From NCBI RefSeq assembly GCF_023238205.1, contig NZ_CP096659.1, forward strand, positions 1,364,001 through 1,428,000: a DNA stretch of 64,000 nt, read 5' to 3'. Positions 1 through 64,000 of the stretch are shown here, piece by piece. Position numbers and translations under genes: made by a program. The notes under the pieces are model-generated. The model ran no database searches. It saw only the letters and a list, made by a program, of their open reading frames with translations, and had not been told where the DNA came from. This DNA comes from Halorussus limi (GTDB taxonomy: Archaea; Halobacteriota; Halobacteria; Halobacteriales; Haladaptataceae). Every line of letters starts with the position of its first letter. Position 1 is the first letter of the stretch.

Positions 1-213
1 ACGCGCATCATCCAGTACACGAACGCGAAGAACACCTTCGCGTACTTCTTCCCGTACCAAGACGCCGAGGTCGAACAGGGCGTCCTCTACCGCCTCGGCG
101 GCGACTGGTCGGACATCAACCAGAACGGGGGCGGCGACGGCGGCGGCGAGACGCCGCGGTCGAACCTGATCAACGTGACGTTCCAGCAGGTCGGAACGCC
201 GGAAGACTTCTGA
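1..213 (+). CDS. C-terminal end of a small secreted protein (partial)
   Basis: Frame 1 is open from the window edge to TGA at 211-213, giving the last 70 residues of a protein whose start lies outside. The pattern [IV]I-x-[YW] ... FFPYQDAEV-xx-G-xx-Y ... INVTFQQV matches the Tat-secreted protein that follows at 254 and a third copy at 25594-26085, so this is a paralogue of both. A Gly/Asp linker sits near the end. Only 40 nt separate it from the next gene, so the two are probably co-transcribed. Function is unknown; surface location is inferred from the paralogues, which carry Tat signals. Confidence 0.8.
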   Translation, partial: TRIIQYTNAKNTFAYFFPYQDAEVEQGVLYRLGGDWSDINQNGGGDGGGETPRSNLINVTFQQVGTPEDF

Positions 214-253
214 TGCCGTACAGTACGCCAGCTAACACTATCAGAGACAAACA

Positions 254-907
254 ATGACGGAAGACGACACTCTCATCGAGAAGCTTACGGGCGAATCGTC
301 GCGCAGAACGTTCATGAAGTCCAGTGCGCTCGCGTCGGGCGGACTCGCGCTGGGGGCGTCCGGCGCAGGAACCGTCGCCGCTCAACAGGACGGCGGCGGA
401 GACTGGAAGCGGGGGCTGATGTTCCAGACTAACTTCTTCCCGCAGTCGCAGTTCACGGTCCGGTCGAAACCGCTCCCGTGGGCACCGGTCTACAACCAGA
501 ACGAGGAGGACTTCCTCAACGAGGAGAACCGGAGTCTGCTGTTCCAGAATCCGGGGGTCTTCCAGAACATCAACGCCCACGTCATCGAGTGGCAGTTCGC
601 CGGGCAAGACTGGGGCTTCCTGTTCATTCCGAACTCCGTGAACGTCCAGCAGGGCCAGACGTACCGGACCAGTCCCGTGTTCGGCACGTTCGGACCCGAG
701 GACTTCGGGGATTACGGCATCGACACGGGCGTCCAAGACGAGGCGTTCGTGGGCGCGGACGAGAACCAGTACCTCGACGAAGGTGCGAACGAACTCGGAC
801 TCATCACCATCCAGTTCTCCCCCGTCAGCGGCGGCGGTCAAGGCACCACGACGCAGGGCGACGGCGGTGGCGGTCAAGACACTACGACGCAGAGCGGCGG
901 CAACTGA
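254..907 (+). CDS. Small Tat-exported protein of unknown function (paralogue family)
   Basis: 217 residues. The N-terminus carries a twin-arginine signal (SRRTFMKSS at about residues 16-24, then a Gly/Ala-rich hydrophobic stretch ending near AAQQ), so export in folded form is expected. The mature part shares with the genes at 1-213 and 25594-26085 a block of the form [IV]I-x-[YW] ... F-x-P ... V-xx-G-xx-Y and a final beta-strand-like segment ITIQFSPV. The C-terminus is a Gly/Thr/Gln tail containing DTTTQ repeats, a likely linker or O-glycosylation region. It follows its paralogue by 40 nt. I do not recognise a named domain and propose no function. Confidence 0.85.
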   Translation: MTEDDTLIEKLTGESSRRTFMKSSALASGGLALGASGAGTVAAQQDGGGDWKRGLMFQTNFFPQSQFTVRSKPLPWAPVYNQNEEDFLNEENRSLLFQNPGVFQNINAHVIEWQFAGQDWGFLFIPNSVNVQQGQTYRTSPVFGTFGPEDFGDYGIDTGVQDEAFVGADENQYLDEGANELGLITIQFSPVSGGGQGTTTQGDGGGGQDTTTQSGGN

Positions 908-940
908 CTGCCGTCTCGCTATCTCGGAGCGGACTGACTC

Positions 941-946
941 TTTTTT
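941..946 (+). terminator. T-tract terminator
   Basis: Six consecutive T residues 34 nt after the stop at 907 and before the TATA box of the next gene. Archaeal RNA polymerase terminates at such U-tracts without needing a hairpin. Confidence 0.55.
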
Positions 947-970
947 ACCGACGGTGACGCGGATGCCCAC

Positions 971-978
971 TTTATAAG
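971..978 (+). promoter_or_regulatory. TATA box of the proline dehydrogenase gene
   Basis: TTTATAAG lies 25-32 nt upstream of the ATG at 1003. This spacing puts the transcription start at or next to the start codon, as in haloarchaeal leaderless mRNAs. Confidence 0.7.
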
Positions 979-1002
979 ACGGGAGGGTGCAAACACCCGC
1001 CC

Positions 1003-1839
1003 ATGATACCGCCCATCGCGAGCAAGTTCGTCGCCGGGGAGTCGCCGGCTGAGGCGCTCGAACACACCCGCGACCTGAACGACCGGAACGTGAAGTCCAT
1101 CCTCAACCTGCTCGGCGAACACTACCACGAGCGCGCTCCCGCCGACGAGGACGCGGAGGCGTACCTCCGACTGGTGGACGACATCGAGACCAGCGAGGCC
1201 GACGCCTGCGTCTCGGTCAAGCCCTCGCAGGTCGGTCTCGACGTTGGGACCGAGGTGTTCCACGAGAACGTCGAGCGCATCGTCGACTACGCCGCCGACC
1301 GCGACGTGTTCGTCTGGATAGACATGGAGGACCACGACACGACCGACGCGACCCTCGACATCTTCGAGAAACTCTCTCGGAAACACGAGGGCGGCGTCGG
1401 CGTCTGCGTGCAGGCGAACCTCAAGCGGACCGACGACGACCTCGAACGCCTCGCGGACCTCCCCGGCAAGGTCCGACTCGTGAAGGGCGCCTACGACCCG
1501 CCCGCCGAAGTCGCGCTCAAGGAGAAGTCGGCGGTCAACGCCGCGTACGAGCGCCAACTCGAATACATGTTCGAGCACTTCGACGGCGGTATCGCGGTCG
1601 GGAGCCACGACCCCCGGATGATAGACCGCGCCGAGGAGTTCCACGAGGAGTACGGCACCGACTTCGAGATTCAGATGCTGATGGGCGTGCGCGAGGACGC
1701 CCAGTACGACCTCGCAGCGGAGTACGAGGTCTGGCAGTACGTCCCCTACGGCGACAAGTGGCTCTCGTACTTCTACCGGCGCGCGATGGAGCGCAAGGAG
1801 AATCTCCTGTTCGCGGTCCGTGCGGTCCTCGGCCGGTAA
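1003..1839 (+). CDS. Proline dehydrogenase
   Basis: 278 residues, a typical length for the monofunctional FAD-dependent enzyme that oxidises proline to pyrroline-5-carboxylate. Visible family motifs: VRLVKGAYD (near residues 156-164), EIQMLMGVR (near 223-231) and YVPYGDKWLSYFYRRAMER close to the C-terminus, matching the conserved RLVKGAYW, QMLYG and YVPYG..W..Y..RR blocks that bind flavin and substrate. No partner P5C dehydrogenase gene is adjacent. The start at 1003 is supported by the TATA box at 971-978. The product should feed electrons into the respiratory quinone pool and let the cell use proline as carbon and nitrogen source. Confidence 0.9.
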   Translation: MIPPIASKFVAGESPAEALEHTRDLNDRNVKSILNLLGEHYHERAPADEDAEAYLRLVDDIETSEADACVSVKPSQVGLDVGTEVFHENVERIVDYAADRDVFVWIDMEDHDTTDATLDIFEKLSRKHEGGVGVCVQANLKRTDDDLERLADLPGKVRLVKGAYDPPAEVALKEKSAVNAAYERQLEYMFEHFDGGIAVGSHDPRMIDRAEEFHEEYGTDFEIQMLMGVREDAQYDLAAEYEVWQYVPYGDKWLSYFYRRAMERKENLLFAVRAVLGR

Positions 1840-1936
1840 GCCGGACGCGTCTCGGTTCTCGTTCGGACCCGTCAGCGCCGACAGCACTGATATAGATAGC
1901 GGGGAAAACAATGAATTTTAGTAAAACTAGCAGAAA

Positions 1937-1978
1937 AATATATCTCCGTGGTGGTTGTTAACACTCTACTGGAGGTGA
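1937..1978 (+). promoter_or_regulatory. Promoter and strong ribosome binding site of the 21-residue ORF
   Basis: An AT-rich patch at 1905-1943 contains a TATA-like AAATATAT (1937-1943). GGAGGTGA at 1971-1978 is a full-strength Shine-Dalgarno placed 4 nt before the ATG at 1983. Strong Shine-Dalgarno sites are uncommon here, where most genes look leaderless, so this one argues that the short ORF is translated. Confidence 0.5.
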
Positions 1979-1982
1979 ACCC

Positions 1983-2048
1983 ATGATCAGCATCACGTTC
2001 TTCGGTTGCGGTTACCACTACGGCTCCCAGCAAGTCGTCTGCGCGTAG
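1983..2048 (+). CDS. 21-residue ORF (possible small protein or leader peptide)
   Basis: ATG at 1983 follows a strong Shine-Dalgarno by 4 nt and the frame ends at TAG 2046-2048. The peptide starts MISITFFGCGYHYG and ends QQVVCA; it is neutral and rich in aromatic residues (F7, F8... Y11, Y13) with Cys at about positions 9 and 20, unlike the acidic bulk proteome. A hairpin plus T-tract (2082-2107) follows, so it could be a free-standing transcript. The downstream DUF502 gene seems to have its own TATA-like element (about 2138-2143). Function unknown; a regulatory leader or a small peptide are both possible. Confidence 0.4.
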   Translation: MISITFFGCGYHYGSQQVVCA

Positions 2049-2081
2049 ACGACTCGTCGACGCGAATCGGCATCCAACCAC

Positions 2082-2107
2082 GTCGCGGGGCCCGCGACGC
2101 GACTTTT
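2082..2107 (+). terminator. Hairpin plus T-tract
   Basis: GTCGCGGG at 2082-2089 pairs with CCCGCGAC at 2091-2098 around a single base, followed by TTTT at 2104-2107. It sits 33 nt after the 21-residue ORF and before the DUF502 gene, consistent with termination of a short transcript. Confidence 0.4.
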
Positions 2108-2170
2108 GCGGTTCGTTCGACCGGACGAGAACACCTAGTTTATGGACCTGCGCTCGGATACCTCCGACAA

Positions 2171-2779
2171 ATGTCCTCGTGGAAGCGCGACATCGCAAGC
2201 GGCCTCATCGTCATCCTGCCCATCCTCGTCTCGGCTTACATCATCGCGTACCTGTACCTCGCTATCGCGGGGATTCCGGTCCTTCAGGACATCAGTCAAC
2301 CCCTCCGCGTCCTGACCGTCCTCGTCGTCTTCTCGATGCTGGTCCTCAGCGTCGGGTACATGATGCGGACCGCGGTCGGGTCGCTCGTGGAGAACGCCAT
2401 CGACGGCGTGATGAATCAGGTTCCGGGCCTCCGCGTCGTCTACAACGCCTCGAAGATGGCGGCCGAGACGGCGCTCTCGGACACGACCGACCTGCAGGCC
2501 CCCGTCAAGGTCGAAGCGTGGCAGGGGATGCGAATGACCGCGTTCAAGACGGGCAAGACGACCGAGGACGGCCGCGAACTCCTCTTTCTCCCGACCGCAC
2601 CGAACATCACCACCGGATTCGTCGTCGAGATGAAGCCGAGCGAGTTCGAGGAGACCGACGAGAGCGTCGAGGACGCGCTGACTCGCATCCTGAGCGCCGG
2701 GTTCGGCGAGACCAGCGAGTCGGGTATCCCCATCGACGTGGAAGACGAGAAAGAGAAACAGTCACCGCCGTCCCAGTAG
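2171..2779 (+). CDS. DUF502 family membrane protein
   Basis: 202 residues. Two hydrophobic segments near the N-terminus (about residues 10-33 and 42-62) are followed by a soluble part with the DUF502 pattern: VPGLRVVYNASKM, VKVEAWQGMRMTAFKTG and LFLPTAPNITTGFVVEM. The C-terminus is acidic (EDEKEKQSPPSQ). DUF502 proteins are widespread in bacteria and archaea with no settled biochemical role. Start 2171 fits a TATA-like TTTATG about 30 nt upstream. It converges with ilvE, with 27 nt between the stops. Confidence 0.85.
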   Translation: MSSWKRDIASGLIVILPILVSAYIIAYLYLAIAGIPVLQDISQPLRVLTVLVVFSMLVLSVGYMMRTAVGSLVENAIDGVMNQVPGLRVVYNASKMAAETALSDTTDLQAPVKVEAWQGMRMTAFKTGKTTEDGRELLFLPTAPNITTGFVVEMKPSEFEETDESVEDALTRILSAGFGETSESGIPIDVEDEKEKQSPPSQ

Positions 2780-2806
2780 CGATTCCACGGAAAACTCCTC
2801 AGGCCG

Positions 2807-3742
2807 CTACTGTTCGACGTAGTCGAACCACTCTTCGTGGTCGTCGGTTCGGCGGTTGACCACGTCGAAGAACCGCGACTGAATCTCCTCTGTGACGGGA
2901 CCCCGACCGCCGTCGCCGATTTCCACGTTGTCGACCTGCCGGATGGGCGTGACCTCCGCGGCCGACCCGGTGAAGAACAGTTCGTCCGCGGTGTTGAGTT
3001 CGCCCCGCGAGATGGTCGCTTGGTCGTGGACCTCGTAGCCCAGTTCCTCGGCCAGCGTGATGACCGAGTCGCGGGTGATGCCGTCGAGGATGCTCTCGGC
3101 GAGGCCGGGCGTGAAGAGTTCGCCGTCCTTGACCATGAACAGGTTCTCGCCGGGACCCTCGGCGACGTTGCCCTCCTTGTTCAGGACGATGGCCTCCGCG
3201 AAGCCGTTTCGGCGGGCCTCCTCGCCCGCGAGCATGCTGTTGACGTAGAGGCCGGTGGTCTTGGCGTTGGTCGGAATCTGGCTGGAGGCGTGCTTGCGCC
3301 ACGACGACACCATGACCTCGACGCCGTTCTCCAGCGCCTCGTCGCCCAGATACGCGCCCCACGGCCACGCCGCGATGGCGGTCCGGGTCGGACAGTCGCC
3401 GGGACTCACGCCGAGGCTCTCGTAGCCGTAGAACGCGATGGGTCGGATGTAACAGGACGCGAGGTCCTGCTCGCGGATGAGTCGCTTCGTGGCTTCGGTC
3501 AGTTCCTCCGGGTCGTGGTCGATTTCGAGGTCGTAGGGCTTGCAGGAGTTGTACAGTCGCTCCAGGTGCTCCTCCCAGCGGAATATCGCTGGCCCGTTCT
3601 CGGTGTCGTAACACCGGACGCCCTCGAACACGCCGCTCCCGTAGTGCAGGCCGTGCGTGAGGACGTGGATCTGCGCCTCGTCCCAGTCGACGAACTCGCC
3701 GTCCATCCAGATCGTGTCCACGTCCATCTCGTCGAAGCTCAT
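2807..3742 (-). CDS. ilvE: Branched-chain amino acid aminotransferase
   Basis: 311 residues from the chosen start. A fold-type IV PLP enzyme that exchanges the amino group between glutamate and the keto acids of Ile, Leu and Val. Motifs: IWMDGEFVDWDEAQIHVLTHGLHYGSG near the N-terminus, SSWRKHASSQIPTNAKTTGLY carrying the PLP lysine (NAK), EGPGENLFMV and the late ELFFTGSAAEVTPI block. The frame is open further upstream to about 3781, but TATA-like CTTAAAG at 3766-3772 lies about 24-30 nt before the ATG at 3742, which I prefer (MSFDEMDVDTIWMDG). No other ilv gene is adjacent. Confidence 0.92.
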   Translation of the reverse strand: MSFDEMDVDTIWMDGEFVDWDEAQIHVLTHGLHYGSGVFEGVRCYDTENGPAIFRWEEHLERLYNSCKPYDLEIDHDPEELTEATKRLIREQDLASCYIRPIAFYGYESLGVSPGDCPTRTAIAAWPWGAYLGDEALENGVEVMVSSWRKHASSQIPTNAKTTGLYVNSMLAGEEARRNGFAEAIVLNKEGNVAEGPGENLFMVKDGELFTPGLAESILDGITRDSVITLAEELGYEVHDQATISRGELNTADELFFTGSAAEVTPIRQVDNVEIGDGGRGPVTEEIQSRFFDVVNRRTDDHEEWFDYVEQ

Positions 3743-3765
3743 ACGTGCGAACGAACGGAAGCCTC

Positions 3766-3772
3766 CTTTAAG
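3766..3772 (-). promoter_or_regulatory. TATA box of ilvE
   Basis: On the minus strand CTTAAAG lies 24-30 nt upstream of the ATG at 3742, implying a leaderless mRNA and deciding between the two possible starts. Confidence 0.5.
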
Positions 3773-3919
3773 AGTGTTCACGGTTCGTCACGGACGATTA
3801 CACGGGTCGCCCGGTGACTCTCGGCGCGGTTTGCCGCGAAAACGGCGACCCCGTACGCCGACGAGTTCGACCTCGACAAAACGGGTCCCGGAACCGCCTC
3901 GGAGTCCGGGAGTGACGGA

Positions 3920-4576
3920 CTACCCGAGTCGGTCGATGACGGCCGACCCCTCGACGTACGGGAAGCCGTGGCGCTCGGCGTAGGCCTGCGCGTCCTCGGG
4001 GGAGAGGGCTTCGCCGGTCTCGTCGTCGAGCATCTCGCAGACGACCACCGCGGGTTCCCGGTCGGCGGCCGCGGCCAGCGCGATGCCCAGTTCGGTGTGG
4101 CCCTCGCGGTCCGCGAGCAGGTCCGGGGCGGCCCGGAGGACGTGGACGTGACCCGGCGCGCGGAACTCTTCGGCGAAGTCGGTCTCGGCCGGATTTTCGG
4201 CGGCCGCGGCCAACTCCGTAATCGTCGTCGCGCGGTCCTCGTCGGTGATGCCGGTGTAGGTGTCGCGGTGGTTCACCGGGAGCGAGAACGACGAGCGCTC
4301 GTCGTAGCCGAGGTCGTGGGCCGCGCTCGCGGGGTGGTCGAGCGTCTCCTCCAAGAACGGCAGGTCGAAGGCGTCGGCCACCTCGTCGGAGAGCGCCACG
4401 CAGATCAGTCCCCCGGCGTCGTTTCGCATCCGGGAGACGTCTTCGGGCGTGACCGCGCCCGCCGGGTAAATCAGGTCGGTCTCGCCCTCGCGGTCGGCGG
4501 CGTCGTGGACGAGGACCGGCGACCCCTCGCGGAACGCCTCGACGGCGGCCTCGACGCCTGCGGCGGCCTGACTCAT
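3920..4576 (-). CDS. ribB: 3,4-dihydroxy-2-butanone 4-phosphate synthase
   Basis: 218 residues. Converts ribulose 5-phosphate to the four-carbon unit of riboflavin. Family signatures are clear: [16 protein letters not shown] (metal and substrate acidic residues), [44 protein letters not shown] and [12 protein letters not shown]. It is a stand-alone RibB with no GTP cyclohydrolase II domain. Its ATG overlaps the TGA of the riboflavin kinase/regulator gene by 4 nt (ATGA), so the two form a translationally coupled operon under the operator upstream of that gene. Confidence 0.95.
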
Positions 4577-5280
4577 GCTCGCTCCTCGACGTGGACGGTC
4601 ACGTGGTCGCCGTCCTCCAGTCCGAGTTCCTCTCGGAGTTTGATGGGCGCGATGACCTCCAACTGGTCCTCGTCGTGGTGGGTGCGCTCGGGCGCGATGG
4701 TGTGACACTCCTCGTACACCTCGCCGTCCTGCGTCTCGACCACCGCGGGGTAGCAGACCGCGGGACCGTAGGTCCGGTCGTCGTCCTCCCACCCGTCTAT
4801 CGGCACGGGGTCGAGCGCCTCCATCGCCGACCGAGCGCGCAGGCTCTCGTCGGTCAACTCGACGTTCAGCGTGCCGAGGAACGGTTCGTAGCCCAGTCGG
4901 TCCTCGAACTGCTTCATGTAGCCCGGCAGCGAGATGTAGTGGCGGCCCTCGCCCATCCCGCTGGTGACGGTGCCGGTCAAATCGACGCCCGCGGGCGTCT
5001 CGAAGATGCGACGGTAGTCCTCGTACTCGCGTTTTAGGGACCACTCGCCGTCCTCGGTGATGGAGACCCACTGGCCGTCGCTGACCATCTCGCGCTCGAC
5101 GAGTCCGGCGTCGTCGAGTCGCTGGAGTCGCCGCGAGGCGGTCTGGTTGGAGGCGTCGAGTCGCTCCGCGAGGCCGGAACAGGAGACCTTCACCTCGCCC
5201 TCTAACCCGCCGTCGAGCGCGAGGAGTTTGAGTGCCGCGAGTTCGTCGTACCCGACTGCGCGCGGCCGTGTCGCTGACAT
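4573..5280 (-). CDS. ribK: RbkR-type transcriptional regulator / CTP-dependent riboflavin kinase
   Basis: 235 residues from ATG 5280 (a GTG at 5289 would add three). Residues 1-90 form a winged helix-turn-helix ([16 protein letters not shown] ... [22 protein letters not shown]). The rest is an archaeal RibK domain with [31 protein letters not shown], the Cys/His-bearing [22 protein letters not shown] and a C-terminal DHVTVHVEE. The family phosphorylates riboflavin to FMN with CTP, and fusions with this DNA-binding head (RbkR) regulate riboflavin genes. The operator-like repeat at 5311-5334 abuts its TATA box, suggesting autoregulation of this gene and ribB. Confidence 0.92.
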
Positions 5281-5302
5281 ACCCGACACTCCGGCCGCGC
5301 TC

Positions 5303-5334
5303 GGTTTAAGGATAACGGATGCGGTACGGTTATC
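5303..5334 (-). promoter_or_regulatory. TATA box and inverted-repeat operator of the riboflavin operon
   Basis: GATAAC at 5311-5316 and GTTATC at 5329-5334 form an inverted repeat spaced by 12 bp. On the minus strand it directly precedes CTTAAAC (5303-5309), a TATA box 23-29 nt before the ATG at 5280. A protein bound here would cover the TFB recognition region. The first gene encodes an RbkR-type regulator, so it is the natural candidate to bind. Confidence 0.6.
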
Positions 5335-5380
5335 AGAAATGGAACGCAGTCTCTCCCGGTCGAGTTCCCGATTCGGTGGC

Positions 5381-6004
5381 TCACCTCTCGTCGAGCAACT
5401 CGGCCTTGTAGGCGCTGACGCAGGTCTCCACGCCCCGTTCGACTTCGGCGGGCGACGCGTCGGTCGGGGCCTCGAACCGGTGAACCCGGTCGAGCGCCGC
5501 GACGGTCTCCACGAAGTGGGCGAACATTCCGTCGAACGGTTCCTCTCGGGGGTCGAGGTCGGGGTAGTCGCGCTTGAGAACGGTGAACTTTTCGCGGTAC
5601 GGCCGGTGGTCGAGCCATCCGGCCTCCCACTCGTGGCCGCCCTCGGAGTGTTCGTAGAGCGCGACGATGTGGGTCGCGCGGTTCGCCATGACCTTGAACT
5701 GCGTCGTCCAGCGCAACACCGAGTCGAACGCCTCCAAGTCCTTCAGCAAGAACGGTTTGCCGACCGATTCGAGGCGGTCGGCGACGAGTCGGAGTCGGTC
5801 CTCGTCGTCGTAGCTTCCGAGGACGAAGAAAGACCGGTCGGCCTCCGTGACGGGGACCACGTCGGTCTCGACTGCGCGTTTGAGCGCGGCGTACTCGTCG
5901 CGGTCGATTGACTGTCCGGTAAACGACTCGTACTCGTCGAGCAACGCACCGAGTTGTTCCGCCGTGGCGGCGCTCTGTCGGTCGCTCGACTCCTCGTCGG
6001 CCAT
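5381..6004 (-). CDS. Uncharacterised protein with a TIR-like / deoxyribosyltransferase-like pattern
   Basis: 207 residues, start ATG 6004 with a TATA-like ATATTTA about 30 nt upstream. Acidic N-terminus of about 60 residues, then [60 protein letters not shown] and a Phe/Asp-rich end. The order strand-GSY, helix, strand, ATHIVALY strand, then a Glu-containing HEWEAG helix start resembles the TIR/nucleoside deoxyribosyltransferase-like Rossmann group, where an equivalent Glu is catalytic. That link is pattern-based inference only. It is divergent from the winged-helix gene at 6136. No function assigned. Confidence 0.7.
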
Positions 6005-6076
6005 ACTCGGTTTCAGTCGCACGCCGGGGTAAATATTCGGGTTCCTCCTCCCGATTTCACCGAGAATCTGTCCATG

Positions 6077-6089
6077 TGCAGAAACTGCA
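6077..6089. promoter_or_regulatory. Perfect inverted repeat upstream of the winged-helix gene
   Basis: TGCAG-AAA-CTGCA lies directly upstream of an AT-rich TATA-like patch (6090-6100) and 47 nt before the ATG at 6136, in the divergent gap between two genes. Its position next to a DNA-binding protein gene suggests an operator. Confidence 0.35.
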
Positions 6090-6135
6090 TAAGGTTATTT
6101 GTACCCGAAGCGCGTACACCGAACCAAGAAGACAG

Positions 6136-6579
6136 ATGGCCGACTCGACCACCACCGCGGGCGGGGCCGACGCAGTGGACGCCGACGCCCGCGACGCGAC
6201 GGAGACGCGCCGTCAGCTCCTCCACGTCGCCACGGAGGACGTGGCCCACCAGTTGCTCATCGACGTCGCGGGACATCCCGAAGGCGCACCGAGCGAGAAG
6301 GAACTGAACTGGACCAACCCCGACGTCTCCCGGCGGACCGTCGGCCGGCGCTTGGACGACCTCGTGGACGTCGGAGTACTCGAAAAACTGACCTACGAAC
6401 CCGGCGAGCAGCCGGAGGACGCCGACTCGAACGTCCGGACGTTCTACCGATTCACCGACCGCGCCCGAGACCTCTTCGACGAAGTCGGCATGTTCGACCC
6501 GGGGGTGTGGCGACCGGTGTACGCCCGCGTCGAGAAACCCGACGACGTGCGGGCCGCCCAAGCGGTTCCGCGTCCGTAG
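6136..6579 (+). CDS. Winged helix-turn-helix transcriptional regulator
   Basis: 147 residues from ATG 6136. After a low-complexity acidic head of about 25 residues, residues 30-100 read as a winged helix: VAHQLLIDVAGHPEGAPSEKELNW, SRRTVGRRLDDLVDVGVLEKL and a wing ending VRTFYRFTDRARDLFDEVGMFDP. This is a common haloarchaeal ArsR/MarR-like layout with no visible ligand domain. An ATG at 6076 is in frame but falls upstream of the TATA-like region, so 6136 is preferred. Inverted repeat 6077-6089 is a plausible own operator. Target genes unknown. Confidence 0.8.
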   Translation: MADSTTTAGGADAVDADARDATETRRQLLHVATEDVAHQLLIDVAGHPEGAPSEKELNWTNPDVSRRTVGRRLDDLVDVGVLEKLTYEPGEQPEDADSNVRTFYRFTDRARDLFDEVGMFDPGVWRPVYARVEKPDDVRAAQAVPRP

Positions 6580-6646
6580 CACCGCCACGGGCGCGCTCCG
6601 TCTCCGCAACGATTACACCTTTCTCCGGCGAGGGCCACGAACACGT

Positions 6647-7018
6647 ATGGACGAACGGAAGGTGAACCTCGACTCCGCGTTCGACTCCTTCGACGAGCAG
6701 TGGTCGCCCCGCCTCGCCGCGGAACTCAACGGGCAGGCCGTCAAACTCGCCAAACTGGAGGGCGAGTTCGTCTGGCACCGCCACGACGACGCCGACGAGT
6801 TGTTCCTCGTCCGGGACGGGCGACTCCGCATCGAGTTCGAGGACCGCGAGGACGTGACCTTGGACGAGGGCGAGATGCTGGTCGTCCCGGCGGGCGTCGA
6901 ACACCGGCCGGTCGTCGACGAGGGCGAGACCGAGGTCCTGCTGTTCGAACCGACCGAGACGAAGAACACGGGGAACGTCGAGAGCGAGGAGACCGAGGAG
7001 GAGTTAGAGCGGGTCTGA
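6647..7018 (+). CDS. Cupin domain protein
   Basis: 123 residues with one small cupin barrel. The two metal-binding motifs are visible: WHRHDDADELFLVRDG (His, His, Glu) and VVPAGVEHRPV (His). The C-terminal 20 residues are an acidic tail (VESEETEEELERV). Single-domain cupins serve as isomerases, sugar-binding or small-molecule-binding proteins and the sequence does not decide. It starts 67 nt after the winged-helix gene on the same strand and converges with taw1, with 3 nt between stop codons. Confidence 0.88.
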   Translation: MDERKVNLDSAFDSFDEQWSPRLAAELNGQAVKLAKLEGEFVWHRHDDADELFLVRDGRLRIEFEDREDVTLDEGEMLVVPAGVEHRPVVDEGETEVLLFEPTETKNTGNVESEETEEELERV

Positions 7019-7021
7019 GCG

Positions 7022-7999
7022 TCAGTCTCCGGTCACGGCGTCCCGCGCCCAGAACTCGCTGCCCTTCTTCAACTTCGGAACCCACGTGTCGTCGGTCTTC
7101 GACAGGAGCGCGACCCGCGAAACCGGCACGTCGTTCAGATACTCGTGGTCCGGCATGTGTTCCTGAATCTCCTCGGCGAACGCCACGACGTCCTCGTGGT
7201 CGAGCATCGACTCGCGGGCGACTCGGTCACGGGACTCGCCGACGTGCATGTAGGACTTGAGTTCCACGAAGTCGGGGTCGGCGCGCTGGTAGAACCCGGC
7301 GTACCACTCGGGGTGGTGGACGTTCTCCCCGCCGACCAGCGTGGTCCGGAGGACGGTCCGGGTCTCGTCTTTCGCGGCCAGCACGTCCATCGTCTCGACC
7401 AGTTTCTCCCACGCGTCGTCCTCCATCGCCTTCACCACCTCGTCGAAGGTGTGGCGCTCGGGGGCGTCCACGCTGACGTAGAGTTGCGTCGGGTCGCACT
7501 TCCGGAGGACGTCGGGCCGGGTGCCGTTGCTCACGAGGAAGGTCGTGATGTCGCGGTCGTGGAAGGCGTCGATGAGTTCCGGCAGGTAGGGGTAGAGCGT
7601 CGGTTCGCCGTCGAGGCTGATGGCGACGTGGCGCGGTTCCATGCTCTCCTCGAACCGCTCGCGGGGAACCTCGTCGTTGCCGCCGAACCCCGAGAGGAGC
7701 TTCTTCTGGAGTTCGATGCTGGCGTCCACGACCGCCTCCGGGTCGTCCCATTCGACGTCCCCGAGTTCGTACGCGTGACCGGCGTGATCTCTCCAGCAGA
7801 AGACGCACCGCTCGTTGCACTTGACGACGGGCGTCATCTGGATACAGCGGTGGGACTCGATTCCGTAGAACGCGTACTTGTAACAGCGTCCCTCGCCCCT
7901 GAGAGCGTTGGCCGTCCACCCGCACGTCTGCGCGGCGGTGTGATTCTCGCTGTGGTAGTCTGGACTGTCTACCTGTTTCGGCCCGTCGGAGTCGCTCAT
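7022..7999 (-). CDS. taw1: tRNA 4-demethylwyosine synthase (Taw1/TYW1)
   Basis: 325 residues. A radical SAM enzyme that condenses pyruvate-derived carbons with N1-methylguanosine-37 of tRNA-Phe to make the tricyclic wyosine core. The radical SAM cluster motif is KCNERCVFCW (Cys-x3-Cys-x2-Cys), preceded by further Cys residues (QTCGW, GRCYKYAFYGIESHRC) that can hold the second iron-sulfur cluster of this family. HVAISLDGEPTLYPYLPELI, TTFLVSNGTRPDVL and LYVSVDAP are also typical. A TATA-like GTTTTAG lies about 25-30 nt upstream, so it may be transcribed independently of lanM, which ends 54 nt upstream. Confidence 0.95.
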   Translation of the reverse strand: MSDSDGPKQVDSPDYHSENHTAAQTCGWTANALRGEGRCYKYAFYGIESHRCIQMTPVVKCNERCVFCWRDHAGHAYELGDVEWDDPEAVVDASIELQKKLLSGFGGNDEVPRERFEESMEPRHVAISLDGEPTLYPYLPELIDAFHDRDITTFLVSNGTRPDVLRKCDPTQLYVSVDAPERHTFDEVVKAMEDDAWEKLVETMDVLAAKDETRTVLRTTLVGGENVHHPEWYAGFYQRADPDFVELKSYMHVGESRDRVARESMLDHEDVVAFAEEIQEHMPDHEYLNDVPVSRVALLSKTDDTWVPKLKKGSEFWARDAVTGD

Positions 8000-8053
8000 T
8001 GTGGCATGGATTGGGGCCGAGGCTAAAACGTTCTTCCCTCTGTTATCCGCCCG

Positions 8054-11000
8054 CTACTCGAACAGGAGCGTCGACGGGAGGTCCGGGTTCGAGACGCGCA
8101 GGAGCGCGTATCCGATTCCGCCGAGGCCCCGGAACAGCGTCGGGTCCGGTCGGGTCCGCGTTCCCGACCGCAGCGCCCACTCGTCGCCCCCGGAGACGAC
8201 GGCCCCGGCCAACCGTCTGGCCCGGCGCTCGTAGCGCGGGGCGTCGAGTTGTCGCCCCGCGCGCAGGAACAGTTCTATCCACGACGCCGTGCCACAGCAG
8301 GCGTGGTCGTACGGCGGCATCCGGTCGGTCGGTGCCTCCGACAGCGCGCGCTCGACGTCCCGGCGGACGGGACCGGCCGGGAGCGCCGTCAGCGTTCCCA
8401 GTCGCACCAGTCCGATGCCGGTCCGGCCGTTGCACCAGCCGTCGACCGTCTTTCCGGCGTGCGCCCGGAGGTCGGCCCACTCGCCCGCCCCGGCGTCGTA
8501 GTGGCCGTCCTCGAACGCGACGGCGTCCAGCGCGCCCTCCCGGAAGCGGTCCTCGCCGGTCGCCTCGGCGAGTCGCGCGAGGGCGTACCCGACGCCCCCG
8601 GCCCCGTGGCCGAACCCGGTCAGGGGCCGGTCGTCCGTGCCGAGCGGCCAGCGGCCTCCGGACCGGTCGGCCAGCAGATGTTCACCGCAGGCCACAGCAC
8701 GGTCAAGGGCGTCGCCGTCGCCCGTCCGGTCGTGGAGCGCAACGAGGGCCAGCGCCGCGCCCGCGGCACCGTCCGTGACGCCGTAGTGGTCGTCGCTGGC
8801 GACGCGTTCGTCGGTGACGGCCGCGGCCGCTCGACGGGCGTCGGTGAGGTAATCGCCGTCGAGCAGGTCGTCGAGGACGCCGAATCCGTAGACGAGTCCG
8901 CCGACGCCGGTGATGCCGAGCGATTCGTGAGCGTCGTCGTCGGCCACGGAGTTCCGGACCTCCGCCGCCGCGTCGGCCGCCAGCGCGGCGGCGTCGTCGG
9001 CGACCGACCCGTCGGCCGTTGCGGCGACTCCGGCCGCGAACACGGCGACGCCGAGACGCCCCCCGTAGAGGCTCTCGTCCATCCACTCGATTAGGACGCC
9101 GCCGTCCCTGTGGGCGGACGGCACGCACCACGCCGGCGCGCCGCCGTCGTCGACCGCCGCGGCCGACACGCGGTCGAACGCACGCCGGGCGGCGCGCCGG
9201 GCATCGGCGTCAGACAGCGGGGTCGGGTCCCCGACCGGTCGGCCGCCGGTCACGTCGGCGTGGTCGGCGCCACCGCCGCTCAACTCGCCGAACGCCAAGT
9301 CGACGTACCGACACTGCTCGCGGCGGTCGGTCGCGTCGAGCGCGCGGAGTCGCTGCTCGACCGCCGCCCGGGGCGACAGCGTGGCGAACTCGGCGACCGG
9401 GTCCGCGGGACCCCGGAGCGTCGTCCCGGTCGTCGACATGGTGAGTCGCGGCACGTCGAGTCGCTCCAGCGCCGCCCGCTCGTGGTCGTGGACGCTCCAC
9501 GGGGCGTCGACGGCCTCCGTCGCCTGCGGGCGGGCGAGCGCCTCCAGCTTACAGCCGACTTTCAGGCCCGTCCGGAGGTACTCGGGGGTCGTCAGCGACG
9601 AGAGGACGGTCCCGTAGGTCCGGGTCGCCCGGTAGATGACCCGGACCTCGGAGTCCTCGAACGCGGCCAGCGGGCCGCCCTCGGCGAGTAGGGCCTCGCG
9701 GTTGGACTCCAGTGCGTCGTGGGCCGCCCGGAGGCCCGCGCGCAGCGACTCGAAGCACTCGTCGGCGGCGACCGTCTCGCCGTCGACCCGGGGAAGGTTC
9801 TCGAACGTCTCGGCGTCGCCCTCGACGGACTCCATGTCCATCAGGTCGGTGTTGACCGCGGTGAACTCCCGCTGTTCGCCCTCCGCGGGCAGTTCGTCCG
9901 ACCCGAAGCCGCTGAGGTCGGCCCGGTCCGAGTCGGGCCGGTGGACGGGTAACAGACTGGTCCGCAGCACCGACTCCCGGAGTGCCGGCGTGGCGTCGTG
10001 GGGAAGTCGGTCGTCGGGCAACTCCGGGTGGGCGAGGGTCTCGACGTCCACGACGACCGGGTGTTCGCCCGCCGCGACGAGGTTCTCCAGATGGCCGTCG
10101 GTGAACCGGAGCGCGTACAGCACGCCGAGGAGGACTCCCGCCCGGCGGTAGTACCGCTCGGCGGCGGCGCGGTCCGAACACTGGTCCGGTTCGACCCACT
10201 CCAGCCAGCCGTACTCCTCGCGGGCCAGCACCGCGGGCCGGTCGATGGCGGGCAGGTCCGTCCGCTCGGCGAGCCAGTCCAGCAGGTCGTAGAACGCGCC
10301 TTCGACGTCGAGCGGCCGGGGCTTGTAGGCGACCCGAGCGCCCGACTCGAACGTGACCGCGAGCACCGCCCGCCCGTCCTCGTGGCGGTCGCCCGTGGCC
10401 TCCACGGCCTCGACCGCGCCGAGGTCGCCGTCGCCCAACCACTCGCGGAGGCTCTCCCGGTCGGCCGCCAGTCGCGCCGAGAACTCCTCGACCGCGGAGA
10501 CCCACTGGCGGACCGTCGTCACCAGCAACCGCGCCAGCAGCGCGTACTCCTCGACGAACCGGACGAACCCGTCGCCCAGCATCGCGTCGACGAACCCGCG
10601 GTAGTGGCGACGGTCGTCCTCCGGCGGGTCGGGGTCCTCGGCCAGCGCCAACTCGCGGTCGTGGTGGGCGACGTAGGTCTTGAACTCCACGAACAGCGGA
10701 TGAGCCGACAGTCGCGCCAGTCGCTTGTAGAGCCACGGTTCCATCGCGTCGGCGACCGGCGGCACTTCCGCGGGAGCCACCGACGGGTCGATTTGTTCTC
10801 GCGCGTAGGAGACGACGGGAGCCAGCAGGTCGACGAACGGAACGTTCTCCGGCGCGGCGGCGGACGCTTCCCCGCGGTCGGCGGCGGTCACGTCGGCCGC
10901 CACGGACTCCAGTTCGTCGACCCACCCGGGCAACTGCTCGCCCTCCGGCCAACCGTGGTTCGACACCGCGGCCCGCGCCTCGCTCTCGGAGACGCCGAGG

Positions 11001-11188
11001 TGGTCGAGGCGGCGACGGAACGCCGCGGGGTCCCCGTCGGCAACCCGGTCGCGCCACTCCGCCAGCCACTCCTCGGGGTCCTCGACCGCCGGACCGCCCT
11101 CGGCGGGGGCGTCCAGTCGCTCTCGGAGGGTCCGCGCGCGGCCGGCGATACGCCGCTTCCGGTCGGGCGCGAGCGTCCCGTCGCTCAC
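8054..11188 (-). CDS. lanM: Class II lanthipeptide synthetase LanM
   Basis: 1044 residues, GTG start. One bifunctional enzyme that dehydrates Ser/Thr of a precursor peptide and closes thioether rings with Cys. The N-terminal two thirds are the kinase-like dehydratase: GARVAYKPRPLDVEGAFYDL (phosphotransfer lysine), FTDGHLENLV (near residues 360-367), VVVDVETLAHPEL and IYRATRTYGTVLSSL. The C-terminal third is a LanC cyclase with repeated G-x-G/HG motifs (GFGHGAGGVGYALARL), WCNGRTGIGLV (Cys near 918) and YDHACCGTASW (Cys-Cys near 963). The second motif is CCG rather than the CHG of most cyclases, as in ProcM-like three-Cys zinc sites. No LanT transporter or protease gene is nearby; the likely precursor gene is at 11555-11713. 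Confidence 0.93.
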   Translation of the reverse strand: MSDGTLAPDRKRRIAGRARTLRERLDAPAEGGPAVEDPEEWLAEWRDRVADGDPAAFRRRLDHLGVSESEARAAVSNHGWPEGEQLPGWVDELESVAADVTAADRGEASAAAPENVPFVDLLAPVVSYAREQIDPSVAPAEVPPVADAMEPWLYKRLARLSAHPLFVEFKTYVAHHDRELALAEDPDPPEDDRRHYRGFVDAMLGDGFVRFVEEYALLARLLVTTVRQWVSAVEEFSARLAADRESLREWLGDGDLGAVEAVEATGDRHEDGRAVLAVTFESGARVAYKPRPLDVEGAFYDLLDWLAERTDLPAIDRPAVLAREEYGWLEWVEPDQCSDRAAAERYYRRAGVLLGVLYALRFTDGHLENLVAAGEHPVVVDVETLAHPELPDDRLPHDATPALRESVLRTSLLPVHRPDSDRADLSGFGSDELPAEGEQREFTAVNTDLMDMESVEGDAETFENLPRVDGETVAADECFESLRAGLRAAHDALESNREALLAEGGPLAAFEDSEVRVIYRATRTYGTVLSSLTTPEYLRTGLKVGCKLEALARPQATEAVDAPWSVHDHERAALERLDVPRLTMSTTGTTLRGPADPVAEFATLSPRAAVEQRLRALDATDRREQCRYVDLAFGELSGGGADHADVTGGRPVGDPTPLSDADARRAARRAFDRVSAAAVDDGGAPAWCVPSAHRDGGVLIEWMDESLYGGRLGVAVFAAGVAATADGSVADDAAALAADAAAEVRNSVADDDAHESLGITGVGGLVYGFGVLDDLLDGDYLTDARRAAAAVTDERVASDDHYGVTDGAAGAALALVALHDRTGDGDALDRAVACGEHLLADRSGGRWPLGTDDRPLTGFGHGAGGVGYALARLAEATGEDRFREGALDAVAFEDGHYDAGAGEWADLRAHAGKTVDGWCNGRTGIGLVRLGTLTALPAGPVRRDVERALSEAPTDRMPPYDHACCGTASWIELFLRAGRQLDAPRYERRARRLAGAVVSGGDEWALRSGTRTRPDPTLFRGLGGIGYALLRVSNPDLPSTLLFE

Positions 11189-11530
11189 GGCGACGCCCCC
11201 GCTGACCGTCGCGAGCCGACCGGGTTCCGTCGGCGGACCGTCCCCGGCGGGCCCCGACTGCCCGCAGTGCGGACGGGCGGGGTCACCGCCGGCGTTCGAA
11301 GTCGGTCCGTAGCGATTCGTCGTCGTCGGTCCCGCTGACCTCGGACGCAGTCGTCTCGTAACATATCGAAAGGAGGTACCATCGGCAATCAGTCGTCGTA
11401 TCGTGGAAATAACGGGCGAGCATCGACCGTCCGGCGGGTCGCGGGTTCGGCCGACCGGGTCGGGGACCGGTGGGAGTCGGCGGTCGTCGCGCCGTCTCTG
11501 ACGCCCCCGACCGAAGGTCCGCAGTCGGTC
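11189..11530. other. Gap between lanM and its upstream hairpin
   Basis: About 340 nt upstream of lanM. It holds one doubtful 46-residue minus-strand frame (listed separately) and an AT-richer patch at about 11360-11412. A GGAGGT at 11371-11376 on the plus strand has no start codon at usable distance. No TATA box clearly fits the lanM start, so lanM is probably transcribed from the lanA promoter by read-through. Confidence 0.4.
11283..11423 (-). CDS. Doubtful 46-residue ORF between lanA and lanM
   Basis: ATG at 11423, TGA at 11283-11285, 94 nt upstream of lanM. The first half contains DTTTDCRWYLLSICYETT and the second half is acidic (VSGTDDDESLR), a mix that looks more haloarchaeal than random frames here. 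No ribosome binding site or TATA box is evident. It could be a second small peptide of the lanthipeptide locus or simply untranslated spacer. Confidence 0.2.
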   Translation of the reverse strand: MLARYFHDTTTDCRWYLLSICYETTASEVSGTDDDESLRTDFERRR

Positions 11531-11550
11531 GCAGGGGACCGCTCCCCTGC
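11531..11550 (-). terminator. Perfect hairpin just after lanA
   Basis: GCAGGGGACCGCTCCCCTGC: an 8-bp GC-rich stem with a 4-nt loop starting 4 nt after the lanA stop codon (minus strand). No T-tract follows, so full termination is unlikely; partial attenuation or 3'-end protection would give more lanA than lanM transcript, as hairpins do in many bacterial lantibiotic operons. That role is inference. Confidence 0.5.
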
Positions 11551-11554
11551 GTCG

Positions 11555-11713
11555 TCAACAGCAGTGTTCGAAGCTGTACATCGAAACCGAGGGCAGGCCC
11601 GCTTCGGTCTCGTCCGGCACGTCGTGGTCCTCGTGCTGGTACTCGGCTTCGACTTCGTTACGGAGCGATTCGTCGTTGGAGTTGATTGCAACTGACATTG
11701 CATCCATATACAT
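11555..11713 (-). CDS. lanA: Candidate lanthipeptide precursor peptide (LanA)
   Basis: 52 residues from ATG 11713; in-frame ATGs at 11707 and 11698 give 50 or 47. The leader is acidic (NSNDESLRNEVEAEYQHED, then HDVPDETEAG). The C-terminus SVSMYSFEHCC contains three Ser and two terminal Cys, the residues LanM needs for thioether rings. Cleavage after Ala-Gly at about residue 39 would release a 13-residue core beginning LPSV. It is encoded upstream of lanM in the same direction, preceded by an AT-rich promoter region and an AGGTAAG possible Shine-Dalgarno 8 nt from the first ATG. A TATA box at 11725-11734 would favour the 11698 start. Precursor identity is inferred from position and composition. 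Confidence 0.7.
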   Translation of the reverse strand: MYMDAMSVAINSNDESLRNEVEAEYQHEDHDVPDETEAGLPSVSMYSFEHCC

Positions 11714-11724
11714 GAAGTCTTACC

Positions 11725-11757
11725 TATTAAAAATTTCCACTAGAAAGTAATAATTTG
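11725..11757 (-). promoter_or_regulatory. Probable promoter of the lanA-lanM locus
   Basis: On the minus strand two TATA-like sequences are present: AAATTATTA (11749-11757) and ATTTTTAATA (11725-11734). The first would give a short leader carrying AGGTAAG; the second would give a leaderless mRNA starting near the ATG at 11698. The whole gap 11714-12011 is clearly AT-richer than its surroundings and otherwise holds only chance short frames. Confidence 0.45.
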
Positions 11758-11977
11758 TGTATGAAAAGGTTGAGAACTGTAGATGCTCCGGCCCTGAGGT
11801 GGCCTATTTCGGCTGCCGACTCGTGACTAACGCCTCCGAACTGACTGGCGTCTATATCTCAGCTCCATCGCACGTATCGATGATGTTCGGATTAGAATGG
11901 TTAATTTGCTACCATATTTTAGAATGAGTGGGATTGCTGGACGATACTACCGACGAACCGCAGTATAATTGGACAAG

Positions 11978-11983
11978 TTTAAC
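11978..11983 (+). promoter_or_regulatory. TATA box of the nhaC-type antiporter gene
   Basis: TTTAAC lies 29-34 nt before the ATG at 12012; a further TATAATT is at 11964-11970. Either fits a leaderless or very short-leader transcript. Confidence 0.5.
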
Positions 11984-12011
11984 TCCCGCGCTATGAAATC
12001 AGCGGCGTGTA

Positions 12012-13574
12012 ATGGCATCTGAAACGTACGGTATCATCAGTCTGCTTCCGGCACTCCTCGCCATCGTGTTGACGCTGGTCAGCAGGCAGGTGTTACTATC
12101 GCTGTTCGCGGGCATCTGGATAGGTGCGACCATCTTGGTGGGTTGGAATCCGGTCGTCGGGGCGGCCCACTCCCTCCAGTTGGTCATCGACAACATCACC
12201 GCATCGTTCAACAGCAAACTCCTGTTGTTCACGTTCCTCTCGGGCGCGATGCTCGGGATGATATTCCTCTCCGGGGGCATGAAGGCCCTCGCAGACCGCA
12301 TCATCTCGCGTATTCGAACCCGCCGTCAGGCGGAACTCGGGACGAGCATCCTCGGAATGCTCATCTTCGTCGATTCGTACGCGAGTACGATGATTACCGG
12401 GTCGGTGATGCGGCCGATTACCGACAAGTTCGACATCAGTCGGGAGAAACTCGCGTACCTGCTCGACTCGACCACCTCGCCGGTCGTCAGCGTCGCCGTC
12501 GTCTCGACGTGGGTTGGCTTCGAGGTCGGTCTCATCAAAGAGCAGTTCTCGGCGCTCGGCATCGAACGGAGCGCGTTCGTGGTGTTCCTCCAGAGCATCC
12601 CGTTCCGGTTCTACAGTCTGCTCGCGGTAGCGCTCGTGTTCATCGTCGTCATCACCGGGTGGAACTTCGGCCCGATGAAGCGCGCGGAGAAGCGCGCGAA
12701 GGAGACGGGGAAGGTCCTCCGGGACGACGCCGACCCGCTGCTGGAGACCCGCGAGGAGGACATCGTCACGCCAGACCACGTCGATTCGCGCTGGTGGTAC
12801 TTCGCGGCGCCCATCGTCGCGCTCGTGGTCGTCACGGGTCTCGGACTCCTCACCTCCGGCGGATGGCCGGGCGTCGCGCCGGTCGAAGCGCTGAAGGACG
12901 CCGCGACGGCCGACGCCATCCTCTGGGGCGTCTTCTCGGCCTGCGCCCTCCTGTTGGCCATCCTCGTCGGCCACGCTCGCGTCGAACTCGAAGACATCAG
13001 CGACTCTATCTTCGAGGGGTTCAAGATGGTGATGTTCCCGGTCGCGGTCCTCTCGCTGGCGTGGACCATCGGGTCGGTCAGCGAGGCGCTCGGCGTCGGC
13101 CCCTACGTCGTCTCCGTGGCGGAGGGCGTCATCACCGCCGAACTGCTCCCCGCGGTCGTCTTCCTCGCCGCGGCCATCATCTCGTTCAGCATCGGTACCT
13201 CGTGGGGGACGATGGGCATCATGTTCCCCGTGGCCGTGCCCCTCGCGTTCAACCTCGGCGCACCGCTTCCGGGCGCTATCGGCGCAATCCTCACCGGGTC
13301 GCTGTTCGGCGACCACTGCTCGCCCATCAGCGACACGACGGTGCTGTCGTCGATGTTCGCCGGGGCCGACCACGTCGACCACGTGAACACCCAGATTCCG
13401 TACGCGGTCCTCTGCGGCGTGGTCGCGACGGGACTGTTCCTCGCGAGCGGGTACGGCGTCTCGCCGCCGCCGCTCCTCGCCGCGGGCGTCTTCGCGCTCA
13501 TCGCGGCCGCGTACGGCCTCTCGGAGTACACGACGGTCACGATGCCGAGGGTCTTCAGTTCGGACGCCGACTGA
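12012..13574 (+). CDS. nhaC: NhaC-family Na+/H+ antiporter
   Basis: 520 residues with about a dozen hydrophobic segments. Family motifs: FVDSYASTMITGSVMRPITD, STTSPVVSVAVVSTWVGFE, SFSIGTSWGTMGIMFPVAVP and GSLFGDHCSPISDTTVLSS, the last being the signature of NhaC-like exchangers. A central acidic/basic loop (about residues 215-260) is cytoplasmic in the expected topology. It should exchange internal Na+ for H+, a central need in a high-salt cell, although related members exchange other solutes. It is divergent from the lanA locus across a 298-nt AT-rich gap and ends with a T-tract at 13617-13621. Confidence 0.88.
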   Translation: MASETYGIISLLPALLAIVLTLVSRQVLLSLFAGIWIGATILVGWNPVVGAAHSLQLVIDNITASFNSKLLLFTFLSGAMLGMIFLSGGMKALADRIISRIRTRRQAELGTSILGMLIFVDSYASTMITGSVMRPITDKFDISREKLAYLLDSTTSPVVSVAVVSTWVGFEVGLIKEQFSALGIERSAFVVFLQSIPFRFYSLLAVALVFIVVITGWNFGPMKRAEKRAKETGKVLRDDADPLLETREEDIVTPDHVDSRWWYFAAPIVALVVVTGLGLLTSGGWPGVAPVEALKDAATADAILWGVFSACALLLAILVGHARVELEDISDSIFEGFKMVMFPVAVLSLAWTIGSVSEALGVGPYVVSVAEGVITAELLPAVVFLAAAIISFSIGTSWGTMGIMFPVAVPLAFNLGAPLPGAIGAILTGSLFGDHCSPISDTTVLSSMFAGADHVDHVNTQIPYAVLCGVVATGLFLASGYGVSPPPLLAAGVFALIAAAYGLSEYTTVTMPRVFSSDAD

Positions 13575-13616
13575 CGACTCCGGCAGACGACTTCGACTGA
13601 CGCTTTCGACCGACGC

Positions 13617-13621
13617 TTTTT
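13617..13621 (+). terminator. T-tract after nhaC
   Basis: Five T residues 43 nt after the nhaC stop codon, a plausible archaeal U-tract terminator. Confidence 0.35.
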
Positions 13622-13736
13622 CTCGAACCCGCTCTCGCGTCACAGTTCGGCGGACCCCGCCGAGGCGTGCTATCTGGCGGTCGGCGGGCGGTTCGCGGAG
13701 AAAGATACATGTGGAGCCGTTGAGACGAACTGGACG

Positions 13737-15809
13737 ATGAAGTGGTCGCCGACCAGACGTGAGTTCCTCGGCGTCGCCGGTCCGGGCAGTGTCGCGTCGT
13801 CGGTCGTCGCCGACCGCCCGGCGAGTCTCGGGAACGTCTCACTCGGGAACGCGTCCGACGCCGTGCCGGACCATCCGCTCGCGCCGACGCCCGAGGTCGA
13901 GTGGTCAGTCGATACCGACACCGAGAAGCCGCTACTTCGGCGGTCGGAGACCGGCGACGCGGTCTACCTCGGGACCGAGACCGGCGTTCGGGGGTTCTCG
14001 ACCGACGGCACCGAGCGGTGGCGCCGCCGGATTCCGAGGGCCGACGCCGACCGCCCGGTCGAGATACATCCCGGAACCGGCGCGGTCTACGCCGAAGGGA
14101 AGGCGCAACTCCGCGCTCTCGACGCCGAAGACGGTCACACCCGCTGGCGGTACCCCGGCGAGAGCGGGACCGCCGAGAGATACGTGGACGTCTCGCTGGT
14201 GACTTCGGAGACGGTCTTCCTGAGAGACGACGGCATCGCGGCGGTCGCGGCGTCTGACGGCCGCGAGCGGTGGCGATTCCGACCGGACGAGTCGCTCTGG
14301 TTCCCCTCGCGCATCGACGGTGACGACCTCTACGTCGGGACGACCAGCGGCCACCTCTACGCCCTCTCGACCGCCGACGGGAGCGTCCGCTGGCACGTCG
14401 ACCGCTCTGCGGACGGTGCCCCGCGGTTCTCGGTCGCCGGCGTGACCGACGACGCCGTGTTCGCGTGGAACTACGATGCCGGGGAACTGTACGCCTTCGA
14501 CCGCGACGACGGGGCGCTCCGGTGGCGATTCGACGCCGAGGTAAACGAGAGCGGGTTTCCCGGGGCGGTTCGGGACGAGGCGGTGTACCTCGGCGACGGT
14601 TCGCTGGTCCGCGCGATTTCGCCCGCCGACGGGACCGAACGCTGGCGATACGACGCGGGGAGGCCGGTCGTCGGTTGGCCCCAGTTCGACGGCCGGACCG
14701 CGTACTTCGGCGCGAGCGGCAGCGTCCACGCGGTTTCGACCGACGACGGAACCGGCCGGTGGCAGTTCTCCACGGGGACGGACCGAGCGTACGTCGCCGG
14801 CGTCGCCGACGGGACGGTCGTCGCGCACGGCAGGACCGACGCCCTCTACGGACTGGACGCGGACCGCGGCCACCTCCGGTGGCGGTTCGACTCCCCCGGC
14901 CACGCGCGGTGGTTGCCGCAGGTCGACGACGACAGGGTCTACTTCGCCACCGAGTCGGGCACCCTCTACGCCCTCTCGTCGCCCGGTTCGACGCCGCTCT
15001 ACGACGCCGCTCGGACTCTCACCTCGCCGGCGGGCCTCGCGGTCGGCGGTCTCCTCGGCGCGGCGACTCTCGCCGGCGCCTACCGCCGCCGAAGTCGCGA
15101 CGGGGACACCCCCGACGAACCGGCCGAACCGACTGAACCGACCCGGGTCGCCGACTTCGAACTCCGGGACGTTCTCGCCCGGAGCGCCGACGCCGAGGTC
15201 CGCGACGCCCGGACCCCGGCGGGCGAGCGCGTCGCGCTGAAACGCTTCGACCCGGACGCAATCGCCGACGACGCCTTCGAGTCCGCGGTCGAGACGTGGG
15301 CCGCCCTCGACGCGCCGGGCGTCCTCGCGGTTCGCCGGCGGGGAACCGACCCGGTGCCGTGGGTCGCCACCGACCCGGTGGACGCATCGCTCGCCGACCC
15401 CGCCGACTCGTCGGTCGTTGACCTCTCGACTGCCGACCTCGCCCGCGCTCTCGCCGACGCGGCCGAGACGCTCCACCGCGCCCACCGCGAGGGCGTCGTC
15501 CACGGCGCTCTCGGTCCCGAGAACCTCTGGTTCGCCGACGGCGGGGTCCGAGTCGGCGGTTGGGGCCTCGCCGCGGCGCGCCGAGGCCAGTCGAGCGTCC
15601 GGCCGCCGGAATCGGACGCCGACCCGGAGACCGCCGACACCTACCGACTCGCGGCGGCGGCCGACGACCTGCTCGGCGAGTCCGCAACCGACCCCGACCG
15701 ACCCGACGAACTCGACGGCGTACTCTCGCGGGCGCTCGCGGCCGACCCCGCCGACCGCTACGGTTCGGCGCTCCGGTTCGCCGACGCGCTCCGGTGGGCG
15801 GTCAGGTAG
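13737..15809 (+). CDS. Exported PQQ-like beta-propeller fused to a cytoplasmic pseudokinase
   Basis: 690 residues. N-terminus has a Tat-like motif (TRREFLGVAG, residues 6-15). Residues about 50-425 are repeats of the pattern vYlGt..G.lyAls..DG..rWr, a PQQ/WD-type beta-propeller. A hydrophobic segment (SPAGLAVGGLLGAATLAGAY, near 431-450) is followed by Arg-rich residues, so the propeller lies outside and the rest inside. Residues about 474-690 resemble a Hanks-type kinase: ALKRF retains the ATP-binding Lys, but the catalytic loop reads VVHGALGPENLW (Asp and Lys lost) and the DFG position reads VGGWGLA. It is therefore a probable pseudokinase sensor. Neighbours give no pathway clue. Confidence 0.85.
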   Translation: MKWSPTRREFLGVAGPGSVASSVVADRPASLGNVSLGNASDAVPDHPLAPTPEVEWSVDTDTEKPLLRRSETGDAVYLGTETGVRGFSTDGTERWRRRIPRADADRPVEIHPGTGAVYAEGKAQLRALDAEDGHTRWRYPGESGTAERYVDVSLVTSETVFLRDDGIAAVAASDGRERWRFRPDESLWFPSRIDGDDLYVGTTSGHLYALSTADGSVRWHVDRSADGAPRFSVAGVTDDAVFAWNYDAGELYAFDRDDGALRWRFDAEVNESGFPGAVRDEAVYLGDGSLVRAISPADGTERWRYDAGRPVVGWPQFDGRTAYFGASGSVHAVSTDDGTGRWQFSTGTDRAYVAGVADGTVVAHGRTDALYGLDADRGHLRWRFDSPGHARWLPQVDDDRVYFATESGTLYALSSPGSTPLYDAARTLTSPAGLAVGGLLGAATLAGAYRRRSRDGDTPDEPAEPTEPTRVADFELRDVLARSADAEVRDARTPAGERVALKRFDPDAIADDAFESAVETWAALDAPGVLAVRRRGTDPVPWVATDPVDASLADPADSSVVDLSTADLARALADAAETLHRAHREGVVHGALGPENLWFADGGVRVGGWGLAAARRGQSSVRPPESDADPETADTYRLAAAADDLLGESATDPDRPDELDGVLSRALAADPADRYGSALRFADALRWAVR

Positions 15810-15905
15810 TCCGGTGGGGGTCCGTAGTCTGGCGGGTGGTCCGGTAGTCCGGCGAGCGGTCGGGTAGTCCGACAGGCGGTCGGGTAGTCCGACAGGCGGT
15901 CGGGT
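15801..15905 (+). repeat. 20-bp tandem repeat starting at the pseudokinase stop codon
   Basis: Units at 15861-15880 and 15881-15900 are identical (CGGGTAGTCCGACAGGCGGT). Degenerate copies precede them at 15841-15860 and 15821-15840, a weaker one at 15801-15820 spans the TAG stop, and a partial unit starts at 15901. The period is 20 bp. No spacers, so it is not CRISPR. Confidence 0.75.
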
Positions 15906-16002
15906 GGCGAACCGGATTCGGGGCCGACCGGTCGGGACCGCGGGGACGGACTAACGCGGTTCAGAAACCCATTTACCCGCCGGTCGAAAACCAACGGGTA
16001 AC

Positions 16003-17778
16003 ATGTATCTCCAGTTCCGGGACGACGTGGAGGACGCGCTCGTCTCCGCGCTCGAAGCGCTCGACCTCCCGACCGACGACCTCGGCGTCGAGGACCCGCC
16101 CGAGGGCGTCGAGGCCGTGCTGGCCAGTAGCGCGGCGTTCCGCCTCGCCGGCGAGGTCGGCGCGCCCCCGCCGCAGGTCGCGGGGCAAATCGCCGACGAA
16201 ATCGACGTGAGCGAGTACGACCTCGTCGCTGACGCCTCGGCGCAGGGCCCCTACGTCAACTTCGCGCCGAGCGACGCCTACTACGAGGGCACGGTCGAGG
16301 AGGCCCAGCGCGCCGACTTCGGCCACCTCGAACCGACCGGCGAGGAGGTCGTGGTCGAACACACCTCCGCGAACCCGACCGGTCCGGTCCACGTCGGCCG
16401 GGCGCGCAACCCCATCGTGGGCGACGCCGTGGCGCGAGTTCTGTCGTTCGCGGGCCACGACGTGGACCGCCACTACTACGTCAACGACGCGGGTCGCCAG
16501 ATGGCCGTCTTCACGTGGGCCTACGAAACCTTCGACGAGTCCGACCTCGACGCCGACCCCGAACGCGACAAGGACGACTACGACCTCGTGCGCTACTACC
16601 GGAAGGGCAACGACTTCCTCGAGTCGGGCGACCCCGACGCGGTCGAGGAAGCCGAGGCCGAGATTCAGACCATCATGCAGGGCCTCGAAGCGGGCGACGA
16701 GGAGACCTACGAGCGCGTCCAGACGGTCGTGGACACCGTCCTCGGCGGGATGCGTGAGACGCTCGACCGCCTGCCCGCGGAGTTCGACGAGTTCGTCAAG
16801 GAGACCCGGTTCCTCCGCGACGGGTCGGCCGACGACGTGGTCTCGCGCCTGAAGGAACTGGACGAGGCCGTCTACGAGGAGGAGGCGTGGCAACTCGACC
16901 TGGAGGCGTTCGACGTCGAGAAGAACTTCGTGTTCCTGCGGTCGGACGGCACCACGCTCTACGCGACCCGGGACCTCGCCCACCACGAGTGGAAGTTCGA
17001 GAACTACGACCGCGCCGTGACCGTCCTCGGCGAGGACCACAAGCTACAGGCCCGCCAGATGAACGCGACGCTCGACCTGCTGGGCAACGACACCGACCAG
17101 TTGCGGCAGGTCATCTACTCCTACGTCAATCTCCCCGAGGGCAAGATGTCCACCCGGGCGGGCACCGGCATCGATTTGGACGACCTGCTCGACGAGGCCA
17201 TCGACCGCGCCCGCGAGGAGGTCGAGACCCGCCTCGACGACCGCATCCGCGACGACGACCTGACCGACGAGGACGTAGAGCGCATCGCCGAGCAGGTCGG
17301 CATCGGCGCGGTCCGCTACGACATCGTCTCGAAGCAACCGACGAAGGCCATCACCTTCGAGTGGGACCGCGCGCTCGACTTCGAGGCCCAGAGCGCGCCC
17401 TACGTCCAGTACGTCCACGCGCGGTGCTGCGGCATCCTCGAAGAGGCGGGCATCGAACCGGAGGGGTCGGCCGACGTCGCCGAGGAGTTCGACGCCTCGC
17501 TGCTCGAAACCGAGGCCGAGCGAGAACTGCTGGAGGTCGTCGCGCGCTTCCCCGCCGTCATCGAGGAGGCCGCCGAGGACCTCGAACCCCACGTGGTCGC
17601 GACCTACACCCGCGACATCGCCGAGACGTTCAACACCTTCTACCGGGAGTGTCCCGTTCTCGCGGACGACGTGGACGACGACCTGCGCGACGCCCGCCTC
17701 GCGCTGGTCGCGGCGTCGAAACACGCGGTCGGCAACGCCCTGCAGGTCCTCGGCGTCGCCGCGCCCCGGTCGATGTAG
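16003..17778 (+). CDS. argS: Arginyl-tRNA synthetase
   Basis: 591 residues. Class I synthetase that charges tRNA-Arg. The N-terminal tRNA D-loop-binding domain (about 1-110) is followed by [20 protein letters not shown], containing the HIGH-equivalent HVGR, the Rossmann catalytic domain, and [14 protein letters not shown], the KMSKS-equivalent loop. The C-terminal helical anticodon domain ends with the usual [13 protein letters not shown]. Length and ends are normal, with no insertion or intein. It converges with the small membrane protein at 17779-17916 with no base between stop codons. Confidence 0.97.
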
Positions 17779-17916
17779 TCACACCGGGAGCGCGACGCCG
17801 ATTCCCGCCGACAGTAACTGTCCGCCGACGAACAGAACCGCCCCCGCGGCGACCCCGAGCGTCAGTATCACGAAGATCAGTACCCACCAGAACGGCACCG
17901 AGCTATCGTCTGCCAT
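17779..17916 (-). CDS. 45-residue single-span membrane protein
   Basis: ATG at 17916, TGA at 17779-17781. The peptide begins MADDSSVPFWWVLIFVILTL and continues as a long hydrophobic, Gly/Ala/Val-rich stretch ending GIGVALPV; it reads as one or two transmembrane segments after an acidic head. The composition is far from that of a random frame in this GC-rich DNA. It abuts the argS stop codon tail to tail and lies 42 nt downstream of the MinD4-like gene on the same strand, so the two could share a transcript. Function unknown. Confidence 0.65.
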   Translation of the reverse strand: MADDSSVPFWWVLIFVILTLGVAAGAVLFVGGQLLSAGIGVALPV

Positions 17917-17958
17917 GCTGATACGTTCCGCCGCGAAGCCCCTTATTCGTTCGCGCCG

Positions 17959-19638
17959 TCACTTGAACAGCGACCCGATGCGGCCCAGCATGCCGCCGTT
18001 CTCCCCGGGCTCCTCGTCGTCGGACTCGTCGGCTTCGAAGCCATCGCCATCCGACTCGGCGTCGGCCAGCGTACCGTCGCCCGTGCTTTCGCTTCGAGCG
18101 GCGTCCGCGGCCTCACGGCCGCGTTCCTCGAACGGGACCGCGCCCGAGTCGTCGTCCCACTCGCTCGCCTCGTTCGCTGCGTCGCCCACGGCGAGCGGGT
18201 CGCTCTCCTCGTCCGCGGCAAGCGGGTCCCTCTCCTCGCCCGCATCCAGTAGGTCGCTTCCTTCGTCATCGAGTCGGTCGTCTTCTTCATCACCGAGCGA
18301 GTCGACGTCGGACGAGTCGGCGTTCGCGTCGATTGAGTCCTCGTCGTCGAGCGTATCTCCGTCACCTCCACCGAGCGATTCGTCGTCTTCGGGCGCGTCG
18401 CCGCCGTCGTCCGCTCCGGCGAGGGGGTCCTCGGAACTCCCGGACGCGAAGCCGTCGGCCGCGGCAAGCGGGTCGTCTCCGGAACTCCCGCCGAGACGCT
18501 CGTCGCTGATGTGTTCGTTGATGAGGTCGTCCACGCTCCGGGCCTCGCTGGCGTCCGGTTGGTCGTCGGTCGCGTCGTCGTCCGGCGACTCGTCGGCGAC
18601 GCTCTCGCGTTCGTCGTCGGGGGCCGCCTCCGCGGCCGCGCCCGCCGACTGGTCGCCGAACAGCGCGTCGGTGTCGCCGTCCGCCGCCCCGCCGAGCGCG
18701 TTCCGGACGTTTTGGGCCGCGTCGGCGCTGAGTGGGTCGTCTGCGTCTGCGTCCGCGTCCGTCGCCTCGGCCGAGTCCGCGGCGTCTGCCGACGACATGT
18801 CGAACGACTCGCTCTCCGCCGAACCGATGTCGCCGTCGTCGCTCCCGTCGGCGAGGTCAGCGTCTTCGCGTGCCGAGTCGGCGTCTTCGTCGGCGTCCTC
18901 GTCCTCGACCGCTTCGAGTTCGGGGTCGGGGTCGGCCTCGCCGGTCAGGACCGCGGCGAGGTCGCGGTACGCCTGCCCGGCGGGCGCGTTGGGCGCGAAC
19001 GCGGCGAGCGGTCGCCCGGCGTCGATGCCCATCGGGACCGCCTCGTCCTGCGGGACGACGCCGAGGACCTCCGTGCCGAGGGTCTCCTCCACGTCGTCGG
19101 CGTTCAAGATGTCGCTGCTGCGCTGGGTCAGGACCGCTCCCCGGACCTCGGTCTCGACGCGCTCGGCGAGTTCGCCGGTCTTGGCGGTGTCTCGGACGGA
19201 GGCAACGTCGGGCGTCGCCACCAGCAGGACGCCGTCGGCCAGCGCCAGCGGAACGAGGGTGTCGTAACTGACGCCCGCGCCCGTGTCGAGCAGAACGAAG
19301 TCGTACGCCTCGCGGAGCGACTCCACGACGCCCTGCAGGTTCGCGGGGTCGGACTTGACGAACGCTTCGATGTCGGTCGCGCTCGGAAGCACGTCGATGT
19401 CGCCGGGCGCGCGGTCGACGGCCGCCTCGAAGTCGGCCTCGCCCGCCAACACCTCGTGGAGCGTCGGCGTCTGGATTTCGAAGTCGAGGAAGTCCGCGAG
19501 GTTCGCCATCCCGAGGTCGGTGTCCACGACGACGACCGAGTGTCCTCGGTCGGCCAGCATCGCCCCGAGGTTGATGGCGGTCGTCGTCTTCCCGACACCT
19601 CCTTTGCCGCTCGCTATCGCGTATACCGTGTCGGACAT
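17959..19638 (-). CDS. minD4: MinD4-like ATPase with long acidic tail and membrane-targeting end
   Basis: 559 residues from ATG 19638, which has a TATA box (TTTATATG, 19671-19678) 33 nt upstream. Residues 1-235 are a ParA/MinD ATPase: GKGGVGKTTTAINLGAM (deviant Walker A), VVVDTDLGMANL and FVLLDTGAGV. The following 300 residues are extremely Asp/Ser/Ala-rich and low in complexity. The last residues GGMLGRIGSLFK form a short amphipathic helix typical of MinD membrane-targeting sequences. Haloferax volcanii MinD4, which oscillates between poles and helps place archaella and chemoreceptor arrays, has this architecture. Orthology is likely but not proven. A single FtsZ-type partner gene is not present here. 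Confidence 0.85.
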   Translation of the reverse strand: MSDTVYAIASGKGGVGKTTTAINLGAMLADRGHSVVVVDTDLGMANLADFLDFEIQTPTLHEVLAGEADFEAAVDRAPGDIDVLPSATDIEAFVKSDPANLQGVVESLREAYDFVLLDTGAGVSYDTLVPLALADGVLLVATPDVASVRDTAKTGELAERVETEVRGAVLTQRSSDILNADDVEETLGTEVLGVVPQDEAVPMGIDAGRPLAAFAPNAPAGQAYRDLAAVLTGEADPDPELEAVEDEDADEDADSAREDADLADGSDDGDIGSAESESFDMSSADAADSAEATDADADADDPLSADAAQNVRNALGGAADGDTDALFGDQSAGAAAEAAPDDERESVADESPDDDATDDQPDASEARSVDDLINEHISDERLGGSSGDDPLAAADGFASGSSEDPLAGADDGGDAPEDDESLGGGDGDTLDDEDSIDANADSSDVDSLGDEEDDRLDDEGSDLLDAGEERDPLAADEESDPLAVGDAANEASEWDDDSGAVPFEERGREAADAARSESTGDGTLADAESDGDGFEADESDDEEPGENGGMLGRIGSLFK

Positions 19639-19905
19639 GATACTCGTTGTCCCAATCGAACCATGACACGCATATAAAGTTAGTCCGTCGGAGGCGACAC
19701 TTCGGGGGTGTTCGCGTCGATTGTCCGAAGCGTTCGACCGGCCTGCGCTTGAGGTGACAGTACGGACGGAAGTGACGAGCGGAGGACAATCGCCCGGCGA
19801 GTGCACGTGTCCGAATCGCCTCCGCGCGAGTGCGCGTAAGCCCACATCGTACACAACGGTCGTATGCAAAGGTTACTTACCCGCTGGCTAGCCTAGAACG
19901 ACGTA

Positions 19906-21147
19906 ATGAGCGAGCAGGAAGGCGAGCAGTCCGACAGGAAAAAGTACGAGTTCCAGAAGGTCATCGAGGACCTCAAAGACTACGAGGGCTCCGGGACTCA
20001 GCTCGTCACCATCTACATTCCGCCGGACAAGCAAATCAGCGACGTGGTCGCCCACGTCACCCAAGAGCACAGCGAAGCGAGCAACATCAAGTCAAAGCAG
20101 ACCCGGACGAACGTCCAAGACGCGCTCACGTCCATCAAGGACCGCCTGCGCTACTACGACGTGTACCCGCCGGACAACGGCATCGTCATCTTCAGCGGCG
20201 CTATCGACAGCGGCGGCGGTCGGACCGAGATGGTGACGAAGGTCCTCGAAGACCCGCCGGACCCCATCCAGTCGTTCCGCTACCACTGCGACTCGGCGTT
20301 CCTCACCGAACCGCTGGAGGGAATGCTGGCCGACAAGGGCCTGTACGGGCTCATCGTCCTCGACCGGCGCGAGGCCAACGTCGGGTGGTTGAAGGGCAAG
20401 CGCGTCGAACCCGTCAAGTCCGCGTCGTCGCTGGTGCCGGGCAAACAGCGCAAAGGCGGTCAGTCCGCCCAGCGTTTCGCTCGACTCCGCCTCGAAGCCA
20501 TCGACAACTTCTATCAGGAGGTCGCCGAGATGGCCAACGACCTGTTCGTCCCCGAGCGGGGCAACTTGGACGGCATCCTCGTCGGCGGTCCCTCCCCGAC
20601 CAAAGACGAGTTCCTCGACGGCGACTACCTCCACCACGAGCTTCAGGACCAAGTCCTCGGGAAGTTCGACGTCGCCTACACCGACGAGTCGGGACTCTAC
20701 GACCTCGTGGACAACGCGGAGGACGCCTTGGCCGACGCCGAGGTGATGAAGGACAAGAACGAGATGGAGGAGTTCTTCAAACAGCTTCACGACGGCGACA
20801 AGGCGACCTACGGGTTCGAGCCGACCCGCCGGAACCTCGTCATGGGGTCGGTCGACCGCCTCCTCCTCAGCGAGGACCTCCGGAAGGACGTGGTGGTCTA
20901 CGACTGCGGCGAGAAAGAGGAGTACGAGTTCGTCGACCAGCGAGCAGACACGCCCGAACACACCTGCGAGGACGGTTCGCAGGCCGAGGTCGAGGAGCGC
21001 GAGGACGCCATCGAGTTCCTGATGAACATCGCCGACCAGCGGGGCACCGAGACGAAGTTCATCTCCACCGACTTCGAGAAGGGCGAGCAGTTGCAGTCGG
21101 CGTTCGGCGGCGTCGCCGGGATTCTGCGCTACTCGACCGGCGTGTAA
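19906..21147 (+). CDS. prf1: Peptide chain release factor aRF1
   Basis: 413 residues. Recognises all three stop codons and triggers peptide release. Stop-codon recognition motif SNIKSKQTR (near residues 62-70), a YxCxxxF-like FRYHCDSAF, and the catalytic GKQRKGGQSAQRFARLR loop are all present. The C-terminal domain that contacts the ABCE1/aRF3 machinery includes the Cys residues YDCGEKEEY and HTCEDG of the archaeal mini-domain. Promoter-like AAGGTTACTTAC lies about 30 nt before the ATG. Confidence 0.98.
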   Translation: MSEQEGEQSDRKKYEFQKVIEDLKDYEGSGTQLVTIYIPPDKQISDVVAHVTQEHSEASNIKSKQTRTNVQDALTSIKDRLRYYDVYPPDNGIVIFSGAIDSGGGRTEMVTKVLEDPPDPIQSFRYHCDSAFLTEPLEGMLADKGLYGLIVLDRREANVGWLKGKRVEPVKSASSLVPGKQRKGGQSAQRFARLRLEAIDNFYQEVAEMANDLFVPERGNLDGILVGGPSPTKDEFLDGDYLHHELQDQVLGKFDVAYTDESGLYDLVDNAEDALADAEVMKDKNEMEEFFKQLHDGDKATYGFEPTRRNLVMGSVDRLLLSEDLRKDVVVYDCGEKEEYEFVDQRADTPEHTCEDGSQAEVEEREDAIEFLMNIADQRGTETKFISTDFEKGEQLQSAFGGVAGILRYSTGV

Positions 21148-21170
21148 ACTCCCTGTCTTCACTTCCTGCG

Positions 21171-21755
21171 TCAGTCCAGTGACCGGAGATGCGCGACTTT
21201 CTGCTCGTATTCCCGGACGTGACTCGGTAGTTCGTCGGGACCGAACCAGTCGAGGTCCGAAATCTCGCCGTGGTCCTCGATTTCGTCGGCGGTCAGTTCC
21301 GCCCCGCCGACGACGCGACCGGTGAACTCCACGACCGGAATCGGCAGTCGCTCGGGTTCCCCGAGGTCGAGTTCCATCGTTCGAGTCTGAAGCACGCCGG
21401 TGAGTTCGCACTCGATTCCGGTCTCCTCGCGGGTCTCCCGCCGGGCGGTCTCCGCCGGTTCCTCGCCGGACTCTCCCGCACCGCCGGGTGTCTCCCACTC
21501 GTCGCGGGCCGGACTGTAGACGCAGAGCAGACGGCCCTCGTCGTCGGTGACTGCCGCCCCGGCGGCGTAGGGGTAGAACCGGTCGAAGAACGCCGCGGCG
21601 CTCTCGGGAAACGCTGTCTCGTGGTGCGGGAGCGGTTCGACGGTCAGGGGGTCGAGTCGGGGCACGTCGCCCCAGCGCGACTTGACGCCGGAGAGGACTT
21701 CCTCGGCGCGCTTCTCGACCTCGTCGCGGATTTCGGCGCGGCGATTGCTGTTCAT
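21171..21755 (-). CDS. Nudix hydrolase
   Basis: 194 residues. The Nudix box is complete: [25 protein letters not shown] fits G-x5-E-x7-REUxEExGU (shown in two overlapping parts, [14 protein letters not shown] and [11 protein letters not shown], residues about 92-116). A helical N-terminal part of about 60 residues precedes the domain. Nudix enzymes hydrolyse nucleoside diphosphates linked to another group; the substrate cannot be told. It converges with prf1 (23 nt between stops) and starts 18 nt from the end of the broken tail of the Gln-rich gene. Confidence 0.9.
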
Positions 21756-21773
21756 ACGTAACGTTCGTGACCG

Positions 21774-21935
21774 CTAACGTATAATTCCCGACGCAGGGTC
21801 CTTTTCGTAGCTCGCCCGAGCGTCGTCGAAGAAGTTCTGGAATCCGGACAGCGGAAGCTCAGTTACCTCGGTAATATCGCCGATATCGAACGTAGTATCG
21901 TCGAGACTGCTGTTGAGGCTGTTGTTGGGTGTCCT
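21774..21935 (-). other. Out-of-frame C-terminal segment of the Gln-rich gene
   Basis: In the frame +1 relative to the Gln-rich ORF, the minus strand reads through to TAG at 21774 with a sequence typical of real haloarchaeal protein: SSLDDTTFDIGDITEVTEL, then SGFQNFFDDARASYEKDPAS. It has no start of its own apart from the low-complexity stretch upstream. The simplest reading is that it was, or still is, the C-terminus of the protein encoded at 21859-22584, now separated by a frame change in the CAG/CAA-rich region. The left boundary given (21935) is approximate. Confidence 0.45.
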
Positions 21936-22584
21936 GTTGCCCCTGCTGTCGGTCTTGCTGTTGTGGGGACCGCTGGGATTGCTCTCGAGGTTGCCGCCGT
22001 CTGCTCGGCTGTGATCCTCCCTGCTGTTGGCCTTTCTGGGGCTGTTGCTGACTGCCCTGTCGGGGTTGCTGACTCTGTCGGCGAGGCTGTCGGGAACCCT
22101 GTTGGGGCTGCTGGTCGGTCTGTCGGGGGCGCTGTTGGAGACCCTGTTGCGGTGATTGGTGTTTCCCACCCTGCTGACTTTGCCGGGGCTGTTGGGTTTG
22201 CCGGCTCTGCTGACTCTGCCGGCTCTGCTGGTGGGGCTGTGATTGTTGCCGTCTGCCCTGCTGTGGCTCCGTCTGCTGATGGCCTTGCTGGCTACCTTGT
22301 CGAGGCTGCTGTGGGTGACTTTGCTGTCCACCCGTTTGCTGAGACTGGCTCTGACTCGGTGGAGCTTCGTGCGGCGTGGAGTCCCGAGCGGAGGCGTCGG
22401 GAGTCTGCTGGCTTTCCGAGGTGAACCGTCCCGTTCGGGGGTCTCGCCGCTGGTGTTGGGCCTTCTCCCGTTGCATCTGGCTGAACTCCGGGGAGTGACG
22501 GCGATCCCGTGGTTCCGGGTCGGCACCCCGACCGCGTCGTTTGGACTGCCGTGGATACTCGTCTTCCGGTGGTTGTTGACTCAT
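21859..22584 (-). CDS. Gln-rich low-complexity protein, probably frame-broken
   Basis: 241 residues from ATG 22584. The first 80 residues look like a normal gene (PRQSKRRGRGADPEPRDRR, QRRDPRTGRFTSESQQ). The rest is a Gln/Ser/Arg/Pro low-complexity tract built from CAG and CAA codons (SRQSQQSRQTQQPRQSQQ), ending in an odd basic SRRYYVRYRRYYRGN. The basic, aromatic end is unlike haloarchaeal proteins, whereas the overlapping frame reads an acidic globular-looking end (21774-21935). I infer a one-base indel or slippage in the repeat. Function unknown; the Gln-rich part is probably disordered. Confidence 0.6.
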   Translation of the reverse strand: MSQQPPEDEYPRQSKRRGRGADPEPRDRRHSPEFSQMQREKAQHQRRDPRTGRFTSESQQTPDASARDSTPHEAPPSQSQSQQTGGQQSHPQQPRQGSQQGHQQTEPQQGRRQQSQPHQQSRQSQQSRQTQQPRQSQQGGKHQSPQQGLQQRPRQTDQQPQQGSRQPRRQSQQPRQGSQQQPQKGQQQGGSQPSRRRQPREQSQRSPQQQDRQQGQQDTQQQPQQQSRRYYVRYRRYYRGN

Positions 22585-22685
22585 AGTGTGGAAACCCCGC
22601 GGTCGATTGTGGGCTCGTGGCCCTCTTCGGAAGTATAGACTCGTTACCAACGCTCATCACTCTACTGGCCTTTTAACGAGGGCTA

Positions 22686-23213
22686 TCAGTGCTCGGAATC
22701 TTCGACGACCTCCGCTTCCGGCGCGTTTTGGACGACGCTCCGGAGTCCCTTCTGGGCGTTGTGTTTTCGCGTGTACCCCTCGCCGCTGGTAGCGATGACG
22801 TTCCCGTTGCGGTGGCGGAGCCGCCATCGCCACTCGTCGCCCCGGTCACGGAAGACTTCGAACCGGGCGAGCGTCTGGGATGCGTCGGCGGCTCCCACGG
22901 GTGCAGGTGGTTCGTCCTCTCCGGAGGTGTCCTCGATGCGTTCCCCGGACGAGCGCTCGGTCGGAGAGTCGGCGGACTCTTCGACTTCCGGGCGGGGCCA
23001 CTCCAGTTCGAGTTCCAGACTCAGTTCGTCGTCCTCGGCTTCGAGTTCGATTTCGAGCGTGATATCTTCGGGCACCTCGACGCTGACAGCGTCGGCTCCG
23101 TCGCCTAAGCGGATTGACCCCGCGGTAACCCCATCTATCACTCCGCTCAGCACTGTCGCTACGTCGTCACGGCTGGCCGTCATCTCGGTCTCGTATTCGT
23201 CGTCTCCGGACAT
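22686..23213 (-). CDS. amphi-Trp domain / DUF1508 (HVO_2922-like) protein
   Basis: 175 residues from ATG 23213. Residues about 1-75 match the amphi-Trp domain: ETEMTASRDDVATVLSGVID, then a strand-rich ITLEIELEAEDDELSLELEL ending in EWP. A Ser/Glu linker follows. Residues about 115-170 match the small DUF1508/YegP fold: ARFEVFRDRGDEWRWRLRHR, NGNVIATSGEGYTRKHNAQKG, SVVQNAPEAEVVE. Both are small domains common in haloarchaea with no proven activity. The combination in one protein is seen directly here. Confidence 0.85.
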   Translation of the reverse strand: MSGDDEYETEMTASRDDVATVLSGVIDGVTAGSIRLGDGADAVSVEVPEDITLEIELEAEDDELSLELELEWPRPEVEESADSPTERSSGERIEDTSGEDEPPAPVGAADASQTLARFEVFRDRGDEWRWRLRHRNGNVIATSGEGYTRKHNAQKGLRSVVQNAPEAEVVEDSEH

Positions 23214-23370
23214 ATCGACGACTACGCCGACATCCGTGGTAAAGCGTCGCAAAAGTATCCCAGTTCCCAGCGGAGGAATCAAGTCGAAACGCGCTGAGAT
23301 ACATGCGCCTGGGCCTGCCCAGACCTCTATCAGCGACGAGGGGTCCGACAGCGCCTCCTTCGCAGAAAAT

Positions 23371-24363
23371 TCACGCCAGCGGCGTTCGCTCGACCACTTG
23401 GCCGTCCACGGTCGGGTACTGCTCGACGATTTCGCCCTCCTCCACGTCGCCCTCTTCGACCATCTCCTCCAGTAGCCACCACGCCAACTCGATGTGGTCG
23501 GACTTGACGGTGTAGAACTCCTCGGGCACGCCGAGTTCTTCGAGGCGGCGCTCGGGTTCCCACGTCTTGCCGTAGACCAGCGTCCCGTCGTCGGTCACGT
23601 CGTCGAACTCCCGGCGGATGTTCTCGGCCATGCGCTTCATCCGGTTGCGGTGCTGGGCGGCGTCCTTGAAGACGGAGGTGCAGAAGTAGACGCGCTCGTG
23701 GTCGCCCATCGCGTCGAGAATCTCCTTCGAGCCCTCGACGGCGCTCATGTGGCCGTCCTGTAACTCGTACCCTTCCTCCTGCATCCGGCGGAAGTTCCCG
23801 TCGCTCATCTCGAACTCGTTGACGTTGCAGAACTCGGCCGCGCCCTCGTCCAGGAACTCGAGGAACTCCTCTTCGGCGCGGATGCCCGGAATCTCGAAGG
23901 CGGGAGTCAGGCCCTCTTCGCGGGCGATGTAGAGAATCTCCTCCCACTCGGTGCCGTGCATGTCGCCCCAGAGGTCCAGCGGCGGGTGGAACCGAATCTC
24001 GTCCAGTCCGGCCTCCGAGAGGCGGCGCATGTTCTCCCGGCCGCCCGTGATGCCGGTGTAGAGGTGGGTGTGGTGGTCCTCGCCGAACTCGTCTTTCAGC
24101 AGCGAGAGGTACCGACAGGTCTTGTTCATCGCCTCCTGTGGCTCTCCGCCGGTGATGGAGGTGCCCAGCGCGTCCATGCGCTTGGCCTCCCGAATCACGT
24201 CGTCGTCGGACTCGACCTTCCGCTCGTTGGCGTACACGTCGGTCACGTTTTTGCGGTTCTCGCCGAGGGGGCAGTAGAAGCAGTCCCGCTGGTCGCAGTA
24301 GCCGTAGACGAAGAGTACCATCTTGCCCCCTTTGGCGCACTGTTCGCAACCCTTCGATATCAT
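23371..24363 (-). CDS. Radical SAM protein with atypical cluster spacing
   Basis: 330 residues. SITGGEPQEAMNKTCRYL and the beta-alpha repeats (HLYTGITGG, EIRFHPPLDLWGD, TPAFEIPGI) identify a radical SAM barrel. The cluster motif is YCDQRDCFYCPLG, i.e. Cys-x4-Cys-x2-Cys instead of the usual Cys-x3-Cys-x2-Cys. A further Cys pair (GCEQCAKGG) lies at the extreme N-terminus. Annotated relatives are usually called pyruvate formate-lyase activating-like, but no target enzyme is adjacent, so the substrate is unknown. The ATG at 24363 follows an AT-rich stretch 127 nt from the divergent DUF373 gene. Confidence 0.85.
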   Translation of the reverse strand: MISKGCEQCAKGGKMVLFVYGYCDQRDCFYCPLGENRKNVTDVYANERKVESDDDVIREAKRMDALGTSITGGEPQEAMNKTCRYLSLLKDEFGEDHHTHLYTGITGGRENMRRLSEAGLDEIRFHPPLDLWGDMHGTEWEEILYIAREEGLTPAFEIPGIRAEEEFLEFLDEGAAEFCNVNEFEMSDGNFRRMQEEGYELQDGHMSAVEGSKEILDAMGDHERVYFCTSVFKDAAQHRNRMKRMAENIRREFDDVTDDGTLVYGKTWEPERRLEELGVPEEFYTVKSDHIELAWWLLEEMVEEGDVEEGEIVEQYPTVDGQVVERTPLA

Positions 24364-24490
24364 TCGTTGATAGTGGTTTATTCGTCCGACGCTGAAAAAG
24401 CGTGCGAATCACGGTTTCGGCTACTCCGTCCCGTGTCGCGTGAGCGCAATCCCCGAAAGAAGTTAAACCCCGGACGCATAGCCCCGAGTA

Positions 24491-25597
24491 ATGCTGTTGG
24501 TCCTGTGCGTGGACCTCGACGACGACCTCGGCCGTAAGACCGACTTCGATACCCCAGTCATCGGTCGCGACAACGTCGAAGCCGCGGCGGTCTCGTTAGC
24601 GACCGCTGACCCCGAGGACAGCGACGTGAACGTCATGTTCGAGGGCGTCCATCTCGCGGACCGCATCGAGGACGAGACCGTCGAAGTCGCGGTCGTCACC
24701 GGTACCGAGTCCGGCGACGTGGCCGCGAACCGCGCGGTCGGCGACGAGGTCGACGAGGTCCTCGCCAGTCTCTCGACCCGCGAGGAGGTGCAGGCGGTCA
24801 TCGTCACCGACGGCGCGCAGGACGAGAGCGTGATTCCGGTCATCCGCTCGCGGGTGCCCATCGACGGCGTGCGCCGGGTCGTCGTCCGGCAGGCCCAGGA
24901 CCTCGAATCGATGTACTACACCATCAAGCAGGTGCTGGACGACCCCGAGACGCGCGGGACCATCCTCGTTCCGCTGGGTATCCTGCTTCTCATCTACCCG
25001 CTGGCCATCATCTCCGACTCGCTCGGTCTCCCGGGCGCGGCGGTCTTCGGCGTCACCTCCGGTCTGCTCGGTCTCTACGTCCTCGGCCGGGGACTGGGCG
25101 TCGAGCGCCTGCTCGACCGCGCGGCCGAGAAGGCCAGAAACAGCCTCTACGCCGGTCGGGTGACGCTCATCACGTACGTCGTCGCGGCCGCCCTGCTGGT
25201 CGTCGGCGGGGTCCGCGGTGCCGAGACCTTGGAGTCGGTCGAGACCGCAGCGAGCGGTTCCGTCGGTCCGCTCAAAGTACTCGCCGCGCTGGTGTACGGT
25301 GCAGTGACGTGGTTCACCGCGGCGGGCGTCACCACCAGTCTCGGCCAGATTACCGACGAGTATCTGGCCGACCGCTTCCAGTGGCGCTACCTCAACGCCC
25401 CGTTCTACGTCCTCTCCATCGCGCTCGTGCTCCACGCCATCAGCGCGTACTTCCTCCACCGCGTCCCCCTCGAACTCCCGCGACTCACCTACCTCGCGGT
25501 CATGCTCACCGTCGGGACCCTCCTCGGACTGACCAGCACGCTCGCGTTCGCCATCGCGGAATCCCGCCGGTCGCGGCGGGCGGAACAGGTCAGTTAG
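24491..25597 (+). CDS. DUF373 family membrane protein
   Basis: 368 residues. Residues 1-150 are a soluble alpha/beta domain beginning LLVLCVDLDDDLGRKTDFDT with VAVVTGTESGD and IVTDGAQDE loops. After it come about seven hydrophobic segments (for example LVPLGILLLIYPLAIISDS and LTYLAVMLTVGTLLGL). This matches DUF373, an archaeal family of unknown function. Its TAG overlaps the stop codon of the convergent Tat-secreted gene by four bases (25594-25597). Confidence 0.88.
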   Translation: MLLVLCVDLDDDLGRKTDFDTPVIGRDNVEAAAVSLATADPEDSDVNVMFEGVHLADRIEDETVEVAVVTGTESGDVAANRAVGDEVDEVLASLSTREEVQAVIVTDGAQDESVIPVIRSRVPIDGVRRVVVRQAQDLESMYYTIKQVLDDPETRGTILVPLGILLLIYPLAIISDSLGLPGAAVFGVTSGLLGLYVLGRGLGVERLLDRAAEKARNSLYAGRVTLITYVVAAALLVVGGVRGAETLESVETAASGSVGPLKVLAALVYGAVTWFTAAGVTTSLGQITDEYLADRFQWRYLNAPFYVLSIALVLHAISAYFLHRVPLELPRLTYLAVMLTVGTLLGLTSTLAFAIAESRRSRRAEQVS

Positions 25598-26085
25598 CCT
25601 CCGTCGGTGGTCGTTTCGTTGTCCTGTCCGGTCGTCGTCTGCCCGGCCGTGGTCGTCGCCGCGTCCGAGACCGGCCCGAACGTCACCCGCCACACCGGCG
25701 CGTTGCGCTGGTTCACCGGTTCGAGACTCTCGCTCATCTCGTACACCGCCCCTTTCCGGACCTCGGCGTCGTTCGACGGGAAGAACAGCACGCGCTCGTC
25801 GGTGTTCAGGTACTTGATGACCCGCGAGTTGTAATCGCCGAACGTCCGCGCTCCCTCCGGTACGACGGGCGTGTAGTTCAGCACGTCCGAGGTCACTTCG
25901 AATCGCGCACCGGGATGGAAGCTCCCGGCGAAAATCAGCGCCTCGAACCGCTTCGTCTCCGCTTGGCCGCCGTCCTGGGCGAACGCGCCCCCGGCCATAC
26001 CCCCGAGTGCGAGTCCGCCCGCGAGAGTCCCCTTCAAGAACGTTCGTCGCGACGAGTCGCCACCGTCGTTCGCTCTCTGTGTCAT
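25594..26085 (-). CDS. Small Tat-exported protein, third paralogue
   Basis: 163 residues. Tat signal SSRRTFLKGTLAGGLALGG at residues 11-29 ending near AFAQDG. The mature part has the same block as the proteins at 1-213 and 254-907: SRVIKYLNTDERVLFFPSND, AEVRKGAVYEM and VWRVTFGPV. It also ends in a Thr-rich tail (TTTAGQTTTGQDNETTTDGG). TATA-like TTTTATAC is about 38 nt upstream of the ATG. Overlaps the stop of the DUF373 gene. Function unknown; surface protein by inference. Confidence 0.85.
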   Translation of the reverse strand: MTQRANDGGDSSRRTFLKGTLAGGLALGGMAGGAFAQDGGQAETKRFEALIFAGSFHPGARFEVTSDVLNYTPVVPEGARTFGDYNSRVIKYLNTDERVLFFPSNDAEVRKGAVYEMSESLEPVNQRNAPVWRVTFGPVSDAATTTAGQTTTGQDNETTTDGG

Positions 26086-26201
26086 TAGTTCTCAACCCCG
26101 GAGCAATCAGAACGCGCCGACGTATAAAATGTCTAACTCGTTCCGACGAGTTCCACAGACCGCTCGCTCACAACTCGTCCTTACCACGCGGAACGCTCTC
26201 G

Positions 26202-27044
26202 CTAGTGTTCGCGGGTCACGACGAAGGCCGCGAGGTCACGGAGGTAGTCGGTCGCGGTCAGGTCGGGCGTCTCGGCCCGGTCGAGCGCGGCCAGTGCGGC
26301 CTCGCTCTTCTCGTGGGCGAGGGCGTCGGCTTCGTCGGCGTCCATCTCCGTCACGCGGACCACCGACGGTCGGCCCATCTCGGCGTCGTGGCCCGTCGGC
26401 TTCCCGAGGTCGCTCTCGTCGGCGGTCGCGTCGAGCACGTCGTCTCGAATCTGGAACGCGACGCCGACCTTCTCGGCGTACTCGCCGAACGCTTCGACGG
26501 TGGCGGGGTCGGCGTCGGCCGCTATCGCGCCCAACTCCGCGGCGGCCCGGAACAGTGCACCGGTCTTCCGGCGGGCCAGTTCCATGTACTCCTCGCGGTT
26601 CGTCGGCCGGGCGACGAGTTCGGTCGCCTCGCCCTCACCGAGTTCGACCATCGCGTCCGCCACCGCCTCCATCGCTCGCGGGTCCGGCGAGAACAACTCG
26701 AAGGCCTCGCCGATGAGTCCGTCGCTGGCGACGATGGCGGGCGAGTAGCCGTACTCGGCCCACGCGCTCGCGCTCCCGCGACGGGTGTCCGACCGGTCGA
26801 TGATATCGTCGACGACGAGCGACGCGTCGTGGACGAGTTCGACCCCGACAGCGAAGTCGACCGCGTCGTCCGCCTCTCCCCCGGCAGATTCGCACGAGAG
26901 AACGGTGACGGTCGGCCTGACGCGCTTGCCCCCCGACAGCGCGACGTGCCGGACCTCCTCGGCGAGTTCCGTCGGTTCGACCCGGTCGAGGACGGTTTCG
27001 AGTCGCTCCTCGACCATGGCCCTCCGGGACTCGGGATAATCCAT
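26202..27044 (-). CDS. Polyprenyl (geranylgeranyl-type) diphosphate synthase
   Basis: 280 residues from ATG 27044. trans-Prenyl transferase that adds isopentenyl diphosphate to allylic diphosphates, needed for archaeal ether lipids and quinone or carotenoid chains. First Asp-rich motif DDIIDRSDTRRG (DDxxD), second motif FQIRDDVLDATAD, plus GGKRVRPT and the RKTGALFRAAAELG helix. It is shorter than typical 300-330-residue GGPP synthases. Chain length cannot be set from sequence by eye. The region upstream contains TAAAAC about 25-30 nt from the start. Confidence 0.9.
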   Translation of the reverse strand: MDYPESRRAMVEERLETVLDRVEPTELAEEVRHVALSGGKRVRPTVTVLSCESAGGEADDAVDFAVGVELVHDASLVVDDIIDRSDTRRGSASAWAEYGYSPAIVASDGLIGEAFELFSPDPRAMEAVADAMVELGEGEATELVARPTNREEYMELARRKTGALFRAAAELGAIAADADPATVEAFGEYAEKVGVAFQIRDDVLDATADESDLGKPTGHDAEMGRPSVVRVTEMDADEADALAHEKSEAALAALDRAETPDLTATDYLRDLAAFVVTREH

Positions 27045-27127
27045 TGGCCGGGACTCAGGACCGATAAAACAAGTACGTGACGATACGCGGTGTCTCCGGC
27101 CGGTGTGCCACTCCGTCGCGCCGTAGG

Positions 27128-27143
27128 TTAAATTCCGGATTAA
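27128..27143. promoter_or_regulatory. AATTCCGGATT imperfect palindrome
   Basis: TTAAATTCCGGATTAA upstream of the secreted BGTF-like gene. Its reverse complement shares AATCCGGA and TTTAA with the palindrome at 28623-28640 in front of the membrane-tethered regulator, so the two may be sites for the same protein. Confidence 0.3.
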
Positions 27144-27187
27144 GCTATCGTGACAGCTTTTTCTCACCCCTTCGTCTATCGGCGCGT

Positions 27188-27268
27188 ATGTCCCCGACTG
27201 TTCGGATACGCGACGTATCGAACCCCTCCGAAAGCGGCAGACGACGGTACGCGGAGGTGAGTCGATGA
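27188..27268 (+). CDS. Possible 26-residue upstream ORF
   Basis: ATG 27188 to TGA 27266-27268, overlapping the next gene's ATG in an ATGA arrangement. The peptide begins MSPTVRIRDVSNPSESG. The Shine-Dalgarno of the following gene (GGAGGTGA at about 27255) lies inside it, so translation of this ORF could couple to that gene. No independent support. Confidence 0.25.
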   Translation: MSPTVRIRDVSNPSESGRRRYAEVSR

Positions 27269-27879
27269 CGGCCTCGCGCGCTGGCGTGACGGTCGCCCTC
27301 TTCGCGGCGCTCCTAGCGAGTACTGCCGTCCTCGGGGCGGCGGCTCAGGTGCCCGGAACCGCCGGCGACGTGACCGCAGTCCCGAGCGACGCGAACCAGA
27401 CGGCGAACGCGACTACGACAGCCACGACCCAAGCGGACGCGACGATTATCACCGACGGTGAGACGTTAGTCCTGCAACCGAAACCGAACCAAACGATTCG
27501 CGGCGAGACGACCGCCGAACCCGGAACGAACCTCACCGTTCAGATTCAGGGCGAGCAGTTCATCAGGACGGACGTCGCCACAGTCACCGACGAGGGTACG
27601 TTCAGTGTGACCCTCGACCTCAGCTCTGCGTACGGTCAGGACCTGCACATCGAGGTCCACCGTGGCGACGCGCAACTCGCCGCCGCGGAGGGTCGCGTGT
27701 CGTGTGCCGGTAAGTGCGAGACGACCGAAGCGACGACCGGCAGTTGGGAGCAGACGACGACCGTTTCCGAGAGCGACAGTCTCCTCGGTCAGTTCACCGG
27801 CGGCGTCGGCATGATAGCGGTCGGCGGGGTGCTGGCCGTCGCCGGTATCGGCGTCCTGCTCGGTCTCTTCCGGAACTGA
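27265..27879 (+). CDS. Secreted, membrane-anchored surface protein (BGTF-like domain)
   Basis: 204 residues. A Sec signal peptide (about 1-28, [20 protein letters not shown]) is followed by a Thr/Asn-rich region with N-x-T sequons, then a beta-rich domain (TLVLQPKPNQTIRGETTAEP, NLTVQIQG, GTFSVTLDLSSA) resembling the BGTF domain of haloarchaeal surface glycoproteins. A Cys pair (VSCAGKCETT) precedes a stalk and a C-terminal transmembrane segment (GMIAVGGVLAVAGIGVLLGL). So the bulk is outside, anchored at the C-terminus. The GGAGGTGA ribosome binding site is strong for this genome. Confidence 0.8.
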   Translation: MTASRAGVTVALFAALLASTAVLGAAAQVPGTAGDVTAVPSDANQTANATTTATTQADATIITDGETLVLQPKPNQTIRGETTAEPGTNLTVQIQGEQFIRTDVATVTDEGTFSVTLDLSSAYGQDLHIEVHRGDAQLAAAEGRVSCAGKCETTEATTGSWEQTTTVSESDSLLGQFTGGVGMIAVGGVLAVAGIGVLLGLFRN

Positions 27880-27952
27880 CCGTCGCTTCGACCCGTCTCG
27901 GTCTTCCACCGGCCCCTCCGTTCGACTTCCGACTCGTCTCTCGGCTGAGCTT

Positions 27953-28567
27953 CTATCGGTCCATCGCAAGCGCGGCGACGGTGACGACGACCAGACAACC
28001 ACAGAAGAAGACGACGCCGGGTTCCGCGAGGTCGAACGCGAACCACGCGAGCGCTTCTCGAATCGTCGACGGGCCGCCGGACGGACTCGCCGGTCCGACG
28101 ACGTTTCCCCGTCCGATGGCGGGACTGGCGAGTCGTTCGGTGCCCCACTGAACGAGGAGACTGGCGACCGCGAGGATGCCGAGTCCGCCGACCACGTCGG
28201 TCAACGAACGCTCGACCTGCGGGCGGATGTCGCGGTCGCCGACGAGGACGAGCGGGTCGGTGGCGGGCGCGTACACCGTCATCTCGTTACCCTTCTCGGA
28301 GTACCGCGTGTCTACCGGCGCTATCAGTCCGGCCTCCTCCAGGGTCGAGAGGTGATAATGGAGGTTCTGGACCGAGGTGTCGACCCGCTCGGCGATTTCC
28401 GAGGTCGTTCCGGGTGACTCGAACAAGGCCCGGTATACCTCCCGGCGGGTGTCGGGGCCCAGCGCGTCGAGTACGTCGTCGGTCTCCGCGCCGTCGACGT
28501 CGAGGACGCGCAACTGCTCGTCTCCGCTCGCAGTCCGGTCTTGGAGCCGTTCGATGAGTCCCGACAT
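27953..28567 (-). CDS. Membrane-tethered ArsR-type transcriptional regulator
   Basis: 204 residues from ATG 28567. Residues about 30-100 are an ArsR-like winged helix: VLDALGPDTRREVYRALFES, TSEIAERVDTSVQNLHYHLS, LEEAGLIAPVDTRYSEKG. Two hydrophobic segments follow (VVGGLGILAVASLLVQW and VVFFCGCLVVVTVAALAM), anchoring it in the membrane with the DNA-binding part inside. Converges with the BGTF-like surface gene (73 nt gap) and lies 68 nt downstream of the S8 protease gene. The palindrome at 28623-28640 sits just upstream of its promoter and is a likely own site. Confidence 0.85.
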   Translation of the reverse strand: MSGLIERLQDRTASGDEQLRVLDVDGAETDDVLDALGPDTRREVYRALFESPGTTSEIAERVDTSVQNLHYHLSTLEEAGLIAPVDTRYSEKGNEMTVYAPATDPLVLVGDRDIRPQVERSLTDVVGGLGILAVASLLVQWGTERLASPAIGRGNVVGPASPSGGPSTIREALAWFAFDLAEPGVVFFCGCLVVVTVAALAMDR

Positions 28568-28622
28568 GATAGCTCTCCGTCGTGAATAGCTCGGGAAAGC
28601 GACCACTAAACCCTGTCCATTG

Positions 28623-28640
28623 CTTCAATCCGGATTTAAG
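28623..28640. promoter_or_regulatory. 18-bp palindrome upstream of the membrane-tethered regulator
   Basis: CTTCAATCCGGATTTAAG fits CTTnAATCCGGATTnAAG with only the two n positions asymmetric. It covers the stop codon of the S8 protease gene and lies 56-73 nt upstream of the regulator's ATG, just above a TATA-like GTTTAG. Candidate operator. Confidence 0.5.
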
Positions 28641-29925
28641 CCGTCCCGTTGCGCTCGACGCCGACGGCCCCGAGGGGTCGCAGTCGCCCGTGCCCCGTGA
28701 CGGGCTCCGGACCTCGGTCGCCGACGTCGACTGCGGTCTCCTTCAGCCGTCGCTCCACCTGTGGCGGAGCTAGACCGGGATTGGCGTCGCGAACGAGCGC
28801 GGCGATTCCGCCGGCGTACGCCGCGGCCGCCGACGAGCCGTCGAACCCCTCCACGTCGGTCACGTCGGGGTGGCTCGGCGCGACGAGGTCCACGCCGTTC
28901 CGGTCGTCCGGGGTCGGCCCGCGGGAACTGTACGGTTCGACGCGCCCGGCGCGAGCGTCGTACGCCCCGACAGAGACGACTTTCGTCGCGCTCGCGGGCG
29001 CGACGACGCTCCCGGCGGCGCGAGCGTACCGGAACTGGTGAGTGGGCGACGACAGTTCGAGGCGGGCGTCGGTGGCGTTCGGCGGCCCGCGAACCTCGAC
29101 GTAGTACGTCCCCGACTGGACGCGAGCGACGATGCGCTCGTTCGGCACTCCGTCGCCGGGGTACGGAACCGAGCGAGCGACCAACCGGCGCTCGTTCCCG
29201 TCCGTCCAGTAGAGGTCCGCGGTGTAGTCCTGCTCGCGGTGAGCGTCGTCCCACGACAGCCAGACCGTCACGTCCCGGCCCCCGCCGCGGAGGTAGTTTC
29301 GCGTCCCGTTTCCGAACGCGAGCGTGCCGCCCTTTGCGGGTCTGTACTGTCCCGACCAGTGACTCCGCGCCAGATTGCCCGCCGGTGAGACGAAGACGGT
29401 TCCCCTCTCGGTCGCGCTCTGAGCGACCTCGGCGACGGCCGACGTTCCGTCACCGGGCATCCCGTAGAACGAGACCGGCGCGACGACGACGTCCACGTTC
29501 CGCGCGACGAGCCATCCGACCGCGCGTCGGTAACTCTTCGGCGAGTCGACCGTCGCCAGATAGAGGTCGGCGTCGGGTGCGATGCGCGCGACCGTCTCGG
29601 CCGCCGCGGTCCCGTGTGTCCCGCCGTCGCCGTAGACCGACGTGTCGGAACCGAACGCCCGGGCGTCGACGACCCGCCCGCGGAGCGCCCTCGCGCCGGT
29701 ACTGAACCCGGTCACGTCCACGACGCCGACAGTCACGTTCTCGCCGGTCACGCCCGCGTCGTGGAGCGCCGAGACGGTCGGACCGACGTCGCGGACTTCG
29801 GTCGGAGTCGCCGACTGGCCGCCGTCCGCGGACAGCGAAACCGCGAGGAGACCGAGACCTCCGGCGAGGACGGCGACGCCCAGGACGACGACCGCCAGCG
29901 CTCGCCGGGACGCGGGGGAGTCCAT
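28636..29925 (-). CDS. Membrane-anchored subtilisin-like (S8) serine protease
   Basis: 429 residues. An N-terminal hydrophobic segment (ALAVVVLGVAVLAGGLGLLA) acts as signal anchor. The catalytic triad is visible: Asp in VTVGVVDVTGFS, His in GGTHGTAAAETV and Ser in GFDGSSAAAAYAGG. The oxyanion Asn lies in VFVSPAGNLARSHW. An insertion between about residues 210 and 300 (VTVWLSWDDAHREQDYTADL and following) forms an extra beta-rich region that resembles a pre-peptidase-type domain. Catalytic domain should be outside the cell. Substrate unknown; the gene lies upstream of a membrane-tethered regulator. Confidence 0.88.
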   Translation of the reverse strand: MDSPASRRALAVVVLGVAVLAGGLGLLAVSLSADGGQSATPTEVRDVGPTVSALHDAGVTGENVTVGVVDVTGFSTGARALRGRVVDARAFGSDTSVYGDGGTHGTAAAETVARIAPDADLYLATVDSPKSYRRAVGWLVARNVDVVVAPVSFYGMPGDGTSAVAEVAQSATERGTVFVSPAGNLARSHWSGQYRPAKGGTLAFGNGTRNYLRGGGRDVTVWLSWDDAHREQDYTADLYWTDGNERRLVARSVPYPGDGVPNERIVARVQSGTYYVEVRGPPNATDARLELSSPTHQFRYARAAGSVVAPASATKVVSVGAYDARAGRVEPYSSRGPTPDDRNGVDLVAPSHPDVTDVEGFDGSSAAAAYAGGIAALVRDANPGLAPPQVERRLKETAVDVGDRGPEPVTGHGRLRPLGAVGVERNGTA

Positions 29926-30071
29926 CGGTCGCTGTTCGGTCTCGACAGGACAAATACGTGATGGAACGGGCCGCGCTACGCTTCGCTCTCTCGGTCGAAC
30001 CGCGCCGCGTTACGAGCGTCCTCGCGTTCCGCCGCCGGCGAAAAAAGCGAGATGCGGAACGGACCGCGCGA

Positions 30072-31022
30072 TTACTCGAACTGCTCGATGAGTTCGGGGA
30101 CGACCTCGAACAGGTCGCCGACGATGCCGTAGTCGGCGATGTCGAAGATGGGCGCGTTCGGGTCGGTGTTGACCGCGATGATGGTGTCGGCGCCCTTCAT
30201 CCCGGCGACGTGCTGGACTGCGCCCGAGATGCCGATGGCGAGGTAGACGTCCGGGGTCACGACCTTCCCGGACTGGCCGACCTGCCGATTCTTCGGAAGC
30301 CAGCCGTTGTCCACGATGGGCCGCGAGGAGGCCAGCGTCGCACCGGTCGCCTCCACGAGGTCCTCGATGAGCGGGAGGTTGTCCTCTTCCTCGATACCCC
30401 GACCGATGGAGACGATGAAGTCGGCCTCGCTGATGTCGACGTCCCCGCCGCCGACCTCCTCGAACCCGGTGACGGTCGAACCGGCGTCGGCGTCGATGTC
30501 GACGTCGAACTCCGCGATGTCGGCGTCACCGACGCCCTCCGCGGCGGGCCACTCCGCGCCGCGGATAGTGACGGCCTGCTGGTCGCCCGCGACGTCGACG
30601 GTCGTCTCGACCTTCGACCCGTACATCTCGCGGGTGACGGTCAGGCCGCCGTCGTAGTCGAAGTCCACCGCGTCGGTTACTAGCGGGAGGTCGAGGCGGT
30701 TTGCGACCGCGGGCGCGTAGTCGAGACCGTTGACGCTGTTGGGCATCACGAGGATTTCGGGGTCGAGTTCGGCGTGGAGGGCTTCGACCGCCTGCGTGTA
30801 CACGTCGTGGTTGAACTCCTCGCCCTCCGAGACGGTGTGGATGGCGTCCACGCCCTCGCGGTTCAGGTCGTCGGCGAACGACTCGGTGTCGCCGCTCACG
30901 ACGGCGACGTGGAGGTCGCCGCCGGTCGCGTCGGCGAGTTGACGGCCCGCGGTGAGCAGTTCGAAACTCACGTCGCGGAGGTCGCCGCGGCGGTGTTCGG
31001 CGACGGCCAGAACGTCGCTCAT
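30072..31022 (-). CDS. etfA: Electron transfer flavoprotein alpha subunit
   Basis: 316 residues. Binds FAD and, with EtfB, passes electrons from acyl-CoA or similar dehydrogenases to the quinone pool. The C-terminal FAD domain shows IVSIGRGIEEEDNLPLIEDL, GATLASSRPIVDNGWLPKNR, QVGQSGKVVTPDVYLAIGIS, GAVQHVAGMKGADTIIAVN and PNAPIFDIADYGIVGD, all hallmark blocks. Its ATG overlaps the etfB stop by 4 nt (ATGA). The usual ETF:quinone oxidoreductase FixC/FixX genes are not adjacent. Confidence 0.96.
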   Translation of the reverse strand: MSDVLAVAEHRRGDLRDVSFELLTAGRQLADATGGDLHVAVVSGDTESFADDLNREGVDAIHTVSEGEEFNHDVYTQAVEALHAELDPEILVMPNSVNGLDYAPAVANRLDLPLVTDAVDFDYDGGLTVTREMYGSKVETTVDVAGDQQAVTIRGAEWPAAEGVGDADIAEFDVDIDADAGSTVTGFEEVGGGDVDISEADFIVSIGRGIEEEDNLPLIEDLVEATGATLASSRPIVDNGWLPKNRQVGQSGKVVTPDVYLAIGISGAVQHVAGMKGADTIIAVNTDPNAPIFDIADYGIVGDLFEVVPELIEQFE

Positions 31023-31810
31023 TCTGCCACCCCCTTCTCGCGGAGGACCTCCGCAAGTTCCCCGGCGGTCTCGCTGGCGTCACCCTCGAAGATTTCGGCG
31101 TCGCTCTCGCTCTCGGGTTCGTACATCGAAGTCACCTCGAGGTCGCTCTCGATGGCCCCGGCGTCGAGACCGAGGTCGTCGAGGCTCTTCGGCGCGATTT
31201 CCTTGCTCTGGGCCTGTCGGATGCCCCGGAGGCTGGCGTACCGCGGTTCGTTGATACCCGTCTGGATGGTGAGAACCGCGGGGAGGTCGATGTCGGTGAG
31301 TTCCTCGACGCCGCCCTCCAGTTCGCGGTGGACGTGCGCGACGTTCTCGTCGGCGTCGTAGTCGAGCGCGTTGACGACCGCGCCCCACTGGAAGCCGAGT
31401 TCGTCGGCCAGCGAGACGCCGGTGGCACCGAAGGCGTCGTCGCCCGCCTGCACGCCGGTCAGCACGAGGTCGGGGTCCTCCTCCTCGACGACCGCTTCGA
31501 GGAGGTTCGTCTTGGTCTCCACGTCGAGCAGACCCGCGTCCTCCAGCGCGTCGTCCCAGACGCGGACCGCTCGGTCGGCCCCTTTCGCCAGCGCCATCCG
31601 GATGGTCTCTTCGGACCGCTCGGGACCGACGGTAACGGTCACGACCTCCTCGGCCGGGCCGTCCTCCTTCAACTGGACGGCCTCCTCGACGGCGTAATCG
31701 TCCCACTCGTTCAGGTCGTATTCGAGGTAGCGCTCGTCTACCTCGGTCCCCGCTATCTCGAAGTCGTCGGCGACTTCGGCGACCTCCTTCACAGTCACCA
31801 GGACCTTCAT
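31019..31810 (-). CDS. etfB: Electron transfer flavoprotein beta subunit
   Basis: 263 residues, standard for EtfB. Opens with MKVLVTVKEVAEVADDFEI, contains DLNEWDDYAVEEAVQLKEDG, a GADRAVRV block, LVLTGVQAGDDAFGATGVSLAD and a C-terminal PAVLTIQTGINEPRYASLRG, where the family binds AMP and contacts EtfA. The final 30 residues are acidic. First gene of the etfBA operon; a TTTAC-containing AT-rich stretch lies about 30 nt upstream of the ATG at 31810. Confidence 0.96.
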   Translation of the reverse strand: MKVLVTVKEVAEVADDFEIAGTEVDERYLEYDLNEWDDYAVEEAVQLKEDGPAEEVVTVTVGPERSEETIRMALAKGADRAVRVWDDALEDAGLLDVETKTNLLEAVVEEEDPDLVLTGVQAGDDAFGATGVSLADELGFQWGAVVNALDYDADENVAHVHRELEGGVEELTDIDLPAVLTIQTGINEPRYASLRGIRQAQSKEIAPKSLDDLGLDAGAIESDLEVTSMYEPESESDAEIFEGDASETAGELAEVLREKGVAE

Positions 31811-31888
31811 GAACGATAAATCGCCGCCTTGGGGGTAAACGTTTTCGGAACGAGCGACCCGAAACGATTGACGGGTTGGTGGCGGTTT

Positions 31889-33082
31889 CTAATCCATCTC
31901 CGTCACGTCCTCGTCGGGAAGCGTGATGAGATTCTCCCGGCCGATGCGGAGTTTGTCCACGTCGTCGTTGTCGTGCATCTTCGAGAGCAGTTGCGAGACC
32001 TTGGCGTTCGACCAGTTGGTCTCCTTGACTATTTGGCCCTGCTTCATCCGACCGTCGTTGTCCCGAAGCAGGCGGAGGACGCGCTCCTCGTCGCTCAGCA
32101 GTTCCGGCGCGGGTTCGTCGTCCCCGTCCTCGGTCTCGTCTTCGTCACCGCCGCTCGCCCCCGACATCGTCGGCGACGGCGCGGCGTCGTCTGGGGAGTC
32201 GGTCGGTGACGGCTCTGGGGCGGGCGCGGGGTCCACGCCGCGTCGCTGCGCCAACGCGTACGCTCCGAAACTCCCCGTCAGGAGGAGGAAGACGACGACC
32301 AGTCCCCACAGGCTCGACCCCGAGGGCAAGATTCCCTTCTGGGACGTGCCGGGAATATCGGTGCTCTTCGGGGAGAACGTCATCTCGAAGTCGCCGCGCT
32401 CGAACTGCTGCGGGCCGTCGTAGCGCAGGACGCTCCCGTTCACGATTTTGCCGCCCGACGGACTCCCGCTCGAGAGGTAGTAGTTGCCGGGAACCGTTAT
32501 CACCAGCGTCTGGTCGTCGTTCAGCGTCGGGAGCCACGTGTCCGACCCGACCCAGAACGCGTCGCCGAGGACTATCTGGTTGTCGTCGACCCGCGTGAAG
32601 TTCGTCCACGTGAACGACAGCGAGAGGACGCCCACGGTGCCGTTGTTACGGAGTTGTGCCGACCGACCGACCTCTCGGAGTTCCATCGGGCGCTCGGTGA
32701 CGCCGTTCACGCGTTCGACGATGCGCTCGAACGTCGCGGAGGTGAGTCCGTAGTCGGCGCGTCCGTCCTCGTACTCCGCCGCGAGTTTGCGGAAGGCTTC
32801 GGTCTCGTTGTCGTCGCCGAGAAGATACCGCGCCGTGACGTTCCACCGGGCGTTTCCGTTCTCGCGGATAGAGACGCGTAGTACCGTATTCTCTCGTATC
32901 GTCGCGTCCGACTCCGGGGGGTCCGTCGCGTTAGATACCGTCTCGGTTGCCGTGGCGAGGATTGTCTGCGCGTCCGAGACGCGCGGAGCGTCCGCTCGGT
33001 CGGCGGCCGAGTGGCTCACCCCGGCACCGGCGGCGGGGCAGACGAAGAGGAGGACGACGAGGAGGGCGGCGAGTAACCGCAT
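31889..33082 (-). CDS. Membrane-tethered regulator: secreted sensor, one span, cytoplasmic winged helix
   Basis: 397 residues from ATG 33082. Sec signal peptide (MRLLAALLVVLLFVCPAAGA), then about 250 extracellular residues with several N-x-[ST] sequons (WNVTARY, NNGTVGV, TNFTRV) and beta-rich pattern, a transmembrane segment (LWGLVVVFLLLTGSFGAYAL, near 270-290), an acidic Pro/Ser linker and a C-terminal winged helix of about 60 residues (SDEERVLRLLRDNDGRMKQG, QIVKETNWSNAKVSQLLSKM). Haloarchaea have many such one-piece transmembrane regulators. It is divergent from a secreted protein gene at 33237, with direct repeats between. Confidence 0.85.
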   Translation of the reverse strand: MRLLAALLVVLLFVCPAAGAGVSHSAADRADAPRVSDAQTILATATETVSNATDPPESDATIRENTVLRVSIRENGNARWNVTARYLLGDDNETEAFRKLAAEYEDGRADYGLTSATFERIVERVNGVTERPMELREVGRSAQLRNNGTVGVLSLSFTWTNFTRVDDNQIVLGDAFWVGSDTWLPTLNDDQTLVITVPGNYYLSSGSPSGGKIVNGSVLRYDGPQQFERGDFEMTFSPKSTDIPGTSQKGILPSGSSLWGLVVVFLLLTGSFGAYALAQRRGVDPAPAPEPSPTDSPDDAAPSPTMSGASGGDEDETEDGDDEPAPELLSDEERVLRLLRDNDGRMKQGQIVKETNWSNAKVSQLLSKMHDNDDVDKLRIGRENLITLPDEDVTEMD

Positions 33083-33128
33083 ACCATCGCGTGAATGCGC
33101 CGACAAGAAAATACTTTCTATCCACAGA

Positions 33129-33157
33129 TAAAACGTCACAACGCTCCGTAAAACGTC
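33129..33157 (-). promoter_or_regulatory. Direct repeats TAAAACGTC spaced by two helical turns
   Basis: TAAAACGTC at 33129-33137 and again at 33149-33157, start-to-start 20 bp. On the minus strand they lie upstream of a TATA-like GTATTTTC (about 33108-33116) of the membrane-tethered regulator, and about 80-108 nt from the plus-strand gene start at 33237. Confidence 0.4.
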
Positions 33158-33200
33158 TCGGCTGTTCTCCACGGTTCTTCTGCCGTTTCATGGTTCCGGG

Positions 33201-33209
33201 AATATTTTA
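33201..33209 (+). promoter_or_regulatory. TATA box of the secreted coiled-coil protein gene
   Basis: AATATTTTA lies 28-36 nt before the ATG at 33237 and overlaps an upstream in-frame ATG at 33210. It therefore rules in the 33237 start, which also gives a clean signal peptide. Confidence 0.6.
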
Positions 33210-33236
33210 ATGATGGCCCTCCGAGTAGGCGTACGC

Positions 33237-34502
33237 ATGCGACTCACCCCCGTTATGCTGGCATTACTGCTCGCCCTCTCCCCCGGAGCAGTCGCGGTGC
33301 AGGCGTCTGCACCGACCTCGCCGGCGTCCGCCCCGAACACCGCCTCGTTCTCACCGGCCGCGAGCGACATTTCGCTCGCCCAGACAGACGGCGACACCGC
33401 CAGTTCGTCGGCCGACGGAAACACCTCCGAAATTATGACGCTCAAGTCTGCTCCCGCACGGACGGCGTTCGGTACGCCGTCGGTCTCACTCGGCAGTTCT
33501 CTCGTGATAGACCGGGGCGGGTTCGAGACACGACTTAGCGTGGAGTCGCTCGACCAACAGTTGGAAGCGGCGGAGACCGTCGAAAAGAAGAAACGTATTT
33601 TGAATCGGTATCGGTACCGTATCGAGAACCGCATTATCTCGCTAAAGGCCAGAGAACAACAGGCGACCCAAGCGTTCTCGAACGGGACCCTCTCGGAGAG
33701 CGAATACCTGAGAACGTTGGGGCGTATCGACGCTGCGGCCGCCGATATTCAGAAATTGACGACCGCAATGGAAAAACGCGCCAGCACGGTTCCGCGGTTT
33801 CAGATGGAAACTGAAGCGAACACGTTGAAGGGGAAACTCGTCCTCGTAGAGGGTCCGATTCGAGACCACATTGCCAAGACCCTACGCGGCGAACGATCGC
33901 CGACGAGAGTGTACGTGGCGACCGGGAAGTCCGGAGTCGTTCTCTCGACAATCATAAACGGAGAGTACATCCGCGAAGTCGTCCGCAAAGACCATCGCAA
34001 TCCGGCGGCATCTCGCGACTCCTCGAAGATAGAAGCACGCCAAGAAGTCATCAATCAGTATCCGTGGGCGTTCAACCACAGCAAGGCCTCCGGAGTAGAC
34101 GCGTTCTACGGCAACACGAAAATCTACCAAGTCCGATTCGAACACGAACAAGGTAAACTCATCGCGTACTACGACGGTGGCACGAAGTCGGTCTTCCGGG
34201 AGATTCAGCACAAGCAACTGACCGGCGACACTCCGCTCCCGACGGGACCGAGCGTCACCAACTCCTCGGAGAATCTCACGGTCGCGGTCAACCGCACCTA
34301 CGCCGGCGGTCCGCTTCGAGTCAAACTCACGAACGCCACCGGCGCGCCGGTCCGAGGCGAAATTACGGTCGCCGGCGAATTCGTCGGCCGGACGAACGCA
34401 GAGGGCGTCCTCTGGACGCTCTCGCCCGCCGGGACGTTCCAGGTCGGCGCGTCTCACGACTTCCGGACGGTCAACGTGACCGCGACGACGGTCGAGTCGT
34501 AG
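33237..34502 (+). CDS. Secreted helical protein of unknown function
   Basis: 421 residues. Signal peptide MRLTPVMLALLLALSPGAVA; Ser/Ala/Thr-rich segment to about residue 90; then a long helical, partly coiled-coil region with basic patches (LDQQLEAAETVEKKKRILNR and KAREQQATQAFSNGTLSESE). A globular middle (VYVATGKSGVVLSTIINGEY, WAFNHSKASGVDAFYG) precedes a C-terminal Ig-like beta segment (GGPLRVKLTNATGAPVRGEI). Several N-glycosylation sequons. Less acidic and slightly AT-richer than its neighbours. Related haloarchaeal secreted proteins are annotated only by DUF numbers. Divergent from the membrane-tethered regulator at 31889-33082, which may control it. Confidence 0.8.
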   Translation: MRLTPVMLALLLALSPGAVAVQASAPTSPASAPNTASFSPAASDISLAQTDGDTASSSADGNTSEIMTLKSAPARTAFGTPSVSLGSSLVIDRGGFETRLSVESLDQQLEAAETVEKKKRILNRYRYRIENRIISLKAREQQATQAFSNGTLSESEYLRTLGRIDAAAADIQKLTTAMEKRASTVPRFQMETEANTLKGKLVLVEGPIRDHIAKTLRGERSPTRVYVATGKSGVVLSTIINGEYIREVVRKDHRNPAASRDSSKIEARQEVINQYPWAFNHSKASGVDAFYGNTKIYQVRFEHEQGKLIAYYDGGTKSVFREIQHKQLTGDTPLPTGPSVTNSSENLTVAVNRTYAGGPLRVKLTNATGAPVRGEITVAGEFVGRTNAEGVLWTLSPAGTFQVGASHDFRTVNVTATTVES

Positions 34503-34514
34503 CCCGACCGCCGG

Positions 34515-34519
34515 TTTTT
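34515..34519 (+). terminator. T-tract after the secreted helical protein
   Basis: Five T residues 13 nt after the stop codon, followed by a second TTT; consistent with archaeal termination before the pilin-like gene. Confidence 0.35.
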
Positions 34520-34665
34520 CGTTTCACCGTAGTTGACTCTACCATCTAGAGAGAACGCTTTTCATTGCCTAGAAACTTCTCTGTATTTGCGTTTGTCGCT
34601 CATCGTCGACTCCGGTCACTGAATCGACCGAAGGTTGAAGGGCGAAGACGGGACGAACGCCGTCC

Positions 34666-35151
34666 GTGCCCACCGACGAAGCTTTCACCGCGTCTGACCG
34701 CGGGACATCGCCGGTCCTCGGCGTCGTGCTTCTCCTCGTCGTAACCGCAATATTCGCAGGGGCCGTCGGGAGCATCGCGCTCGGAACGCCGATGCCGTCC
34801 GACTCGCCCCGCGCGGCCATCGACCTGCGACTCGACGCCGACGCGAACCGCGTCACGCTGGTCCACCGCGGCGGGGCCGCACTCGACGTGAACGCGTTGT
34901 CGATACGGGTACGCGTCGACGGGACCGCGCTCGACGCTCAGCCGCCGGTGCCGTTCTTCTCGACGGACGGGTTCCGGTCGGGACCGACCGGACCGTTCAA
35001 CAGCGCGGCCGACCAGCAGTGGACCGCGGGCGAGACGGCCAGTTTCGCGCTGGCGGAGACCAACGACCCGGTCCTTTCGTCGGGTGTGACGGTGGAAGTG
35101 ATGGTTTCTGTCGATGGAACGGTCGTCGCGGAGATGGAGGGGACGGCGTGA
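34666..35151 (+). CDS. Archaeal type IV pilin-like protein
   Basis: 161 residues, GTG start. The N-terminus has a class III (prepilin) signal: DRGTSPVLGVVLLLVVTAIF, a charged head followed at once by a hydrophobic helix, as in haloarchaeal pilins processed by PibD. The mature head is beta-rich (AIDLRLDADANRVTLVHRGG, GVTVEVMVSVDGTVVAEME). It stands alone without a PilB/PilC pair nearby, so whether it forms a pilus or a minor surface subunit is open. Confidence 0.8.
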   Translation: MPTDEAFTASDRGTSPVLGVVLLLVVTAIFAGAVGSIALGTPMPSDSPRAAIDLRLDADANRVTLVHRGGAALDVNALSIRVRVDGTALDAQPPVPFFSTDGFRSGPTGPFNSAADQQWTAGETASFALAETNDPVLSSGVTVEVMVSVDGTVVAEMEGTA

Positions 35152-35189
35152 ATCGACAAACTGAGTGAACTGAGAAGAGTAGCGTCTGT

Positions 35190-35816
35190 TTACTCGTCCA
35201 CTGGGTCGCGTGCGACGGTCGTGATAGCGATGTCCGGGTCGTAGTTCGGACCCATCTCCCGGTGGCGGATGTCGGTGTAGCCCGCCTCGCGGAACATGCG
35301 GTCGGCCTCCTCTCGGTCGTAGAACAGCATGATTGCGTCGGCGACTTTCTGCATCACCGACGACTTGGGATAGTTCGGGCCGACGACGAGAACTTGCCCG
35401 CCGGGCTTGACGACGCGGCGCATGTCTCGCAGGGCGACGACCGGGTTCGGCCAGTACTCGATGGACCCGGAGGACCACACGACGTCGAAGCTGTCGTCCT
35501 CGAACGGCAGGCGCTCGGCGTCCCCGCGGTAGAAGCTGACGGGGTCGTGCTTGCCGAGTTTGTCCCACGCCTTCTCCAGTTGGTGAACGCTCTGGTCGAG
35601 GCCGTGGACGTTCTGGGTGTGTTCGAGGAGTCCTTCGGTAGCGAACCCGGTACCACACCCCACGTCAAGCACTCGGTCGCCCTCCGCTACGTCGAGCATC
35701 GCCAGCGCCTCGTCTCGCATCTCCTCGTTCCAGATGAACGGGTTGACGGTGTCGTACACCTTCGAGAGGTACTTGTAGAAGAGCCGGGCCCGGCTCTTGT
35801 CTTCGAGGATACCCAT
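35190..35816 (-). CDS. SAM-dependent methyltransferase (quinone-type)
   Basis: 208 residues from ATG 35816. Class I methyltransferase: motif I VLDVGCGTGFATEGL, motif II acidic HGLDQSVHQLEKAW, GDAERLPFEDDSFDVVWSSG and VVKPGGQVLVVGPNYPKSS. The N-terminal SRARLFYKYLSKVYDTVNPF and the hydrophobic region after motif III resemble the methyl-phytyl/solanyl-benzoquinol methyltransferase group, so a role in menaquinone or related lipid-quinone methylation is a fair inference. A short palindrome-like GAGCCGGGCCCGGCTC lies inside the gene start (35781-35796) and is probably coding coincidence. Confidence 0.82.
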   Translation of the reverse strand: MGILEDKSRARLFYKYLSKVYDTVNPFIWNEEMRDEALAMLDVAEGDRVLDVGCGTGFATEGLLEHTQNVHGLDQSVHQLEKAWDKLGKHDPVSFYRGDAERLPFEDDSFDVVWSSGSIEYWPNPVVALRDMRRVVKPGGQVLVVGPNYPKSSVMQKVADAIMLFYDREEADRMFREAGYTDIRHREMGPNYDPDIAITTVARDPVDE

Positions 35817-36061
35817 TGCCCGACAGTTCGTACCGCCGGCCAAATAATCCTGCTATTCGAGTTGGTCGCGTAACGGAACCTATCACCGTGAGAGAGGTAT
35901 CCGAATCGTATCGCGAACGAGGAACGCAGTGACGTACGAAAACCGAGAGTGGACCAAAACCGGTGCAGTGGGCGGCGTGACGACTCCCGCGTTCTGGTGG
36001 AGCTTTCGCGGGGCCGCGCCGCTCGCGGTGCGGTCGGCGGAAAAGGTCGTTCCGCAAGTAG

Positions 36062-36067
36062 TATATA
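36062..36067 (+). promoter_or_regulatory. TATA box of the ATP synthase operon
   Basis: TATATA lies 30-35 nt before the ATG of atpH at 36097, the best match to the archaeal consensus in the window. This is the main promoter for atpH-I and probably the rest of the cluster. Confidence 0.7.
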
Positions 36068-36096
36068 CGCGCTTCTGCAACTTTCGCGTGATTAGT

Positions 36097-36429
36097 ATGC
36101 CGAGGCCAGAGGTTCTCGAACGAATCAAGGAGGCCGAACAAGAGGCCGACGACATCGTCGCCGAGGCCGAGGAGGAGCGCGAACAGCGCATCTCCGACGC
36201 TCGGGAAGAGGCGGAGCAACTCCGCCGCGAAGCCGAGGAGGAGGCCTCCACCGTTCACGAGGAGCGTCTCGCCGAGGCCCGCGAGGAAATCGAGGCCGAG
36301 CGCGAAGAGGTCCTCGCCGAGGGCGAGGACGAGCGTGAGAAACTCGAATCGCGGGCGCGAGAGAACGAGGAGGAAGTAACCGACTACGTGGTAGACCTGT
36401 TCGAGGAGGCGGTGCATGCTCAGACCTGA
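36097..36429 (+). CDS. atpH: A-type ATP synthase subunit H
   Basis: 110 residues from ATG 36097. Almost entirely a charged coiled coil (RIKEAEQEADDIVAEAEEER, DAREEAEQLRREAEEEAS), the peripheral-stalk subunit that pairs with subunit E and links the membrane a-subunit to the A1 head. The final 20 residues (EVTDYVVDLFEEAVHAQ) form the conserved C-terminal helix. An upstream in-frame ATG at 35929 lies before the TATA box and is rejected as start. Overlaps atpI by 14 nt. Confidence 0.92.
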   Translation: MPRPEVLERIKEAEQEADDIVAEAEEEREQRISDAREEAEQLRREAEEEASTVHEERLAEAREEIEAEREEVLAEGEDEREKLESRARENEEEVTDYVVDLFEEAVHAQT

Positions 36430-38587
36430 ACGAATGAGCAAGGTGTCCGTGACGGGGTCGCGCGCCGTCATGGACGACGTCATCGAGACCGTCCACGAGC
36501 TGAATCTGGTTCACCTCTCCGGGTACGACGGCTCGTGGGAGGGCTTCGAGCAGGGCGACCCCATCGAGGGGGCCGACGACGCCTCCGAGAAGCTCGTCAC
36601 CGTCCGGTCGCTCGAAAGCATCCTCGACATCGACGAGGACGACGCCGGACCGAGTCGCATCGTCACCGACGAGGCGCTCGAAGACGAACTCCAGTCGGTC
36701 CGCGAGGACGTCAACGAACTCGACGACCGCCGGAGCGAACTGGAAGACGACCTCCGCAGCGTCGAAGAGCGACTCGATTCCGTGAAACCGTTCGCGGACC
36801 TCGGCATCGACCTCGACCTGCTCTCGGGCTACGAGACCCTGCAGGTCGCGGTCGGTGAGGCCGACGAAGCGGCGGTCCGCGACGCACTCGCCGACGCCGA
36901 CACCATCCGGGAGTTCGGCACGTTCTCGGGCGAGAACACGGTCGCAGTCTTCGCGTACCCCGCGGACAGCGCCGACGAAGACGCGCTCGACGAACTGCTC
37001 GTCGGCGTCGACTTCGCCTCGCTGGACGTTCCCGACGCCGAGGGGAGCCCCCAAGAGTACGTCGAGGAACTCGAACACGAGCGCCAGAAACTCGAATCCG
37101 AACTCGACAGCGTCGAGAACGAGATCGAGAACGTCAAACTCGACACCGCCGGCTTCCTGCTGGCGGCCGAGGAGAAGCTGACCATCGACGTCCAGAAGGC
37201 CGAAGCGCCGCTCAACTTCGCGACGACCGAGAACGCCTTCGTCGCCGAGGGCTGGATTCCGACCGAGCGCTACACCGAACTCACCACCGCGCTCGGCGAA
37301 TCGGTCGGCGACCGCGTCGAGGTCGACGAACTCGAACGCGCCTCGTACGACGCTCACGAGGCTCACGGTCCCGAGGACCCCGACGCGAACGAGGTCGCCG
37401 CCGACGGCGGCACCACGATGGACGGCGACCAGCCGCCGGTCGTGCAGGACAACCCCGGCGCGGTCAAGCCCTTCGAACTGCTGGTCGAGACCATCAACCG
37501 GCCGAAGTACTTCGAGTTCGACCCGACGGTAGTCCTGTTCCTGACGTTCCCGGCGTTCTTCGGGTTCATGATCGGTGACCTCGGGTACGGACTCCTGTAT
37601 CTGGGCATCGGCTACTGGCTCTACAGTTCCTTCGACAATCCGGCGCTCAAGAGTCTGGGCGGCATCGCGCTGTGGGCGGGCGGCTTCACGGCGCTGTTCG
37701 GTATCCTGTACGGCGAGATCTTCGGCTTACACCTCGTCGGCGAGTACCTGTGGGGCGGCCACCCGCCGATTCACAAGGGTCTCCAGCCGATCGAAGCCGA
37801 GTACGCGCTGTCGTGGATGGTAATCTCCATCCTCGCCGGCCTGCTCCACATGACGGTCGGATACGTCTTCGACTTCGTGGAGAACCTCGCACACGACCCC
37901 GTCGACGCGGTTCTCGAAAGCGGATCGTGGGTCCTGCTGTTCGCGGGCATCTGGACGTGGATCTTCAGCACGCAGGCCAGCAGTAAGAAGCCGGACTTCC
38001 TGTTCACCGCGTTCGACGGTGAGCCGTTCGCGCTCGGCTTCAGCGGCTTCTCGCCCGAAATCGGGACCCTCGGTCTCGCAATCGGCGGAGTCGGCCTCCT
38101 GCTCTACGTCGCGAGCGAGGTCAAGCACCTCGGCGGTCCCGGTCTCGTCATCGGCGTACTGGAGAGTCTGAGCGTCCTCTCGGACGCCCTCTCCTACACC
38201 CGGATCGCCGCGGTGCTGCTCGCCAAGGCGGGAATGGCCTTCGTGGTCAACCTCCTGTTCTTCGGCGTGTACGTCACCGGTGAGGGCGAACACGCCGCGT
38301 GGCACTTCGGACTCGGCCACATGCCCCACGTCGGAGACATGTCCCACGGTCACGAGGTCACGAGCATCATGTTCCCCGGCCTCGCTCACTCGGGCATCGC
38401 CGGACTCGTCGGTGGGCTCCTCGTCCTCGTCATCGGCCACCTGCTCGTACTGGCGCTCGGTATCACGAGCGCCGGTCTGCAGGCGGTCCGTCTCGAGTAC
38501 GTCGAGTTCTTCGGCAAGTTCTACGAGGGCGGCGGCGAGGAGTACGAACCGTTCGGTCACGACCGGTCGTACACCACGCAGGACTAA
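36416..38587 (+). CDS. atpI: A-type ATP synthase subunit I (a-subunit)
   Basis: 723 residues. The N-terminal half is a cytoplasmic coiled-coil arm (DRRSELEDDLRSVEERLDSV) attached to the peripheral stalk. The C-terminal half has about eight membrane segments forming the ion path beside the c-ring, including SYTRIAAVLLAKAGMA with the essential arginine next to the ring glutamate. FLTFPAFFGFMIGDLGYGLL and the terminal RLEYVEFFGKFYEGGGEEYE are typical. A second possible ATG at 36434 would avoid the overlap with atpH; both encode MSKVSVTGS. Confidence 0.95.
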   Translation: MLRPERMSKVSVTGSRAVMDDVIETVHELNLVHLSGYDGSWEGFEQGDPIEGADDASEKLVTVRSLESILDIDEDDAGPSRIVTDEALEDELQSVREDVNELDDRRSELEDDLRSVEERLDSVKPFADLGIDLDLLSGYETLQVAVGEADEAAVRDALADADTIREFGTFSGENTVAVFAYPADSADEDALDELLVGVDFASLDVPDAEGSPQEYVEELEHERQKLESELDSVENEIENVKLDTAGFLLAAEEKLTIDVQKAEAPLNFATTENAFVAEGWIPTERYTELTTALGESVGDRVEVDELERASYDAHEAHGPEDPDANEVAADGGTTMDGDQPPVVQDNPGAVKPFELLVETINRPKYFEFDPTVVLFLTFPAFFGFMIGDLGYGLLYLGIGYWLYSSFDNPALKSLGGIALWAGGFTALFGILYGEIFGLHLVGEYLWGGHPPIHKGLQPIEAEYALSWMVISILAGLLHMTVGYVFDFVENLAHDPVDAVLESGSWVLLFAGIWTWIFSTQASSKKPDFLFTAFDGEPFALGFSGFSPEIGTLGLAIGGVGLLLYVASEVKHLGGPGLVIGVLESLSVLSDALSYTRIAAVLLAKAGMAFVVNLLFFGVYVTGEGEHAAWHFGLGHMPHVGDMSHGHEVTSIMFPGLAHSGIAGLVGGLLVLVIGHLLVLALGITSAGLQAVRLEYVEFFGKFYEGGGEEYEPFGHDRSYTTQD

Positions 38588-38720
38588 GCGCCGACCCTCT
38601 TCTCACCGATCCGACTCGGCTGAGAGCGTCTCCGATTTGCTCCGTTTCGTTTGGCATTTGGTAGCACAAACTCCGATCTGGTTGGTCTGAGTCGGCCTGC
38701 TCTCCAACTCTTTTGGGAAG

Positions 38721-38727
38721 CTTTATG
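38721..38727 (+). promoter_or_regulatory. Possible internal promoter before atpK
   Basis: CTTTATG within the 198-nt gap between atpI and atpK, about 60 nt before the atpK ATG, just after a short TTTT stretch. A separate promoter would raise c-subunit output, which is needed in many copies per complex. Confidence 0.35.
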
Positions 38728-38785
38728 ACCACAGTAGCGGGAAATACGACTGTCCGGTTACGAGAGCCACGGAAAATCCGAAACC

Positions 38786-39061
38786 ATGTACGAAATGCTC
38801 TTTGCGTTTGTGAACGCCGTCGTACCGCTCGCTCAAGAAGGCGCTGCCGCAGCCGAACCCGCCATCCCGGCATCCGCCGCCGCCGCCCTCGCAGTCGGTC
38901 TCGCGGCCCTCGGTGCGGGCTACGCCGAGCGCGGTATCGGTAGCGCGGCTATCGGTGCCATCGCGGAGGACGAGTCGCTCTTCGGTACGGGCCTCATCAT
39001 GACGGTCCTGCCCGAGACGCTCGTCATCCTGGCGCTGGTCGTCGTGTTCATCGTCGGTTAA
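38786..39061 (+). CDS. atpK: A-type ATP synthase subunit K (c-ring proteolipid)
   Basis: 91 residues. Two-helix hairpin proteolipid: a hydrophobic N-terminal leader, helix 1 (ASAAAALAVGLAALGAGYAE), polar loop (RGIGSAAIGAIAEDESLFG) and helix 2 (GLIMTVLPETLVILALVVVF) with the ion-binding Glu in LPETLVI. The first 20 residues (MYEMLFAFVNAVVPLAQEGA) resemble a cleavable or embedded leader. The 198-nt gap from atpI is unusual in an operon otherwise overlapping. Confidence 0.95.
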   Translation: MYEMLFAFVNAVVPLAQEGAAAAEPAIPASAAAALAVGLAALGAGYAERGIGSAAIGAIAEDESLFGTGLIMTVLPETLVILALVVVFIVG

Positions 39062-39084
39062 ACGCACCCTTTCCCTCTTCATCA

Positions 39085-39666
39085 ATGAGTCTGGACACGG
39101 TAGTTGAGGATATTCGAAACGAGGCCCGCGAGCGCGCGAAGGAAATTCGTTCCGAGGGCGACGAGCGCGCAGAGGAAATTATCTCCGAGGCCGAGAGCGA
39201 CGTCGAGGAGATTCTCGCGGAGCAAGAACGCGAAACCGAACAGACAATCGCCCAAGAGCGCGAGCAGAAGCTCTCCAGCGCGAAGTTGGAAGCCAAGCAG
39301 AAGCGCCTCGAAGCGCGCCGAGACGTGCTACAGGACGTTCGGTCGTCCGTCGAGGAGCGCATCGCCGAACTCGAAGGCGACCAGCGCGAGGAGTTGACCC
39401 GCGAACTCCTCGACGCCGCCAGCGAAGAGTTCGACGACGGCGACACCGTCCACGTCTACGGCAAGCCCGAGGACGACGAGTTGTTGACCGACATCGTGGC
39501 CGACTACGACGGCTACGAGTACGCCGGAGAGTACGACTGTCTCGGCGGCGTCGTGGTCGAGAGCGAGCAGTCTCGGCTTCGCGTGAACAACACGTTCGAC
39601 TCCGTGCTGGAGGAGGTCTGGGAGGACAACCTTCAGGACATCAGTAAACGCCTCTTCGAGCAATGA
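39085..39666 (+). CDS. atpE: A-type ATP synthase subunit E
   Basis: 193 residues. Peripheral-stalk partner of subunit H. The N-terminal half is a charged helix (RNEARERAKEIRSEGDERAE, EQKLSSAKLEAKQKRLEARR); the C-terminal half is the globular domain that binds the A/B head (DTVHVYGKPEDDELLTDIVA, YDCLGGVVVESEQSRLRVNN). Starts 23 nt after atpK and overlaps atpC by 4 nt. Confidence 0.94.
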   Translation: MSLDTVVEDIRNEARERAKEIRSEGDERAEEIISEAESDVEEILAEQERETEQTIAQEREQKLSSAKLEAKQKRLEARRDVLQDVRSSVEERIAELEGDQREELTRELLDAASEEFDDGDTVHVYGKPEDDELLTDIVADYDGYEYAGEYDCLGGVVVESEQSRLRVNNTFDSVLEEVWEDNLQDISKRLFEQ

Positions 39667-40724
39667 GCGTACCAAAGACGGAAGGAACCTCGAACTACGA
39701 ATACGTCACCGCTCGGGTACAGGCCCGGCGAGCGGCGCTGTTCGACGACGAGGATTACCGAAAGCTCATTCGGATGGGTCCCGGCGAGATCGCCCGCTAC
39801 ATGGAGGAGACCGAGTACGAGAGCGAAGTCAACGCGCTCGGCTCCCGATACGACGGCGTGGACCTCATCGAACACGCCCTCAACCGAAATCTCGCCAAGC
39901 ACTTCAACGACCTGCTCCGGTGGGCCGACGGGGAGTTGTACGAGTTCGTCGCACGATACCTCCGGAAGTTCGACGCGTGGAACATCAAGACGGTCGTTCG
40001 GGGAATCTACTCGGACGCAGACAGCGAGGCCGTTGAGGAGGACCTCATCTACGCCGGTGAGTTCGACCGGCAGTTCCTCGAACGACTGGTCGAAGCGGCG
40101 TCCATCGAAGACGCAGTCGAGATGCTCGACAACACGCGCTACGGCGATGCGCTCGCCGAGGCGTACGAGGACTACGACGCGACCGGCGTGCTGATTCCGC
40201 TGGAGAACGCGGTCGACCGCACGTACTACGAGGGCCTCATGAGCGGGGTCACGGAGACGGACAACCGCGCGACCCAGTTGTACGTCGAGTTCCTGCAGGC
40301 CGAAATCGACTTCCGGAACGCGCGCAACGCGCTCCGCATCGCGCGCAGCGGTGCGGACCTCGACCCCGCGGACTACTTCATCGAAGGCGGCGAACTGTTC
40401 CGCGCGTCGGAGCTATCGCAACTCTCCTCGGGCGTGGACGAACTCGTCACGTTCATCCGCGACAGCACGTACGGCGAGGACCTCTCGGCGGCGCTCGACG
40501 AACTGGAGCGGGCCGACAGCCTCATCGGCTTCGAGCACGCTCTAGACGCTGCACTGCTGGAGTACTCCGACCACCTCTCGCACGTCTTCCCGCTGTCGAT
40601 CTGTCCGGTGCTGGCCTACGTGCTGGCCAAGGAGCGGGAAGTCGACAACATCCGCGCCATCGCTCGCGGCCGCGAGGCCGGACTGAGCGAGGACGAAATC
40701 GAGAACGAACTGGTGATTCTATGA
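39663..40724 (+). CDS. atpC: A-type ATP synthase subunit C
   Basis: 353 residues. The funnel-shaped adaptor (equivalent to V-ATPase d) joining the central stalk to the c-ring. Starts NYEYVTARVQARRAALFDDE and ends with the family signature PLSICPVLAYVLAKEREVDN, then IRAIARGREAGLSEDEIENE. Helical throughout with no membrane span. ATGA overlaps with atpE and atpF show translational coupling. Confidence 0.95.
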   Translation: MSVPKTEGTSNYEYVTARVQARRAALFDDEDYRKLIRMGPGEIARYMEETEYESEVNALGSRYDGVDLIEHALNRNLAKHFNDLLRWADGELYEFVARYLRKFDAWNIKTVVRGIYSDADSEAVEEDLIYAGEFDRQFLERLVEAASIEDAVEMLDNTRYGDALAEAYEDYDATGVLIPLENAVDRTYYEGLMSGVTETDNRATQLYVEFLQAEIDFRNARNALRIARSGADLDPADYFIEGGELFRASELSQLSSGVDELVTFIRDSTYGEDLSAALDELERADSLIGFEHALDAALLEYSDHLSHVFPLSICPVLAYVLAKEREVDNIRAIARGREAGLSEDEIENELVIL

Positions 40725-41062
40725 GCCAGGAAATCGCCGTCGTCGGCAGTCCGGAGTTCACCACCGGGTTCCGCCTCGCCGGCGTCCGGAAGTTCGAGAA
40801 CGTCCCGGAAGACGAGAAGGAGACGGAACTCGACGACGCGGTCTCCCGCGTTCTCGACGACGACGAGGTCGGCATCGTCGTGATGCACGACGAGGACCTC
40901 GACTACCTGTCCCGGAAGGTCCGACAGGAGGTCGAGACGAGCGTCGAACCGACGATGGTCTCCATCGGCGGCGGCGCGGGGAGCGGCGGACTGCGCGACA
41001 AGATAAAGCGTGCAATCGGTATCGACCTTATGGACGAAGACGAACAAGGTGACAACGAATGA
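40721..41062 (+). CDS. atpF: A-type ATP synthase subunit F
   Basis: 113 residues. Central-stalk subunit with the CheY-like fold: [20 protein letters not shown], then [19 protein letters not shown] and [20 protein letters not shown]. An acidic tail of about 10 residues follows. Four-nt overlaps with atpC and atpA. Confidence 0.95.
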
Positions 41063-42825
41063 GCCAAGCAACTGAAACCGACACCGTTCGAGAGGACGGC
41101 GTCATCGAGAGCGTAAGTGGACCGGTCGTGACCGCCACTGACCTCGACGCCCGGATGAACGACGTGGTGTACGTCGGCGAAGAAGGGCTGATGGGCGAGG
41201 TCATCGAGATCGAAGGGAACCTGACGACGATTCAGGTCTACGAGGAGACCTCGAACGTCGCGCCGGGCGAACCGGTCGAGAACACGGGCGAACCCCTGTC
41301 CGTCGACCTGGGTCCCGGCATGCTGGACTCCATCTACGACGGCGTCCAGCGCCCCCTGACGGTCCTCGAGGACAAGATGGGCGCGTTCCTCGACCGCGGT
41401 GTGGACGCACCCGGTATCGACCTCGAGAAGATGTGGGAGTTCACGCCCGAGGTCGAACCCGGCGACCACGTCGAACCCGGCGACATCCTCGGCATCGTGC
41501 CCGAGACCGAGAGCATCGACCACAAAGTGATGGTCCCGCCCGACTCCGAGGGCGGCGAAGTCGTCAACGTCAAGAGCGGCGACCACAACGTCGAGGAGAC
41601 CATCGTCGAACTCGACAACGGCGAAGAGATTTCGATGCGCCAGGAGTGGCCGGTCCGCGAGGCCCGGCCCTCCGCAGACAAGAAGACGCCCCGTACGCCG
41701 CTCGTGACGGGCCAGCGCGTGCAGGACGGCCTGTTCCCGCTGGCGAAGGGCGGAACCGCGGCGATTCCGGGACCGTTCGGTTCCGGCAAGACCGTGACCC
41801 AGCAGCAACTCGCGAAGTGGGCCGACGCCGACATCGTCGTCTACATCGGTTGCGGCGAGCGCGGTAACGAGATGACCGAGGTCATCGACGACTTCCCGCA
41901 ACTGGAGGACCCGGTCACCGGGAAGCCGCTGATGTCCCGGACCTGCCTCATCGCCAACACGTCGAACATGCCGGTCGCGGCGCGCGAATCCTGCGTGTAC
42001 ACGGGCATCACCATCGCGGAGTTCTACCGCGACATGGGGTACGACGTCGCACTGATGGCCGACTCCACCTCGCGGTGGGCCGAGGCCATGCGCGAGATTT
42101 CCTCGCGCCTCGAAGAGATGCCCGGCGAAGAGGGCTACCCCGCCTACCTCGCCGCGCGCCTCTCGGAGTTCTACGAGCGCGCCGGTTACTTCGACAACAT
42201 CAACGACACCGAGGGTTCGGTGACTGTGGTCGGCGCAGTCTCGCCGCCGGGCGGTGACTTCTCGGAACCCGTCACCCAGAACACCCTGCGTATCGTCAAG
42301 ACCTTCTGGGCGCTCGACGCGGACCTCGCCGAGCGTCGTCACTTCCCGTCGATCAACTGGAACGAGTCGTACTCGCTGTACAAGGAACAGCTCGACCCGT
42401 GGTTCGAAGAGAACGTCGCCGAGGACTGGCCCGAACAGCGCCAGTGGGCGGTCGACGTGCTCGACGAGGAGGACGAACTGCAGGAAATCGTCCAGCTCGT
42501 CGGCAAGGACGCGCTGCCGGAGGACCAGCAGCTCACGCTCGAAGTCGCGCGGTACATCCGCGAGGCGTTCCTCCAGCAGAACGCGCTTCACGACGTGGAC
42601 ACCAACTGTCCGCCCGAGAAGTCCTACCTCATCATGGGCGCGATTCGGACGTACAACGACGAGGCGTTCGAGGCCCTCGACGCTGGCGTTCCGGTCGAAG
42701 AGATCACCGACATCGACGCCGCGCCTCGGCTGAACCGCATCGCGACGACTCCCGACGACGAAGCCGACGAGTTCGTCGCCGACCTCGAAGACGACATCAA
42801 AGAACAGCTCCGAGAGCTCTACTAG
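41059..42825 (+). CDS. atpA: A-type ATP synthase catalytic subunit A
   Basis: 588 residues. Carries the catalytic nucleotide site: P-loop [17 protein letters not shown] near residues 235-250, Walker B region [20 protein letters not shown], and the extra homologous insertion domain specific to A/V-type catalytic subunits (about residues 115-190). [20 protein letters not shown] follows. No intein is present, although atpA is a known intein site in some archaea. Starts in a 4-nt overlap with atpF, ends 4 nt before atpB. Confidence 0.98.
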
Positions 42826-42829
42826 AACG

Positions 42830-44245
42830 ATGAAAGAGTACCAAACCATCACGGAAATCAGCGGTCCGCTGGTGTTCGCCGAGGTAGACGAACCTATCGG
42901 ATACGACGAGATCGTCGAAATCGAGACGCCGAACGGCGACACCAAGCGAGGACAGGTCCTCGAATCGAGCGACGGACTCGTCTCGATTCAGGTGTTCGAG
43001 GGGACCGAAGGTATCGACACCAAGAGTTCGGTCCGGTTCCTGGGCGAGACGATGAAGATGCCCGTCACCGAGGACCTCCTCGGTCGCGTCCTCGACGGTT
43101 CCGGCAACCCCATCGACGGCGGCCCGGAAATCGTCCCGGACCGGCGTGACGACATCGTCGGCGCGGCCATCAACCCGACCGCCCGCGAGTACCCCGAGGA
43201 GTTCATCCAGACCGGCGTCTCCGCCATCGACGGCATGAACACGCTGGTCCGCGGTCAGAAGCTCCCCATCTTCTCCGGGTCCGGGCTTCCGCACAACGAA
43301 CTCGCGCTCCAGATCGCGCGACAGGCGACCGTGCCGGAGGAAGACGAGGCGAGCGAGGACGACGACGGCTCCGAGTTCGCAGTGGTCTTCGGGGCGATGG
43401 GCATCACGGCCGAGGAGGCCAACGAGTTCATGGAGGACTTCGAGCGGACGGGCGCGCTCGAGCGCTCGGTCGTCTTCATGAACCTCGCGGACGACCCCGC
43501 CGTCGAGCGGACGGTCACGCCGCGCCTCGCGCTGACCACCGCGGAGTACCTCGCGTTCGACAAGGGCTACCACGTTCTGGTCATCCTCACGGACATGACC
43601 AACTACTGTGAGGCCCTGCGCGAAATCGGTGCGGCCCGCGAAGAGGTGCCGGGCCGACGCGGATACCCCGGGTACATGTACACCGACCTCGCGCAACTCT
43701 ACGAGCGCGCAGGTCGTATCGAGGGCCGGGCCGGCTCCGTCACCCAGATTCCCATCCTCACGATGCCGGGCGACGACGACACCCACCCGATTCCGGACCT
43801 GACCGGTTACATCACCGAGGGACAGATCTACATCGACCGCGGCCTCAACAGTCAGGGCATTCAGCCGCCGATCAACGTCTCGCCGAGCCTGTCGCGGCTG
43901 ATGGACGACGGTATCGGCGAAGGGTTCACCCGCGAGGACCACGGCGACGTCGCCGACCAGCTGTTCGCCGCGTACGCGGAGGGGAAGGACCTGCGCGACC
44001 TCGTGAACATCGTCGGCCGCGAGGCCCTGAGCGAGCGCGACAACAAGTACCTCGACTTCGCCGACCGATTCGAGACGGACTTCGTCGACCAGGGCTTCGA
44101 CACGAACCGCGACATCGACGAGACCCTCGACATCGGCTGGGACCTCCTGAGCATGCTGCCGAAGGAGGCGCTCAACCGTATCGACGAGGAGCTCATCGAG
44201 AAGTACTACCACGCCGAAGAAGCCGAAGAAGTCGCGGCGGACTGA
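42830..44245 (+). CDS. atpB: A-type ATP synthase subunit B
   Basis: 471 residues. Non-catalytic head subunit; the P-loop position reads [20 protein letters not shown], lacking the GKT of subunit A as usual. [40 protein letters not shown] and the terminal [13 protein letters not shown] are conserved. An acidic insert ([14 protein letters not shown]) lies after the P-loop-like region. Followed by T-tracts at 44264-44273, which probably end the main transcript. Confidence 0.98.
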
Positions 44246-44263
44246 CGACGCTCGGGTTTCGGA

Positions 44264-44273
44264 TTTTCTTTTT
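44264..44273 (+). terminator. T-tract after atpB
   Basis: TTTTCTTTTT 18 nt downstream of the atpB stop, the longest T-rich run in this part of the window; expected to terminate the atpH-B transcript. Confidence 0.6.
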
Positions 44274-44404
44274 CCGACGGCGCCTCCGAACGCAGAGTGG
44301 CGACGCTCGACGCGCCGGTCGCCCTATTGTTTGGAAGATGAGACGATAACCTCGGCATACGACCGGCGTTTCGGTAGTTAGCGTCCGCTCGACCGACCCA
44401 GACT

Positions 44405-44412
44405 GTAAAAGG
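44405..44412 (+). promoter_or_regulatory. Promoter of atpD
   Basis: GTAAAAGG lies 33-40 nt before the atpD ATG at 44445, in the 199-nt gap after the atpB T-tract. It implies atpD is transcribed separately. Confidence 0.5.
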
Positions 44413-44444
44413 TTAACCCCTTCGAGCCACAAACTCCCCCTAAG

Positions 44445-45143
44445 ATGGCCAAGGACGTCAAACCCACTCGGAAGAACTTGATGCAGATCGAAGATCGCAT
44501 CCAGCTCTCCGAGCGGGGTCACGACACGCTGGAGAAGAAGCGTGACGGTCTCATCATGGAGTTCATGGACATCCTCGACCAGGCGCAGGACGTGCGCTCG
44601 GGCCTCGAAGATGACTACGAACTCGCCCAGCAGAAGATCAACATGGCTCGCGCGATGGAGGGCGACGTGGCCGTCCGCGGCGCGGCGGCCGCGCTCAAGG
44701 AGCACCCCGAAATCACCACCGAGTCGAAGAACATCATGGGCGTCGTCGTCCCTCAGATCGAGTCCTCGAAGGTCCGGAAGGGTCTGGACGAGCGAGGATA
44801 CGGCGTCCTCGGGACCAGTGCGCGCATCGACGAGGCCGCCGAGGCCTACGAGGAACTGCTCGAGAGCATCATCCTCGCCGCGGAGGTCGAGACCGCGATG
44901 AAGAAGATGCTGACCGAAATCGAGACCACCAAGCGCCGCGTCAACGCGCTGGAGTTCAAGCTTCTACCCGAACTCAAGGAGAACCAGGAGTACATCGAGC
45001 AGAAACTCGAAGAGCAGGAGCGCGAGGAGATATTCCGGCTCAAGAAGATCAAGGCCAAGAAAGAGCAAGAGGAGAAAGAAGAGCGCGAGGCCGCCGCGGC
45101 CGAGGCCGAGGAAGCCGCCGAAACTGTCACCGCCGACGACTGA
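44445..45143 (+). CDS. atpD: A-type ATP synthase subunit D
   Basis: 232 residues. Central rotor shaft, a long antiparallel helical pair: [20 protein letters not shown] at the N-terminus and [20 protein letters not shown] near the C-terminus are family signatures. A charged, Ala/Glu-rich tail ([17 protein letters not shown]) extends beyond the usual end. Separated from atpB by 199 nt with its own promoter. Confidence 0.96.
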
Positions 45144-45216
45144 CCGGTTCTCTTTCCGTTTCCGACGCTCGTTTCGCTCCACCTACGCTTTTGACCGCTC
45201 GCGTCTACCCTCCGGT

Positions 45217-45612
45217 ATGACCTGTTCCGCGTGCGGGAGCGAGCAGTTACGGTTCGCCGTTCCGGCCGACCTCCGCGAGTATCTGCCCGACGCGAGCGAG
45301 CGCGTCGCCGTCTGTACGCGCTGTCTGGCGCTCGAACCGACCGACGACGAGGCCCCGGACTCGCCCGATTTCTCGGCTATCAGCGACGCCTTCCCCGACG
45401 GCGACGCCGGCGTCGCGATGGCGCTCGCGGTCGGTCTCCTCGACTCGCTGGCGCTCTACCGGAGCGAAATCGCGGCCCTGCTGGAGCGTGTCGAACGCGG
45501 CGGCGCGGACCCGCTACTCGTGTTGAACCGACTCGGCGCGGACGCGCGACTCGACCCTCACTTCGACGTGGCCCGCCGGGAGACGCAGGTCGAGCAACTG
45601 TTGTACGACTGA
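45217..45612 (+). CDS. Small zinc-ribbon protein (DUF6276-like)
   Basis: 131 residues. Two CxxC knuckles at the N-terminus (TCSACGSEQ, then VCTRCLALE) can bind one zinc; the rest is helical (GVAMALAVGLLDSLALYRSE, GADPLLVLNRLGADARLD). This matches a short haloarchaeal family usually labelled DUF6276. It starts 74 nt after atpD on the same strand, so it may be read through from atpD, but a TATA-like CTTTTGA is also present upstream. Function unknown. Confidence 0.8.
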   Translation: MTCSACGSEQLRFAVPADLREYLPDASERVAVCTRCLALEPTDDEAPDSPDFSAISDAFPDGDAGVAMALAVGLLDSLALYRSEIAALLERVERGGADPLLVLNRLGADARLDPHFDVARRETQVEQLLYD

Positions 45613-45689
45613 CCCGCCGTCGCGACGACGGTAGCCGACCGCGAGGCGGCCAACGCCGTTATACTCGTCCGGGCCGTGTCTCCGACGAC

Positions 45690-45899
45690 ATGCCCCATCC
45701 CGTGTTCAACCGCGAGACGCTGCTGGACATCTCGGTGAACATCATCCCGCTGTTCATCCTGTTGTTCTTCACGGTGTTCCTCCTGTTCTTCTCGCCGTGG
45801 CCGGACAACCTGTTCCTCCAGACCATCGCGCTCGGACTGCACGTCATCCCGTTCGTCCTCCTCGCCCTCCTGACGTATTTCGCGGCCTACTACATCTGA
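45690..45899 (+). CDS. 69-residue membrane protein (DUF6684-like)
   Basis: ATG 45690 with TATA-like TTATAC at 45659-45664, 26-31 nt upstream. Two transmembrane segments: ISVNIIPLFILLFFTVFLLF and TIALGLHVIPFVLLALLTYF, joined by a short SPWPDN loop. Small two-span proteins of this look are common near oxidase or ATP synthase genes in haloarchaea, but no function is established. Confidence 0.8.
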   Translation: MPHPVFNRETLLDISVNIIPLFILLFFTVFLLFFSPWPDNLFLQTIALGLHVIPFVLLALLTYFAAYYI

Positions 45900-45947
45900 G
45901 GCTTCGGGCGAGTCGGGGAGAGAATCCTCACCGCGGCGCTTGCCGTC

Positions 45948-45966
45948 AGTTTCACTTTCGCTCCGG
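45948..45966 (+). promoter_or_regulatory. Shared promoter element AGTTTCACTTTCGCTCCGG
   Basis: Lies 41 nt before the ATG at 46007. A copy differing by one base is found 42 nt before the rpa3 ATG (52463-52481). The element sits just upstream of the TATA region in both cases, suggesting a bound factor or a conserved haloarchaeal upstream promoter element. Confidence 0.5.
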
Positions 45967-46006
45967 ACGGCTCACATTCATACCTGTCGGCGGACAACTC
46001 CCTGAT

Positions 46007-46186
46007 ATGATAGCCCAGTTCGCCCGCGGAGAACGGACGGCCGACGACACCGACAGGACGGTACTCGACGTCTCGGGCGTCGAGACCGACCGCGTGAACG
46101 AGTACGTCGGCGAGTGGTTCCCGGACGTGGCCGACGTTCACCTCGAACGCAAGGGCGGCAAGACGTTCCTCGTCGCCGGCGAGTGA
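46007..46186 (+). CDS. 59-residue acidic protein of unknown function
   Basis: ATG 46007. Sequence opens MIAQFARGERTADDTDRTVL and continues DVSGVETDRVNEYVGEWFPD, ending in a basic strand (HLERKGGKTFLVAGE). The alternation of strands and one helix suggests a small alpha/beta fold. It has a shared upstream promoter element also found at rpa3. No recognised family. Confidence 0.7.
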   Translation: MIAQFARGERTADDTDRTVLDVSGVETDRVNEYVGEWFPDVADVHLERKGGKTFLVAGE

Positions 46187-46276
46187 CTTCCGGCCCGACG
46201 GAGTGAAGCAAACGGTTGAAAGGGGAGGTTGGGCCGGTACGTAAAGGTTTAGGTAGACCGGCCAGTACCCACATCC

Positions 46277-46747
46277 ATGCCGGACTGTCCACTCGCCGAA
46301 GAGTGCCCGAGTTTTCAGGAACGTATCGAAGGAATGGGTTGTCAACACTACGGCGACCGCGGCGGGGCCGAGTGGTGTCAACACTACAGCCAACCGATTT
46401 CGGAACTCAAGACCGCGCCCGTCCAACCGGGCGAGGAAGTCGTCGTGGACGTGGAGGACATCCACGAGAGCGGCGCCGGCGTGGGTCGCACCGACGACGG
46501 GTTCATCGTCATGGTCGACGGCGTCCTGCCCGAGGCCCGCGCGAAGGTCCGCGTCACGAACGTCCACGGCAACCACGCGGAGGGCGAGGAAGTCGAACGC
46601 CTGCCGATGGACGACGACGTCGAAACCGACGAGATCGAGACTGACGCCGAGTCGGCCGACGGCTCCGACGACGACGACGACGGCGGCACCGACGACGGGC
46701 CGACGCGGCCGGAACTCGGAAGCCGCGACAACTTCTGGGGGAGCTAA
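46277..46747 (+). CDS. TRAM domain protein with N-terminal Cys cluster
   Basis: 156 residues. Residues 1-38 hold four Cys and two His (PDCPLAEECPSF, GCQHYG, WCQHYS), a possible metal site. Residues about 50-110 are a TRAM domain: GEEVVVDVEDIHESGAGVGR, TDDGFIVMVDGVLPEARAKV and RVTNVHGNHAEGEEVE. The tail is a disordered acidic stretch ending SRDNFWGS. TRAM proteins bind RNA and are thought to act as archaeal RNA chaperones; that role is from the family, not shown here. Confidence 0.9.
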   Translation: MPDCPLAEECPSFQERIEGMGCQHYGDRGGAEWCQHYSQPISELKTAPVQPGEEVVVDVEDIHESGAGVGRTDDGFIVMVDGVLPEARAKVRVTNVHGNHAEGEEVERLPMDDDVETDEIETDAESADGSDDDDDGGTDDGPTRPELGSRDNFWGS

Positions 46748-46910
46748 CTGCGGGGTCGGCGGCCAGCAGCGGCGGGGTGGACAGTCCCAACAACGCGTCT
46801 CCGCTGCGGTTCGGCGGCCGGTCGTTTCTCCGATTGCCGGGCACTCGTCGCGGCGAGTTCCGAGCGGTCGTCGCCGCGGGTTTTTTCCTGCCGAGCGCGT
46901 ACCCACGACC

Positions 46911-46964
46911 ATGAGCGCACGCCACTCGGAAATCGGTCCGCCGCCAGCGGGTGATACCCCGTGA
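46911..46964 (+). CDS. Possible 17-residue upstream ORF of the Tfx gene
   Basis: ATG 46911 to TGA 46962-46964, overlapping the GTG start of the Tfx-family gene (GTGA). The peptide reads MSARHSEIGPPPAGDTP. A T-rich GTTTTTTCC lies about 30 nt upstream. It could couple translation of the GTG-started gene; no other support. Confidence 0.25.
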   Translation: MSARHSEIGPPPAGDTP

Positions 46965-47443
46965 GCGAGGAGTACGACGTGGACGAGATTCTCGACCGCG
47001 CGGGGTTCGACGCCGAGACCAGCGTCTTGACTCGCAGACAGGCCGAAGTGCTGGCGCTGCGCGAGCGCGGGGTCGCGCAGGCGACCATCGCCGACCGACT
47101 CGGCACCTCGCGCGCCAACGTCTCCAGCGTCGAAGCCAGCGCCCGCGAGAACGTCCGGAAGTCGCGCGAGACGGTCGCGTTCGCCGAGGCGCTCCGCGCT
47201 CCGGTCCGGGTCGTGGTCGAGACGGGAACCGACCTCTACGACGTTCCCTCGCGCGTCTACGACGCCTGCGACGAGGCGGGCGTGAAGGTCAACCACGCCG
47301 CGCCCGAACTGATGAAGCGCGTGAGCGACGAGGCCGGAGACGCCGTGTCGGGCCGCGAGGTCCACGAGGACCTGCTTATCGGCGTCACGACCGACGGCGC
47401 GGTGACGGTCCGGAAATCGCGGGAAGTCAGCCGAGAGGCGTGA
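46961..47443 (+). CDS. tfx: Tfx-family DNA-binding protein
   Basis: 160 residues from GTG 46961. An N-terminal sigma-like HTH (TSVLTRRQAEVLALRERGVA, QATIADRLGTSRANVSSVEA) is followed by the Tfx C-terminal domain (VVETGTDLYDVPSRVYDACD, EVHEDLLIGVTTDGAVTVRK). Tfx was described as a regulator of a molybdenum formylmethanofuran dehydrogenase in methanogens; haloarchaea lack that pathway, so the target here must differ. The start is fixed by the GTGA overlap with a possible mini-ORF. Confidence 0.9.
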   Translation: MSEEYDVDEILDRAGFDAETSVLTRRQAEVLALRERGVAQATIADRLGTSRANVSSVEASARENVRKSRETVAFAEALRAPVRVVVETGTDLYDVPSRVYDACDEAGVKVNHAAPELMKRVSDEAGDAVSGREVHEDLLIGVTTDGAVTVRKSREVSREA

Positions 47444-47538
47444 TCAGCGGTCAGTTCTGCGCCTGTAGCGCTGTTCCATACCCTTCCAGCGGTCGGCCCC
47501 GCCGGTCTACTTCTCGCCTGCCGTTCACCGTGTGATTG

Positions 47539-47582
47539 GTTACGTAACGTCCCCAACGCCTAATGTAACGCAACTACGTAAC
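47539..47582 (+). promoter_or_regulatory. Cluster of GTAAC sites upstream of a winged-helix gene
   Basis: A perfect 10-bp palindrome GTTACGTAAC (47539-47548) is followed by GTAAC at 47565-47569 and TACGTAAC at 47575-47582, ending 7 nt before the ATG at 47590. A TATA-like TAATGTA lies between. The density suggests an operator region for the encoded regulator. Confidence 0.5.
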
Positions 47583-47589
47583 ATCTGGC

Positions 47590-48129
47590 ATGGAAAACGA
47601 TACGGAAACTCCCGGTGCAGCGGAACCGCCCGGCGACGAGGCGTTGCGGACGAGCGGTCACGTCGAGCGCACCATCCTCCACCACATGACGGGCGAGGAC
47701 CCCGAGCGCTCCGCGCCGACGACCGTCAGCGGCGTGCTGGACGACGTGGCGGCGGTCATCGAACGCGGAGACTACGCCAACATCGGCCCGAAAGGGGCCG
47801 CCGGCGCGACCGTCAGGAAGTCGACGATACGACGGACCTTCTCGCAACTCGCGGAGAAAGGTCTCGTCCGGCGCGTAGAGGACCTCGCGGCGTCGGAACT
47901 GCGCGACTCCCGATTCGACTTGGGACCGCTCGACGCCGACGGCGCGGCAGAGGTCCCGGCGGCCTACGCCCGAACGTCGGACGACGCCCGCGTGACCGAC
48001 TGGGTCCTCACCGACGAGGGCCGCCGCGAGGTCGAGCGTCTCGACGCGCGCTACGCCGCCGAACTGGACGAACTCGCGGCCCGATACGGCCGTCCCCGCG
48101 GCGAGACGACCGACCGCGTCGACGCGTAA
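47590..48129 (+). CDS. Winged-helix transcriptional regulator
   Basis: 179 residues. Residues about 18-100 read as a winged helix (SGHVERTILHHMTGEDPERS, KSTIRRTFSQLAEKGLVRRV) and the C-terminus has a second regulator-like part (VTDWVLTDEGRREVERLDAR). A short central variable segment of about 35 residues has no recognised fold. GTAAC-type sites flank the gene on both sides, four more lying at 48125-48200. No effector domain seen; target unknown beyond likely self-control. Confidence 0.78.
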   Translation: MENDTETPGAAEPPGDEALRTSGHVERTILHHMTGEDPERSAPTTVSGVLDDVAAVIERGDYANIGPKGAAGATVRKSTIRRTFSQLAEKGLVRRVEDLAASELRDSRFDLGPLDADGAAEVPAAYARTSDDARVTDWVLTDEGRREVERLDARYAAELDELAARYGRPRGETTDRVDA

Positions 48130-48200
48130 CGACGGCCGTTCTCGACCCGTAACGACAGCACTCTCGACGGTTACGGAGGTTGTTCTCGTCACGTTACGGC
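48125..48200. promoter_or_regulatory. Second cluster of CGTAAC/GTTACG sites
   Basis: CGTAACGAC at 48125-48133 (spanning the stop codon) and again at 48148-48156, then GGTTACGG at 48169-48176 and CGTTACGGC at 48192-48200. Two direct copies followed by two inverted copies in 76 bp, upstream of the SDR gene at 48299. Same core as the sites before the winged-helix gene. Confidence 0.45.
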
Positions 48201-48298
48201 GGTGACGCGAGACGGGACGTTCCCGAGGACGGAAGCGCGGCGCGGCGCAGATAGCCGCCACCCCGAGACCTTTTACCGCGGCCTCCGAACCACCGGAC

Positions 48299-49084
48299 AT
48301 GGACCTCGGATTAGACGGTAACTCGGCACTGGTAACGGCGAGTTCGAGCGGTCTCGGTCGGGCCTCCGCGAAGGCGCTCGCGGCCGAAGGCGCGAACGTC
48401 GCGCTCTGTGCCCGCGGCGAGGAGCAGTTGGAGGACGCCAGAGCGGAGATAGACGCGGCGGGCGACGGCGACGTGGTCGCGGTCCCGACCGACATCACCG
48501 ACCCCGACGAAATCGAGGCGCTGGTCGACGCCACCGTCGAGGAGTTCGGCGGTCTCGACCACGTCGTCACCTCGGCGGGCGGTCCCCCGAGCGGGCCGTT
48601 CCTCGACACGACCGAGCGCGACTGGTACGAGGCCTACGACCTGCTCGTGATGAGTGCCGTCTGGTTGACGAAGGCCGCCCACCCGCACCTCGCGGAGAGC
48701 GACGCGGGCACCGTGGTCAACGTCACCTCCACCAGCGTCCGGGAGGCCATCGACGGTCTCGTCCTCTCGAACGCGGTCCGTCGCGGCGTCATCGGCCTGA
48801 TGAAGACCCAGGCCCGCGAGTTCGCGCCCGAGATTCGGGTGAACGCGGTCCTCCCCGGCGCTCACGAGACCCCGCGGATTCAGGAACTCGTGGAGGCCGC
48901 GGTCGAACGCGGCGAGTACGACACCTACGACGAGGGGCTGGCCTCGTGGGCCGACGACATCCCGCTGGACCGCGTGGGCCAACCCCGCGAACTCGGGGAC
49001 ACCGTGGCCTTCCTCTCCAGCGAACGCGCGAGTTTCGTCAACGGCGCGGCCGTGCCCGTGGACGGCGGCCGACTCCGAAGCTGA
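48299..49084 (+). CDS. SDR-family oxidoreductase lacking the usual Tyr-Lys pair
   Basis: 261 residues. Classical Rossmann start NSALVTASSSGLGRASAKAL, TDITDPDEIEALVDATVEEF, VTSAGGPPSG and the late VNGAAVPVDGG. Ser is kept in VVNVTSTSVREAIDG, but the following helix reads LVLSNAVRRGVIGLMKTQAR, where the canonical YxxxK has no Tyr at its expected place. Some FabG-like SDRs share this LSN.VR form, so it may be a distinct subgroup rather than a dead enzyme. Starts 170 nt after the regulator gene; the dph6-like gene follows after 3 nt as an operon. Confidence 0.85.
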   Translation: MDLGLDGNSALVTASSSGLGRASAKALAAEGANVALCARGEEQLEDARAEIDAAGDGDVVAVPTDITDPDEIEALVDATVEEFGGLDHVVTSAGGPPSGPFLDTTERDWYEAYDLLVMSAVWLTKAAHPHLAESDAGTVVNVTSTSVREAIDGLVLSNAVRRGVIGLMKTQAREFAPEIRVNAVLPGAHETPRIQELVEAAVERGEYDTYDEGLASWADDIPLDRVGQPRELGDTVAFLSSERASFVNGAAVPVDGGRLRS

Positions 49085-49087
49085 ACC

Positions 49088-49831
49088 GTGGCGACCGCAG
49101 ACGCCCCGGTCACGGTCCTGTCGTGGAGCGGTGGCAAGGACGCCAGCTACGCGCTCTGGAAGATGGGAGCGTCCGAGTCGAGCGAGAACGAGGGCGGGTC
49201 GAGCGACGCCGACCCGCGCGCCGAGGTGGTCGAACTCCTGACCACCGTCTCGGACGCGACCGGCCGCACCAGCATGCACGGCGTTCGACGCGACCTCTAC
49301 GAGCGACAGGCCGCCGCGCTCGGACTCCCGATACGCTTCGTCCGACTTCCGGAGGACGCCTCGAACGACGAGTACGAGCGGGTAATGGAAGAGACCACGG
49401 CCGACTACGAGCGCCGGGGCGTCGAACGCATCGCCTTCGCCGACCTCTATCTGGAAGACGTGCGGGCGTACCGCGAGCGGCGACTGGCCGACGCCGAAAT
49501 CGAGGGCTACTGGCCTATCTGGGGCCGGGACACCGAGGAGGTCGCCCGCGAGTTCGCCGACGCCTTCGCGGCCACCGTGGTGGCGGTCGACGACGAGGCG
49601 CTCGACGCCTCCTTCGCCGGCCGCCGGTTCGACGCCGACTTCCTCGCCGACCTGCCCGACGACGTGGACCCCTGCGGCGAGAACGGCGAGTTCCACACCT
49701 TCGTCCACGACGGACCGATTTTCGACCGCGCCCTCTCGGTCAGAACCGGCGAGCGAGTCACCAAGAAGTTCGGGCACGGCGATACGACCGTCCACTACTG
49801 CGACGTCCTCGCGGCCGACCCAGAGCGGTAG
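49088..49831 (+). CDS. dph6: Diphthine-ammonia ligase-like PP-loop ATPase
   Basis: 247 residues, GTG start. The N-terminal PP-loop VTVLSWSGGKDASYALWKM binds ATP; STSMHGVRR-like GRTSMHGVRRDLYERQAAAL, EGYWPIWGRDTEEVAREF and DPCGENGEFHTFVHDGPIFD are the conserved Dph6 blocks. The family makes the final amide of diphthamide on elongation factor 2. A 15-residue acidic Ser-rich insert after the PP-loop (ASESSENEGGSSDAD) is unusual. Immediately downstream of the SDR gene. Confidence 0.9.
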   Translation: MATADAPVTVLSWSGGKDASYALWKMGASESSENEGGSSDADPRAEVVELLTTVSDATGRTSMHGVRRDLYERQAAALGLPIRFVRLPEDASNDEYERVMEETTADYERRGVERIAFADLYLEDVRAYRERRLADAEIEGYWPIWGRDTEEVAREFADAFAATVVAVDDEALDASFAGRRFDADFLADLPDDVDPCGENGEFHTFVHDGPIFDRALSVRTGERVTKKFGHGDTTVHYCDVLAADPER

Positions 49832-49877
49832 TCGGCGCACCCAGACGGCGGGTGAACCGTCCCCGCGAGGCCCGCGT

Positions 49878-50147
49878 TCACGACTCGATTTTCTCGACTA
49901 TTCGCTCGGCCTCCTCTCTCGCTTCGTCCTCGTCGGTCCCGGCCGGAATCAGGACGCTCTCGACCAGCCAGTCGTCCTCGTCTTTCAGTTTCCCGGTCCG
50001 GACCTCCGCGCCCTCGGCCACGTCGCCGGCGGCGTTCTCGGCCCAGTCGGGCGTCCGAATCGTGTCGAACTCGTCGGGGTCGCGGAACCGGACGTGGACG
50101 TAGTCGTCGGTCTCTTCCACGATGTCGCCGTCTGGCGTATCGGCCAT
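49878..50147 (-). CDS. 89-residue acidic protein of unknown function
   Basis: ATG 50147. Opens MADTPDGDIVEETDDYVHVR with a beta-like FRDPDEFDTIRTPDWAENAA and a helical Glu/Ala-rich end (EDEAREEAERIVEKIES). Reads as a compact, single-domain haloarchaeal protein; the phrase VRTGKLKDEDDWLVESVLIP appears central. It lies between the convergent dph6-like gene and the manC gene. No family recognised. Confidence 0.75.
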   Translation of the reverse strand: MADTPDGDIVEETDDYVHVRFRDPDEFDTIRTPDWAENAAGDVAEGAEVRTGKLKDEDDWLVESVLIPAGTDEDEAREEAERIVEKIES

Positions 50148-50197
50148 GACGACGAACCTACGACGCTCACGACAAAAGTTCGGACGGCCGTCTCGAC

Positions 50198-51250
50198 TCA
50201 GAACCGGCCCTGCTCGCGCAGTTCTGCCACGACCTCTCGCACGCGCTGGGCCTCGTCTTTCGGCGCGACCAGCACCCGGTCGCCGTAGGCCGCGACGACC
50301 AAGCCCTCGACGCCTACCAAACTGACGTGAGTCTCGTCGTCGGCCGCGACGACGTTGTCCGCGGCGTCGACGGTCAGGCCGTCGCCCAGAATCGCGTTCC
50401 CGTCGTCGTCGGTCCCGACCACGCGCTCTATCGCGTCCCACGCGCCCACGTCGTCCCACTCGAAGTCGGCGGGCACGACGTAGGCGTCGTCGGTGCGCTC
50501 CATGACGGCGTAGTCGATGCTGACGCCCTCGATTTCGGCGAATCCGCGCTCGGGGTCGCCCTCGTCGAGCGCCGCGACGAGCGGTCCGAGCGGCGAGTCG
50601 CGTGTCTCCCGAAGCAGGCTTTCGGGCGTCCACGCGAACAGTCCGGCGTTCCAGTAGAAACCCTCCTCCACGAATCGCTCGGCGGTCTCGCGGTCAGGCT
50701 TCTCTCTGAACCGCTCGATTTCGGCTCTCTCGGCCTCCGAATCGCTCGGCTCGATGTAGCCGTATCCCGTGGCGGGCCGCGTCGGTTCGACGCCGAACGC
50801 GACCAGCCCCTCTGTTTCGACTGCGGTCCGGGCCGCTCGTTCGGCGCTCGACGCGAACTCGCCCGCGACGAGGTGGTCGCTCGGCACGCACAACAGGACG
50901 CACTCGCCGACCTGCTCCCGCACGCGGTGGGCCGCGTACACCAGCGCCGGACCGGTGTCCTTGGCCTCGGGTTCCACGAGGACGCCCGCCTCCGGGACCG
51001 TCTCGCGCACCTTCTCGGCGTGGTCTTCACCGGTCGAGACGTAGATTTCGTCGGCGAAACCGACGCGCGAGACGGTCCGGGAGAGCAGCGACTCGCCGCC
51101 GGTCACGTCGCCCAGCGACAGGAACTGCTTCGGTCGGTCGGACCTGCTGGCGGGGTAGAGGCGCGTTCCGGTGCCGCCGGCCATCACGAGTGCCACGAGC
51201 GGTCGGTCGAGAGGTTCGGCGAGTCCGCCCTCGGAGTCGGGACCCGACAT
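50198..51250 (-). CDS. manC: Mannose-1-phosphate guanylyltransferase
   Basis: 350 residues from ATG 51250. Makes GDP-mannose from mannose 1-phosphate and GTP for glycans. Nucleotidyltransferase signature VMAGGTGTRLYPASRSDRPKQFL near the N-terminus (given as VMAGGTGTRLYPASRS and DRPKQFL), PSDHLVAGE, ATGYGYIEPSD, RFREKPDRETAERFVEEG, FYWNAGLFAW and FEWDDVGAWDAI. The stand-alone form has no isomerase domain. Starts 2 nt after the stop of the small gene at 51253, so the two form an operon. Confidence 0.94.
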   Translation of the reverse strand: MSGPDSEGGLAEPLDRPLVALVMAGGTGTRLYPASRSDRPKQFLSLGDVTGGESLLSRTVSRVGFADEIYVSTGEDHAEKVRETVPEAGVLVEPEAKDTGPALVYAAHRVREQVGECVLLCVPSDHLVAGEFASSAERAARTAVETEGLVAFGVEPTRPATGYGYIEPSDSEAERAEIERFREKPDRETAERFVEEGFYWNAGLFAWTPESLLRETRDSPLGPLVAALDEGDPERGFAEIEGVSIDYAVMERTDDAYVVPADFEWDDVGAWDAIERVVGTDDDGNAILGDGLTVDAADNVVAADDETHVSLVGVEGLVVAAYGDRVLVAPKDEAQRVREVVAELREQGRF

Positions 51251-51252
51251 CG

Positions 51253-51531
51253 CTACCACGTTTCGATGCGGCCGTCGCGCAGGTCACGCACGCACCCCTC
51301 GCAGTCGGGGTGGTCGGGGTCGAAGCAGGCCGGGCGTCCCTCCGCGTCCAACTCGACGGCCCGGCGCTCGGCGTACCGCCGACAGACGATTCTGGCCTTG
51401 CCCTCGTCGTCTTGGGGCAGGTCGGCCAAGGCGGCCCGTCGGGCGTTGGCGTAGGCCCGCTTGGCGTCGGCGACCTGCCGCCCGGCGGACCGGACTTTCG
51501 ACCGGAGGAAGCTTTCGAGGCGGTCGTCCAT
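51253..51531 (-). CDS. 92-residue protein with C-terminal Cys motif
   Basis: ATG 51531. A basic, helical N-terminus (LRSKVRSAGRQVADAKRAYA) leads to RIVCRRYAERRAVELDAEGR and a PACFDPDHPDCEGCVRDLRD end with four Cys (C-x8-C-x2-C and one upstream) that could bind metal. Small haloarchaeal proteins of this form are usually labelled DUF7091. It is co-oriented and nearly contiguous with manC, suggesting coordinated expression but not necessarily function. Confidence 0.78.
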   Translation of the reverse strand: MDDRLESFLRSKVRSAGRQVADAKRAYANARRAALADLPQDDEGKARIVCRRYAERRAVELDAEGRPACFDPDHPDCEGCVRDLRDGRIETW

Positions 51532-51742
51532 TTGGGTGCGTATTGGGGACCGGACGAAATAGGTCTGTTCGTCGTTCCACCGGGTCGCGGTCGATACGCC
51601 GCGACGACCGTCTGCCGAAGTCAACTCCCGCACCAGCGAGGGTACTGACGAGTGGAAGCGTCGCGCCGGCATCGCGCTCTCGCCGCCCGGTGTCGGGAAC
51701 GCCACGCTTATTCTCGCCACGCTCGATGCCCGAACTACGCGA

Positions 51743-52429
51743 ATGCTCCCGACCATCGACCTCCAGAGCTACCTCCTCTTCGTCACGGCCGCGGTGGCGC
51801 TGGTCCTCACGCCGGGTCCCGACACCGTGTTCGTCCTCACGCAGGGCGTCTCGGCGGGCAAGCGAGAGGGCGTGGCCGCCGCGCTCGGGGTCAGCACGGG
51901 CGTCCTCGTCCACACGGCCGCGGCCGCGCTCGGCCTCGCGGCGCTCCTGCGGGCGTCCGCGCTCGCCTACGCGGCGGTCAAGTACGCCGGGGCGGCTTAC
52001 CTCCTGTATCTCGGCGCGACGACGCTCTGGCGAGGGAACGACCTCGACCTCGCCTCCGCGGGGTCCGGCGACGACGCCGACGCCCGTGAGTCGAGCGGCG
52101 ACACCACCGACTCGGACCTCCGCGGTGGCTACCTCCGGGGCGTGACCGTCAACGTCCTCAACCCGAAGGTTGCCCTGTTCTTCCTCGCCTTCCTCCCGCA
52201 GTTCGTCGGGTCGGGCGCGGGTTCCGGGGCCACCCCGACCGTCGAAATGCTGGCGCTCGGTGGCACCTACGCCGCACTGACCGCGTGCTATCTCGTGGCG
52301 GTCGGCCTGCTCTCGGGCGGGGTCCGGTCGGCGTTCCGCACTCGCCCCCGCCTCACCGACGGTCTGCGGTGGGTCTCGGGGTCGGTTTTGGTCGGTCTCG
52401 GGGCCGCGCTGGCGCTCGAATCTCGATAG
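51743..52429 (+). CDS. LysE/RhtB-family exporter
   Basis: 228 residues with five to six membrane segments. Family marks: LTPGPDTVFVLTQGVSAGKREG (split here as LTPGPDTVFVLTQ and GVSAGKREG), the KYAGAAYLLYLGATTLWRG segment and GVTVNVLNPKVALFFLAFLP. An acidic hydrophilic insert (GSGDDADARESSGDTTDSD) lies in the central loop. Members export amino acids or related metabolites such as homoserine lactone or threonine; the substrate here is open. Ends 33 nt upstream of the rpa3 promoter element. Confidence 0.9.
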   Translation: MLPTIDLQSYLLFVTAAVALVLTPGPDTVFVLTQGVSAGKREGVAAALGVSTGVLVHTAAAALGLAALLRASALAYAAVKYAGAAYLLYLGATTLWRGNDLDLASAGSGDDADARESSGDTTDSDLRGGYLRGVTVNVLNPKVALFFLAFLPQFVGSGAGSGATPTVEMLALGGTYAALTACYLVAVGLLSGGVRSAFRTRPRLTDGLRWVSGSVLVGLGAALALESR

Positions 52430-52462
52430 CCGACAACCGCCGTGATAGGCGCCGACGGCTCT

Positions 52463-52500
52463 AGTTTCACTTTCACTCCGGGGACACCGAGGTTTTTATA
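52463..52500 (+). promoter_or_regulatory. rpa3 promoter: conserved upstream element and TATA box
   Basis: AGTTTCACTTTCACTCCGG (52463-52481) is followed by TATA box TTTTTATA (52493-52500), 23-30 nt before the ATG at 52523. The upstream element is nearly identical to that before the 46007 gene at the same distance from the start codon. Confidence 0.6.
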
Positions 52501-52522
52501 CTGTAGCGCACTAACCTGTCGC

Positions 52523-53497
52523 ATGTCTCCCGAAGAAAACGACGCGGAGACGGATACAACCATGAGCGATGTGCGCCAGCACGCCGAAGAGATACGCGAA
52601 CAGTTCTCCGAACACTTAGACCTGACAGCCGACGAGGTCGAGGACCGCCTCGACAACCTCGTCAACGAGTACCGCGTGCCCCTCGAAGAGGCGCGTCGGA
52701 GCGTCGTCAGCCACTACCTCGACGAAGCGGGACTCGAACGCGACGACATCCGCAGCGGCGGCGGTGGCTCCGAGAAGGTGAACGTCGAAGACGTGAACGA
52801 GGACGAGCAGTGGCTCAGCCTCACCGCGAAGGTCGTAGACCTCTGGGACCCCCGGAGCGACGCCGTCGGGCAGGTCGGCCTGCTCGGCGACGAGACGGGG
52901 ACCATCAAGTTCACCAAGTGGGCCGACTCCGACCTCCCCGAACTGGAGGAGGGAGCGGTCTACCACCTCGGGAACCTCGTCTCCGACGAGTATCAGGGCG
53001 ACTACTCGGTGAAACTCAACCGCACGACGACCGTCGAGGAGGCCGACGAGGACATCGAGGTCGGCGACGACACCGCCGAGGTCGTCGGCGCGCTGGTGGA
53101 CATCCAGAGCGGGTCCGGGCTCATCAAACGCTGCCCCGAGGAGGGCTGTACCCGCGTCCTCCAGAACGGGCGGTGTTCCGAACACGGCGAGGTCGAGGGC
53201 GAGTTCGACCTCCGAATCAAGGGCGTCCTCGACGACGGGACGGACGTTCACGAGGTCATCTTCGACAAGGAGGCGACCGAGAACCTGACCGGAATCGGTC
53301 TGCAGGAGGCACAGGACATGGCGATGGACGCGCTCGACACGACCGTCGTCGCCGAAGAGATGCGCGAGAAGACCCTCGGACTGTACTACCGCGTGGCCGG
53401 ACCGACGATGGGCCGGTACCTCCTCGTCAACGAGATGGAGGAACTCGCCGGGCCGACAGACACCGAGGACGTTCTCATCCGAGCGAGGTCGATCTGA
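52523..53497 (+). CDS. rpa3: Single-stranded DNA-binding replication protein A (Rpa3 type)
   Basis: 324 residues from ATG 52523 (a second ATG at 52562 is possible). Helical N-terminus with an RPA-like QHAEEIREQFSEHLDLTADE, then an OB fold (WLSLTAKVVDLWDPRSDAVG, VGLLGDETGTIKFTKW, YHLGNLVSDEYQGDYSVKLN) and a zinc finger CPEEGCTRVLQNGRCSEHGE, followed by a second OB-like part. Haloarchaeal Rpa3 forms an operon with Rpap3, exactly the arrangement here, and is needed for DNA repair and replication. Leaderless start fits the TATA box. Confidence 0.93.
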   Translation: MSPEENDAETDTTMSDVRQHAEEIREQFSEHLDLTADEVEDRLDNLVNEYRVPLEEARRSVVSHYLDEAGLERDDIRSGGGGSEKVNVEDVNEDEQWLSLTAKVVDLWDPRSDAVGQVGLLGDETGTIKFTKWADSDLPELEEGAVYHLGNLVSDEYQGDYSVKLNRTTTVEEADEDIEVGDDTAEVVGALVDIQSGSGLIKRCPEEGCTRVLQNGRCSEHGEVEGEFDLRIKGVLDDGTDVHEVIFDKEATENLTGIGLQEAQDMAMDALDTTVVAEEMREKTLGLYYRVAGPTMGRYLLVNEMEELAGPTDTEDVLIRARSI

Positions 53498-53498
53498 T

Positions 53499-54215
53499 AT
53501 GAGCGGAATACCCACCCGAGAGGTCGCCCGGCGCGTGTTCGCCGACGAGTTCAACGACGCGACCCACACGTTCAAGGAATCGGACGAAGAGCGCGCCCCG
53601 GTGTACGTCCTGCTGCCGACCGGCGCACGAGCGAACCGCATCTTCATCGTCGGTACGCTGACCGAGACCGAAGACGTGGGCGAGGACAGCGAGTACTGGC
53701 AGGGCCGCGTCGTGGACCCGAACGGCGACCCGTTCTTCGTCTACGCCGGCCAGTACCAACCCGAGGCCGCGAGCATGCTCCGCGAACTCGAACCGCCCGC
53801 GTACGTCGCCATCACCGGCAAGCCGCGGACGTTCGAGACCGACGACGGCACCGTCAACGTCTCCGTGCGACCCGAGTCCATCACGCGGGTCGACGCCGAC
53901 ACCCGCGACCGCTGGGTGGTCGAGACGGCCGAACAGACCCTCGACCGCATCGAGGCGTTCGACGACGACACGAACGAGTACGCCCGGATGGCCGAGTCGG
54001 AGTACGATATTCCGCTCGACCGCTATCGCGAATCCGTCATCTCGGCGCTCGAAAGTCTCCAAGACGAACCGAGCGCCGGTAACTCCGCAGACGGTGAAGC
54101 CGACGACGACTCCGCCGCTACCGGCGACTCGACGGACGCCGAAGCCGATTCGGCAGACGCCGCCGACGCTGACTCGGCGGACGAGGCCGAGACCGAACCC
54201 GAACCGCAGGCGTAG
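53499..54215 (+). CDS. rpap3: RPA-associated protein Rpap3
   Basis: 238 residues, starting 1 nt after the rpa3 stop. COG3390-type OB-fold protein: EVARRVFADEFNDATHTFKE, YVLLPTGARANRIFIVGTLT, WQGRVVDPNGDPFFVYAGQY, EPPAYVAITGKPRTFETDDG and VNVSVRPESITRVDADTRDR. The last 45 residues are an acidic Asp/Ser/Ala tail. In Haloferax the two proteins are co-expressed and form a complex with single-stranded DNA. Confidence 0.92.
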   Translation: MSGIPTREVARRVFADEFNDATHTFKESDEERAPVYVLLPTGARANRIFIVGTLTETEDVGEDSEYWQGRVVDPNGDPFFVYAGQYQPEAASMLRELEPPAYVAITGKPRTFETDDGTVNVSVRPESITRVDADTRDRWVVETAEQTLDRIEAFDDDTNEYARMAESEYDIPLDRYRESVISALESLQDEPSAGNSADGEADDDSAATGDSTDAEADSADAADADSADEAETEPEPQA

Positions 54216-54401
54216 CCTGCGACTCGGGCCGCTCGACGTGAGCGAATCGACGTACAACCGACTTACGGGGGTGAGTGGGAGAGAAGGGACGACCGAACGA
54301 CAGGAGAACAGCGCTACGAGTAGCCCAGCGACCGCGCTTCGAAACGCGCCGGGTGGGACCAGCACCCGAACGCTGGGCGTGCCCCAAATACGAGCAGCCC
54401 A

Positions 54402-54728
54402 ATGGCTACGAATACGCCGCGGTTACAAGAAAGTACCGGGAGCGTCACCGGACCGCACGACGGCAGGAACAGCGACGGCGAACTCGACCACCGCTACTGG
54501 CGGTGCGAGCGGTGCGGCCTCGAAACCACCGACCCGCGACTCCGCGAGGGGTGTTTCCGTTGCGACGGACGGACCGGCGACGAGGACGCAGCGAGCGACG
54601 GAGAAACGGCGAGCGACGAGGAAACCGAGAGTGCCGAGAGAGCAGGGACCGAGGAGAACAGCGAGCGCAGGAGTCACGGGCGGGTCGGCGACCGCCGACT
54701 CGCCGACGGAGCGTGGGAGGATGGTTGA
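54402..54728 (+). CDS. Small zinc-ribbon protein
   Basis: 108 residues. After 28 residues of low-complexity head comes RYWRCERCGLETTDPRLREG and CFRCDGRTG, a two-knuckle zinc ribbon (CxxC ... CxxC). The rest is an acidic, Ser/Thr-rich disordered tail (SDGETASDEETESAERAGTE). Overlaps the next gene by 8 nt. Similar small proteins often ride with DNA-processing genes but no role is shown. The 186-nt gap after rpap3 contains nothing recognisable. Confidence 0.65.
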   Translation: MATNTPRLQESTGSVTGPHDGRNSDGELDHRYWRCERCGLETTDPRLREGCFRCDGRTGDEDAASDGETASDEETESAERAGTEENSERRSHGRVGDRRLADGAWEDG

Positions 54729-55032
54729 CGAGCGCGAGTCGCCGAGCGCCGGGTGGCGCGAGGTCTACCGCGAGATGGACGCCGACACCGGAATCGAGGA
54801 GGCGACCCGCTCGTGCCCCGAGTGTGCTCGGACCTGCGAGAACGTCGCCCGAGACGTGTACGACTGCGAGGAACACGGTCTCTTCCGGGCGTCAGCGGAA
54901 GACGACGCGAGCGAAACGTCCGCGAGCGATTCAGACCGAAACGACCCGGCGTCCGGCGGGCGCGACTCGCGGGACGCCGACGACTCCGAGGAGACGACGA
55001 CCCGAACGAAGTGGTCGGCCGGGCCGGTCTGA
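54721..55032 (+). CDS. Second small zinc-finger-like protein
   Basis: 103 residues from ATG 54721. Residues 1-60 have RSCPECARTCENVARDVYDC and an EEHGLFRA end (Cys-x2-Cys, Cys, Cys, His), a possible zinc site of the kind that recognises nucleic acid or protein. The tail is acidic and Ser/Asp-rich and closes with TTRTKWSAGPV. Overlaps the preceding zinc-ribbon gene, so the pair is translationally coupled. Function unknown. Confidence 0.7.
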   Translation: MVDERESPSAGWREVYREMDADTGIEEATRSCPECARTCENVARDVYDCEEHGLFRASAEDDASETSASDSDRNDPASGGRDSRDADDSEETTTRTKWSAGPV

Positions 55033-55088
55033 GCGACCGTCGACCGGTGCGAGCGCGGTCGGCGAACGCTCGGACACTCGCTCCGGGT

Positions 55089-56732
55089 TCAGTCGAGCGA
55101 CTCGCCGAGCGCCGCTTCGACTCGTTTTGCCAGTAATCCCGACGCGACGAGCGCGTCGGCCCGCTCTATGTCCTCGTGGAGCGGCCGGTCTTCGACCAGC
55201 GGCGGCACGACCTCGCGGACCGCCTCGTAGGCCGCGCCGGTGCCGACGCCGTGGTCGAGGTCTTCTCGAACGAACTCCGCGGCCTGCGCACCGCAGAGCA
55301 GTTCGATACCGACCACGGTAATCGCGTTCTTCACCGCCGCGCGGGCGTCGAACGCCGACTGGGCGCTCATGCTGACGTGGTCCTCCTGATTCCCGCTGAC
55401 CGGCGTGTTGTCCATCGAGGGTCGCCCGGTCGCGCGATTCTCGTTGACGAGCGCCGCCGCGGTGTACTGGGCTATCATGTACCCCGAGCGCAGACCGCTC
55501 CCCTCGGTCAGGAACGGCGGCAGATGTGGCTCCTGCACGTTCGGGTTGAGCATCCTGTCGACCCGCCGTTCGCAGATGGCCGCCAACTCCGTCACCGCGT
55601 TCGTCAGGTAGTCGAGCGGGAGCGCCAGCGGGTCGCCGTGGAAGTTGCCGCCCGAGAGGACCGCGGCGTTCTCGGTGCCCGACGCGCGCTCGTCGGCGTC
55701 GGCCGCGTCGAAGATGAGCGGGTTGTCGGTGGCGCTGTTCAGTTCGACCTCGACGGCCTCTCGGAGATGTCGAATCGCGTCCCGGACCGCGCCGTGGACC
55801 TGCGGCAGACACCGAATCGAGTAGGCGTCCTGCACTCGGTCGCAGTTGCGGTGGGACTCTACGATTTCGGAGTCCTCGGTCAGGCACTTGACGTTCCGGG
55901 CGCTCTCGGCGTGGCCCTGATGGGGCCGGACGCGAGCGATGGAGTCGTCGGCCGACGCCGTGGTGCCCATCGTCACCTCGGTCGTGAGCGCGCCCGCGAC
56001 GTCGGCGGCCCGGACCGCGCGCTCGGCGTCCACGACCGCCAAGGACGCCAGTCCGACGGTCAACTGCGTCCCGTTGATGAGCGCGATACCCTCCTTCGCT
56101 CGCAGCGTCAGGGGTTCGAGGTCGGCCGCGGCGAGGGCCTCGTCGCCCGGCAGTCGCTCGGTCCTCGGTTCGCCGTCGTCGGTCCCGATTTCCACGTCGG
56201 CTTCGCCCTCCCCGACCAGCACGAGCGCGAGGTGCGCCAGCGGCGCGAGGTCGCCGCTCGCGCCGAGGCTCCCCCGTGACTTCACGACGGGGTGGACGCC
56301 CTCCTCGAGCATCGTCACGAGGTGGTCCACGACGACCTCTCGGACGCCCGAGTAGCCCTTCACGAGTGCGTTGAGTCGCCCGAGCAGGAGCGCCCGGACC
56401 TCCTCGCGGTCCAACTCCCGGCCCGCGCCCGAGGCGTGGCTCCTGACCAGGTTCAACTGCAACTGCTCGATGTCCTCGCGCGGGATGCGCTCGTCCACGA
56501 GTTCGCCGAAGCCGGTGTTCACGCCGTAGACGGCCTCTCCGCTCTCGACCACTTCCTCGACGCGTTCGCGGGCGGTCCGGACTTGTTCGCGGGCCGACTC
56601 CGGCACGACCACGGGCGCGTCCTCGCGGGCCACCCGCGCGACGTCCTCGGGCGCGAGGCTCTCGCCGTCGGCCGCGACCGCTCCGTCGTCCGAACCGCCG
56701 TCCGGCCCCGCGCCGTCGCCCGACTCAGCCAC
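55089..56732 (-). CDS. hutH: Histidine ammonia-lyase
   Basis: 547 residues. Deaminates histidine to urocanate. The self-formed MIO cofactor triad Ala-Ser-Gly is in KSRGSLGASGDLAPLAHLAL; GVNTGFGELVDERI, LINGTQLTVGLASLAVVDAE, TDNPLIFDA and LSGGNFHGDPLALPLDYLTN are the conserved substrate and structural blocks. A longer acidic N-terminus (about 30 residues, SGDGAGPDGGSDDGAVAADG) is a halophilic extension. Last gene of the hut operon, overlapping hutI by 8 nt. Confidence 0.97.
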   Translation of the reverse strand: MAESGDGAGPDGGSDDGAVAADGESLAPEDVARVAREDAPVVVPESAREQVRTARERVEEVVESGEAVYGVNTGFGELVDERIPREDIEQLQLNLVRSHASGAGRELDREEVRALLLGRLNALVKGYSGVREVVVDHLVTMLEEGVHPVVKSRGSLGASGDLAPLAHLALVLVGEGEADVEIGTDDGEPRTERLPGDEALAAADLEPLTLRAKEGIALINGTQLTVGLASLAVVDAERAVRAADVAGALTTEVTMGTTASADDSIARVRPHQGHAESARNVKCLTEDSEIVESHRNCDRVQDAYSIRCLPQVHGAVRDAIRHLREAVEVELNSATDNPLIFDAADADERASGTENAAVLSGGNFHGDPLALPLDYLTNAVTELAAICERRVDRMLNPNVQEPHLPPFLTEGSGLRSGYMIAQYTAAALVNENRATGRPSMDNTPVSGNQEDHVSMSAQSAFDARAAVKNAITVVGIELLCGAQAAEFVREDLDHGVGTGAAYEAVREVVPPLVEDRPLHEDIERADALVASGLLAKRVEAALGESLD

Positions 56733-58026
56733 GGTGGACCACCTCCCCGCCCTTCAGGACGGTGTCGACCGCGTTCACGCCGAAGTTGTACGGCACGTGG
56801 ACGTAACTCGGCGCGTCCAAAATCGCCAAATCGCCGGGCGACCCCTCGCGCAGGGTCCCGACCGACTCGGGCAGGTCGAGCGCGGCGGCCGCGTTGGTGG
56901 TCGCGGCCCGGAGGGCCTCGGCGGGGGTCATCCCCATCTCGACGCACGACAGCGCGGCCGCGAATCCCATGCTCTGACTGTAGCAGTTCGGGTTGAAGTC
57001 GGTCGCTATCGCCACGTCCGCGCCCGCATCGAAGAAGGCCCGCGCGTCGGCGTACGCCGCGCCGAGGCCGAAGGCCGTGCCGGGCAGCAGGACCGGCACC
57101 ACGTCGCTCTCCACGAGCGCTTCGATGTCCTCCTCCGTGGAGTGGAGCAGGTGGTCGGCGCTCGCGGCACCGACGTCTGCGGCCAACTGCGTCCCGCCGA
57201 TGTGTGCCAACTCCTCGGCGTGGACCTTCGGCGTCAGGCCGGCGTCCTTCCCGGCCTCCAAGACTCTGCGAGACTGCTCGACGTCGAAGACGCCCTCCTC
57301 GCAGAACACGTCGCAGAACTCCGCGATACCCTGTGACTCGACCTTCGGAATCTGGTCGTTCACTACCTCCGCGACGTAATCGTCGGTCTCTCGACCTTCG
57401 GGGACTGCGTGAGCGCCCATGAACGTCGGTACCACGTCCACCGCGTGGCGGTCGTCGGCCCGGTCGATGACCTCCAGCATGCGGAGTTCGGTCTCGGCGT
57501 CGAGACCGTACCCCGACTTTATCTCGACGGTCGTCGTCCCGTGGGCCAGCATCGTGTCGAGGTGGCCGAGCAGGTCGTCGAGCAGTTGCTCGTCCCCCGT
57601 TTCGCGGGTCGCCCGGACGGTCCGGAGGATGCCGCCGCCCTCCTCCATGATGTCTTGGTAGGTCTTGCCGCGCAACTTCGCCTCGAACTCGTCTGACCGG
57701 TCGCCCGCGAACAGCGCGTGGGTGTGGGGGTCCACGAACCCCGGAATCACGGACTTCCCGGTCGCGTCGACCGCGTAGGCCGCGTTCTCCGGCGGGAACT
57801 CGCGGGTCACGGGTCCGGAGGGACCGACCCGCGCGACTTCGCCGTCCTCGATGGCGACGGCGGCGTCCTCGTAGATGCCGAGGTCAGCGGTCTCGTCGTC
57901 TCGTTCGGCGCCGCCGAACTTCCCGTCGCCGCCGCTCGCCGTTCCGTCGTCTCGCTCGGCCCCGTCGTCGCTCGTTTCGAGCGTGACGATTTCGGCGGCG
58001 TCGTAGACGACCGCGGTCAGCGTCAT
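56725..58026 (-). CDS. hutI: Imidazolonepropionase
   Basis: 433 residues from ATG 58026. Amidohydrolase that opens imidazolone propionate to formiminoglutamate. Metal ligands in [20 protein letters not shown], substrate loop [64 protein letters not shown] and [21 protein letters not shown] short acidic insert (about residues 17-50, [16 protein letters not shown] and following) near the N-terminus is not usual for the family and may be disordered. Overlaps hutG by 4 nt and hutH by 8 nt. Confidence 0.96.
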
Positions 58027-59054
58027 CGTCGCCCTCCCGTCGAAGTGCGCCCGTCGCGCCCGCCTATTTCGCCGTCTCCGTCGCGCTCGCGGCCTCCGTC
58101 GCTCCGCCCGCGCTTCGGCCGGGCGCTCAGCAGGTGCGCGATGGCCCGCGCCCCGGCGGTCGCGGTCAGGTTCGCGGTGCCGGATTCGAGTCCCGGCGCG
58201 CACTCCACGACCTCGAACCCGGCGAGGCGGTCCTCGCTGCCGAGCAGTCGCAGGGTCCGGAACAGTTCCCGGGTCGTGATGCCGCCGGGCGTGGGCGCGC
58301 TCACGCCGGGCGCGGCCGAGGCGTCGAGCACGTCCAAGTCCACGCTGACGTAGATGCGGTCCACGTCGCCCATCGCGTCGAGCGCGCGGTCGGCCGCCGC
58401 CACCTCGTCGTCTCCGACCTCCTCTGCAGTGACTACCTCGCCGCCCTGCTCGCGGACGTACTCGGCGTAGTCGGTGGAGGTCTCGAAGTGGCGCGCGCCG
58501 ACGCAGGCGTAGGCGTCGAGACCGTCCTCGTAGAGTTGCCGGTAGGGCGTCCCGCTGGTCGGTCCGCGGCCCTCCCGGACCTCCCGCACGTCGAGGTGGG
58601 CGTCGAAGTTGACGACGCCGAGCGTGCCCGATTCCAGCAGGGGCGCGGCGTTCGGGTAGGTCATCGAGTTGTCGCCGCCGAGGAAGACGGGGAAGGCGTC
58701 GGTGTCGTGGACGCGCTCCGCGATGGTCCGGACCCGCGATTGCAGGTCGGTGACCGACTGCTCGTCCGGGTCAGTGTCGCCCAGCGTCACGTCGCCGAGG
58801 TCGGCGAGCGACCCGACCGGCCCGGCATCGAAGTGGTGGGTCTTGGTGCCGGCGAGGTGCTGGCGGAGGGCCGCCGGTCCCTCGCTCGCGCCCTTCCGGC
58901 CGATGACCGCCCGGTCGAACGGTTCGCCGACCAGTACGGCGTCGAAGCGGTCGGCGTCGTCGATACTCGCGAGTTCGACCACGTGGCCGAACTGTTCGTC
59001 GTGGTGGTCGTTTGAGGGTCCCATCCAGTCGAAGGTGTGTCTGCAGTCGGTCAT
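58023..59054 (-). CDS. hutG: Formimidoylglutamase (arginase family)
   Basis: 343 residues. Releases formamide from formiminoglutamate to give glutamate. Manganese-ligand blocks of the ureohydrolase fold: [35 protein letters not shown] (DAHxD) and [20 protein letters not shown] (DxDxxD), with [14 protein letters not shown]-like [20 protein letters not shown] near the N-terminus. A Gly/Arg-rich tail of about 25 residues ([20 protein letters not shown]) is extra. Overlaps hutU and hutI by 4 nt each. Confidence 0.93.
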
Positions 59055-60853
59055 TCTCGGTCCCGCATCGGTACGGCGACGTTCGATTCGTCGGCCTCCG
59101 CGAGCGCCTCGTCGTACCCGGCGTCGGCGTGGCGAATCACGCCCGTGCCGGGGTCGGTGGTGAACACCCGCCGGGCCTTCTCGGCCGCGAGGTCCGACCC
59201 GTCCAGCACGACGTGGTTGTTCGCGTGGAGCGCGTTACCGATGCCGACCCCGCCGCCGTCGTGGACCGACACGATGTCGGCCCCGGCCGCGCAGTTCAGG
59301 AGGGCGTTCAGAATCGGCCAGTCCGCAATCGCGTCGCTTCCGTCTCTCATCGCCTCGGTCTCGCGATTGGGGCTGGCGACGCTCCCGGCGTCCAAGTGGT
59401 CGCGGGTGACGACCACCGGGGCCGAGAGTTCGCCCTCGGCGACGAGTTCGTTGATTCGGAGGGCGAACCGGGCGCGTTCGGTGAGGCCATCTGGGTCGTC
59501 TCCGGACTGGTATCCCAGCCAGCAAACCCGCGACGGGAGGCCCTGAAACTCGACCCGCTCCTGCGCGAGGTCTATCCAGCGGTGGAGGTGGTCCTTCTCG
59601 GGGAACAGTTCCTTGACCGCCTCGTCGGTTCGGCGGATGTCTTCGGGGTCGCCCGAGAGCGCGGCCCACCGGAACGGACCCTTCCCGCGGCAGAACAGCG
59701 GCCGGATGTACGCCGGGACGAACCCGGGGTAGTCGAACGCCTCCTCCATCTCGCGGTGGTCCTCGACCTGTCCGCGGATGTTGTTCCCGTACTCGAAGGC
59801 GACCGCGCCCTCCTCCTGCATGTCGAGGATTCCCTGTACGTGGCGCTCCATCGTGTCCAGACTCTCCTCGACGTAGGTCTCGGGGTCCTCCTCGCGGAGT
59901 TCGTCGGCCTCCGCGACGGTGTAGCCCGAGGGGTAGTAGCCCTCCAACTCGTCGTGGGCGCTGGTCTGGTCGGTCACTACGTCGGGCACGAAGCCTCGCT
60001 CCAGCATCCCTTCGAGCATGTCGGCGGCGTTCACGTGGACGCCCACCGAGTAAGCCTCTCCGGCCTCCGCGGCCTCTCGGGCCTTCTCGATGGCCTCGTC
60101 CAAGTCGTCGGTCTTCTCCTGACAGTACCCCGTCTCGATGCGGCGGTCGATGCGCTCCTCGTCCACCTCGGCCGCGATGCAGACGCCGTGGTTCATCGTG
60201 ACCGCGAGCGGTTGGGCGCCGCCCATCCCGCCGAGTCCGCCCGTGACGACGATTTTGCCTTCGAGACCGTCGTTCTCGGGGTAGTGCTGTTCGGCGAGTT
60301 CGGCGAGGGTCTCGTAGGTCCCCTGAATGATGCCCTGCGTGCCGATGTAGGCCCACGACCCCGCGGTCATCTGCCCGTACATGATGAGGCCCTCGGCCTC
60401 CAACTCGTGGAAGTGGTCCCAGTTGTCCCACTTGCCGACGAGGTTGGAGTTGGCGATGAGGACGCGGGGCGCCCGCTCGTGGGTCTCGAACCGACCCACC
60501 GGTTTCCCGGACTGGACCAGCAGGGTCTCGGCGTCGCCCAACTCGCGCAACTCGGCCAGAATCGCGTCGTAGGCGTCCCACGACCGCGCGGCCCGGCCGG
60601 TGCCGCCGTAGACCACCAGTTCCTCGGGTTTCTCGGCGACCTCCGGGTCGAGGTTGTTGTTCAGCATGCGGAGCGCGGCCTCTTGGCGCCACCCCTCGCA
60701 CTCGATGTCGGTGCCGGTCGGTGCGCCCCGGTACTCCTTCCACTGGTCGCTGGGTTCGCCGACGCTCCACTCGGCGCCCTCGGCCGCCTCCTCGGTGGCG
60801 GCCTCGGCGTCGCCGCGTTCTTCGTCGGTCGGTTCCGGTTGGCCTTCGCTCAT
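59051..60853 (-). CDS. hutU: Urocanate hydratase
   Basis: 600 residues from ATG 60853. Uses tightly bound NAD+ as catalyst to hydrate urocanate. [100 protein letters not shown] and [20 protein letters not shown] are family blocks. First gene of the four-gene operon hutU-G-I-H, read from a promoter shared in the gap with the divergent regulator. An acidic 25-residue N-terminal extension precedes the conserved part. Confidence 0.97.
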
Positions 60854-60877
60854 GGTGTATCGTTCGGGCGCGAGACG

Positions 60878-60915
60878 CAAATAGCTGAACACCGCCTAAG
60901 GGAGGGTGTTTTAAG
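60878..60915. promoter_or_regulatory. hut control region: two TATA boxes and an inverted repeat
   Basis: For hutU (minus strand) a TATA-like GCTATTTG lies at 60878-60885, 25-32 nt before the ATG. For the divergent regulator a TTTTAAG lies at 60909-60915, 27-33 nt before its ATG at 60942. Between them AACACC (60888-60893) and GGTGTT (60905-60910) form an inverted repeat with 11-bp spacing, abutting both core promoters. Confidence 0.6.
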
Positions 60916-60941
60916 TACCGGCGCGCCCCCATCTCCGGTAG

Positions 60942-61586
60942 ATGCACGAAGCGGTCCTCGGAATCGAACACCCCGGCGCGTACGCGGCGGCCACCGCGGG
61001 CACCGACACGACGGTCGAACTCTGGTGCAACGACCACTGCGACCTCCTGCACGTCGGCGGCGAGGGCGGCGCGGCGGTCGTCGCGCACGTCGAGGACGCC
61101 GTGGGCGTGCGCGAGCGAATCGCGGAGGGCGACGAGCGCCTGCTCATCACCGACGAGTGTCTGAAGGCCCGGGAGGACGACCCCATCGAGGCGACGCTGG
61201 CGGCCCACGACTGCCTGCTCGTCCCGCCGCTCCGGTACGCCGAGGGCCGGAAGTGGTGTCGCGTGCTGGCGCTCGATTCGGCCAACCTGACCGCGTTCTA
61301 CCGCGACGTGGCCGCCGAGTTCCCGGTCGTCGTCGAGTCGAAGCGCGAGGTGGCGTCGGTCCGGGCCGACCGACCGCTGCTCACGCTCGACTCGGCGCTT
61401 CCGGACCTCTCGCCGCGCCAGCGCGAGGCCCTCGTGACCGCGGTCGAGATGGGGTACTACCGGATTCCGCGCGACGCCACCACCGCCGAAATCGCCGACG
61501 AGTTGGGCGTCGAGCGCCGCACCGTCGAGGAACACCTTCGGCGGGCCGAGAACAAGGCGGTCGCCGGACTGGCGCAGTACCTCTGA
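60942..61586 (+). CDS. Bat-type (HTH_10) regulator, probable hut regulator
   Basis: 214 residues. The C-terminal 55 residues are the bacterio-opsin-activator-type HTH: LSPRQREALVTAVEMGYYRI, PRDATTAEIADELGVERRTV and EEHLRRAENKAV. The N-terminal 150 residues form an alpha/beta domain (HEAVLGIEHPGAYAAATAGT, LWCNDHCDLLHVGG, ECLKAREDDPIEATLAAHDC) without a PAS or GAF signature, perhaps the sensor. Divergent from hutU across an 88-nt gap with a shared inverted repeat. Regulation of histidine degradation is inferred from position. Confidence 0.85.
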   Translation: MHEAVLGIEHPGAYAAATAGTDTTVELWCNDHCDLLHVGGEGGAAVVAHVEDAVGVRERIAEGDERLLITDECLKAREDDPIEATLAAHDCLLVPPLRYAEGRKWCRVLALDSANLTAFYRDVAAEFPVVVESKREVASVRADRPLLTLDSALPDLSPRQREALVTAVEMGYYRIPRDATTAEIADELGVERRTVEEHLRRAENKAVAGLAQYL

Positions 61587-61628
61587 GGTCGAGGCAGTCG
61601 ATACAGTCGAGACCGGCCAGACCGCCGG

Positions 61629-62447
61629 TTACCAGTCTTGGGGCAGTTCGATGCCCGCCCGCTCGAACCGGCGACCGACGCGCCGGAGGTACTCCGACCG
61701 GATGGTCACGAACGCCTCGCGGGAGGGTTTGTCTATCCAGTAGCGGGCCTGCACGCCCGCTCGGCCGTTGTCGAGCGAGACCACCCTGACCGTCGGCGAC
61801 GGGCGGTCCAGCACGTCGTCGTGGGCGCGGGCCTCCTCCACGAGGTGGGTGGCGACCTTCCCGAGGTCCTCGTCGTCGCCGACGTGGAAAGTGTGAGAGA
61901 CCCGCCGGGGCGACTTGGCGACGGCGTTGACCACGGCGCTGGTGGCGAGTTCGGAGTTCGGCACGGTCAGCAGTTCGTTGTCGAAGGTCCGGACGCGCGT
62001 GACGCGGAAACTGATATCCTCGATGATGCCCTCCTTGTCCTGCCAGCGTATCCAGTCGCCGATGTTGAACTTCGGGTCGGTGACGATGAAGACGCCGCCC
62101 ACGAGGTTGGCCGCGATGTCCCGACTGGCGAACCCGATTGCGACCGTCAGCGCCGCGACCACCGTCGGCGGGACCGAGAGCAGGTAGCCGTAGTCGGCAA
62201 CGTCGAGCGCCAGTCGGAGCGCGACGACGATGACGGCGACGTGGAGTATCTTCAGCAGCGCGTTCGCGGCGGTCCGCGGGACGTTTCCGCCGTCGAGCGC
62301 CTGGTCGAGTCCGGGTTCGACGACCCACCTGCCGACCGCGTACGCCGCCCCGAACGTGACCAGAAATTCCAGAACGCTCCACGCGACGCCGAGATAGCCG
62401 GTCTCCGGTACGTCTGGAATCCCTACCTGCAGACCCAGCCCAGTCAC
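61629..62447 (-). CDS. Small-conductance mechanosensitive channel (MscS family)
   Basis: 272 residues, GTG start. Three hydrophobic segments, the third the pore helix PTVVAALTVAIGFASRDIAANLVGG with the Gly/Ala pattern (given in parts TVVAALTVAIGFASRD and IAANLVGGVF), then the MscS beta domain (VTDPKFNIGDWIRWQDKEGI, EDISFRVTRVRTFDNELLTV, VPNSELATSAVVN). Opens on membrane tension to release solutes during osmotic downshock, important for a halophile. Lies downstream of cydB on the same strand with 42 nt between. Confidence 0.93.
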   Translation of the reverse strand: MTGLGLQVGIPDVPETGYLGVAWSVLEFLVTFGAAYAVGRWVVEPGLDQALDGGNVPRTAANALLKILHVAVIVVALRLALDVADYGYLLSVPPTVVAALTVAIGFASRDIAANLVGGVFIVTDPKFNIGDWIRWQDKEGIIEDISFRVTRVRTFDNELLTVPNSELATSAVVNAVAKSPRRVSHTFHVGDDEDLGKVATHLVEEARAHDDVLDRPSPTVRVVSLDNGRAGVQARYWIDKPSREAFVTIRSEYLRRVGRRFERAGIELPQDW

Positions 62448-62489
62448 TCCCGGAGCGACGGCCGGAACGGCCCTGAACGTTCCGGCCGG

Positions 62490-63545
62490 TCAGTACGACT
62501 CCTCGGGGTCGATGGGGCCGCTGAACGCCGAGTAGAGGACGCCGAAGTAGGTCAACACCAGCGGAATCAGGAGCGCGGCCCCGGCGGTCAGCAACTCGAC
62601 GGCGGGCGCGCCGATGATGGCCTCCTCGACCGTCAGGCCGGTCCCCGGTTCCACGACGGGGTACAGCAGGACCGCGACCAGCGAGACCAGCGCCCCGGTC
62701 AGACCGCCCGCCGCCCCGAGCGTGACGTAGGGGTAGCCCCGCCGGGCCGCGACGACGTAACCGCCCGCGAGCAGGACCGACCCGGCGACGAGCGCGATTG
62801 GGGCCGGTGACAGGAGCGCGTCGCGCATCGCAGGCCGGAGCGCCAGCAGGACCAGCGCGACCGAGACCAGCGCGAGGTACGCCGCCGTCGCTCGGACGCC
62901 GTAGTCGGGCATCGCCTCGGCGAGCGGACCGGTGGTCTTCAAACGGAGGAACGCCGCGCCCGCGGCGACGTTGAGCGCGACGACGGCGAGACCGATTCCC
63001 AGCGAGGCGGGCGCGACGCCGGAGACGCCGAGCAACCAGTTCCCGGCGAAGACCCCGAGCAGAAAGGGCGCGCCGACGCTCCCGGCGGCGAAGGCTCGGC
63101 CCCACCACGTCCGCCACCGCCGGTCCTCGCGCTGTTCGTAGAACTCCGGAGCCATCCCTCGCAGAACGAGCGCGGCGAGCACGCCGAACAGCAGGAGGTA
63201 GTGGCGACTGAACAGCGCGGCGTACACCGCCGGGAAGGCCGCGAACAGGCCGCCGCCGAAGACGACTAGCCAGACCTCGTTGCCGTCCCAGAACGGGCCG
63301 ATGGCCGCGAGACACTGCTCGCGCTCGCGTTCGCAGCGTCGGCGCTCGCTCTCGGTGGCGTTTCGCGCCGTTCGGCCCCGCAGGGCGAAGATGGCTCCGA
63401 CGCCGAAGTCCCACCCGTCGAGGAACAGGAATATCGCGAGGAACGCGAACACCACGCCGAACCAGAGGTCCGAGAGCGCGACCCCGAACCAGACCGTCTG
63501 GGAGGCGAGCGGACCGACCGCTCCGGTCGAGAGCGGGTCAGTCAT
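62490..63545 (-). CDS. cydB: Cytochrome bd oxidase subunit II
   Basis: 351 residues, about eight to nine membrane segments. Family blocks: FLDGWDFGVGAIFALRGRTA, GPFWDGNEVWLVVFGGGLFA, AAFPAVYAALFSRHYLLLF and APEFYEQREDRRWRTWWGRA. Together with CydA it oxidises quinol and reduces oxygen. Its ATG overlaps the cydA stop by 8 nt, the normal cydAB order. A small cydX is not seen. The C-terminus ends GPIDPEESY. Confidence 0.95.
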   Translation of the reverse strand: MTDPLSTGAVGPLASQTVWFGVALSDLWFGVVFAFLAIFLFLDGWDFGVGAIFALRGRTARNATESERRRCEREREQCLAAIGPFWDGNEVWLVVFGGGLFAAFPAVYAALFSRHYLLLFGVLAALVLRGMAPEFYEQREDRRWRTWWGRAFAAGSVGAPFLLGVFAGNWLLGVSGVAPASLGIGLAVVALNVAAGAAFLRLKTTGPLAEAMPDYGVRATAAYLALVSVALVLLALRPAMRDALLSPAPIALVAGSVLLAGGYVVAARRGYPYVTLGAAGGLTGALVSLVAVLLYPVVEPGTGLTVEEAIIGAPAVELLTAGAALLIPLVLTYFGVLYSAFSGPIDPEESY

Positions 63546-64000
63546 CCTCGCTAACCTCCGTCGGGGTCGGCGCTGGCGCTCGGTCGCGCACGGGGTCGGG
63601 GAGGCTCTCCCCGTCCTCGACCTTCGGCCCTCGCCGAATCAGTCGCCCGACGACGTAGGTGTACAGCGAGAGCAGGACGGCGTAGCCCCCGACGAATCCC
63701 GCCAGCGTCAGGGTCGCTTCGGTGGCCGTGAGGCCGGGCGAGACGCCCTCGGTGGTCTTCATCACGCCCTGAATCACCCACGGCTGGCGACCGACTTCGG
63801 TGACTATCCAGCCGAGTTCGACGCCGAAGATGCCCAGCACCGACGACGCCATCAGCGCCTTCTGGAGCAGGCGGTCCTCGAACAGTTCGCCGGTCCACCA
63901 GCGATAGCCTGCCCAGAACGCGAGCAGGACGAACCAGAACCCGAGCGCGACCATCGCCCGGAACGACCAGAAGACGACCGCGACCGGGGGCGACCCCTCG
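63538..64000 (-). CDS. cydA: Cytochrome bd oxidase subunit I (partial, C-terminal part)
   Basis: The open frame enters from the right window edge and ends at TGA 63538-63540, giving the last 153 residues. Conserved features of the CydA C-terminal half are present: VVFWSFRAMVALGFWF, WIVTEVGRQPWVIQGVMKTT and the last membrane segment (LTLAGFVGGYAVLLSLYTYV). The tail is acidic and Pro-rich (APAPTPTEVSEDD). The heme-ligand region and quinol-binding loop lie beyond the window. Confidence 0.93.
   Translation of the reverse strand, partial: EGSPPVAVVFWSFRAMVALGFWFVLLAFWAGYRWWTGELFEDRLLQKALMASSVLGIFGVELGWIVTEVGRQPWVIQGVMKTTEGVSPGLTATEATLTLAGFVGGYAVLLSLYTYVVGRLIRRGPKVEDGESLPDPVRDRAPAPTPTEVSEDD

Follow-up and report, generated by a model that had tools for sequence, protein, structure and literature searches.

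The lanM gene of Halorussus limi and the small ORF preceding it form a real, intact and largely known locus of the archalan beta type, not an uncharacterised system. Very probably, this class II lanthipeptide locus is served by the full pathway proposed below. The window, i.e. the whole stretch of DNA that was analysed, comprises 64,000 nucleotides. What the analysis itself showed is the gene content, the orthology, the invariance of the ring residues, purifying selection and the absence of LanT. The locus contains the following features:

8054–11188, minus strand: lanM, class II lanthipeptide synthetase with dehydratase, LanC-like cyclase and CCG zinc motif (TIGR03897, DUF4135, LANC_like)
11530–11551, minus strand: hairpin with a 9 bp stem just past the lanA stop codon, fold z -2.5
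11555–11698, minus strand: lanA, precursor gene in its 47-aa form MSVAINSNDESLRNEVEAEYQHEDHDVPDETEAGLPSVSMYSFEHCC, conserved from the ATG of MSVA... in G124 and G058
11558–11599, minus strand: predicted core peptide GLPSVSMYSFEHCC, rings Ser4-Cys13 and Ser6-Cys14 by homology, 13 of 14 residues as in archalan beta
11600–11698, minus strand: acidic leader peptide (MSVA...TEA), positions conserved across four precursors, cleavage site by homology with archalan beta
11713, minus strand: in-frame ATG, alternative lanA start yielding a 52-aa form (11555–11713)
11725–11733, minus strand: TATA-like box TTTTTAATA, 35 nt before the ATG of the 47-aa form, assigned by consensus match alone, with the same sequence and spacing in G124

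Synthetase, core peptide and rings

LanM is encoded by an uninterrupted ORF (8054–11188, minus strand) with a GTG start and is a full-length protein of 1044 aa. It matches NCBIfam TIGR03897 with 643 bits (cut-off 304) as well as Pfam DUF4135 and LANC_like, each over its cut-off. These profile matches place dehydratase and LanC-like domains in a single bifunctional polypeptide and bear out the original prediction of a 1044-residue LanM with a dehydratase and a LanC cyclase. The closest solved structures are LicM2 and CylM, and the domain architecture is that of bacterial LicM2, CylM and ProcM. LanM contains the dehydratase motif DGHLEN as well as WCNG and CCG, the cyclase motifs that provide the zinc ligands; all are kept in the orthologues. 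The CCG form is present in each of the 23 haloarchaeal LanM rows examined, which comprise 19 distinct sequences; it was reported for ProcM and for Halorussus and linked with promiscuous enzymes (PMC10027976). The source genome encodes one LanM.

The core peptide GLPSVSMYSFEHCC differs from that of archalan beta from Halorussus salinus YJ-37-H, GLPSASMYSFEHCC (PMC10105419), by one substitution, A5V, and has the family pattern GLPSxSMYSFEHCC with the same ring residues Ser4, Ser6, Cys13 and Cys14. The leaders are about 85% identical overall; the window product is predicted from its genes. Archalan beta was isolated, and partial reductive desulfurization combined with MS/MS revealed intertwined Ser4-Cys13 and Ser6-Cys14 rings and one methyl group on Gly1 (PMC10105419). 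When the mass of this structure was recomputed, 755.3016 was obtained compared to the reported 755.3012. Rings, core start and N-methylation have been shown in the literature for this close homologue. By analogy, the window product is predicted to contain intertwined Ser4-Cys13 and Ser6-Cys14 thioethers, and GLPSVSMYSFEHCC minus two H2O should yield an [M+2H]2+ ion of 762.309, or 769.317 if N-methylated. Two earlier statements have to be revised. Precursor, ring pattern and role had been considered not evident; in fact, the core is that of archalan beta with A5V, and the literature describes the rings of archalan beta and an anti-haloarchaeal activity of crude extract (PMC10105419, PMC12144867). 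Furthermore, the leader had been proposed to end with Ala-Gly, whereas homology with archalan beta indicates that it most likely ends with Ala and that Gly is the first core residue.

Further archalans beta and the similar litlans of H. litoreus have been described, and archalan beta3 is, like medlan A and larlan A, a DADC (two-chain) lanthipeptide (PMC12144867). Two-chain precursor compositions with common modifications were tried on its ion of 453.6800, and the sole match within 3 ppm was GLPSASM + CC minus two waters plus methyl and acetyl. This fit implies that YSFEH is excised. Archalan beta3 and the window peptide derive from one precursor family, and YSFEH is retained unchanged in the window core, where an equivalent cut would result in an [M+2H]2+ of 467.695 (453.680 + 14.016, the shift caused by the Ala-to-Val exchange at charge 2). 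Trimming to the DADC form is therefore possible, as a prediction from archalan beta3 only. That it yields the main mature product, i.e. that host proteases excise YSFEH after ring formation and leave GLPSVSM and CC connected by two thioethers and possibly methylated and acetylated, is a real but lesser possibility. The excised segment is more variable across the precursors than the retained parts, but this argument relies on four sequences. In addition, only classical forms were obtained from the recombinant alnBeta strain (PMC12144867), and the excising protease may be absent from the source strain.

Precursor gene, relatives and selection

The lanA gene is located upstream of lanM on the same strand. 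The 52-aa ORF at 11555–11713 (minus strand) ending with SVSMYSFEHCC is present as originally described. Comparison with relatives showed that its frame is conserved only from codon 6 (MSVA...) on and not upstream, and the TATA-like sequence GGAAATTTTTAATA is found at an identical distance of 35 nt from the codon-6 ATG in the window and in G124. Because only this part is conserved and the box precedes it in both genomes, lanA most likely comprises 47 codons (11555–11698) rather than 52. Its transcript would have a very short untranslated leader or none. The hairpin downstream of the lanA stop codon is matched by one in G124 at the corresponding position (z -1.2). It might be a lanA/lanM attenuator, a function suggested by its position, and one may speculate that it keeps lanA in excess over lanM.

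The precursor was searched for in all 18 genomes of the genus and in 392 genomes sampled from the order. Confident matches were confined to the source genome, G124 and G058 (3/18 genomes of the genus). In the latter two, the peptide precedes an orthologous LanM in the same orientation and position (E values 1e-22 and 1e-17), so that the lanA ORF is more than a chance ORF. The expectation that the peptide is conserved with its Ser and Cys residues beside related LanMs thus held, and the ring Ser and Cys residues are invariant. All other profile matches to the precursor were weak, with E values above 0.004, and were put down to chance. Near-exact 8-residue pattern scans of the genome contigs yielded no match, with patterns too strict to show absence.

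G124 has the exact archalan beta core beside a LanM at the same tyw1 site as in the window. It contains six LanM loci, and six BGCs were reported for H. salinus; from core and count we infer that G124 is this species, in which case the archalan beta LanM is orthologous and occupies the same chromosomal site. G058 encodes two tandem precursors ending with GLPSASMYASEFCCGYSG and ARPSASMFATELCCGLSG and a similar LanM at the tyw1 site. It is probably Halorussus litoreus, the species of the lit BGC, whose litlans were reported to have a thioether pattern similar to archalan beta (PMC12144867). With the window, G058 shares related precursors, of the type PSASM...CC, and an orthologous LanM beside tyw1. 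Compared to the window, its precursors are in tandem, carry a C-terminal GxSG tail and have a different segment between Met7 and Cys13. The three LanMs share about 73–82% identity by region and form a clade with support 100/100, far removed from the remaining LanMs of the genus (44% identity or less for most of them).

In the alignment of four precursors from three genomes, core residues Ser4, Ser6, Met7, Cys13 and Cys14 are invariant and Ser9 varies, as one would expect if rings form at Ser4 and Ser6 only. On codon comparison with G124, the closest relative, lanA is under purifying selection (dN 0.08, dS 0.65, dN/dS about 0.12, a rough value from 47 codons); for lanM, dN was 0.12 and dS 0.34. 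That the strain has stopped using its archalan beta locus and carries a silent or decaying relic of it is improbable. Its patchy occurrence in 3 of 18 genomes, split LanM genes in some relatives and the failure to detect sallans, pellan and litlans in wild-type strains (PMC12144867) would be in line with decay, but LanM is uninterrupted with intact motifs, lanA is under purifying selection, and promoter and spacing are conserved. That the small ORF arose by chance and the true LanM substrates are encoded elsewhere, as the CCG motif of promiscuous enzymes able to modify distant precursors might suggest, is extremely improbable and effectively refuted by the near-identity of the core with an isolated lanthipeptide, next to conservation beside orthologous LanMs in two other genomes and a single LanM in the genome.

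In G114 (C1:219495-222418; L072:245-3339), LanM is encoded by two overlapping ORFs, a dehydratase half of 634 aa and a LanC half of 448 aa, possibly a natural two-protein LanM or a frameshifted gene. They are preceded by two short precursor-like peptides ending with ADNWCSITA and HDAWCTITATKE. In G118 (C6; L076:3673-4001), a tandem pair of short peptides, with the leaders VDQFEDKH and VDQFEAKH and the ends AECFSLTCFVGSDSS and KACGSLTCFWDSDSN, is encoded beside another split LanM; both look like lanthipeptide precursors.

Locus boundaries and partner genes

The order tyw1, lanM, lanA is common to the window, G124 and G058. Beyond lanA, the genes differ: nhaC in the window, a gene for a bPH_2-domain protein in G124 and one for a PQQ-repeat protein in G058. 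Nine genomes of the genus that lack this lanAM were examined around tyw1. Neither lanA nor lanM is present there, and five of the nine (G066, G176, G118, G130 and G114) have nhaC at 200–320 bp from tyw1 with nothing in between. By gene order, lanAM beside tyw1 is an insertion or a patchily lost unit. The search for Peptidase_C39, the protease domain of LanT, was negative in all 18 genomes of the genus including the source genome (8/14 controls were positive). Since this domain is lacking and the genes beyond lanA differ, lanA-lanM is, on comparative grounds, the conserved unit.

A LanT with a C39 protease domain is typical of bacterial class II systems, albeit not obligatory. The window system differs from them by the lack of such a LanT in the genus, a short acidic precursor and the lack of a clustered immunity gene: within 7 kb of lanAM, no gene for LanT, LanP or a typical immunity protein was detected. 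This agrees with the original prediction for the flanking 7 kb, and its proposal of a two-gene class II system without dedicated transporter or protease is supported by gene content and the missing Peptidase_C39. Without LanT in the genus, leader removal and export would proceed via general host proteins, in keeping with the way in which lar and alnBeta have been reconstituted (PMC12144867).

A methyltransferase and a peptidase were placed in the alnBeta BGC (PMC10105419, PMC12144867); neither gene was recognised beside lanAM in the window. Three candidate partner genes were considered. A UbiE-type methyltransferase gene (35190–35843) is situated about 23 kb from lanAM, with a homologue about 30 kb away in G124; it is conserved, but at 23–30 kb its role in N-methylation is unproven. 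A subtilase gene (28636–29925), about 17 kb from lanA and also nearby in G124 and G058, is not lanA-specific as a maturation protease: clear orthologues (51% identity or more) are encoded in 11/18 genomes compared to 3/18 for lanA. NhaC was rejected as exporter or immunity protein: its gene is missing at the other two lanAM loci and adjoins tyw1 in five genomes without lanAM.

The interval between tyw1 and argS (window 7022–17778) ranges from about 2 to 15 kb across the genus with conserved ends. Its content varies and includes nhaC, a PQQ protein gene, lanAM, a dipeptide-type ABC transporter set and other genes. Beside argS, a 690-aa protein (13737–15809, plus strand) with an N-terminal PQQ-type beta-propeller and weak C-terminal protein-kinase-like matches is encoded. 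Rfam and tRNA scans of the window yielded no matches.

Proposed pathway and its meaning

For the source strain, we infer expression, modification, export and activity as follows. Transcription of lanA would start at its own TATA promoter, leaving little or no untranslated leader, and translation would yield a 47-aa precursor, whose acidic leader would be recognised by LanM. LanM would dehydrate Ser4 and Ser6 of the core and then add Cys13 and Cys14, generating two intertwined lanthionine rings. The leader would be cut off after Ala by host proteases from other loci, releasing GLPSVSMYSFEHCC minus two waters, and the product would probably act on neighbouring haloarchaea, as does the crude extract of the alnBeta expression strain, which inhibits haloarchaea at 100 ug/mL (PMC12144867). 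Co-expression of lanA-lanM pairs in Haloferax volcanii resulted in product with generic host peptidases (PMC12144867). A wider scheme, according to which lanA-lanM is a self-sufficient two-gene cassette, generic host proteases perform both leader removal and in-ring excision, YSFEH/YASEF/FATEL is a disposable spacer between the fixed SxSM and CC, and the DADC form is the selected end product instead of a by-product, is rather unlikely.

The archalan-beta-type locus described here enlarges the archalan beta family by one member, a natural A5V variant with exactly predictable product masses. When the three loci are compared, the conserved unit shrinks to lanA and lanM, and LanT is missing throughout the genus. 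This gives a sharper form to the question through which host proteins archaeal lanthipeptides lose their leader, are cut within the rings and leave the cell.
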